The position numbers and the translations under genes are program-made. Shown here in pieces: positions 1-34,506 of a stretch of DNA of 34,506 bases. Each line of letters starts with the position of its first letter. Position 1 is the stretch's first letter. The stretch covers positions 1 through 34,506 of the forward strand of contig JAUMXK010000016.1 of the NCBI GenBank assembly GCA_030535295.1, in the 5' to 3' direction. The notes under the pieces were generated by a model, which was given only the letters and a program-made list of their open reading frames with translations, had not been told where the DNA came from and searched no databases. Source of the stretch: Eubacteriales bacterium. Its GTDB lineage: Bacteria; Bacillota; Clostridia; Lachnospirales; Vallitaleaceae.

Positions 1-182
1 AAACCATATCAAAATCTTTTTCAAATAGTTCTTGACATATTACCAGAATGCTTTTGTATTTCAAATTTTCTTTTTACACCCCTTTTTTACACCAGTATAC
101 CATAAACAAACTATAAAAAATATATTTTCTCCTTTTTTCTGTTCGTACATCCTAATTTTCATTTCTTATTCCAGCATACGAA

Positions 183-213
183 AAACCTCTCATCTCTAGC
201 GGATAAGAGGTTT
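183..213 (-). terminator. Rho-independent terminator of the macro/vWA/nucleotidase operon
   Basis: The inverted repeat AAACCTCT (183-190) / AGAGGTTT (206-213) reads on the minus strand as a stem followed by a short T run. It lies about 60 bp after the nucleotidase stop, where the three-gene operon should end. Confidence 0.7.
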
Positions 214-273
214 CTACTTTACCTTTGCTTTACCATAAATTCAAATATTAATATTTAAAAACTCTATCCCTTC

Positions 274-786
274 CTAATCCAACATTCCCCACTCCCTAAG
301 GATTTGCATGGTTTTTTCGGAACTTGTATGGCAAATGGCTGTTCCTCCCATTTTCTGCCATTCCGACACATTTTTTTGATAATCATCTATCAAAATGCTG
401 TTTTTTCCTTTGCAAAAACCGGCTTTTTCCGCACGCAGGACAATGTTGACCTTAACATCCTCCGATAGCAGTCTTCTAACCCAGTTTCGCTTATCTTCTC
501 CTGCTCCGTCAATACCACGATGCGGTTTTGGAACCGCTGTTAAGATTTCGCATCGCTCTCCATATTTTTGATAGACGGCATCAAACATTTCTTTTGCCTT
601 TGCCATCAATTCGAGCCTATCATAAAAGTGCTTCGCCTCTTTTACCGAAAGCCACATTTTATCTTCTTCTGCTTGCGAATAATCTTTTTCATTTTGGTTT
701 CGCACCTTCAGACCACAAATTTCCTTGATTCCTCTTTCAAAGTCTGCAAGTACCCCATCCAAATCAAAATAAATTTTATCTACCAT
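274..786 (-). CDS. HAD-family 5'(3')-deoxyribonucleotidase-like protein
   Basis: This 170-aa protein resembles the cytosolic 5'-nucleotidase type C / YorS-like branch of the HAD superfamily, which dephosphorylates (deoxy)nucleoside monophosphates. The N-terminus has HAD motif I as DLDGVLAD (D8 nucleophile, D10 acid/base). A Thr in ILTAVP fits motif II and ILIDDYQKN fits the acidic motif IV. The length is usual for the family and there is no signal peptide or membrane segment, so it should be cytosolic. The ATG overlaps the end of the upstream vWA gene by 11 bp, which implies translational coupling. Substrate preference cannot be read. Its operon with a macro-domain protein suggests a role in nucleotide or ADP-ribose-related metabolism (inference). 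Confidence 0.8.
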   Translation of the reverse strand: MVDKIYFDLDGVLADFERGIKEICGLKVRNQNEKDYSQAEEDKMWLSVKEAKHFYDRLELMAKAKEMFDAVYQKYGERCEILTAVPKPHRGIDGAGEDKRNWVRRLLSEDVKVNIVLRAEKAGFCKGKNSILIDDYQKNVSEWQKMGGTAICHTSSEKTMQILREWGMLD

Positions 787-1459
787 TGTTTCCTCCTCTT
801 TTCCTATAATCCTCTCGAATTTCCTGCGACCAATTACTCTCCCTTAAGCATTGCTTGACTTCTCCTGCACAAGCTGCTTGCATTACAGAGCTGACTGCCT
901 CTGACACCCCTTTATAGACTGTAGCGGTCCCAACACTATCATGAACATAATTCACTGCATTTTCTTTGGAAATGCCAAACCTGCCTGCTTCTTGATAAGA
1001 GTCAATGTTCGCTCCGATGAAAATGAATTCCCAACCATACTTTTTTTGCTGATGACAAATCATCCGATTGATTTTTTCATAAGAATAGTTTCGGCTGGCA
1101 TTCTCCATGCCATCCGTTGTAATGACAAATACGGTTTTCTCCGGTCTATCTTCTTCTCTAGCATATTTGTGAACATTTCCGATATGACGAATTGCACCGC
1201 CAACAGCATCCAGCAGCGCCGTTGTTCCTCCAACATAATAATCCTTTTCCGTCATTTCTTCAACCTTTTTTATGCTAACTCTGTCATGTAAAACCTTACA
1301 TAGATGATCAAAAAGTATCGTGGAAACAACTGCCTCCTCACCGGTCTCTTTTTGTTTTTTTATCATGGCATTAAAACCGCCGATAGTATCCCTTTCCATA
1401 CCTTCCATAGAGCCGCTGCGATCCAAAATATAAACAATCTCTGTCAAACCTTTTTTCAT
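776..1459 (-). CDS. von Willebrand factor A (vWA) domain protein
   Basis: A 227-aa single-domain vWA protein. The MIDAS metal site is visible as DRSGS (D13, S15, S17), a downstream Thr in GGTTALLDA and the Asp of TTDGMENAS. There is no signal peptide, so it is probably cytosolic. I chose the ATG at 1459 because AAGGAGG lies directly upstream; the reading frame stays open 18 codons further upstream with no better ribosome site. Such stand-alone vWA proteins (TerY-like in the broad sense) usually mediate metal-dependent protein-protein contacts, often beside phosphorylation, stress or phage-linked genes. It lies between the macro-domain gene (94 bp upstream) and the nucleotidase (11-bp overlap). 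The function is not known. Confidence 0.82.
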   Translation of the reverse strand: MKKGLTEIVYILDRSGSMEGMERDTIGGFNAMIKKQKETGEEAVVSTILFDHLCKVLHDRVSIKKVEEMTEKDYYVGGTTALLDAVGGAIRHIGNVHKYAREEDRPEKTVFVITTDGMENASRNYSYEKINRMICHQQKKYGWEFIFIGANIDSYQEAGRFGISKENAVNYVHDSVGTATVYKGVSEAVSSVMQAACAGEVKQCLRESNWSQEIREDYRKRGGNNGR

Positions 1460-1553
1460 TGTAATTTCCTCCTTTTGGGTTATTATTGTTATACACCTAT
1501 TATAGAAAAACAATTTGTAAAAAGGTCAACCCCAAGGCGACATAGAAAAATTA

Positions 1554-2588
1554 TCAGGAAAGCGGCTCTAATCCAAAGTCAAATAAAGCAATGTCTATTT
1601 TAATGACATTAAAGTCTTGTCTTTTGATAAAATACTCTACCACAATATCTGTCTGTGAAATCGGAGAAAAAGCATAGCCGGCTACTTTCAAAAAATCCAC
1701 CGCCTCATCCATATTTAATCGTAAGCCTACCGCCAACGCCAACATTTTTTCTTTTGACGGTTTCACCTGTCCTTTCATCAATTTGGAAAAATACTGCTTG
1801 GAAATATTTGCTGCCGAATAGACCTCCGAGTTCTTCAATCCTTTTTTGTTAATCAGTTTTTGTAAATACTCCTCAAAAGAATTGGTGTAAATCGACATTA
1901 GAGATTTTTCCAGTGATTCTTGCTGTTTTATTAATGCCGATTCCTCTGCAACCACATGGTTTCTATGCTTTCTATGAAGATAGTGCGTGCTTTGCTCGTT
2001 TAAAAACGGCATGACTGGATGGCGATATTCTTCTTCCAGTCTTTGTTTCACATATTCATTATCTATAAAATGCTGGATTGCTGTGACAGACTTCCGCTCG
2101 ACATCATCTAAAATGCCAACCGTTTCCTCCTCAAAGACCACCAGAATAATATCCATCTCATACTTTTCTAAAAAGTCGGTGAATGCCGCAATCGCTATTT
2201 CAATGCCTATTTTCTTTGGAAAACCGTAAGAGCCGGTAGCTAAAAGCGGAAACGCAATACTTTCACAATTCTTTTCCTGTGCAAGCATTAATGCTTTATC
2301 ATAGCATTGCCTTAGTAACACAGCCTCCTGATGAAGACCGTCAATCCACCAAGGACTGCTGGTGTGAATAATATATCTTGCCTGAAGCCCAAAAGCCTCC
2401 GTCAGTCCCACTTGTCCCGGCACCAGATAGCCGATGTCCTGTCTGGCTTTTAAAAGCTGTTCCACACCGGCTGCCTTATATATGGCCAAGTCAACCCCGC
2501 TCCCTATTTTAACCTCCGGATTGGCGGTATTTACTATTGCATCGGCTTTGACTTTGATAATATCATTTCTAACAATTCTAAATGCCAT
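1554..2588 (-). CDS. Macro domain protein with C-terminal HTH domain
   Basis: A 344-aa two-domain protein. Residues ~1-160 form a macro domain: it begins AFRIVRNDIIKVKADAIVNT, continues with NPEVKIGSGVDLAIYKAAG and later has PLLATGSYGFPKK, the loops that bind ADP-ribose in this fold. A charged linker (~160-235) leads to an XRE-like helix-turn-helix (~240-310; GLKNSEVYSAANISKQYFSK, then GQVKPSKEKMLALAVGLRL). Macro domains bind or hydrolyse ADP-ribose or its derivatives. Fusion to an HTH suggests either a DNA-binding regulator sensing such a ligand or a de-ADP-ribosylase brought to DNA (inference). AAGGAG precedes the ATG at 2588. It is the first gene of the macro/vWA/nucleotidase operon. Confidence 0.82.
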   Translation of the reverse strand: MAFRIVRNDIIKVKADAIVNTANPEVKIGSGVDLAIYKAAGVEQLLKARQDIGYLVPGQVGLTEAFGLQARYIIHTSSPWWIDGLHQEAVLLRQCYDKALMLAQEKNCESIAFPLLATGSYGFPKKIGIEIAIAAFTDFLEKYEMDIILVVFEEETVGILDDVERKSVTAIQHFIDNEYVKQRLEEEYRHPVMPFLNEQSTHYLHRKHRNHVVAEESALIKQQESLEKSLMSIYTNSFEEYLQKLINKKGLKNSEVYSAANISKQYFSKLMKGQVKPSKEKMLALAVGLRLNMDEAVDFLKVAGYAFSPISQTDIVVEYFIKRQDFNVIKIDIALFDFGLEPLS

Positions 2589-2721
2589 TTGTTTACTCCT
2601 TACTGGAAATGATTCCTCTAATACCTCTTATCTTAAAACTCCATTTATAACGGTAATTCTCCGACTTGCATTGTAGCATTACGGTATTTATATTATGATA
2701 TTATAAAAATAAAGCGAAGTA

Positions 2722-3387
2722 TTATTCTTCTTTCATGTTTAGAAGCTCATCCATATAACCGCTCATAATTTCATAACCCCAAGGATCATAAATTTCTCCT
2801 CGTGCAATTTCTTCTGCAATCATGGTTTGCATCTCCTTATAATACAATTCGACCAAAGATATTCTACAATCCAGTCCATCTGCTATCTCATCCGGAGTAG
2901 ACAAACAATTACATCTAAAATAATCCAGTATCTCCTGATATTCTTCGGTTTCCTTATAAGTTCCATTCTCATACTCCGGCACATACCTTTCATATAGTAA
3001 TGCATTGTTTAGCGAGTATGCCGTTTCGTTGTTTGACACTACTTTTCTTACATCTGTAAAACTACCTGTGCCTACTAATCTTGCAAATCTTCTGCCAACC
3101 GAAGCACGAATGGAATTCATTTTTTTACCCTCTAATTTTTGAAATGTTTCGGAAGCCTCCGAGATTTCAAATGGCACATAGTACTCCGAATAAAAAACAT
3201 ACTCCTCTATTTCCCGCAAAATATCATCTTCTATCTCTGTCTGCAAATAGTCATCCTTATCTGCAAACCCATAGTATTCTTCTACAATGTCTGCAATAAT
3301 CCGGCTTATACTCTTTCCGCTTTGCTTAGCATCCGCACTTAATTTTTCGATTACCTCATCACTGGGATAGACTTGAATTTTTTTCAT
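2722..3387 (-). CDS. RHH (CopG-like) N-terminal domain protein, C-terminus unknown
   Basis: A 221-aa protein. The ATG at 3387 is preceded by GGAGG, so it is preferred over an in-frame codon at 3441. The first ~40 residues (KKIQVYPSDEVIEKLSADAK, then a Lys/Ser turn and IADIVEEYYG) fit the strand-helix-helix of an RHH/CopG DNA-binding domain. Residues ~45-221 are acidic, helical and unrecognised. They include a segment around EYQEILDYFRCNC that resembles the wing of an ImmA-like or HTH-associated domain only vaguely. It is probably a free-standing regulator. No toxin partner lies beside it. Confidence 0.55.
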   Translation of the reverse strand: MKKIQVYPSDEVIEKLSADAKQSGKSISRIIADIVEEYYGFADKDDYLQTEIEDDILREIEEYVFYSEYYVPFEISEASETFQKLEGKKMNSIRASVGRRFARLVGTGSFTDVRKVVSNNETAYSLNNALLYERYVPEYENGTYKETEEYQEILDYFRCNCLSTPDEIADGLDCRISLVELYYKEMQTMIAEEIARGEIYDPWGYEIMSGYMDELLNMKEE

Positions 3388-3576
3388 AAAACCCTCCAAA
3401 AGAATAAAAGTAAATGAATCATTTACTATATTGTAATCCATCTCTTTTATTAATGCAAGTCTTTTTTCCGAAAATATGTTCTCCCTATTTAACCTATACT
3501 TTAAAATACTTACCTCTCTCTTTTCCCATAAAAATAAGCTGCCCTTATATCAATATTTCCCTCAAAATCTCCGCAA

Positions 3577-3610
3577 GCAAAAGCGTAGCAGCCCAAAGCC
3601 GCTACGCCTT
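3577..3610 (-). terminator. Rho-independent terminator of the SLH/lipoprotein operon
   Basis: GCGTAGC (3583-3589) / GCTACGC (3601-3607) forms a G+C-rich stem with a TTTT run on the minus strand. It lies about 70 bp past the stop of the last lipoprotein gene. Confidence 0.8.
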
Positions 3611-3679
3611 CTATCTCCTATATTAAAATCGACCGTCTATTGTCAACTTTTCTTTTCTTGTACTATTCGCCAGCCGCTT

Positions 3680-5035
3680 CTACTCTATTTCCTGCAAAAC
3701 CAAGCTGTCATCTTTCCCACTTGGATAAATCATAAAAGTTCTGGTTAGGCCCTCTTCATCCGTATAAGAAATCCCATTATTCGGAATTAATCCGAAAAAG
3801 TGGAGACCCGCAATAAATGGCCTGTTTGGGTCCAGTACATCTATACTATAAACCTCTTTAACCACATAACTTCCCTCGTTATTATCACCTTTTTCCTCGT
3901 ATTTCAAATCCAAAATCTTAAAATTCTTGACCCGCTCACTCGAAGTAAAGGTTATCTTCGCTGCGTCCTCATCATCGGCATTATACGAGTCATAGTCAAA
4001 GGAAAAATTTATCTCATCCTCCGTCGAATAATCGGCAAAAATCTTTATCAACTCAAACTCCATTTCCGAATACTCCGCAAAGTCTGAAAACGGTATCAGC
4101 CGAATCTCTTTGGCCTTATCCCTGATAGAAGCAAGGAGCGCCTCATACTCCTGCTCACTAATCTTGAGTTCCTCCGAGCTATCAATGTCCGACTCGCCGA
4201 TAATATTACGGTAAAAAGCCGGAGTTTTTACATCATCCCCCTTTTCCTCCATAAAGTAATAATCCTCATACTCTACCGACCGGGCATCGGTAACCAATGT
4301 TATCACAGCAGTAAACTCATCCAGCGGATGACCGATGTAGTTATAGTAAAACTTCCCGTCACCAATGTAAAAAAGTTTATCCACGGATGTACCAATCAGT
4401 GCAATATATGGCTCATTCTCTTCATCTATGGAGTAAATTTCATAAATCGTCTTACCATAGTGGTAGTCCCCCTTCTTCTCGTCAATGCCGCCGATAATCA
4501 GCTCCGGCACACCATCTCCACTGATGTCAATAATATTATAGCCAAATGACGCCAAACCAATCTCTGCACTGTCTTCCATCTCCTCTAATACCCCGACGGT
4601 ATCCTTATTAATATCCATCACCGTCTCTTGTCCGGTATAAGCCTGAAACACTCCCAGCATGCCCTGATTTAGATCGTCTTCCTCCATTTGAGCGGTCAGC
4701 AAACGATAATACCTTGACAATTCCTGCACATAGTAGATTTTATACTCCTTTGCTGCGGCTCGGTAGTTCTTGTCATAATTTAGATAACTATCCACTTCCT
4801 CCGGCTCATTACTTTCTTCTATTTGCTCCTTTTCGGAGCTTGCCTGCCCCTGCTTCTCTTTTGGCGTATTTTCATCCTTTGTAATAGTATCCTTTTTGTC
4901 CATTTCATTTTCTACAATCTGAGCCGGCTTATCCGGATTCTCCGGTCCGCCAAAAGGTAACTTCGGCAGACAACCACTGAATAGCAACGAAAGAATACAG
5001 GTAACCGCCAGTAAATATTGTAATTTCTTACTCAT
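3680..5035 (-). CDS. Lipoprotein with acidic repeat-like DxNxD segment
   Basis: A 451-aa lipoprotein. The ATG at 5035 has GGGGAG upstream; the frame is open further upstream but without a signal. Residues 1-22 are a type II signal peptide with lipobox LFSGC, followed by a long Pro/Glu/Lys-rich linker (~25-80) that would span the cell wall. The globular part contains IIDISGDGVPELIIGGID, an Asp-rich FG-GAP/VCBS-like calcium-loop motif. The same arrangement (VEDINEDEIPELFVGLVD) occurs in the adjacent upstream lipoprotein, so the two are paralogous over this segment. It is the third gene of the SLH/lipoprotein operon, 28 bp behind its neighbour. Surface anchoring is predicted; no enzymatic motif is seen. 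Confidence 0.75.
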   Translation of the reverse strand: MSKKLQYLLAVTCILSLLFSGCLPKLPFGGPENPDKPAQIVENEMDKKDTITKDENTPKEKQGQASSEKEQIEESNEPEEVDSYLNYDKNYRAAAKEYKIYYVQELSRYYRLLTAQMEEDDLNQGMLGVFQAYTGQETVMDINKDTVGVLEEMEDSAEIGLASFGYNIIDISGDGVPELIIGGIDEKKGDYHYGKTIYEIYSIDEENEPYIALIGTSVDKLFYIGDGKFYYNYIGHPLDEFTAVITLVTDARSVEYEDYYFMEEKGDDVKTPAFYRNIIGESDIDSSEELKISEQEYEALLASIRDKAKEIRLIPFSDFAEYSEMEFELIKIFADYSTEDEINFSFDYDSYNADDEDAAKITFTSSERVKNFKILDLKYEEKGDNNEGSYVVKEVYSIDVLDPNRPFIAGLHFFGLIPNNGISYTDEEGLTRTFMIYPSGKDDSLVLQEIE

Positions 5036-5063
5036 ACATAATCTCCCCTTTCTACCGGACTTT

Positions 5064-6713
5064 TTATATATCTTCCCCGACTTGCTCTGCAAATGGATAG
5101 CTGTCATACTCTATCTGTTTCATCGACATTACTTTGCCCTCTGCATTCGTTTTAATCTGCCACAGGCTGCATTCGTACTCAATTCTTAGTTTTTTGGGGT
5201 TCTTTATCGGTTTTACCACCTCGTAGGCTACCGCTTCCATTGGAGGTACCGATGTAATGATTTTATTTTCCGGGTCGTACATCACTTCATCTAACCACAT
5301 CCGATTGTTTTGATAATCTACTTTGCTACACATTGCATAAAACTCCGCATTCTTTTTGACAGTAGTCGTTTGCGGGTAGTCCACTGTCTTACGAAAAACA
5401 TGAACCGGTGAATCAAAGATTTCATATAGAAAACTGATACCGTTATTGATTTGATATAGCTCGATTACGATTTCACCATCGCCCAAAGCCTTGTAAGTCA
5501 ATACATAATCGCCATCAAAATTGTCGCCCACATACATCGACTTTTCCTCTTTCGGCACACTAAAATTAGTCGTTTGAAAAGAAATCGTATTGTTAAAGCC
5601 GCTTTCATCCTGAGTATAATCTAAGATGTCAATATAGCCCTCCGATTCATACTTGCCCTTATTTTTGGGGCTGGTAATCTCAAAAGAATAGGAATAATCC
5701 TCTCCAATCAAAAGTCTCGCCATTTCCTTGGACGACTCGGCATGCCAATAGGTCCATTCTCCCAACAGGAGCTGATGAATCGACTCTTCTCTTTGAAAGA
5801 CCAAAGGGTCCGTTGACTTTTCCAATGATTTCGGCGTCGGTTTCTTCCTTTTTTTCTCTTTTTCACTTTCATACTCGGAAAAAGGCGTATAGCGAACCGC
5901 TTCAATCATCATTATCAGTTCTCCCACGAAATTCTTATATACATCCGCATCCATTGCCTCCGAATGCTCCGGCTCCCAATTCTCTTTTGAGGTATAGTAG
6001 TATTTCTTTTCTTCCGGTGAAAAAACGGATTCTACAAATTTTAGGCTTTTCCCCTGCTTTTCCAGTTGATAGATTGAAAAAAATATCCCTTCCCCGCCAG
6101 ACGCTTCATTTAAAAAATAACCCTTTTGACCATTGGCCAGACAATAATACCGATCTCGCGGATTGCCGGCAAGAATTAGCGTCGGTTTTTTATTTACCAA
6201 GGTAAACATGGCATAGATACTATCCACTTCGCTGGTACCGGAATCATTATCGACTAAGCCCACGAAAAGCTCCGGTATCTCATCCTCGTTGATATCCTCA
6301 ACCGCATATCCGACGGACTCCATGATTTCCTCACGCTCCATCGTTAAAAACATCTCCCAAATCGCCGCCTTACTATCATCAATGTCTGATGTATCCTTCT
6401 CACTGTTGTAGTCATAATTCATCATAAATTGATAATACTCCTCAATCACCGCTGCATAAGGGTCTTCTGTATTGTCCTGTGAGGTATCCGAATTTTGAGC
6501 TGGCTTATTTTTCTTCTTTAAAGACTTGCTACTCCTCTCTTTTTCATCGGTTTTGCTCTCCTCTTTCTTTTCCGGTTTTTCCTTTTCTACCGAAACACTT
6601 GGCACATCCGATTTTTCTTCGGTTTGCGGATTCATCTTCGGCTGCAGAGTGCAGCCGCTTAGCGTTACCGAAAGTATTAAAGCGAATAATAATGCTGTTT
6701 TTAACTTTTTCAT
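5064..6713 (-). CDS. Lipoprotein, paralogue of the downstream gene
   Basis: A 549-aa lipoprotein. The signal peptide ends in LSGC (Cys ~21), followed by ~70 residues of Lys/Glu/Ser-rich linker. Residues ~90-270 contain EEYYQFMMNYDY and the Asp-rich loop DINEDEIPELFVGLVD, matching the neighbouring lipoprotein. A second, unrecognised beta-rich region (~290-549) begins with LLLGEWTYWHAE, which resembles the start of a lipocalin-like or calycin-type barrel. It lies 29 bp after the SLH gene and 28 bp before the next lipoprotein, so all three are probably co-transcribed and form one surface-exposed set. I do not recognise a known family. Confidence 0.75.
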   Translation of the reverse strand: MKKLKTALLFALILSVTLSGCTLQPKMNPQTEEKSDVPSVSVEKEKPEKKEESKTDEKERSSKSLKKKNKPAQNSDTSQDNTEDPYAAVIEEYYQFMMNYDYNSEKDTSDIDDSKAAIWEMFLTMEREEIMESVGYAVEDINEDEIPELFVGLVDNDSGTSEVDSIYAMFTLVNKKPTLILAGNPRDRYYCLANGQKGYFLNEASGGEGIFFSIYQLEKQGKSLKFVESVFSPEEKKYYYTSKENWEPEHSEAMDADVYKNFVGELIMMIEAVRYTPFSEYESEKEKKRKKPTPKSLEKSTDPLVFQREESIHQLLLGEWTYWHAESSKEMARLLIGEDYSYSFEITSPKNKGKYESEGYIDILDYTQDESGFNNTISFQTTNFSVPKEEKSMYVGDNFDGDYVLTYKALGDGEIVIELYQINNGISFLYEIFDSPVHVFRKTVDYPQTTTVKKNAEFYAMCSKVDYQNNRMWLDEVMYDPENKIITSVPPMEAVAYEVVKPIKNPKKLRIEYECSLWQIKTNAEGKVMSMKQIEYDSYPFAEQVGEDI

Positions 6714-6742
6714 ACTAGACTCCTTTGCTTGGCACTTCCATC

Positions 6743-8557
6743 CTAATTGATAATTTGATTGATTCGGATGGAGAAAGGTCCGGTATATACTTGGTTGCTT
6801 TTTTCATAAAGTTTTTCCACAAAAACTTCGTAACCGCCGAAGTCTCTTTTTTCCTTTGCACCCTCCGGAGTAATTTCAAATCCATAGTATTGATTGCCGT
6901 CAAGATTTTTTTCAAACGGCTGATAGCTGACCTTAATCTCTTTTCCGTTTTTATCCAGAAGGCGTAATCCCTCGACCGATCCCACTTTGCCGTCCGTATA
7001 AAGTATAATTCTATACTCGTTATAATTTTGTTCAATTACTACAATCGGCTGTATTTTGATATATGCATCCCTTTTTACATCACCATACTTGCGGGACGGG
7101 CTTGGGGAATCCTCCCTCTTCGGTCTTTCCGAAACTTCGACTTCTTTCCATACCTCCACTGGATGCAGTTTCGGCGGTTCTGCCACTATCTCTGCCGGTT
7201 TCGGTTCTCTCACCTCCGGAAGCGGAATCTCCTTTTTCTCAAATATTGTAAAATCAAGTTCGATTTGGTCGGCATCGTCCATAAACTTATGGTAAGGTGC
7301 CGTCATATAGCCCCATACTTTAAGACTTGCTTCCTGCTTCGGATATACTTCCGGTCTTGTAAATACCACCTTAAATTCCTTGCCTCCCCAGCCTAGCCTA
7401 TAGTCTACATTTTCCTGCATAAGTCTTCCGTCGCTATATACTTCATGGCCTTCGGTTCCTTTTCTATGGCCATCCGGCGGCATCACATTGATACTCATCA
7501 ATCCACGAAAGCTCTTTTGATCCAGCACTTCGGCCTGAACAAATTTAATTGGAATAAAGTCCTTAAACTCTGCCGTAATGACCGCATCGGAAATAGCCGA
7601 TTTGCCATCGGATGCCTTTAAGCCATTGATTGCACAGACAATCGTTTTACCATGTAAATTTTGATTGGAGAATTTAAAACGAATACTGTCTCCCCCCGGC
7701 GAAAGATTGTAATGTGCATCTTCAATTCTTCTGCCATCCACCGTAAATGTAAAATTGCTCTTACTTGGGAAGGAAACTAGCGTATTAAACTTAATATTCA
7801 ATTCATCATATAAATAGGTCTTGGCCGCAACCGGCTTTAATACCTGTGGTAGCTGCACTGAAGTAAATACCTTTGGCGTCTGTATTTGTGCATCTGTCTT
7901 CAGCTTATCTGCTACCGGATTACTTTGATAATCGAAACGGGTTTGCTCAAAGATTTCTTTAAATCGATGTAAATCCTGCTCTCCCAAAATCAGACCGGAA
8001 TTACCGTTTTTAGGAATCTCAAGGCTGTTAATCATATAAATAAAGGCTTGTCCACGAGTAATTTTTTCAGAGCCGTCTCCCGCATCCAGGGTTATTCCGA
8101 TTGTTCTGGCTTTGCCCATAATATCTTCTTTTGACCAGTCCGCACTGTGATTGAGTGCTCTTAGCATATAGGTTGCCATTATTTTCCGATTTACAGGTTG
8201 TCCCGTTCCGAACAGATTATTGCCGATACCGTTGGTCAGCCCCTTTGTATAAGCATAATCGACATATTTCGCCGCCCAGTGATTTTTCGGCAAATCACTG
8301 AATTGCCCGTAAGCGGTAAATGCCTGTGCTTCCTGTTCCAATCCCAGCATCCGAATCAGTATGACAATCGATTGTTCCCGATTTAGAGAACCATTCTCCT
8401 CCAGACCGTTTTGTGTTCCCTTGATAATATTCAGTTCCTGTAAAATCCTGCCGGATAGGCTCTGATTATTGACAGAATCCGGAACGGTTGTTGCATGAAT
8501 CGAAACCATAGAAAGAATTAAACTCAATGCTACGACAAAACTTATTTTTTTCTTCAT
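6743..8557 (-). CDS. SLH domain cell-wall-anchored exported protein
   Basis: A 604-aa secreted protein. Residues 1-~23 are a signal peptide (MKKK, then a hydrophobic core). Three SLH-type units lie at ~35-190; the clearest is the second, with FSDLPKNHWAAKYVDYAYTK, then GIGNNLFGTGQPVNRK. SLH domains bind secondary cell-wall polymers in Gram-positive bacteria. The middle (~230-440) is beta-rich, with segments typical of Ig-like or copper-amine-oxidase-N-like folds. A Pro/Glu/Lys-rich linker (~440-490) precedes a C-terminal beta domain. It is the first gene of the operon with the two lipoproteins. Its promoter carries the conserved motif shared with the DUF6935-like gene. Confidence 0.8.
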   Translation of the reverse strand: MKKKISFVVALSLILSMVSIHATTVPDSVNNQSLSGRILQELNIIKGTQNGLEENGSLNREQSIVILIRMLGLEQEAQAFTAYGQFSDLPKNHWAAKYVDYAYTKGLTNGIGNNLFGTGQPVNRKIMATYMLRALNHSADWSKEDIMGKARTIGITLDAGDGSEKITRGQAFIYMINSLEIPKNGNSGLILGEQDLHRFKEIFEQTRFDYQSNPVADKLKTDAQIQTPKVFTSVQLPQVLKPVAAKTYLYDELNIKFNTLVSFPSKSNFTFTVDGRRIEDAHYNLSPGGDSIRFKFSNQNLHGKTIVCAINGLKASDGKSAISDAVITAEFKDFIPIKFVQAEVLDQKSFRGLMSINVMPPDGHRKGTEGHEVYSDGRLMQENVDYRLGWGGKEFKVVFTRPEVYPKQEASLKVWGYMTAPYHKFMDDADQIELDFTIFEKKEIPLPEVREPKPAEIVAEPPKLHPVEVWKEVEVSERPKREDSPSPSRKYGDVKRDAYIKIQPIVVIEQNYNEYRIILYTDGKVGSVEGLRLLDKNGKEIKVSYQPFEKNLDGNQYYGFEITPEGAKEKRDFGGYEVFVEKLYEKSNQVYTGPFSIRINQIIN

Positions 8558-8654
8558 CTCTCCTACCTCCTACTTTAAGTAATTTCCATTTTAATCGCTT
8601 TTCTCTATCGGATAGAAACTGCTTTTTTAAGCGTTCATCCTTTTTTACCTATAT

Positions 8655-8700
8655 AATGTATCATTAATACAAAAAAAATACCCTATCCAAAACTATAGGT
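8655..8700 (-). promoter_or_regulatory. Predicted response-regulator-dependent promoter of the SLH operon
   Basis: On the minus strand the motif ACCTATAGTTTTGGATAGGG (8681-8700, dyad CCTAT-N8-ATAGG) is followed after 17 bp by the extended -10 TGATACATT (8655-8663). The same arrangement with the same 17-bp spacing occurs at 13357-13402. No consensus -35 is present; the motif edge sits where a -35 would be, as expected for an activator site. Confidence 0.6.
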
Positions 8701-8713
8701 TTGCATAGGATAT
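8671..8713 (-). terminator. Terminator of the histidine kinase gene, overlapping the SLH promoter motif
   Basis: ATACCCTAT (8678-8686) pairs with ATAGGATAT (8705-8713), with one G-T wobble on the minus strand, followed by eight Ts. It lies just after the kinase stop at 8725. The stem overlaps the putative operator at 8681-8700. Confidence 0.6.
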
Positions 8714-8724
8714 TTTTTCAACAA

Positions 8725-10017
8725 TCAATTCCCCTTTAGAAGCGGTAATTCAATTTTCATTTTAACGCAATTTTGACAGAGAATCTCCATTTTTCCGCCG
8801 AATTTCTCAATTTTTTTGCGTAAGTCCGCCAATCCGCCGGTTTCTTTAATCGAAGCGATTTTTAAATCGGAATCATCTTCCACTTCCACTTTCAGTACAG
8901 AATCCTGTTCGGTAATCCGAATTCGGACTTCTTCGGCCTGCGAATGTCGTACGGCATTGGTAATCGCTTCACGCATTGCACTGAGAACCAGATAGCTTAT
9001 TTTTTCCTCTTTGGGCAGTTCCCCCTCCAAGATAATATTACATCCGAACACTTGTGAAGCATCGATAAAAGGATTCGATGATTTTAAACTGTGTTCCCGA
9101 CCTTCGATATTCGGCCATTCCTTTTCTTCAATGACTTCCTGCCAAATTTCGATTGGAGATACTTCATTCTGATTTTCTAAAAACAGTTGCGTTGCCAATA
9201 TTGCTTTGCCAAACTTGGCATGGGTATCAATCTTTAAATTAAGAATCTCTTCTTCTTTTCTGGATTGAATTAAATCTTTTAATAATTTCTCCTGTTTTTT
9301 CTTTTGCTCCGTCAAATTATGATTTTTTTCCTGTAACTGATTGGAAAGCTGATAAATTTGAGTAATTTCATGGGCTGAAATTTCCTGAAAATGCGCCCCC
9401 TCAAATTGAAATTCCTTTTGCTCCACCTGCCATACACTATTGTCTTTGAGCCGAAGAATAATCTCATCCTCCGTAGAATCCGGAAGTGTAATCATATCCC
9501 TTTGCATATCCCGATTTAAAATATCCTGAATATCCTCCAGACACTGAAAATCTCTTCCCGTAACCTGAAAGACAAAATCATACATTTGTTTATTTACCAA
9601 AACCGGAATTCCCTTGGAGTTGATAATACTGATTGCTTTCGGCAAATTATCAAAGGCCTCTTTAATCGAGTTAAAACTGATTTCTTTTTTATATTTGTCA
9701 TAGTTTCTTTTGATATACCGTCCGGATACCAGCAATACAGCGGTCAAGAAAAGGATTGTCAAAATGACATTTTGCCTCGAACTGAATAGGGTAAAATCTG
9801 TAATCCCGATGTTCCACTCTTTTTCATATAGAATCTCAATCATCATAAACATTTGAATAGACGAAACAATAATCAGGCCGATAAAAAAAAGGACAACTTT
9901 TTTTCCGCTTTTATTTATAAATGCAATAATAATGCTTGCTACTTCCAAAATAATCGCGATAATATAAAAAATGGATAATAGAACTTGAAAAATCGTATTT
10001 ATCTCAATAAATCTCAT
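8725..10017 (-). CDS. Membrane sensor histidine kinase (NarL-partner type)
   Basis: A 430-aa kinase. Three hydrophobic segments occur at ~10-33, 41-62 and 83-98. A PAS-like region (~115-200) is followed by a coiled coil (~220-258). The segment around H266 (IDTHAKFGKAILA) sits where HisKA_3-type kinases carry the phosphoacceptor. The ATPase domain (~335-430) has an N-box (MREAITNAVRHS, N354) and a G-box (ETGGLADLRKKI). Kinases of this type phosphorylate NarL/LuxR response regulators, and one is encoded divergently at 12057. It starts 10 bp after the upstream membrane protein gene, so the two are co-transcribed. The signal is unknown. Confidence 0.8.
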   Translation of the reverse strand: MRFIEINTIFQVLLSIFYIIAIILEVASIIIAFINKSGKKVVLFFIGLIIVSSIQMFMMIEILYEKEWNIGITDFTLFSSRQNVILTILFLTAVLLVSGRYIKRNYDKYKKEISFNSIKEAFDNLPKAISIINSKGIPVLVNKQMYDFVFQVTGRDFQCLEDIQDILNRDMQRDMITLPDSTEDEIILRLKDNSVWQVEQKEFQFEGAHFQEISAHEITQIYQLSNQLQEKNHNLTEQKKKQEKLLKDLIQSRKEEEILNLKIDTHAKFGKAILATQLFLENQNEVSPIEIWQEVIEEKEWPNIEGREHSLKSSNPFIDASQVFGCNIILEGELPKEEKISYLVLSAMREAITNAVRHSQAEEVRIRITEQDSVLKVEVEDDSDLKIASIKETGGLADLRKKIEKFGGKMEILCQNCVKMKIELPLLKGN

Positions 10018-10027
10018 AATCCGCTCC

Positions 10028-11689
10028 TTATAAAATCCTCAAATTTATTTGCACATTATCCCTATCTTCTTCGTATATCTCAGAAAATAACGCCGTTTTT
10101 CCGCCGATTTTTAAGAGAATATCTGCTTCGATAAAACGATTAATCTCGCTTCCGTTTAGCAGAACGGATAAATTAAGATAATTTTCCTCCTCTCGAATCG
10201 ACAAGAATATATTCTTTAACTCCCGAAAAAAAACTTCAATCAAATCTTGAATACATTCATAAATAGCAAATGCCTGCTCTTTTTTTATGTTTCCTCCGGC
10301 ATCCATTTTCAGACCAACATTGACTCCCATCTTTTTCAGGTTGTTTAAACTTTCCTTAATGGTTATTTCCAAGTCTTCCCCGGATATTCTGTCCTGAGAT
10401 TCTGCCAGAAAAACCAGATTACTGTAACGCTTGATATAAGTAGCGTAAATGCTGATTTCTCTCCACTTTAATTCCTCATTTCCTTGTTGACGGATATATT
10501 CCAAATTCAACTTAATTTTATTCATTTGACGATTTGTCTTTTTATTAATCACATCATAGAGCCGGTTTTTCTCCTGCATCATAATTCTTTTCTCATCAAT
10601 ATTCATCTGATTTTGAATCAGCTGTATCTCATTTTCCAGTTTGGAATTGACGGTTTCCAGCTTTTCTATCAAGCCCAATAAATTATCCAGATTCTCCTCC
10701 CAAATGACATAACCTCCGGTAATCGGACTGATATAGAGCCGGCTTTTAATATTTCTGGAAATCATACTGTCTGTTTTTAACTGTTCAAAGCTCTTGGCAT
10801 CAATTATATTTTCCTGCCCGGAATAGTAATGGGTTTTCCCGTCCTTATCTACAATCCCCGTATTCCTTGTAGAGTACCTAAAAAACTCATTATACTTGGA
10901 GTTGGAGCCGATTAATCCAATCTGGATACAACTTTCCCAAAATGCTATGGTAGTCATACAGTAGGCTATCGTAATCTCAATAAATTGAAGAAATCTATGA
11001 TTTTGGTTCAGACTGTAAAAAATACTGTAAAACACATAGATAATGACAAAAATAAAGGGGAGATAAACCCGCTCTTTGCTGGCCGGAATTCTGGATTTTC
11101 GAAACATGATATAGATGGAGGCAATGGCAAAAGAAAAAGAAAAGAGATAGGAAAGATAATAAAACAAGCCATATCCATAGGTCATACCGGCATAGGTGTT
11201 GCCTTCAAAGACAAATGCCATGCGATGAATATCATTGGTCAGCACACCTAATATTATCAAAATAGCCGGAATCAGAAATAGTTTATCGCGAAGCGGCAAT
11301 TTAGAGTCTTCTTTTTGTCCCACCGTCTGTGCAGTATAATAGCTGAAAAGCGGAATCAACACGATAGGAATATAAAATAGATACCAAAGCAGATTCATTC
11401 CTTCGTACACCGATAAAACCCGATATTTTATTGTCCGAACAAATAGCCAGAAAAACATCAGAGCTCCTACGGAGATTAAATAGAATCTGATTTTTTTATG
11501 AATAATGCGGATATATATGGAAATAATCCATGCCAAAAGCAATGCCGTATTGATAATAAAATTGATAATAAACTCAATGTCAAACAAATAACCATTCGGT
11601 TTTTCCATTCCTCGAAAAATCCCCATTACAATCATCAACAGGGTAATCCCTATGTATTTTTGATGGTTCTTACTCCATATCTTTTGCAT
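10028..11689 (-). CDS. Polytopic sensor with degenerate histidine-kinase C-terminus
   Basis: A 553-aa protein. Residues ~15-265 contain seven to eight hydrophobic segments resembling the 7TM/8TM N-terminal module of some Bacillota histidine kinases. A cytosolic PAS-like stretch (~270-330), a coiled coil (~335-375) and a region laid out like a kinase core (~375-553) follow. The expected phosphoacceptor His and the N-box Asn are not seen; the aligned region reads YECIQDLIEVFFREL. It therefore looks like a pseudokinase co-sensor for the kinase encoded 10 bp downstream. GAGG precedes the ATG, and an extended -10 lies at 11739-11747. Confidence 0.65.
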   Translation of the reverse strand: MQKIWSKNHQKYIGITLLMIVMGIFRGMEKPNGYLFDIEFIINFIINTALLLAWIISIYIRIIHKKIRFYLISVGALMFFWLFVRTIKYRVLSVYEGMNLLWYLFYIPIVLIPLFSYYTAQTVGQKEDSKLPLRDKLFLIPAILIILGVLTNDIHRMAFVFEGNTYAGMTYGYGLFYYLSYLFSFSFAIASIYIMFRKSRIPASKERVYLPFIFVIIYVFYSIFYSLNQNHRFLQFIEITIAYCMTTIAFWESCIQIGLIGSNSKYNEFFRYSTRNTGIVDKDGKTHYYSGQENIIDAKSFEQLKTDSMISRNIKSRLYISPITGGYVIWEENLDNLLGLIEKLETVNSKLENEIQLIQNQMNIDEKRIMMQEKNRLYDVINKKTNRQMNKIKLNLEYIRQQGNEELKWREISIYATYIKRYSNLVFLAESQDRISGEDLEITIKESLNNLKKMGVNVGLKMDAGGNIKKEQAFAIYECIQDLIEVFFRELKNIFLSIREEENYLNLSVLLNGSEINRFIEADILLKIGGKTALFSEIYEEDRDNVQINLRIL

Positions 11690-11738
11690 AAAATTACCTC
11701 AATCTTAGATGAATCTTGGTTTGGCTGGTGTTTGATTA

Positions 11739-11747
11739 ATTATATCA
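11739..11747 (-). promoter_or_regulatory. Extended -10 promoter element for the sensor/kinase operon
   Basis: The minus strand reads TGATATAAT, a perfect extended -10, about 50 bp before the sensor ATG at 11689. It is one end of the 74-bp repeat unit; the second repeat copy carries the same element at 11892-11900. No convincing -35 is seen. Confidence 0.55.
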
Positions 11748-11812
11748 TAAAAAAGCACGAATGAGCCAAAAATTACTTCGTAATTTTTGGTCGCGTGGGC
11801 TCTCATATGTCG
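11739..11812. repeat. 74-bp direct repeat, copy 1, with 11-bp hairpin and -10 element
   Basis: Copy 1 of a unit repeated at 11892-11965 (153 bp apart) with few differences. The unit runs from an extended -10 through CACGAATGAGCC and the hairpin CCAAAAATTAC / GTAATTTTTGG to TCATATGTCG. Flanking AAAAGCACGAATG and CATTCGTGCTTTT (ending near 11882) form a larger inverted repeat around copy 1 and the intervening hairpin. Confidence 0.85.
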
Positions 11813-11818
11813 TACTTC

Positions 11819-11860
11819 GCCCAAAGAAATCTCTATGTATTCATACCATTTCTTTGGGCT
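11819..11860. repeat. 12-bp inverted repeat between the two direct repeats
   Basis: GCCCAAAGAAAT pairs with ATTTCTTTGGGC around an 18-nt loop. No T run follows on either strand, so it is not an obvious terminator. It forms the middle arm of the three-hairpin cluster between the divergent sensor and regulator genes. Confidence 0.75.
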
Positions 11861-11891
11861 CGTCCAACGCATTCGTGCTTTTTTCGCGGAA

Positions 11892-11965
11892 ATTATATCA
11901 CAAATATACACGAATGAGCCAAAAATTACTCCGTAATTTTTGGTCACGTGGGCTCTCATATGTCG
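11892..11965. repeat. 74-bp direct repeat, copy 2
   Basis: Second copy of the unit at 11739-11812. The -10 element TGATATAAT is conserved at 11892-11900, and the hairpin differs only in its loop (TCC instead of TTC). The spacing between the -10 and the start of the hairpin block is identical in both copies. Confidence 0.85.
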
Positions 11966-11985
11966 CAATTCGTCCTTTCTCGGTA

Positions 11986-12014
11986 TTGACCATTTGTAGT
12001 TCTAATGCTATGAT
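11986..12014 (+). promoter_or_regulatory. Promoter of the response regulator gene
   Basis: TTGACC (11986-11991), a 17-bp spacer and TATGAT (12009-12014) form a near-consensus sigma-A promoter pointing at the regulator ATG at 12057. Its near-consensus form suggests constitutive expression. Confidence 0.65.
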
Positions 12015-12056
12015 AAAAATGATTCCAACGAGATAATGATAAAGGGGAAGATTTGT

Positions 12057-12704
12057 ATGTCACAGGAAAACCGTTCTCTCAAGCCGAATATCCTAATTGT
12101 AGAAGACCAGTTTATCATCAAACAGGCCATTGAAAACACTTTAAACCAAACCAATCAGTTTCATATTGTAGCTTCCATCGATAATGCTTCTCATGCGGAA
12201 GCATACTGTAAAGGGCGAAAAATTGATTTGATTATTATGGATGTTTATACCGCTCAAAGAGAAAATGGCTTGGAGTATTCTAAAAAGATTAAAGCCGCTT
12301 ATCCTAGTATAAAAATCATGATTGCCACTTCCATGCCCGAACACAGCTTTATTGAAAAAGCCATCTCTTACGGTTGTGACAGTTTTTGGTATAAAGACAG
12401 CGGTTTAATCGAGTTTTTAAGTATCCTTGAGCGTACCTTAGCAGGGGAAAAAATTTTTCCGGAAAATACTCCCGAACTGGAAATCGGTTTTGCCAAAAGT
12501 ACGGAATTTACCGCCAGAGAATTGGAAATTTTACGTGAGTTGATGAACGGATATTCGCCGCAGGAAATTGCCGAGCATCTGAACATTGCCAAAGTAACGG
12601 TACACTTCCATATCAATAATCTTCTTTCGAAAACCGGCTACGATAATAAGGTAAAACTGATTATTGATATTGCGGATAAAAAATTTATTATTCCCGGATT
12701 TTAA
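12057..12704 (+). CDS. NarL/LuxR-family response regulator
   Basis: A 215-aa regulator and the only plus-strand gene recognised. The ATG at 12057 is preceded by AAAGGGGAAG, making it better supported than the in-frame codon at 12036. The receiver domain (~10-125) has the acidic pocket E16/D17, the phosphoacceptor D62 in LIIMDVYTAQ, Thr/Ser in IATSMPE and Lys in WYKDSG. The C-terminal LuxR-type HTH (~150-210) has FTARELEILRELMNGYSPQE and IAKVTVHFHINNLLSKTGY. It is divergent from the sensor/kinase pair and is the likely partner of the HisKA_3-like kinase at 8725. The paired motifs at 8681-8700 and 13383-13402 are candidate binding sites. Confidence 0.88.
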   Translation: MSQENRSLKPNILIVEDQFIIKQAIENTLNQTNQFHIVASIDNASHAEAYCKGRKIDLIIMDVYTAQRENGLEYSKKIKAAYPSIKIMIATSMPEHSFIEKAISYGCDSFWYKDSGLIEFLSILERTLAGEKIFPENTPELEIGFAKSTEFTARELEILRELMNGYSPQEIAEHLNIAKVTVHFHINNLLSKTGYDNKVKLIIDIADKKFIIPGF

Positions 12705-12710
12705 TGCTTA

Positions 12711-12745
12711 AGGACTCTGTTCCAAAATAGGATAGAGTCCTTTTT
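12711..12745 (+). terminator. Terminator of the response regulator gene
   Basis: AGGACTCT (12711-12718) pairs with AGAGTCCT (12734-12741), followed by TTTTT, directly after the regulator stop. Confidence 0.85.
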
Positions 12746-12831
12746 AGCGGCATTTCACTTTCCACCTCTTTTTTTCTTAACCAGTCTTTTAACTTTTATA
12801 TTCCCCCACCTTTCACGCATTCCTTCTTAGC

Positions 12832-13314
12832 CTACGCCCATGGATCTTCCTTTTTCGGAATCCGAATACTTGAAAGAATTCCCGGATATTCCCAAATAAA
12901 AAATTCCTCGCCCTTTTGTCTAAGTTTAATAAATCGTTTACTGTCGGCACCGCCGGAAGCAACCAATACTTTGACATATCCCGGTTCGACATAGGATTTG
13001 TCTTCATAAGTTTGAATCGTGAGCGGTTGATTTGCCGTATAATTATTTTCCGGTGTTGCTCCTTCAAAATAAGAATACGGTAAATACAGTTTATCGCAAA
13101 GTCGGTCAGCCAAGAAATTTTCTTCATACTTACTTAAATCAATCGGTCCTTTCAAGAAATTAATCATTTCAATGCCTAATTCTTTGTTTTCAACATACTT
13201 ACATAAAGCCAATAAAAACAGTGCTGAAACAGCATAGGGATCTTTTAAAGAGAAATTTCCCATGTTTCTAAATTCCTCCAAACTATCCGGTACTTTTTCA
13301 AATACATATCTCAT
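12832..13314 (-). CDS. DUF6935-like small protein
   Basis: A 160-aa cytosolic protein. The ATG at 13314 follows AAAGGAG by 8 nt; the frame is open eight codons further upstream. The pattern MRYVFEKVPDSLEEF, then ENFLADRLCDKLYLPYSYF, GATPENNYT and a C-terminal KKEDPWA matches, from memory, the DUF6935 family of Clostridia, whose function is unknown. No catalytic motif is evident. It is a single-gene unit bounded by terminators on both sides. Its promoter carries the same 20-bp motif and -10 as the SLH operon, so it probably belongs to the same response-regulator regulon. Confidence 0.7.
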   Translation of the reverse strand: MRYVFEKVPDSLEEFRNMGNFSLKDPYAVSALFLLALCKYVENKELGIEMINFLKGPIDLSKYEENFLADRLCDKLYLPYSYFEGATPENNYTANQPLTIQTYEDKSYVEPGYVKVLVASGGADSKRFIKLRQKGEEFFIWEYPGILSSIRIPKKEDPWA

Positions 13315-13356
13315 CTCTCTCTCCTTTCCTTCTAGCACTTTCTTTTTTGTAATCTC

Positions 13357-13402
13357 AATGTATCATCTTTTGCCAAGAAATACCCTATCTAAAAGTATAG
13401 GT
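13357..13402 (-). promoter_or_regulatory. Predicted response-regulator-dependent promoter of the DUF6935-like gene
   Basis: On the minus strand ACCTATACTTTTAGATAGGG (13383-13402) lies 17 bp upstream of the extended -10 TGATACATT (13357-13365). It matches the SLH operon promoter at 18 of 20 motif positions, in the whole -10 element and in exact spacing. The predicted start of transcription is about 36 nt before the ATG. Confidence 0.6.
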
Positions 13403-13417
13403 AGGAAGAAAATATAA

Positions 13418-13464
13418 AAATAGACCTTCTCGGTTAAAGCACTTTAACGCAAAAAGGTCTATTT
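13418..13464. terminator. Strong, probably bidirectional terminator after abgT
   Basis: AAATAGACCTT (13418-13428) pairs with AAGGTCTATTT (13454-13464), and GTTAAAG/CTTTAAC forms an inner stem (13433-13448). A and T runs on both sides allow use on either strand. It ends the AbgT transcript and insulates the DUF6935-like gene. Confidence 0.85.
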
Positions 13465-13531
13465 ATTCTGTTTATTAAATTCATTTACTCTTTTCTTTTA
13501 TCGAGTAAGAATACTTTCTAAAGCTAAGTCA

Positions 13532-15079
13532 TTATCTCATAAACGCATCGGGTCCGATTGGCAGTCCGGTAAAATACCAAATAACCATCAGCAATATCCA
13601 TGAGAATAAAAATGCTATCGAGTACGGTAACATTGTAGAAATCAAAGTACCGATTCCCGAATCTTCATCGTACTTTTGAACAAAGGTGATGATAACCGCA
13701 TAATAAGTCATGAGCGGAGATATAATATTGGTGGTGGAATCTCCAATCCGGTAGGCCAGCTGCGTAAACTCCGGAGTGATTCCCGCCAGCATCAACATCG
13801 GTACAAAGACCGGTGCCATAATTGCCCACTTTGCGGATGCCGAACCGATGAAAAGATTGATAAATGCTGACAATAATACGAATGCAATTACCAGAGGCAA
13901 ACCGACAAAACCGACTCCTTTTAAGAAATTGGCTCCACTCACCGCCAGGATAATGCCAAGTTTTGAGTAGAGAAAGTAGTTGATAAACTGAGCGGAAGTA
14001 AATGCCAGCACCAAGAAACTACCCATGGTAGACATTGCCTTACTCATGCCATCAATCACATCTTTGTCTTTCTTTACCGTTCCGGCAAAAATTCCATAAA
14101 AGATACCCGGAAGCAAAAAGAATAAACCTATGGTAGGAACTAAGCCGTCATCAATAAAAGGTTTTAAAGTAGTTGCTCCGGTAGGAGTTCCATTATCCAG
14201 AACCGGACTTCTAAGCCATCCAAACTCCGGAACCGTTAAGAAAAGCATTATCGCTACGAACAAAAGCGTGGAAACCAGCGCAGCTTTTAAACCTCTGGAT
14301 TCTTCTTTTGTTACCAGCATTGTTTCTACATCATGTTTTCCTTTATAAGCTCCCAGTCTAGGCTCCACAATTTTTTCGGTCACCCAGGTTCCTACAATGG
14401 TTAATAAAAAGGTGGAAACAATCATAAAGTAATAGTTGGCAGTTGCTTCAATCTTTACAGCCGAACCGCCGATTTTAATGGCTTCATTAGTAAGCCCTGT
14501 TAGTAATGGATCCAGCGTACCCAGAAGTAAATTAGCGGAAAAGCCGCCGGATACACCGGCAAAGGCAGCTGCAATACCTGCCAGCGGATGTCTGCCAAAA
14601 CTAAGAAATACAATGGCTCCCAAAGGAATCAATACCACATAGCCGGCATCCGAAGCGATATTGGAAAGCACACCCATCAGCACGACAATTGCAGTGATAA
14701 ACCTCTTCGGCGTACTAAGAACCACCTTTTTAAGGGTCGCATGAATCAGTCCGGTCTCCTCGGCAACACCTACTCCAAGCATTGCTACCAGTACTGTCCC
14801 CAAAGGCGCATAAGTTGTAAAGTTCTTGGTAAAAGTAACGAACATATAGCGAAGACCGGCTGCATTTAACAGCGACACCGCTTGCACTGTAACTTCCGCC
14901 TTCTCTCTGGCATCATAATAGCTCACGCCGGCTTTCAGGCGAAATGCAATCTCCGAGATCACAACCACCAGCACCGATAAAATGATGAATATTGTCGCCG
15001 GATGAGGGAGCTTATTGCCTACAACCTCCACCCAATTCAGAAAGCGATTGAAAAGTCCTATTTTTTTTGTTTTTTCCAT
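13532..15079 (-). CDS. abgT: AbgT-family transporter
   Basis: A 515-aa membrane protein with about 11-13 hydrophobic segments, the usual length for the AbgT family. Characteristic stretches include NKLPHPATIFIILSVLVVVI near the N-terminus, NIASDAGYVVLIPLGAIVFL in the middle, and ANLLLGTLDPLLTGLTNEA. The C-terminal SASAKWAIMAPVFVPMLMLA is followed by GDSTTNIISPLMTYYAVI. The family imports p-aminobenzoyl-glutamate (E. coli AbgT) or exports antimetabolites (YdaH, MtrF); which applies here is unknown. The ATG lacks a Shine-Dalgarno sequence, while a strong one lies further upstream in front of a five-codon GTG frame. It has its own promoter (15140-15168). Confidence 0.88.
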   Translation of the reverse strand: MEKTKKIGLFNRFLNWVEVVGNKLPHPATIFIILSVLVVVISEIAFRLKAGVSYYDAREKAEVTVQAVSLLNAAGLRYMFVTFTKNFTTYAPLGTVLVAMLGVGVAEETGLIHATLKKVVLSTPKRFITAIVVLMGVLSNIASDAGYVVLIPLGAIVFLSFGRHPLAGIAAAFAGVSGGFSANLLLGTLDPLLTGLTNEAIKIGGSAVKIEATANYYFMIVSTFLLTIVGTWVTEKIVEPRLGAYKGKHDVETMLVTKEESRGLKAALVSTLLFVAIMLFLTVPEFGWLRSPVLDNGTPTGATTLKPFIDDGLVPTIGLFFLLPGIFYGIFAGTVKKDKDVIDGMSKAMSTMGSFLVLAFTSAQFINYFLYSKLGIILAVSGANFLKGVGFVGLPLVIAFVLLSAFINLFIGSASAKWAIMAPVFVPMLMLAGITPEFTQLAYRIGDSTTNIISPLMTYYAVIITFVQKYDEDSGIGTLISTMLPYSIAFLFSWILLMVIWYFTGLPIGPDAFMR

Positions 15080-15139
15080 GTGATTTCGTGATTTTTATAA
15101 ATAAAAAGCCACTAATTCCTCCTCTCATTTTTTATTTCT

Positions 15140-15168
15140 AATATAATAGAAATATAATCATTTTTCAA
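15140..15168 (-). promoter_or_regulatory. Promoter of abgT
   Basis: The minus strand has TTGAAA (15163-15168), a 17-bp spacer and TATATT (15140-15145), 60 bp before the AbgT start codon. Confidence 0.6.
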
Positions 15169-15210
15169 GTATTTTTTAATGAAAAGTTGTAACAATATTC
15201 AAACATTTTT

Positions 15211-16377
15211 TCACGAACTTCTATCCGCAAATTTTCGGGCAATTTCTTCCCTATGTTCTTTCGAATCGGCCAATATAATATAGGTTACATCTCCTTGTAA
15301 GTCTCGAAAGGCATGCGGATTTTCCAAGCGAGCGACAATATTTTCTCCATACTCCTGATAAAGCTCTGCCTCCGAAACTTGATAGTCGATTTCAAATCTT
15401 CTGGTAATCATCAAGCACTCTTTTCCGTTATCTTTTTTTTGTGCAAAAGCATCTCCATTTACAATATCAGCATAGTCATCAAAAAGGCTTCTGGAATAGG
15501 CGTAATTATACATGTCCACCGCATAAGAACCCGGGGGCCGGTTATTGTACTCAATTGTAATATAAGAGCCGTCTGCCCGTCTGAAAAACTCTACATGGAA
15601 AAATCTTTCTGTCATTTCAAACTCTTTGATAATTTTCTGACCCAACTTTCTTAATTCCGGCTCGATATCTTTGGTCACAAAATAGGCAATGTCCTTTTCT
15701 TTAGTCAGCAGTTGCAAAGGAGTTGCCGAATACTCAATTCCGGACTCAAAAACAATATTTCCGTGTCTATCTAATAGACCGTCATAAGTCACGATATCAC
15801 CGGTAACAAAGGGCTCTAGGAAATAAGGGACTTCCGACTTAAATTGATTTTCAAACTCAGTGACATCTCTGTCTGTTTCCAATTTATAGGTAGCAGCTGC
15901 CCCTACACCGGTATCCGGCTTGGCAATCAGCGGCAATCCCAGATCCGAAACACCTTTTGAAATATCCGCTTGCTCTTTTATCAGATACCCCGGTACAACG
16001 GGCACGCCAGCCTTTTCAAACAGTTTCTTCATCTCGGATTTTTTGCGAGTTTTAAATAAATCATCCATTTTCAGACCCGGAACGTGAAATTGTGTTCTCA
16101 GCTCTGCATCCAGTGCCATCCAATACTCATTTTGCGACTCAATTCGGTCAATCACACCATACTTATAAAAGAAAAATGCTACTCCACGCTTTACTTCATC
16201 TAAATGATGAAGGTCTGAAACCTTGTAATAATCCGTTAGAGAGCTCTTCACTTTATCTCCGAGCTCATCATAACTCTCATTTCCGATTCCCAAAACAGTA
16301 AATCCCTTTTTAGCCAAAGACACGCTAAACTCCTGAAAATTCTGTGGATAATTTGGAGAAATCACAATATAATTCAT
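15211..16377 (-). CDS. ATP-grasp carboxylate-amine ligase-like protein
   Basis: A 388-aa protein of the ATP-grasp superfamily, which joins carboxylates to amines or thiols through acyl-phosphates. An N-terminal Rossmann-like region (~1-110) precedes the ATP-binding part: FKTRKKSEMKKLFEKAGVPV, PLIAKPDTGVGAAATY (glycine-rich loop) and YFLEPFVTGDIVTYDGLL. Near residue ~280, FFRRADGSYITIEYNNRPPG holds the metal ligands E and N typical of the fold. AAAGGAGG stands 5 nt before the ATG. It lies between AbgT and two esterase genes in one direction. The product is unknown; a dipeptide-like or amide-linked compound is plausible. Confidence 0.82.
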   Translation of the reverse strand: MNYIVISPNYPQNFQEFSVSLAKKGFTVLGIGNESYDELGDKVKSSLTDYYKVSDLHHLDEVKRGVAFFFYKYGVIDRIESQNEYWMALDAELRTQFHVPGLKMDDLFKTRKKSEMKKLFEKAGVPVVPGYLIKEQADISKGVSDLGLPLIAKPDTGVGAAATYKLETDRDVTEFENQFKSEVPYFLEPFVTGDIVTYDGLLDRHGNIVFESGIEYSATPLQLLTKEKDIAYFVTKDIEPELRKLGQKIIKEFEMTERFFHVEFFRRADGSYITIEYNNRPPGSYAVDMYNYAYSRSLFDDYADIVNGDAFAQKKDNGKECLMITRRFEIDYQVSEAELYQEYGENIVARLENPHAFRDLQGDVTYIILADSKEHREEIARKFADRSS

Positions 16378-16508
16378 AATAACCTCCTTTGTGATACGGT
16401 TGATAATTCACACTGTATGCCTTTTTCCCTTCTTATTTTCTTATTATCTTTCTAATTACAACCTTTACAACCTGTCCGCTCCTCTTTTCCAACATGGTTT
16501 ATCCGGTT

Positions 16509-17249
16509 TTAATATCCCAACTTGGAAAGAAAGTATGGCATTTGTATCCGCCACCATGGCCAATCGTGAGCAGCATCATGTCCCCATTCATCAAACCATG
16601 CCGGGATTCCTTTCATGGCAAACGCTTCCTTTAATTTATAAAAAGAAGGTAGACCGTCATGCTCCCAAGGGCCATGTCCGGTGCAAATGATAATGTCGGC
16701 ATTTCGGTAATGATTTAAAAACCAGTCCTCGTTTTGAAGCCATAAGTATTGTGACGGTGAGTTGCGATACACCAGCGCATCATCCCCATACTCGCCAACC
16801 ATAAAGCGAATGTCGTAAACACCGCTTAAGGCAATCACCTGAGAAAACACATCCGGATGTTGCAGGAAGACATTAACCGCATGATAAGCTCCCATACTGC
16901 ATCCGGTACACATCATCGGGTCAAAATGTCCTGTTTTGTGCTTAATAAAAGGAATCGCTTCCTCAATTAAATATTTATCATATCGGATATGCATAAGTGC
17001 CCTGTCATGTGCACTTTTATAAGGGCATAAAAACGCTTCCGAGTCTACGCTGCCAAGAGTAAAAAACTGAATCTTACCGCTCTCAATATAATATCTGCAA
17101 GCATCAATCATACCAAAATCGGCATATTCACTATGCGTTCCACCGCTAGAAGGAAATACCACTACCGGCATTCCCGCATGACCATATCGATTTAGATACA
17201 TCTCTCTTCCTAAATTGCCACTATAATGGCTCAAAAACTCTACATGCAT
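16509..17249 (-). CDS. Alpha/beta-hydrolase-fold esterase (COG4947-like)
   Basis: A 246-aa hydrolase. The nucleophile elbow is GCSMG (S118). The oxyanion region may be FPSSGGTHSEY (~32-43), and a C-terminal His in EWGHDAAHDW (H224 or H228) completes the triad. There is no signal peptide, so it acts in the cytosol. The family is annotated as esterase or acetyl-hydrolase-like, with substrates mostly unknown. GGAGGTGA precedes the ATG. It lies 94 bp behind the second esterase gene and 131 bp before the ATP-grasp ligase, and is probably in one transcript with them. Confidence 0.78.
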   Translation of the reverse strand: MHVEFLSHYSGNLGREMYLNRYGHAGMPVVVFPSSGGTHSEYADFGMIDACRYYIESGKIQFFTLGSVDSEAFLCPYKSAHDRALMHIRYDKYLIEEAIPFIKHKTGHFDPMMCTGCSMGAYHAVNVFLQHPDVFSQVIALSGVYDIRFMVGEYGDDALVYRNSPSQYLWLQNEDWFLNHYRNADIIICTGHGPWEHDGLPSFYKLKEAFAMKGIPAWFDEWGHDAAHDWPWWRIQMPYFLSKLGY

Positions 17250-17343
17250 ACTATCACCTCCAATGTTCCGCTATTCCTGTTTTTTTCGTTTTCTTCGGAC
17301 AGCAATGTTTTCGTGGCAATCCAATTGTGCATTTAGCCACCCA

Positions 17344-18162
17344 TTACCAATTCTTGCTCAAAAACTTCAAACACCTTGGCAAATACTTTGCCCAAGCCCT
17401 TTCATGGTGTTTTTCACCTGCGGCTACTACAATATCCAAGTTTTCTAAAGGCAATCCCTTTTCCAGCAGTTGCCGATAATAGCTAAGAGAAGAATTAATA
17501 TAATGCTGATTGATATTTCCGGACATCAAACCGGCATCACATTCATTATATTCATTGGTTCCGACCATAATAAATACGCTTTGCTCAGCCAATTTCACAT
17601 TCTGCATGAAATCATCAAAGCCCTTTTGAAACAGCCAGTTGGCAGAGGAAAAAATCCCCAACTGACCGAATATTTTACTATATTTCGCTCCCATATATTG
17701 ACTGATACTGCCGCCCAGAGAACTTCCCATAATTGCGGTAAATTCTCTTTCCGGTTTGGTTCGGTAGTTTTTATCCATATAGGGCTTTACTATACCCACC
17801 ACAAATTCTCCGTATTCCTCTCCTAATGGGCTCATTGGATGAGAATCGCCAAAATCCTCATTTTCAAACTTCCACGGCGAATATTCAGATAATCTCTCTT
17901 CTTTCCCATTGTCAATTCCAACCACTATCATCTTGGGCAAATCGGGATTTCTCTTAATTGCCGGAATCGTTTTCCAAGAATGTCCGCTAAATGCCTCTCG
18001 GCTGTAAAATACATTCTGTCCATCATGCATATAGACAACGGGATAGTGCTGCTCTTCCTTGAAATAATTTACCGGCAACAATACTCTAATTCTACGTTTT
18101 TTTTTCGTATAGGGAACCATTAATTCCACTGACTCCAGCTCTAAATAGTCATTTCTTTTCAT
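17344..18162 (-). CDS. Esterase of the esterase D / enterochelin-esterase type
   Basis: A 272-aa alpha/beta-hydrolase of the putative-esterase family (PF00756 type). The N-terminus has PVVYMHDGQNVF, a hallmark of this group. The nucleophile is GSSLGG (S148), and the likely catalytic His is in AAGEKHHERAW near 253. No signal peptide is seen. It is the first gene of the esterase/esterase/ATP-grasp series and has a near-consensus promoter upstream (18201-18229). Two related hydrolases beside an ATP-grasp ligase suggest deacylation of an amide or ester product (inference). Confidence 0.8.
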   Translation of the reverse strand: MKRNDYLELESVELMVPYTKKKRRIRVLLPVNYFKEEQHYPVVYMHDGQNVFYSREAFSGHSWKTIPAIKRNPDLPKMIVVGIDNGKEERLSEYSPWKFENEDFGDSHPMSPLGEEYGEFVVGIVKPYMDKNYRTKPEREFTAIMGSSLGGSISQYMGAKYSKIFGQLGIFSSANWLFQKGFDDFMQNVKLAEQSVFIMVGTNEYNECDAGLMSGNINQHYINSSLSYYRQLLEKGLPLENLDIVVAAGEKHHERAWAKYLPRCLKFLSKNW

Positions 18163-18200
18163 CTCTTACCCTGCTCCTTCATCCGTTAAAGTTTCTAATT

Positions 18201-18229
18201 ATAATATAAAATATAAGTAGAAATGTCAA
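18201..18229 (-). promoter_or_regulatory. Promoter of the esterase/ATP-grasp operon
   Basis: The minus strand has a perfect TTGACA (18224-18229), a 17-bp spacer and TATTAT (18201-18206), about 40 bp before the esterase ATG. Confidence 0.7.
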
Positions 18230-18292
18230 TAGAAATAATGGTTAAGGGGATGACAAAAGGATTTGTTTTGAATAATGGAGCTTTTGGGAAAC

Positions 18293-18319
18293 AAAAAAAC
18301 CGTAACTTGAGAATTACGG
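18293..18319 (-). terminator. Terminator of the YesM/YesN operon
   Basis: CCGTAA (18300-18305) pairs with TTACGG (18314-18319), followed by seven Ts on the minus strand, 50 bp after the YesN stop. Its stem sequence resembles the terminators at 27583, 27774 and 33402. Confidence 0.8.
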
Positions 18320-18370
18320 CCTCCTTGTTTCCCGTTTACGGGTTTTTCTTTATATCTAAGAACAAAAAAA

Positions 18371-19150
18371 TTAAATTCCATTTTGTTTTTCGAACTTCCT
18401 GTCTTGGTATTGTTTTGGTGTCATTCCGATTATTTTCTTGAATAACACGCTAAAATACCTTTGATCCCTGTATCCTACTTTTTCTGCGATATGATATATT
18501 TTCAGATCAGGGTCTGTTAACAACTCACATGCTTTCCTAATTCTGAAATGAGTTAAATAGTCAATAAAGGAGTACTCCGTATTTTCTTTGAATAATTTTG
18601 TCAGATAGCTCTCACTAATTAGAAGTGCTTTGCATACATCGCCTACCGAAATGTTTCGATTATAGTTTTTTTCGATATACTCTTTTGCTCTTTTAATGTG
18701 TTTGTTTTGCGTTTGTATTTCTACTTTCAAAGGGGAAACTTGATGTTCATTACCGATAAAATTCTCTTCTTGTTTCTTCTTTTTAATTTTATTCACGGCA
18801 TGAGTAATGCAATCATACAATTCCTTATCGTCAATCGGCTTAGCGATATATTCTGTCACACCAAGTCTTATTGCCTTTTTTGCATAGCTGAAGTCATTAA
18901 AGCCGGAAAGAATAAGAAACTCACAGTCACAAATCTCTTTTGCTTGCTCTATGAATTCAAATCCATCCAGCAACGGCATACGGATATCCGTGATGACCAA
19001 TTCCGGTTTCAATTTCTTTACCAAATCGAGTGCTTCCAAACCGTTTTCGGCTTCTCCCACTACTTCACATCCTAAGCTTTGCCAATCTGTAGTCAGAACG
19101 AGTCCTTTGCGTATGATTCTCTCATCTTCCACTATTAAGCAGCGTATCAT
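18371..19150 (-). CDS. YesN-like AraC-type response regulator
   Basis: A 259-aa regulator. The receiver domain (~1-120) has E8/D9, the phosphoacceptor D55 in LVITDIRMPLLDG and a Lys in YIAKPIDD. The C-terminal AraC HTH pair (~155-255) has IEKNYNRNISVGDVCKALLI and a second HTH ending FKKIIGMTPKQYQDRK. AraC-type regulators of this kind activate uptake and catabolism genes for sugars and related compounds. It overlaps the end of the kinase gene by 29 bp, a coupled pair. Likely targets are the adjacent ABC importer and GH95 genes. Confidence 0.88.
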   Translation of the reverse strand: MIRCLIVEDERIIRKGLVLTTDWQSLGCEVVGEAENGLEALDLVKKLKPELVITDIRMPLLDGFEFIEQAKEICDCEFLILSGFNDFSYAKKAIRLGVTEYIAKPIDDKELYDCITHAVNKIKKKKQEENFIGNEHQVSPLKVEIQTQNKHIKRAKEYIEKNYNRNISVGDVCKALLISESYLTKLFKENTEYSFIDYLTHFRIRKACELLTDPDLKIYHIAEKVGYRDQRYFSVLFKKIIGMTPKQYQDRKFEKQNGI

Positions 19151-20912
19151 AATTATACTCCTCTTTCCATGGTATTTTCAAATAAACCGTTGTTCCTTTT
19201 TCTTTTGTACTCTCTATCGTAAGTCCGTATTTGGGGCCGTAATAGAGTTTCAGCCTTTGATGAACATTTTTCAATCCGATATGAGAATGTGACATCTCCT
19301 GATCAAGTGATTGGATTAATTCAGAACATTGTTCTTCTGTCATACCGATACCGGTGTCCGAAATTGCAATTGCCAAATGTTTCTCCTGATATTTTACTTC
19401 CACTTTTAAACTACCTTGCTTGTGCAAAGGCTCCAGTCCATGTAAGATAGCATTTTCTATAATAGGCTGCAAAATCAAATTGGGAATTTCAACCTGATAA
19501 AGTGTTTCCGGAACTTCAAAACACACATCAAACTTATCGGAAAATCTAATTTTTTGAATCGTTATGTAAGATGATAAATTATCAATGGATTCTTTTAACG
19601 TCGTAAATTCCTTTGAAAGGTTGAATGCATTTTTCAACAAGCTGTTTAAGCTTTTAATCATAACGAAAATTTCTTCCTGGTCATTCATCTTCGCAAGATA
19701 TTTAATGGAATCTAAGGTATTATACAAAAAATGCGGATTGATTTGAGCCTGCATTTTTTTGATATCCGCCATTCTTAGCATTTTTTGTTTTTCTTCATTT
19801 TTTTCAAATAAGTCTTTTATCTTACCGCACATTGCATTAAATTGTTTTGCTACATATCCAAATTCATCGTTACTGTTTATCTCCACCGATACATCAAAAT
19901 TCCCTTTTTCCACTTTTTTCATGGTTGATTCAAGTTTTCTAAGAGGATTTTCAACTGCTTTCGCAATTTTAAAGGCGGTAATAATACACAGCAACAATAA
20001 AATAATTACCGTAACCAACCAAATTTTCCAAAGAATTTGAAGATTTCCTAATAATAATTCCAGATTAAATCCGCCAAATAATATTATTTTATATCTTTCC
20101 GATACGGAATAGGACATTAAAACTTTATTCTTTTCTGACGTATAATATCCTTTATTAGAAAAAACCGTTTGGTTTTGTAAAAAATTGGCACTATGTGCCA
20201 TCGAGTTTTCATCCCATAATATATAAGCCTGGTCAGTGGTTAAAGTAAAATACAAGGGCAGTCTGTCACTGCTTTGATTGGTCTGTGCTTTTAATACTTC
20301 CAAAGGAATATCCATCGCAATATAGCCAATGACTTCTTTTTCGTCCCAATAGGGCCTGATAGCTGTGGCAATCATTTCTCTGTTTTCTTCATCTTTATAG
20401 CGACTGAAGTAAACGACGGTATTTGTTGTATTTTGGGCATGACGATAAATACCCCAATTTCTGTTTTTAGGATAGTCATAAATCTTAGGTGTATGATAAA
20501 GAGACATTATCTGTGCAGATGTAGCATGTATCACGTGAACGTTCGTCATTTTTTTCACAAAACTGCCGCCCTCGAATTCACTTTTTGCCATCTTGCTCTC
20601 ATCAAAAAATTGAGCAACGGTAAAATAGACTGTTTCATGAAATTCTCGCCTGCTTAAATCCTTTGTACTTTTCAAATAAGCCTGTATGCTTTCCTGTTCC
20701 ATCAGACTATCGATGGCCTTGACATAAGTATCCAGTGCGGTTTCGATCATCTCCAGAGACTGAATATTTGCTGCTTGTGCTTCCTTTATCATTTTGTCTT
20801 CTATAATTTTTTTCATAGAAAAGCTTGTAATGATTCCGATTAGAGATGTTGGAACAATACTGATTATCAAGAACATCCATAATATTTTTCGATAGAATTT
20901 CTTGTTTTTCAT
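19122..20912 (-). CDS. YesM-like sensor histidine kinase
   Basis: A 596-aa membrane kinase. One transmembrane helix (~11-33) is followed by an extracellular dCache-like sensor (~35-290), a second helix (~291-315) and a HAMP domain (~316-370). The His_kinase motif is QINPHFLYNTLDSIKYL, with H394 as phosphoacceptor. The ATPase domain (~480-590) shows QPIIENAILHGLEP (N-box) and DTGIGM (G-box). The extracellular domain suggests sensing of an outside ligand, typically a carbohydrate or a loaded binding protein. A near-perfect promoter precedes it. Confidence 0.88.
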   Translation of the reverse strand: MKNKKFYRKILWMFLIISIVPTSLIGIITSFSMKKIIEDKMIKEAQAANIQSLEMIETALDTYVKAIDSLMEQESIQAYLKSTKDLSRREFHETVYFTVAQFFDESKMAKSEFEGGSFVKKMTNVHVIHATSAQIMSLYHTPKIYDYPKNRNWGIYRHAQNTTNTVVYFSRYKDEENREMIATAIRPYWDEKEVIGYIAMDIPLEVLKAQTNQSSDRLPLYFTLTTDQAYILWDENSMAHSANFLQNQTVFSNKGYYTSEKNKVLMSYSVSERYKIILFGGFNLELLLGNLQILWKIWLVTVIILLLLCIITAFKIAKAVENPLRKLESTMKKVEKGNFDVSVEINSNDEFGYVAKQFNAMCGKIKDLFEKNEEKQKMLRMADIKKMQAQINPHFLYNTLDSIKYLAKMNDQEEIFVMIKSLNSLLKNAFNLSKEFTTLKESIDNLSSYITIQKIRFSDKFDVCFEVPETLYQVEIPNLILQPIIENAILHGLEPLHKQGSLKVEVKYQEKHLAIAISDTGIGMTEEQCSELIQSLDQEMSHSHIGLKNVHQRLKLYYGPKYGLTIESTKEKGTTVYLKIPWKEEYNYDTLLNSGR

Positions 20913-20944
20913 CTTGATTCCTTTCCATCCTTACTATTTTTTGA

Positions 20945-20974
20945 ATTATACCATTTTACTTAAACTGTTGTCAA
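20945..20974 (-). promoter_or_regulatory. Consensus promoter of the YesM/YesN operon
   Basis: The minus strand has TTGACA (20969-20974), an 18-bp spacer and TATAAT (20945-20950), both perfect hexamers, 33 bp before the kinase ATG. Expression of the sensor pair should be constitutive. Confidence 0.8.
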
Positions 20975-21164
20975 ACTTCCTCTATGTATTAGATTTTTCC
21001 GCTTCCAACTTTTTCACTTGATTGAAAAAATGGTGTCAAATGCAGATGAAAAAGGGTTCATTTTTTTTGCCGTTAGGAAAACCGAATTTCCATACGGGCA
21101 AAGCAGGCAGACCATTTTCTCTGCTTTTAACACCATAATTGTGTAATCCCACTATCTTTTCTTT

Positions 21165-22814
21165 TTACAGAGAGATATCTCTGCCACCGGATAATTTTGT
21201 AAATAAAAATACCGACAACATACTAACTGCTGAAAGCATCACGGATAATGCGGCTGCTGTACCGTAATTGCTTTTTAAAACTTCCGTATAAATCGCAACC
21301 GACATGGTCATGGTTTTCGCAGTATATAGCATAACACTGGAACTCAGTTCATTTATTGTGGTAATCCAGCTCATAATTGCACCGGAAAATACACCGGGAA
21401 TCATCAAGATAACTGTCGTTTTTAAAAATGTTTGCAATGGTGATACTCCAAGATTAATAGAGGCTTCTTCAATTGAAGAATCAATTTGATAAAGAATCGC
21501 CGACGAAGATCTCACTGTATATGGCAATTTTCGAATGACATATGCCATAATTAAAATGATCGGTGTACCGGTCAAATATAAAGGTGCCTTATTAAAAGAC
21601 AATAAAAGTGCAATACCCAACACTGCACCGGGAATAACATAAGGAAACATGACTAAAGTATCTAAAATCGTATTTAAATTACTTCTCTTTCGAACAGACA
21701 GATAGGCAATTAAAATACCCAATATGACCATAATAATTATCGCCGCCGTCGAATAGGTAAAGGTACGCAAAATCGAGTTTCCCATTTGCTGAAAGGCTTT
21801 CTCATAGCTTTCTAAACTGAAACCCTGAACAAATAGCGGTCCGCTGGTTTTGATAAATGAGGTACAAAACACTGTAATTTGCGGAAGGATGCCGACAAAC
21901 GCCACAAAAAAGCAAAGAAAGGTTGCCAGAGCTGTTTTCCCTTTTCCTAATTCAATTGCTTTTGGCGGTCTCAGCATACTCATAGTATAGTTTTTTCTAT
22001 TTACTATCTTCTTTTGAATCATCAGAACAACTAAAGCACATAAAATGATCACTACACTCAAGGTACTTGCGACAGAGGCATTTCCGCCGGTTTCACTTAG
22101 ATATTGTTGATAGATTAATACAGGTAAGACCTTATACCCTTCCCCAATTAACATCGGTGTTCCGAAATCGGCCAACGCTGCCATAAATACCATCAACATG
22201 GCTGCTGCAATAGTCGGAAGAATCAGGGGTAAGGTCACCGTCATAATTCTCTTCAGATTCGACATACCTAAATTTTCAGCGGCTTCTTCCAATGAGGAAT
22301 CAATCGATCCCAATGCACCGCTGACATACAGATACATCATCGGAAAAAATTTAACGGTAAAGACTAATACTATACCTCCAAAGCCGTATATAGACGGCAC
22401 GGCAATACCTATTTTATTTAAGGTGGTGGTTATGACTCCACTTCTGCCAAATAATAAAATCCACGAATATGCACCGATAAATGGCGGTGATATCATTGCC
22501 ATAATCACAATCATATCCAGAATCTTTTTACCCTTGATTCGATATCTGGTCGCAATATATGCAATTGGTACCCCAATCAAAGTTGCCATCACGGTTGCAC
22601 AGGCACAAACTATAAAGCTGTTTTTTAATGCCGACGTATAATATTTGAGAGTAATAAAGTCCCAATAATGGCTTAAAGTAAAATTACCCTCCGTATCCAA
22701 AAAACTGTTAAAGCCAATGGTAAATAATGGATAAACTAGCCCTATTAATAGAATAAATAGGATAAACACGGTCATTATCTTCCATAAATCCCATCTTATT
22801 TTTTTATAATTCAC
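21165..22814 (-). CDS. Fbp/AfuB-type ABC importer permease, two fused permease domains
   Basis: A 549-aa membrane protein with about 12 hydrophobic segments, formed by two tandem BPD_transp_1 units. Each half carries an EAA loop: SSLEEAAENLGMSNLKRI near ~175 and SSIEEASINLGVSPLQTF near ~455. Fused permeases of this size are typical for iron(III), hexose-phosphate and related importers. I prefer the GTG at 22814, which follows GGAGAGGAG; the in-frame ATG at 22838 has no ribosome site. The GTG start overlaps the ATPase stop by 11 bp, implying coupling. Confidence 0.85.
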   Translation of the reverse strand: MNYKKIRWDLWKIMTVFILFILLIGLVYPLFTIGFNSFLDTEGNFTLSHYWDFITLKYYTSALKNSFIVCACATVMATLIGVPIAYIATRYRIKGKKILDMIVIMAMISPPFIGAYSWILLFGRSGVITTTLNKIGIAVPSIYGFGGIVLVFTVKFFPMMYLYVSGALGSIDSSLEEAAENLGMSNLKRIMTVTLPLILPTIAAAMLMVFMAALADFGTPMLIGEGYKVLPVLIYQQYLSETGGNASVASTLSVVIILCALVVLMIQKKIVNRKNYTMSMLRPPKAIELGKGKTALATFLCFFVAFVGILPQITVFCTSFIKTSGPLFVQGFSLESYEKAFQQMGNSILRTFTYSTAAIIIMVILGILIAYLSVRKRSNLNTILDTLVMFPYVIPGAVLGIALLLSFNKAPLYLTGTPIILIMAYVIRKLPYTVRSSSAILYQIDSSIEEASINLGVSPLQTFLKTTVILMIPGVFSGAIMSWITTINELSSSVMLYTAKTMTMSVAIYTEVLKSNYGTAAALSVMLSAVSMLSVFLFTKLSGGRDISL

Positions 22815-23898
22815 GAGTATACGACTCCTCTCCTCCATTATTAAATATGTTGATTCTATCCTCCATTAGACGCAGATAGATTGTTTCATTCACATTATAT
22901 TCTTCTTGCACATCTCGAATATATTGATGTACTTGAATCATTTTTCCGGATTTAAGCTCTACATCATAATTTATAAACTCACCTAAAAATACTTTTAAGT
23001 CCACTCTACCTTCCAATGCGTTTTCTTTCGACTTTGTTAGAATAAACTCTTCCGGACGAACGGATACTTTTACTCTTTCATTTGGCCTGGACTGCTTCAG
23101 TTTCCTTTTTATCGAAATACTGTCTTCTATGCTTATTTCAGAGATGTCTCCTTGCTTTTCCACTATCTGTCCGTCCAAAATATTGGAGATACCGATAAAA
23201 TTAGCCACAAATTCATTTTGGGGACGGGAATAAATTTCTTTCGGAATTCCCACCTGCTTTATTTTCCCTGAATTCATTACGGCAATTCTATCAGAAATAG
23301 CGAGAGCTTCCTCCTGATCATGCGTGACATATATGGTCGTGATTCCTAACTTTCTTTGTACTTTTTGAATGGTTGTTCGCATTTCCACCCTTAACTTTGC
23401 ATCGAGGTTTGATAAAGGCTCATCCATCAGCAAAATGTCCGGGTGAATTACAATTGCTCTGGCGAGGGCAACTCTTTGTTGTTGTCCTCCCGACATATTA
23501 GCAGGTTGTCTGTCTTTTAGATCCAAAATTTTCACCATCTCCAGTGCTTCACAGACTCTTTCTTCTATTTCTTTTTTTCCGACTTTTCTGGCTTTTAATC
23601 CGTAAGCAACGTTTTCAAAAACCGTCATATGCGGAAATATTGCATAGTTTTGAAAGACCATGCCGATATTTCTTTTATGAGCGGGAATTTGATTGATCAC
23701 CCTTTCTCCAAAGCAAATTTCTCCATTTTCAATGCTGTTAAATCCGGCAATCATTCTTAAGAGTGTTGTCTTACCACAACCGGATGGTCCCAGTAAAGTA
23801 AATAACTCTCCTTTATTAATTGATAAATCAACATGATCGACTGCATTAAAGTCTCCAAATGTTTTGACTACATCCTTTATAATTACATTTTGACTCAT
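22804..23898 (-). CDS. ABC transporter ATP-binding protein (FbpC/PotA-like)
   Basis: A 364-aa ATPase. Walker A is GPSGCGKT (37-44), the signature is MSGGQQQR (135-142) and Walker B is ILLMDEP with E160. A D-loop (SNLDAK) and H-loop (VTHDQEEA) follow. The C-terminal ~100 residues fit a TOBE/regulatory domain. AAAGGAG precedes the ATG. It energises the adjacent permease and works with the binding protein encoded upstream. A stem-loop separates it from the binding-protein gene and probably sets the expression ratio. Confidence 0.88.
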   Translation of the reverse strand: MSQNVIIKDVVKTFGDFNAVDHVDLSINKGELFTLLGPSGCGKTTLLRMIAGFNSIENGEICFGERVINQIPAHKRNIGMVFQNYAIFPHMTVFENVAYGLKARKVGKKEIEERVCEALEMVKILDLKDRQPANMSGGQQQRVALARAIVIHPDILLMDEPLSNLDAKLRVEMRTTIQKVQRKLGITTIYVTHDQEEALAISDRIAVMNSGKIKQVGIPKEIYSRPQNEFVANFIGISNILDGQIVEKQGDISEISIEDSISIKRKLKQSRPNERVKVSVRPEEFILTKSKENALEGRVDLKVFLGEFINYDVELKSGKMIQVHQYIRDVQEEYNVNETIYLRLMEDRINIFNNGGEESYTREL

Positions 23899-23912
23899 TT
23901 TCTCTCCTTTTG

Positions 23913-23946
23913 AAAAAGACTGTCCGTTGAATGACAGTCTTTTTTT
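23913..23946 (-). terminator. Intra-operon stem-loop between binding protein and ATPase genes
   Basis: AAAGACTGTC (23915-23924) pairs perfectly with GACAGTCTTT (23933-23942), with a short T run on the minus strand. Such leaky terminators after binding-protein genes keep that protein in excess over its transporter. Confidence 0.75.
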
Positions 23947-23951
23947 GATTT

Positions 23952-25022
23952 TTATTTTCCAATGATAATATCATTCCATTGTTTGATGTAATTGTCTTTT
24001 TCTTTTGACGCTTTTATGAAATCGAAATTCGTCATTTTTATTTCATTTATAGGTTTAAAGTCTCCTTCTTCTTTAATATCTTCTCTCACGGAATGGTATT
24101 TGAATTCCGATAATCTACTTTGTACATCGCTGCTTAAAACGAAGTCGATAAACTTTTGAGCATTTTCTTTATTTTTAGCTCCTTTTATTACCGAGATTGC
24201 AGATGGAATCGCACCGGTTCCCTCTTCCGGATATACTATGCCGATATAGTCAGCACCTGCTGTAGTATATTGCAATACGGCCTGTTCCGGTGTAATACAC
24301 ATTGCATATTCTCCGTCGGATACTCCTTTATGCGGAGCCGAGGAACTGGTTAATAAATTACCATCCAAAACATCAACATATTGACGAATAAAACCCCAAC
24401 CGCCATCTCCTTTGTCCATCGCAGTCAAAAGAATGGAAAGAGTCGTAAAGGAAGAACCTGACGAAACCGGATCGGCAAATGCTATTTTCCCTTTCCACTT
24501 TGCATCACCAAATGTGGCCCAGCCTTTTGGCACTTCATTTTCCGGAACCAAGTTTTTGTTATACATAATGACCGTTGGAGAAACAAAAACACCTGTCCAT
24601 GCCTTCTCTTTGCTTTTATAGGATTCTTTGATTTTTGCCGCTTCCGGAGAATCATATGCTTCAAAATACTCTTTATGTGCTTCCATCGCTTCTGCTCCTC
24701 CGCCGAACATTACATCGGCAAGCGGGTTATTGCTCTCAGACTTTATTCTGGTAAGCAATTCCCCAGAACCAGCTTGAATCAATTCAACCTTGATTCCTGT
24801 TTTGTCTTGAAATTCACGAATCACCGTATTTAAAAGATCTTCCGGTGCCGGAGAATAAACGATTAGTTCTCCGCCACTCTTTTGTTCTTCTTTCTCCGAT
24901 GCCGTTTCTTTTGCTGTTTCTTCCTTCTTAGTCGCCTCATCCTGCTTACCGGTGTTTCCACATCCAGCCAGTAATGACAACACCAACAGTATACATACCA
25001 TAAAACTTAATCTTTTTTTCAT
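23952..25022 (-). CDS. Substrate-binding lipoprotein of the Fbp/AfuA family
   Basis: A 356-aa lipoprotein. The signal peptide ends in LLAGC (Cys ~21), then a Lys/Glu-rich linker. The mature part starts GELIVYSPAPEDLLNTVIRE and shows the family pattern LADVMFGGGAEAMEAH, IMYNKNLVPENEVPKGWATF and KGKIAFADPVSSGSSFTTLS. This group binds ferric iron (FbpA), hexose phosphates (AfuA) or phosphonates. The ligand here cannot be read. The linked YesM/YesN pair and fucosidase favour an organic, sugar-related ligand over iron (inference). AAAGGAAAGAGG precedes the ATG. Confidence 0.82.
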   Translation of the reverse strand: MKKRLSFMVCILLVLSLLAGCGNTGKQDEATKKEETAKETASEKEEQKSGGELIVYSPAPEDLLNTVIREFQDKTGIKVELIQAGSGELLTRIKSESNNPLADVMFGGGAEAMEAHKEYFEAYDSPEAAKIKESYKSKEKAWTGVFVSPTVIMYNKNLVPENEVPKGWATFGDAKWKGKIAFADPVSSGSSFTTLSILLTAMDKGDGGWGFIRQYVDVLDGNLLTSSSAPHKGVSDGEYAMCITPEQAVLQYTTAGADYIGIVYPEEGTGAIPSAISVIKGAKNKENAQKFIDFVLSSDVQSRLSEFKYHSVREDIKEEGDFKPINEIKMTNFDFIKASKEKDNYIKQWNDIIIGK

Positions 25023-25053
25023 AACCTCTTTCCTTTCTATGTAAAAAGTAATA

Positions 25054-25094
25054 CGATTATAATATCTCCTAGATAAAGATTATAATAATCCATT
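25054..25094. promoter_or_regulatory. Direct repeat and small dyad before the binding-protein gene
   Basis: GATTATAATA occurs twice about 27 bp apart, separated by the dyad TATCT-CCT-AGATA. TATAAT on the minus strand in this stretch may serve as a -10. It is a candidate promoter/operator for the importer operon, possibly bound by the YesN-type regulator. Confidence 0.35.
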
Positions 25095-25148
25095 CTTTTT
25101 TTCAACGGGAGGATTTGTCAGTTTTGTTTAAATTTCTTGATAACTTTA

Positions 25149-27458
25149 CTACTTTTCAGCATAAATGTTTAAAATTCTATCCTTTTCCATTAAATAGACT
25201 CGCTTCTCCTCATTAAAAATAACAATTAATTCTTCTTCACATCCACCTTTTATAGTCACTTCTACAATCCGACTTTCTCGCCATTCAAAATCAATCGTGT
25301 GGTTCCCTTTTATTTTAACACCTCTTATTTTTCCTTTTGGCCATTCGTTCGGACAAGCCGGAAGAAGCTCTACCACTCCCTTTTTATCTTGAATCAACAT
25401 TTCCAAAATCGCCGCTACTATGCCAAGATTTCCGTCTATCTGAAACGGTGGTGTACAAAGCAGATTATCTTGACACCCGCTTTCCAGATATTCGATTTCG
25501 GTACTTTTCATAGGTGACAAAAATCCACATAATTGCTGATAGGCTTCTTCTCTTTTTTTTAGACGAGAATAACAACAAGACTTCCACACTTTACACCAAG
25601 CTGTTCCCTCCATGGTTCTTCTCTTTAATGTTTGATAACAGGCATTTTGTAATTTCGGTCTGGACTCAAACTCGTAACCCGGATACAATCCAATCAGATG
25701 TGATATGTGGCGATGGGTTGGGTACACTTCCTTATAATCTTCCTTCCATTCTTGTAGGTATCCTGCTTGGCTAATTTTATACTCCGGCATTTGCAAAAGT
25801 ATGGTTTGGAGCTCTTCACAAAAACCCTCATCCATATTCAATTCATTTGCCGCTTCTATTGTGCTTTTCAATAACATTTTAATGATAGAAATATCCGCAG
25901 TGGTTGAAATTGATAAGGCACACTCTTCTCCTCTGTCGTTATAATAGAGATTTTCCGGCGAAACCGATGGAACGATTTCATATTTCCCATCGATTACTTG
26001 CATAAAATCGATGTAAAATAATACTGCCTCTTTCATTACCGGATAGAATTCACTGAGAAATTCAATATCCTTTGTATAAAGATAGTGTTCCCAAATATGA
26101 AAACATAACCAGCCGGAAGCCCCGGGAAAAAATCCGTATTTTACGGATGGACGTTTTGCCAAATTTCCGACCGGTCCGGTATGGTGCCAGCAGTCAATAT
26201 TATGATTTGCCACCCAGCCTCTACAATTAAATTGTTCCTTTGCGGTCTGTCTACCACTATCCATACAATTCTTAAGCAATTGAAACAATGGTAGATGCAT
26301 CTCCGAAAGATTGCTTTTTTCTGCCAACCAGTAATTCATTTGCGTATTGATATTGGTTGTATAATTGCTGCTCCAAGGAGCTCTTAGCTTGTCATTCCAA
26401 ATCCCCTGAAGATTTGCAGCCATTGTTCCCGGTCGAGATGAACTGATAAGCAGATACCTTCCGAAATTGAACATCAGTTCCATCAGTTCGGCTTGCGTTT
26501 GACTTTTGGAAAATTCTTCCAATAATTTGTTGCTGGGTCGGTCATACTCCCTCTCTGTCAGGCTCAACTGTACTCGATTATAAATGCCGGAAAATTCTTG
26601 CTTATGTTTTTCCAATAAAGCAAATTCTTCTTCCTTCGTAATACGTTCCATGGCTGATATCGTTTGTTGCCTTATTTCTTCCAATGAATATGTAATCTTA
26701 CCATTCTCTCTATTATATGCTGTACTTGCACTTATCATTATGCTTACTGTTTTCCCTGCCTCTACCAGCAATGCTTTTTCGTCTTGTCTTATTTTAGCAC
26801 TCGAAGCCATGATCCTTGCTATGCAGAAATATGCCATCCCAGGGGTTTCTTCCGAATACACAATCGGATCTTCACATTCATAATAATTGGGTTGAACTTT
26901 GCTTGGCGCATTTCCAAAAAAAGAAATTGCACTATTTGAAATTTCCACTTGATGCTTTAGCGGTGTATCCATCCATAGTTTTAGTTTAATATTCTTATCC
27001 GATTTTATTTGTACTACGATTGCCTTTTCAAATGCGGGTACAAAGGTCTCTACTCTAATCCGGTTGTCTTTTACTTTATACGAAGTGACAGCTATACCTT
27101 CTTTTAACAATAACTCTCTTTTATACTCGGTTATAGAACCGCCATTTTCTAATTCAAAATAAAGATTCCCTAAAGGCAAGTAGGATTCATTCCATTCATT
27201 CAGGAATTTATCCTTCATTAATTCTTCAGCTTTTGCCGGGCGATGGGCAATAATTTCTTTCTGAATTTGGGTAAGGATTGGAGCTGAGCCTATTTTTGTC
27301 TTCCGTTTCCCGTATCCGGACCATAGGGTATCTATATTAAGTGCAATTCTCTCTCTCTTATAATCGCCAAATACCATGGCTCCCAGTTCTCCGTTTCCGA
27401 CCGGAAATGCTTCCTCCCATATTTTTGCCGGTTGTTCTAGCCATATACGATGATTCAT
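25149..27458 (-). CDS. Glycoside hydrolase family 95 (alpha-L-fucosidase-type)
   Basis: A 769-aa enzyme of usual GH95 length. The start MNHRIWLEQPAKIWEEAFPV and GNGELGAMVFGD is the family's N-terminal signature. The conserved NIN pair (N369, N371) lies in TTNINTQMNYWLAE, a candidate general acid E502 in PSVSPEN, and D675 in QIDGNLG; these correspond to the Asn/Asn, Glu and Asp residues of characterised inverting 1,2-alpha-L-fucosidases such as AfcA. There is no signal peptide, so it acts on imported oligosaccharides. I chose ATG 27458, preceded by AAGGAAGGAG, over an in-frame TTG at 27488. Some GH95 members are alpha-L-galactosidases instead. Confidence 0.87.
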   Translation of the reverse strand: MNHRIWLEQPAKIWEEAFPVGNGELGAMVFGDYKRERIALNIDTLWSGYGKRKTKIGSAPILTQIQKEIIAHRPAKAEELMKDKFLNEWNESYLPLGNLYFELENGGSITEYKRELLLKEGIAVTSYKVKDNRIRVETFVPAFEKAIVVQIKSDKNIKLKLWMDTPLKHQVEISNSAISFFGNAPSKVQPNYYECEDPIVYSEETPGMAYFCIARIMASSAKIRQDEKALLVEAGKTVSIMISASTAYNRENGKITYSLEEIRQQTISAMERITKEEEFALLEKHKQEFSGIYNRVQLSLTEREYDRPSNKLLEEFSKSQTQAELMELMFNFGRYLLISSSRPGTMAANLQGIWNDKLRAPWSSNYTTNINTQMNYWLAEKSNLSEMHLPLFQLLKNCMDSGRQTAKEQFNCRGWVANHNIDCWHHTGPVGNLAKRPSVKYGFFPGASGWLCFHIWEHYLYTKDIEFLSEFYPVMKEAVLFYIDFMQVIDGKYEIVPSVSPENLYYNDRGEECALSISTTADISIIKMLLKSTIEAANELNMDEGFCEELQTILLQMPEYKISQAGYLQEWKEDYKEVYPTHRHISHLIGLYPGYEFESRPKLQNACYQTLKRRTMEGTAWCKVWKSCCYSRLKKREEAYQQLCGFLSPMKSTEIEYLESGCQDNLLCTPPFQIDGNLGIVAAILEMLIQDKKGVVELLPACPNEWPKGKIRGVKIKGNHTIDFEWRESRIVEVTIKGGCEEELIVIFNEEKRVYLMEKDRILNIYAEK

Positions 27459-27553
27459 ATCTACTGCTCCTTCCTTTCCCTTAGCCAAGGTTTATAACTG
27501 TTGAAAACTGCTGTACAACGAAAGCCACTTTTTTACAAATGATTTTCCTTGAA

Positions 27554-27577
27554 TATGATTTAAATATTTAAATCATA
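27554..27577. promoter_or_regulatory. 24-bp perfect palindrome upstream of the GH95 gene
   Basis: TATGATTTAAAT followed by its exact reverse complement. It lies about 97 bp before the GH95 start codon. It is AT-rich and has no T run, so it looks more like a dimeric regulator site than a terminator. The binding protein is unknown. Confidence 0.5.
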
Positions 27578-27582
27578 ACATA

Positions 27583-27610
27583 AAAAGACGGCACCAATCA
27601 AGTTACCGCC
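27583..27610 (-). terminator. Second terminator downstream of the TPR gene
   Basis: On the minus strand a GGCGGTA...TGCCGTC stem with G-U wobbles is followed by TTTTTATG. It shares its TTGATTG loop with the hairpin at 33402-33431. It separates the decaying TPR region from the GH95 operon. Confidence 0.55.
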
Positions 27611-27612
27611 GA

Positions 27613-27773
27613 GATTATTTATTCAATTACATATGGATTTTTAACTCTTTGCTTCCTATTTCTTGAAGTTTACTTTCTTTTCCTTCATAACAAATATCTA
27701 TTATTGAAATTCCTATTAAATTGGAAAACATCCTTCTTCAATATATAGTTATATTTTGTAACTGATGTTCATT
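27613..27773. other. AT-rich gap with a doubtful 34-codon frame
   Basis: Between two terminators. An ATG frame of 34 codons runs at 27627-27731 on the minus strand, with GAAGAAGG immediately before the ATG (too close for a normal ribosome site). I recognise no family and think it is a gene remnant or chance. Confidence 0.3.
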
Positions 27774-27803
27774 TAAAAAGGCCGCAACAACTACGTTACG
27801 GTC
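27774..27803 (-). terminator. Terminator downstream of the TPR gene
   Basis: GGCCGCAAC (27780-27788) opposes GTTACGGTC (27795-27803), with one mismatch, followed by TTTTTA on the minus strand. It belongs to the same recurring hairpin family as 18293, 27583 and 33402. Confidence 0.65.
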
Positions 27804-27976
27804 TATACTCGGAATCCCATTTATAGATGTCATCAAAAGTTATGCCTTATGCAGTCCACTAAGAAGCAGCCATATTCCGGATATAATTTCAACGAAATCT
27901 CGGGTTTATAGTGTTCAAATTTAATCGTATTTTCCATTGTAATCAGTCTTTCCAAATCTTTTTGATAGCCTTTGAC

Positions 27977-28759
27977 TCAATCCTCTCGTTCTGCTTCGTT
28001 TGAAAAATCCTCATCCAGCTTTGTTTCTTCAATCCAATCAAGGAGTTCTTTTTTGTATTTTTCAATATATAAGTCAAACTTTTCTTGTTGATTTTTTATC
28101 CAGAGCGTATAGAAATAGTAGTCCCAATCGGCAAAATAATACGCCGAAATTACCTTATTGGCTTCTGACAAAAACAAATCGTATTCTTCCAGCATATAAT
28201 TAGCATCAATTTTCTCCAATTCGTCAATCTCATCGGTATTCAAGGAATAGTTGCAATCCTGCCCCACCGACACCTGCTTGAAAAAGAAAAGCACTTTTTC
28301 TTTATTTCCTAAATAAACTTCACAGTAGGCGATACCGAGTAGCAGTCGCATTCTATTGGGACAAGCTGATAGCAGACTTTCGAAAACTTCTTTTGCCTTG
28401 CCATACTTCTCTGCTGCAAACAGACAAATTCCATAGCCTAGCTCCATTTCGTAATTATCGCCTAGTTTTAATCCTTTTTGAAAAGCCTCCAGACTCTTTT
28501 GCAAATCCTCCAGCAATTTATCGGATTGAAAGTTCGAAAAGTACTGCAACGCCAAACCTTTATAGGTTTCAACATAGGGAGAGCCCAATTTTTCGGCCTC
28601 CAGTAAGTACTCTAAACCCTTTTCATCGTATTCCAGACAAAACCCGAGATTCGTAGCAATTCTAGCTTTTTCAACATCGCCAAGATCACCCTTATACCGG
28701 GAAATAAAGTCCTCCAATAGAGCAATGGCAACATCGTCGTTTCTTAATTCCATTTCCAT
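27977..28759 (-). CDS. TPR-like repeat protein, possibly truncated at both ends
   Basis: A 260-aa soluble helical protein with degenerate tetratricopeptide-like repeats: ARIATNLGFCLEYDEKGLEY at ~32-51, SLEAFQKGLKLGDNYEMELG at ~88-107, and YGKAKEVFESLLSACPNRMR at ~118-137. Such repeats mediate protein-protein contacts. There is no clear ribosome site before the ATG. The sequence upstream is a broken hydrolase gene, so the natural start may be lost. After the TGA stop the same frame stays open for another 49 codons (VKGYQKDLERLITMENTIKF onward, ending CIRHNF), which suggests that the original protein was longer. Confidence 0.55.
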   Translation of the reverse strand: MEMELRNDDVAIALLEDFISRYKGDLGDVEKARIATNLGFCLEYDEKGLEYLLEAEKLGSPYVETYKGLALQYFSNFQSDKLLEDLQKSLEAFQKGLKLGDNYEMELGYGICLFAAEKYGKAKEVFESLLSACPNRMRLLLGIAYCEVYLGNKEKVLFFFKQVSVGQDCNYSLNTDEIDELEKIDANYMLEEYDLFLSEANKVISAYYFADWDYYFYTLWIKNQQEKFDLYIEKYKKELLDWIEETKLDEDFSNEAERED

Positions 28760-28949
28760 CGAGGCAAATTTCCCAACTTCCTACACCCTTCTGACTAGGC
28801 TCTAAGTTAGGTTCATTCAGTATCAGTTTTTCGAGTTTATCGCCACAGAATTTACAAAGTTCAATCGATAGCGCACCACCCAAGCTATGTCCATAAACGA
28901 TTACTTTCTGTAGCCCAATATCTTCTATGAAGTAACAACCTCTACATAA
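28760..28949 (-). pseudogene. Alpha/beta-hydrolase fragment with nucleophile elbow
   Basis: About 60 codons encode IEDIGLQKVIVYGHSLGGAL, then SIELCKFCGDKLEKLILNEP. GHSLGG is a classic nucleophile elbow of alpha/beta hydrolases. The N-terminal core before it and everything after about KGVGSW are missing. It is cut on one side close to the end of the NERD-helicase gene (stop at 28987) and runs into the TPR gene on the other. It is a remnant, not a functional gene. Confidence 0.7.
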
Positions 28950-28986
28950 TCACCTTCCTATGTAGATTTTTAATCATAATCGAATG

Positions 28987-30141
28987 TTACTTCATATCCA
29001 CTGTCACATGAAGAAGCCTCTTAAATCCCTTTTTATTCTTTGGGAGATTTCTTCCCGGTGCAATATTCCTGAGATAATCTCCATAATCACTAAGCTCTAC
29101 ATCTTCTAACATCGCTATGTTCAGAAGATTTTTAGCTCTTGATGCTCCGGTATATAACAAACGCCTGTCCTCAGGATTTGTCAACGCAGACATTTGCATA
29201 TCCACAATTAGAATTGCTTCCGCTTCTAGTCCTTTAAACTTACGAATGGAAGTAAAAAGTATCTTTTCAGCTTCCCCTTTGCAGGATAATTTCTGACCAG
29301 CGTATTTCTTTTCCGGATCAATCCATGAACTTTCTACAGTTTTAGCTGTCAGAATTACAATATCTGATGGCTGTAGCCCCTCATCCAAAACGCATTTGAT
29401 AAAATCAGATACAATTTTTTCTTCTTCGTCCTTTCTATTATAGAATCGTACTCCCGGGATTTCTCCATGCACATCATTGTAAGTTACATTTTCCAATCCC
29501 ATAATGCTACAGGATGTTTTAAACACCTCCGCCGTATTTCGGCAGTTCTTATGCAAAACAAGCCTACATTCAGCATTATCTATCCATTTCGATAGCGGAT
29601 TCTTCATAATATACTGATTCCGATCATAGAATACATAAAAGCACCCATTCTTTTGTTTGACCAATTCGTATAAGCGATTTAATAATGAATCATCCAGATC
29701 CTGTCCTTCATCCACTATAATATTTGAATATTCCCAGCTCTCTTCCTCAAACACTTCTTCCAGAAAATCTACAAACTCTTCCAGTACTTCCTCTACCGTT
29801 AAATCAGACTGACCCATGATCTCATATGCCAGGGAATGAGCATTATGGAAAGTCACATTGGGAATAACATTATTCTTCCTTAATGCGTCCCGCAGGAAGC
29901 TGTTGAAACAGAGAAAAAGCACCTGCTCGCCCTGAGCAGCTAGTCTCTTCGCTTTTTCTACCGCAAGAACCGTTTTTCCAGTTCCCGCAAGGCCATGAAT
30001 TACAGCCGTTTTCTGTTCTTCAAGGAAATCTAGAAGCATCGCCTGCTGTCGTGTAAGCCGGATATAGGCTTCTTCCGTTTCTTCAATCTTTGTCATTAGC
30101 TTTGGTACAACGTGGAAATGCGGACACAAAATACAGATCAC
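28987..30141 (-). CDS. UvrD-like superfamily 1 helicase part of a split NERD-helicase gene
   Basis: A 384-codon frame beginning with GTG and lacking a ribosome site. It contains Walker A (GLAGTGKT), motif II as VDEGQD, motif V (IRKFKGLEAEAILIVDM) and motif VI (YTGASRA), as in UvrD/Rep-type 3'-5' helicases. It is in the same frame as the NERD nuclease frame upstream (30247-30696). Only one TAG (30247-30249) interrupts a 570-codon reading frame, and 35 coherent codons lie between that TAG and this GTG. So this is the C-terminal part of one NERD-UvrD protein that is broken here, or made by read-through. Independent translation is doubtful. Confidence 0.75.
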   Translation of the reverse strand: MICILCPHFHVVPKLMTKIEETEEAYIRLTRQQAMLLDFLEEQKTAVIHGLAGTGKTVLAVEKAKRLAAQGEQVLFLCFNSFLRDALRKNNVIPNVTFHNAHSLAYEIMGQSDLTVEEVLEEFVDFLEEVFEEESWEYSNIIVDEGQDLDDSLLNRLYELVKQKNGCFYVFYDRNQYIMKNPLSKWIDNAECRLVLHKNCRNTAEVFKTSCSIMGLENVTYNDVHGEIPGVRFYNRKDEEEKIVSDFIKCVLDEGLQPSDIVILTAKTVESSWIDPEKKYAGQKLSCKGEAEKILFTSIRKFKGLEAEAILIVDMQMSALTNPEDRRLLYTGASRAKNLLNIAMLEDVELSDYGDYLRNIAPGRNLPKNKKGFKRLLHVTVDMK

Positions 30142-30246
30142 CTTTTGTAGCTGTGCCTGATCAAGACTAACCTGATGGTATTTTCCCGCCCAGTATGCAA
30201 AAGCAGCATTGATAGCCTTCTCTGCATTTTCAAGACTCCGTCTATC

Positions 30247-30696
30247 CTAAGTGATTTCTTTCGGCGATTCCGGAGGCAGCTCCGCCTTCTCGCTTATATC
30301 TACTGACGGGAACCATACTCCATAGCACATCATAGGAATCCGAAAATCGTGTATTTCCTGCTTCAATCTATCCCATAATTCAAACTGACTTTTTCTTGCC
30401 TGAAAATATGGTGTGATACATTTGGACTGTCTGCTCTTCGTATTTGTCTGAATCCACTCACCATTTTTATATTCTATTTCACCAGACTTTACCTCAATAA
30501 CTAAGATCCCTTTAGCCGGATGCACAATAACAAAATCAGCTTCTCCCACTGTTCGTTTTTCGTTGATTCCAACCCAGCTCAAAGAATAAAAAATCGTATA
30601 CTGGTCGTTCAATGTTTTGAGCGCCTCATATACCTTCATTTCTCCATAACTATTATTAAAATCTTCCGGCTTAACACTTGGAATGAATACTGCCAT
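30247..30696 (-). CDS. NERD nuclease-related domain part of a split NERD-helicase gene
   Basis: A 149-codon frame with a good ribosome site (GGAAGGTG). NERD domains are predicted PD-(D/E)xK-type nucleases. The core is seen as an N-terminal E19 (GEMKVYEAL), GEADFVIVHP (D54) and LVIEVKSG (E68, K70). The frame ends at a TAG that interrupts continuous coding sequence; the same frame resumes with DRRSLENAEKAINAAFAYWA and then the helicase. Translation without read-through gives a nuclease domain alone. It lies 11 bp after the RecQ-like gene, so the three genes form one operon. Confidence 0.8.
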   Translation of the reverse strand: MAVFIPSVKPEDFNNSYGEMKVYEALKTLNDQYTIFYSLSWVGINEKRTVGEADFVIVHPAKGILVIEVKSGEIEYKNGEWIQTNTKSRQSKCITPYFQARKSQFELWDRLKQEIHDFRIPMMCYGVWFPSVDISEKAELPPESPKEIT

Positions 30697-30707
30697 ATCA
30701 CACCTTC

Positions 30708-32312
30708 CTATATATCAAGAGCCTTTTTTATCAACTGCTCAGCGGTCTGCCCGGATTCAATTCCGTCAACAAAACTTTCAAATGCAGCAACTCTGACTTC
30801 TTTTTTTACCGCCTGATCTTCCAAGATTCTCTTTGTCAGTTCCTCTGTTAGTTCTTCCTTTACTGTGTAGAATAGCGCTTTACTCGGAGCCAACTTCATA
30901 CCAAGATCCCCTTTGACGCACTTTTCCCATAGCTCCAATGTAATCATATTGATATTCTTATCTGAGTTCTTAGCTATAACCTTCATCAGACCTGTCTTAG
31001 AATACTTTCCCAGCTCGTCTAGGTATGCTTTTCCGAAAGCAGTTAACCCTTCAAAGCATTTTATTGTATTTACCCCTTTTGCCACAATTGAAATCACGCC
31101 ATAATCCATAAGCAAAGAAAACGCGGTACGTTGTTCTTCTGTCATTGTTTCATAGGAGACATGATCAAACGATTTTCTATCACAAATCTTGCGATCTTCC
31201 CATTCATTCATCAACATGGTCTCACTACATAAAGTCTGGTTTAACAGCATTCTTCGACCACGTTTTGATTGATTCGTGTATAGCAAGTATCCGTGTGCCG
31301 GCTGTCCATCACGACCTCCACGCCCTACTTCCTGATAATACTGCTCAACCGTTTCAGAAATCAGATAATTAACCACAACTCGAATATCACTTATATCTAT
31401 GCCCATTCCAAAAGCAGATGTAGCAAACACGATTTTGATACTTCCATCGCTAAATCCTTGCATCACAGTATCCTTATCGCTATCACCCATATCTGAATCA
31501 AAATATGCTACACCTTCATAAACATCCTTATACTTTTCGTACAGTGTTCTGGTTGTCCCCTTATTTCCTTTTTTTCGGTGCACAAAGACAAGGATCTTTT
31601 CTCCTGGATGACTCTCAATAATCTTCTCAAGTTCCTCATCCTTTGTATCTTCTTTTCCATCCTTAAGGTTAATGATTTTTAAATAAAGGTTCTCCCTCCA
31701 AAGGTTCTTCCCTTTAATCAGTTTGGTAATCTTAAATTCATCGCAAATCTGTTCCTGTTGCTTTTCATTCAAAGTTGCCGACAAGCATAATATCCGCGGC
31801 CAATCATTCCCGAAAACCCGATTCATAAACAAAGGAATATTTCTATATGCCGGACGAAAGCCTTCACCCCACTGCGAGACACAATGAACCTCATCCACGA
31901 CCACAAGACCTATATCATCTTTTCGTAGGCTCAGCATATATTCCAGATATCCATCATTGGATATTCTTTCGGGAGAAGTAAAAATAAACTTCGGAAGAAC
32001 CCCATTTGCCATATCAGTAATGGTTCTAAACTGTTTTTTGTAGTCCATCCCGGTAAAATTCACAGATTGAATCCCCAGCTCAATCAATTGCTTACATTGT
32101 TGTCTCATGAGTGCCACAAGTGGAGATATCACAATCGTTGCTTTCCCAAGGGCCAATCCTGCTATTTGATAGATCAGTGATTTTCCACCACCTGTCGGCA
32201 TTAAGCAAAGAACTTTTTCGCCCTCAATCAAAGCATCTATCGTCCGCTCCTGTACATCGTGAAAATTTTCAATTTTCTGGAAGTATTTTTTTAATATCTC
32301 TCTTTTATCCAT
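30708..32312 (-). CDS. Short RecQ-family ATP-dependent DNA helicase
   Basis: A 534-aa superfamily 2 helicase. Walker A is MPTGGGKSLIYQ (~38-49), motif Ia ISPLVALMRQQ, motif II DEVH (~140-143), motif III SATL, and motif VI YYQEVGRGGRDG. Unlike typical RecQ, no four-cysteine zinc module and no clear HRDC domain follow the core; the ~180-residue C-terminal part is unrecognised. The ATG at 32312 lies 2 bp after the upstream stop, giving translational coupling; an in-frame TTG at 32321 is an alternative. Together with the NERD-UvrD gene it suggests DNA unwinding coupled to cleavage, as in repair or phage defence. Confidence 0.85.
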   Translation of the reverse strand: MDKREILKKYFQKIENFHDVQERTIDALIEGEKVLCLMPTGGGKSLIYQIAGLALGKATIVISPLVALMRQQCKQLIELGIQSVNFTGMDYKKQFRTITDMANGVLPKFIFTSPERISNDGYLEYMLSLRKDDIGLVVVDEVHCVSQWGEGFRPAYRNIPLFMNRVFGNDWPRILCLSATLNEKQQEQICDEFKITKLIKGKNLWRENLYLKIINLKDGKEDTKDEELEKIIESHPGEKILVFVHRKKGNKGTTRTLYEKYKDVYEGVAYFDSDMGDSDKDTVMQGFSDGSIKIVFATSAFGMGIDISDIRVVVNYLISETVEQYYQEVGRGGRDGQPAHGYLLYTNQSKRGRRMLLNQTLCSETMLMNEWEDRKICDRKSFDHVSYETMTEEQRTAFSLLMDYGVISIVAKGVNTIKCFEGLTAFGKAYLDELGKYSKTGLMKVIAKNSDKNINMITLELWEKCVKGDLGMKLAPSKALFYTVKEELTEELTKRILEDQAVKKEVRVAAFESFVDGIESGQTAEQLIKKALDI

Positions 32313-32314
32313 TT

Positions 32315-33277
32315 TTACCAAATTGTAGCGAACTTTAACAGATCATCGTTACCGCAGAGTGTAGAAATATCAGAACGATGAATTGAAGTCACATAATCAT
32401 AAAAGTCATTTGTTAATAGATATCTATAATCACTTGGAAATTCCTTATGAAATCTTGCCTTAATCTTTGTTTCAAGAAACCTGAAAATCCTAAGTGTATA
32501 AAGACCGAATGTTTCATAAGGGAAATAATAATTATGCTCACTCTCTATAATCCCGGTTTTGGAATAAACATCATCCTTTACCATCAGAAACTCCGAACTT
32601 TCTGATGGCATATTAACTCCCTTGCCCAGACCGGTCAGAAAATGCAGCGAATAAATGCCCGCTTTATAGTTTCCGGGGAATGCACGTGGATACATGTGGT
32701 TCAATATATTTGAAACAATGCCAAACCCAAGGACTCCGCTCTGATAGCATGCGTCCTCACTCATCTGGGCAAACCCAATTTCTTCAATGGTATCAACCTC
32801 AGCAAGTGTGTCTTCGTCCATTTCTTCATCGTACTCAACCGCAAAAGTCAGCATATTATAAAATGTATCGTATAACTGTTGGCTTTTGCAGCCATGAAAT
32901 TTCTTTTTCCATTCTCCCAGAGCCTCTGATTTGCTCTGCAACGTTTTCCTGATAATATCACATTCCTTTTTTAATGTAACTGCTTTGAATCCTTCCGTAT
33001 CCTCAGAGTATTCATCTTCCATAAGCTCCATATCAAAAATTTCAAAATACCTATCTTGGACTTTGTCATTCTTTCTTATCATTTCGGCAAGCAAAGCTAA
33101 AAAACTATCACCAGGTGTTGCTAAATCCTTATAGTGAGAAATGCCCTCCAAATAATCATTTACATACTCCTCCAATCGCGGTTGCATTACTGCCCACACC
33201 TCTTCCATGTGCTCCTGATCAGAGAGAAGCTCAAACTCTATCTCTCCTATACTGCTATCAATCTGACTGCTAATCAT
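32315..33277 (-). CDS. Unknown protein, first gene of the RecQ/NERD cassette
   Basis: A 320-aa acidic, soluble protein with no recognised family. The ATG at 33277 is chosen because GGAGGTG stands 7 nt upstream; the frame is open to 33331 without a ribosome site. It looks largely helical, with a possible coiled region ~90-130 and a conserved-looking Gly/Tyr-rich part (~200-260; YPRAFPGNYKAGIYSLHFLT). It has no signal peptide or membrane helix. It is coupled to the RecQ-like gene. In a defence-type cassette it could be the sensor or effector; that is inference from position only. Confidence 0.75.
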   Translation of the reverse strand: MISSQIDSSIGEIEFELLSDQEHMEEVWAVMQPRLEEYVNDYLEGISHYKDLATPGDSFLALLAEMIRKNDKVQDRYFEIFDMELMEDEYSEDTEGFKAVTLKKECDIIRKTLQSKSEALGEWKKKFHGCKSQQLYDTFYNMLTFAVEYDEEMDEDTLAEVDTIEEIGFAQMSEDACYQSGVLGFGIVSNILNHMYPRAFPGNYKAGIYSLHFLTGLGKGVNMPSESSEFLMVKDDVYSKTGIIESEHNYYFPYETFGLYTLRIFRFLETKIKARFHKEFPSDYRYLLTNDFYDYVTSIHRSDISTLCGNDDLLKFATIW

Positions 33278-33347
33278 TGCCGTGCACCTCCCACGTCCTT
33301 TTTTAATTTCACAAAATGCGATATCAAACATTCCACATTAAAAATGA

Positions 33348-33369
33348 TTTAACGTTTTTTATTGTTAAA
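33348..33369. promoter_or_regulatory. Dyad upstream of the RecQ/NERD cassette
   Basis: TTTAAC (33348-33353) and GTTAAA (33364-33369) form an inverted repeat with a 10-bp spacer, about 70 bp before the first gene's ATG. It is a candidate operator; no clear -35/-10 pair could be fixed around it. Confidence 0.3.
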
Positions 33370-33401
33370 CCAAATTTATAAATTTATTTTTATCATATCA
33401 T

Positions 33402-33431
33402 AAAAAGACCGTAACAATCAAGCTACGGTCT
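33402..33431 (-). terminator. Terminator upstream of the RecQ/NERD cassette
   Basis: AGACCGTA (33406-33413) pairs perfectly with TACGGTCT (33424-33431), followed by TTTTTA on the minus strand. It would end transcripts from the hydrolase fragment and insulate the cassette. Its loop and stem match the terminator at 27583. Confidence 0.8.
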
Positions 33432-33667
33432 GAAAATATTAAGTAAAATTTATTTTGTTACTTTTTTATTAGCTTAAAATGAAATAAGAGCTATCTACCC
33501 GTCCTTCCATCCAAGATAGATTTAGGGATCATAAAAAAGCACGGAGATAAACTATGTGTTCTAAAGTCATGTACTTTGTTTATTATACTATTCAATTATT
33601 TACAAAAATTACAGTAATATATTTATATTTTTCTCTCTCTCTAATCACCCCAAAAAGTGAACCTAAT
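33432..33667. other. AT-rich intergenic stretch
   Basis: I see no coding frame, repeat or promoter that I can support between the terminator and the hydrolase fragment. Confidence 0.5.
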
Positions 33668-33940
33668 TTAAGCATATTCTTCAAGAAAATTGAAAATACG
33701 TTGATTGAAATCATTTGCCTCTGCAAATGAAGCATGCCCCAATCTGTCATAAGCATACAGAAGACTGTTGGGAATCTGCTCTTTCATATCATAAGATGCC
33801 TGTATATTAACTATTTTATCCTTCTCGCCACCTACAATCAGTGTTGGACATGAAATTGTTTTAATTTCATGAGAGGCATCAAAATCTACTTCCTCCGTAA
33901 ATTTTCGATTTACAAATTCTAAGTTATCTGGCGCACAGTT
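33668..33940 (-). pseudogene. C-terminal fragment of an alpha/beta hydrolase
   Basis: About 90 codons, ending in a natural TAA, encode the last third of an alpha/beta hydrolase: ISCPTLIVGGEKDKIV (catalytic Asp) and YDRLGHASFAEAND (catalytic His). The nucleophile half is missing. Upstream coding sequence is lost where the repeat copy at 33919-33954 begins, so the gene appears cut by that repeat. It is a different portion of the fold from the hydrolase fragment at 28760-28949. Confidence 0.75.
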
Positions 33941-33954
33941 TTAGGTATGCTCAC
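33919..33954. repeat. 36-bp direct repeat, copy A
   Basis: Matches 34117-34152 with one mismatch (GCGC versus GCGT). The two copies bracket a 162-bp hairpin-rich segment. Confidence 0.9.
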
Positions 33955-34116
33955 CGGATATCTTCCTTACAAGCACTCTTTCTCGTTGCTGTCGAACAGG
34001 ATTTGCTGCGCAATTCCTTGCCTCTCGGTGTCCTGGGCTCTTGTCGCCGAGAGCATACTTGAGGCACGCTTAACCTCTTTCGAAAGACAATTATTTTAGA
34101 GCGTGCCTCACAACTC
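33955..34116. repeat. Structured segment between the 36-bp repeats (possible non-autonomous element)
   Basis: Contains CTCTCGG/CCGAGAG and a perfect 10-bp stem GAGGCACGCT/AGCGTGCCTC enclosing the palindrome TCTTTCGAAAGA. GAGCATAC in the segment pairs with GTATGCTC in the right-hand repeat copy, enclosing the 10-bp stem. No coding frame. The nested structure resembles a MITE, REP-like element or structured RNA. Confidence 0.65.
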
Positions 34117-34152
34117 CTAAGTTATCTGGCGTACAGTTTTAGGTATGCTCAC
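34117..34152. repeat. 36-bp direct repeat, copy B
   Basis: Second copy of the repeat at 33919-33954, offset by 198 bp. Confidence 0.9.
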
Positions 34153-34224
34153 TCATCATCCGAAGGCATTGATTTTGCTTACCTTAGACAATTCCGTCTC
34201 CTAGTCTCACTCTTCCTAAAAAGC

Positions 34225-34506
34225 CTACTGCCCATTACAAAATAAGCATTTTTTTAGGTTCTCATTTGTACTCATCCTGTATTTTATCGTTTTTATACAG
34301 GCTTTTCGAGCAAAATACTTCAAAACTGCTTCACTATCACATTCTAATATGTCATTTCAAAGCTCTTTTGGAATTTGTCAGATATACATCATCTGTCCGG
34401 CGCCCTCTATATATTTCATCTGCTAAATATGACAATAACTCTTTTTGAGCCTTTAAATCTTCTGGAAATACAATCTTATTTTCTCCATTGGTTTGAAACT
34501 GTAATC
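34225..34506 (-). pseudogene. C-terminal part of an unrecognised gene with a frameshift, cut by the window edge
   Basis: A minus-strand frame enters from the window end (QTNGENKIVFPEDLKAQKEL, later EIYRGRRTDDVYLTNSKRALK) and meets TGA at 34352. Removing one base near 34354 restores a frame that continues DILECDSEAVLKYFARKA and ends CLFCNGQ at 34225. The smooth continuation supports a single-base insertion. I do not recognise the family. Confidence 0.5.

Follow-up and report, generated by a model that had tools for sequence, protein, structure and literature searches.

ComA of B. subtilis, a NarL-type regulator of a Gram-positive bacterium like the candidate considered here, requires hexamers spaced by 4 bp, with half-sites 10 bp apart (PMC4797271). 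The inverted repeat that we describe has the same 4-bp spacing between its hexamers, and of the ComA promoters named for comparison, srfAA and rapA, the latter is an extended -10 promoter with a class II component, a further likeness to the present sites (PMC4797271). However, it is the geometry alone that is similar: the ComA elements read TTGCGG/CCGCAA and those found here CTATMN, so ours are not ComA sites, and ComA promoters, unlike the present ones, carry both a direct repeat, which is the class II site, and an inverted repeat, which acts as a class I site. In the NarL-dependent E. coli promoters yeaR and ogt, a dimer site lies in or next to the -35 region of a simple promoter, as it does here; the ogt site is centred at -44.5, and the 7-2-7 heptamers of NarL sites are close to the 6-4-6 spacing described below but of other sequence (PMC7419079). 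The ogt NarL site abuts a -35 element, whereas the present promoters have none. The lux box is a 20-bp imperfect dyad centred at -42.5, as at two of our sites (PMC7585371), but quorum-type LuxR proteins carry an autoinducer-binding domain where our candidate has a phosphoreceiver, and the present system is therefore not of the lux/quorum type.

In this report, we analysed a window of 34,506 nucleotides from an Eubacteriales bacterium of the Vallitaleaceae (contig JAUMXK010000016.1), in which a 20-bp motif precedes two transcription units; a third, diverged copy lies on another contig of the same genome, C133. In our judgement, the motif is very likely an operator. The operator set very probably consists of three promoters (the window SLH/lipoprotein operon, the DUF6935 gene and an SLH/lipoprotein operon on C133), and these very probably represent a genuine regulon of small size, for which the neighbouring two-component system is the most likely controller. 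The best explanation, which we hold to be reasonably probable, is that the adjacent NarL-type regulator uses the motif as a class II activator operator at all three promoters. The kind of switch and system is ordinary; the sequence of the element, the target set and the restriction to this species among three genomes appear to be new.

Two copies of the motif in the window

ACCTATA-N-TTTT-N-GATAGGG occurs twice in the window, on the minus strand in both cases, and the coordinates that the initial annotation had given for it, together with its 17-bp distance to TGATACATT, proved exact for both copies. The copies had also been said to lie upstream of genes on either side of the sensor/kinase/regulator block, and the SLH operon and the DUF6935 gene do flank that block, as listed here.

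3680-5107, minus strand: second lipoprotein-like protein of the SLH operon, 475 aa
5064-6713, minus strand: lipoprotein-like protein of the SLH operon, 549 aa
6743-8557, minus strand: SLH-domain protein, 604 aa, first target
8655-8663, minus strand: extended -10 TGATACATT of the SLH/lipoprotein operon, without a -35 hexamer
8673-8718, minus strand: inverted repeat and T tract enclosing copy 1, a terminator-like RNA hairpin
8681-8700, minus strand: putative operator copy 1, ACCTATAGTTTTGGATAGGG, centred at -42.5 from the inferred start (~8648) of the SLH/lipoprotein operon
8725-10017, minus strand: histidine kinase, weak HATPase match
10028-11689, minus strand: HisKA_7TM sensor protein, no recognised HATPase domain
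11986-12014, plus strand: regulator promoter, sigma-70-like TTGACC-N17-TATGAT, without the operator
12036-12704, plus strand: candidate regulator, a NarL-type response regulator (receiver and GerE HTH)
12832-13338, minus strand: DUF6935 protein, second target; likely start the ATG near 13314, behind AAGGAGAGAGAG
13357-13365, minus strand: extended -10 TGATACATT of the DUF6935 gene, without a -35 hexamer
13383-13402, minus strand: putative operator copy 2, ACCTATACTTTTAGATAGGG, centred at -42.5 from the inferred start (~13350) of the DUF6935 gene

A single-sequence fold model of the DUF6935 protein (pLDDT 46.5) was of too low a quality for use, and no paper on DUF6935 was found in the literature consulted. 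Elsewhere in the window, positions 1554-2588 (minus strand) encode a protein whose N-terminal part is a Macro domain and whose C-terminal part weakly matches HTH_3.

Read along the minus strand, the composite of copy 1 (8700 to 8655) is ACCTATAGTTTTGGATAGGG-TATTTTTTTTGTATTAA-TGATACATT and that of copy 2 (13402 to 13357) is ACCTATACTTTTAGATAGGG-TATTTCTTGGCAAAAGA-TGATACATT. These 46-mers of operator, spacer and -10 are identical at 36/46 positions, against 30-32 identities for the best background pairs in the window; their differences are concentrated in the spacer, whose first eight bases (TATTTnTT) are almost common to both, and outside the 46-mers the two copies have little sequence similarity. 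Three other 46-mer pairs in the window outscore the operator pair, one of them a near-perfect local repeat (11756/11909). Near the window end, the pairs 33909-33954/34107-34152 and 27565-27610/33385-33430 match at 41/46 and 37/46 and are dispersed or local repeats. As direct repeats 4.7 kb apart, the two operator copies might be ascribed to a recent local duplication, or simply to chance, but either origin is scarcely credible: the operator and the -10 are preserved in sequence that is otherwise unrelated, both in the flanks and over most of the spacer; these parts are conserved again in the third copy, beside a gene set that diverged long ago; and simulated genomes do not reproduce the composite.

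Copy 1 also resembles a terminator, one that would serve the kinase genes. Its hairpin (-18.9 kcal/mol, z -4.8) is followed by UUUUUUUU and lies ~25 bp past the kinase stop codon, so that it has the stable hairpin and U tract after a stop codon that define an intrinsic terminator. This arrangement would suit a dyad that acts at the RNA level, as a terminator or attenuator hairpin, yet we find such a role very improbable: the folds of copies 2 and 3 are no more stable than those of shuffled sequences (z 0.20 and -0.13), every copy lies ahead of the inferred transcription start, a strong terminator hairpin of its own already stands before copy 2, behind an AbgT gene, and copy 3 lies between divergent genes. 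The folds of copies 2 and 3 refute an RNA hairpin as the common explanation; the feature common to the three is thus the DNA site, with the terminator an extra at copy 1. Around copy 1 there is an additional upstream half-site, CCTATGCAAACCTATAG (8692-8709, minus strand), forming a CCTAT direct repeat with a 10-bp period. A palindrome, TCTATCCGATAGA (8602-8614, minus strand), whose arms CTATC/GATAG resemble the operator half-sites, falls within the 5' leader inferred for the SLH operon.

Genome-wide occurrence and a third site

By itself, the dyad CCTAT-N8-ATAGG is a chance-level pattern, both in the window (with mismatches) and in the genome (exact), where 3 sites were found in 2.46 Mb versus ~2.2 expected. 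No third exact dyad was found in the window; that of the genome, on contig C57, was rejected, as it follows the stop of a reading frame, has longer arms (AAAACAGCCTATT/AATAGGCTGTTTT), is then T-rich and by eye is terminator-like. The fixed-spacing combination of the dyad with an extended -10, in contrast, is not due to chance. When the genome was scanned for this strict composite, as the initial annotation had proposed, it was found at the two window promoters and nowhere else, versus 0.009 per simulated genome (3 matches in 326 simulated genomes), a figure that alone overstates the case because the pattern was derived from the same two sites. The composite was absent from the other genomes of the family, and no convincing similar dyads were seen near relatives of the module or regulator in other families; an exact scan of named genomes gave one match, in an alphaproteobacterial MAG, which is about the chance expectation.

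When the 20-mer was used on its own as the query, leaving out the -10, the genome yielded two more sites, C133:23077-23096 with 2 mismatches and a site on contig C64 with 3. The C64 site was set aside, as it runs into the beginning of a reading frame and lacks an extended -10 in register. A relaxed composite (CTAT-N8-ATAG, N15-21, TGNTANNNT) gave exactly three sites in the genome, all with the central TTTT, a form expected 0.012 times per genome, and counts in the other family genomes were at control level. Composites with <=3 mismatches, searched with both spacings over the whole genome, yielded nothing above reversed controls beyond the three sites. The genome is a draft, 89.6% complete, and additional regulon members may be missing from it.

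The C133 site, AACTATACTTTTGGATAGTG, is intergenic between divergent genes and stands 16 bp before an extended -10, TGATAAATT, which places its centre at -41.5. Its start lies 157 bp upstream of the start codon of a gene whose 551-aa product has three SLH matches; a lipoprotein gene follows. This lipoprotein is 33% identical over 374 aa (E 6e-64) to the second window lipoprotein (475 aa) and has weaker, distant homology to the first (549 aa), and between the C133 and window SLH proteins significant alignment is confined to SLH-type stretches and their surroundings. At C133 the outer base pair is altered on both sides (CCTAT/ATAGG to ACTAT/ATAGT), so that the symmetry is preserved, as would be expected of a dimer site. 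Because this site was found without using the -10 element, it strengthens the case for a regulon. The earlier statement that there is no other copy in the window is thus correct as worded, although the genome does contain another.

Promoter geometry and the sign of control

Re-cut into hexamers, the operator reads CTATAS-TTTT-RGATAG, a 6-4-6 inverted repeat with half-sites 10 bp apart, which occurs in the forms CTATAG-TTTT-GGATAG, CTATAC-TTTT-AGATAG and CTATAC-TTTT-GGATAG. With +1 set 7 bp after the -10, the operator centres at the three promoters fall at -42.5, -42.5 and -41.5 relative to these inferred starts, the position of a class II site. None of the three promoters has a -35 element, the best hexamer at 16-18 bp spacing having <=3/6 matches to TTGACA, and the -10 hexamers (TACATT, TAAATT) deviate from the consensus. 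An absent -35 with the operator in its place would, given the inferred starts, be the layout of an activator-requiring promoter. A regulon built on the dimer-type dyad that had been placed at the -35 position on the strength of two copies is well supported, and the third promoter has the same arrangement. A sigma-B-like promoter, considered in view of GGGTAT in both window copies, was rejected, since by eye no GTTTAA-like element stands at the proper distance.

Extended -10 promoters can function without a -35 element. On this ground, and because the site overlaps the polymerase footprint, the same regulator could be a repressor whose binding at -52 to -33 would keep RNA polymerase off promoters that depend on their extended -10. 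We judge this improbable: with imperfect -10 hexamers and no -35, basal activity should be low, and a centre at -42.5 or -41.5 is the classical activator position. Activation by the regulator is more likely than repression on the present sequence evidence.

The candidate regulator, its block and two congeners

The candidate regulator exceeds the cut-offs of the Pfam domains Response_reg (59.7 bits) and GerE (55.4 bits), and has its phospho-acceptor Asp in LIIMDV, the domain make-up of the NarL/FixJ family. Its nearest solved structures by sequence are VraR, DesR and NarL, but VraR and DesR have different sensors and targets, and it falls short of the threshold for each of the named orthologue groups listed. 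A sensor-kinase-regulator order on one strand was seen in nine loci read from other genomes and in two further loci of this genome; the window module differs in that the regulator is divergent from the kinase genes. Another sensor/kinase/regulator module lies on contig C113 of this genome (G000:C113, L061, 1-3200), where the regulator is cut by the contig end and is 61% identical to the G001 regulator over the part present. The operator is absent upstream of the regulator and kinase genes, and so no autoregulation ties the block to it.

The genus comparison comprised three genomes, this draft and two congeners. Both congeners keep the SLH gene (68-69%) and DUF6935 (45-54%), and the operator is absent from both, including from these orthologues; their promoters, where they could be placed by eye, are sigma-70-like, with TTGACA...TATAAT before the G002 SLH gene. 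Neither congener has an orthologue of the regulator, the best matches being orthologues of the C113 and C65 regulators of this genome, and neither has a full-length match to the C133 SLH protein. In each of the three genomes, as far as sequence comparison tells, either both operator and regulator occur or neither does.

The initial annotation had named the divergent NarL/LuxR regulator as the obvious candidate activator. Linkage, geometry and the joint absence in two congeners speak for it, and the identification is circumstantial. Against it stand the small number of sites, three in all, the missing operator at the block's own genes, and the failure to find similar sites near the regulator's relatives from other families. 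It is possible, though in our estimate rather unlikely, that some other regulator, another NarL-type protein or a one-component dimer, binds the operator and that the block merely lies between two targets. The genome does hold several other NarL-type regulators (9 matches), and the third target is on a separate contig, with no NarL-type regulator seen in the 9.7 kb of C133 read; but two of the three sites flank the sensor/kinase/regulator block, and this regulator and the operator are both missing from the two congeners, where the other two close regulators have orthologues.

We therefore prefer the adjacent regulator as the one that acts at these promoters. The neighbouring kinase and 7TM sensor would lead to phosphorylation of this NarL-type protein, which would bind the 6-4-6 repeat as a homodimer, in the place of the -35 at three promoters that have only an extended -10, and would recruit RNA polymerase as a class II activator. 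The sequence, the spacing, the genome-wide rarity, the third site, the dyad-preserving substitution and the co-absence in two congeners were observed; the transcription starts, the identity of the regulator, activation over repression, the order of the phosphorelay and the signal are inferred.

On a wider view, which we offer tentatively and think doubtful as a whole, a three-protein relay (a 7TM sensor without a recognised kinase domain, a kinase and a NarL regulator) with a private operator might control two SLH/lipoprotein operons and a DUF6935 gene in one species, with the congener orthologues under ordinary promoters, and copy 1, lying in the kinase-gene terminator, could couple regulator binding to read-through. 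The 7TM sensor/kinase/NarL system type recurs across the order; no described target was found for it, and a limited literature search found no SLH operons under such a system. The present sites would give this system type a defined operator and a three-operon target list, and would connect it to how SLH proteins of the cell surface, with the lipoproteins that accompany them, are controlled. A regulon in one species, absent from two congeners despite common SLH and DUF6935 genes, would be a modest example of regulatory rewiring.

The region that separates the regulator from the divergent kinase genes contains a 150-bp element (11741-11890) with a very stable branched fold (-53.4 kcal/mol, z -9.2) and no Rfam match. 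A partial second copy (89%) adjoins it at 11894-11975, and another copy is found on contig C84 (93% over 151 bp). The element looks like a dispersed structured repeat, and it may be linked to the inverted orientation of the regulator.
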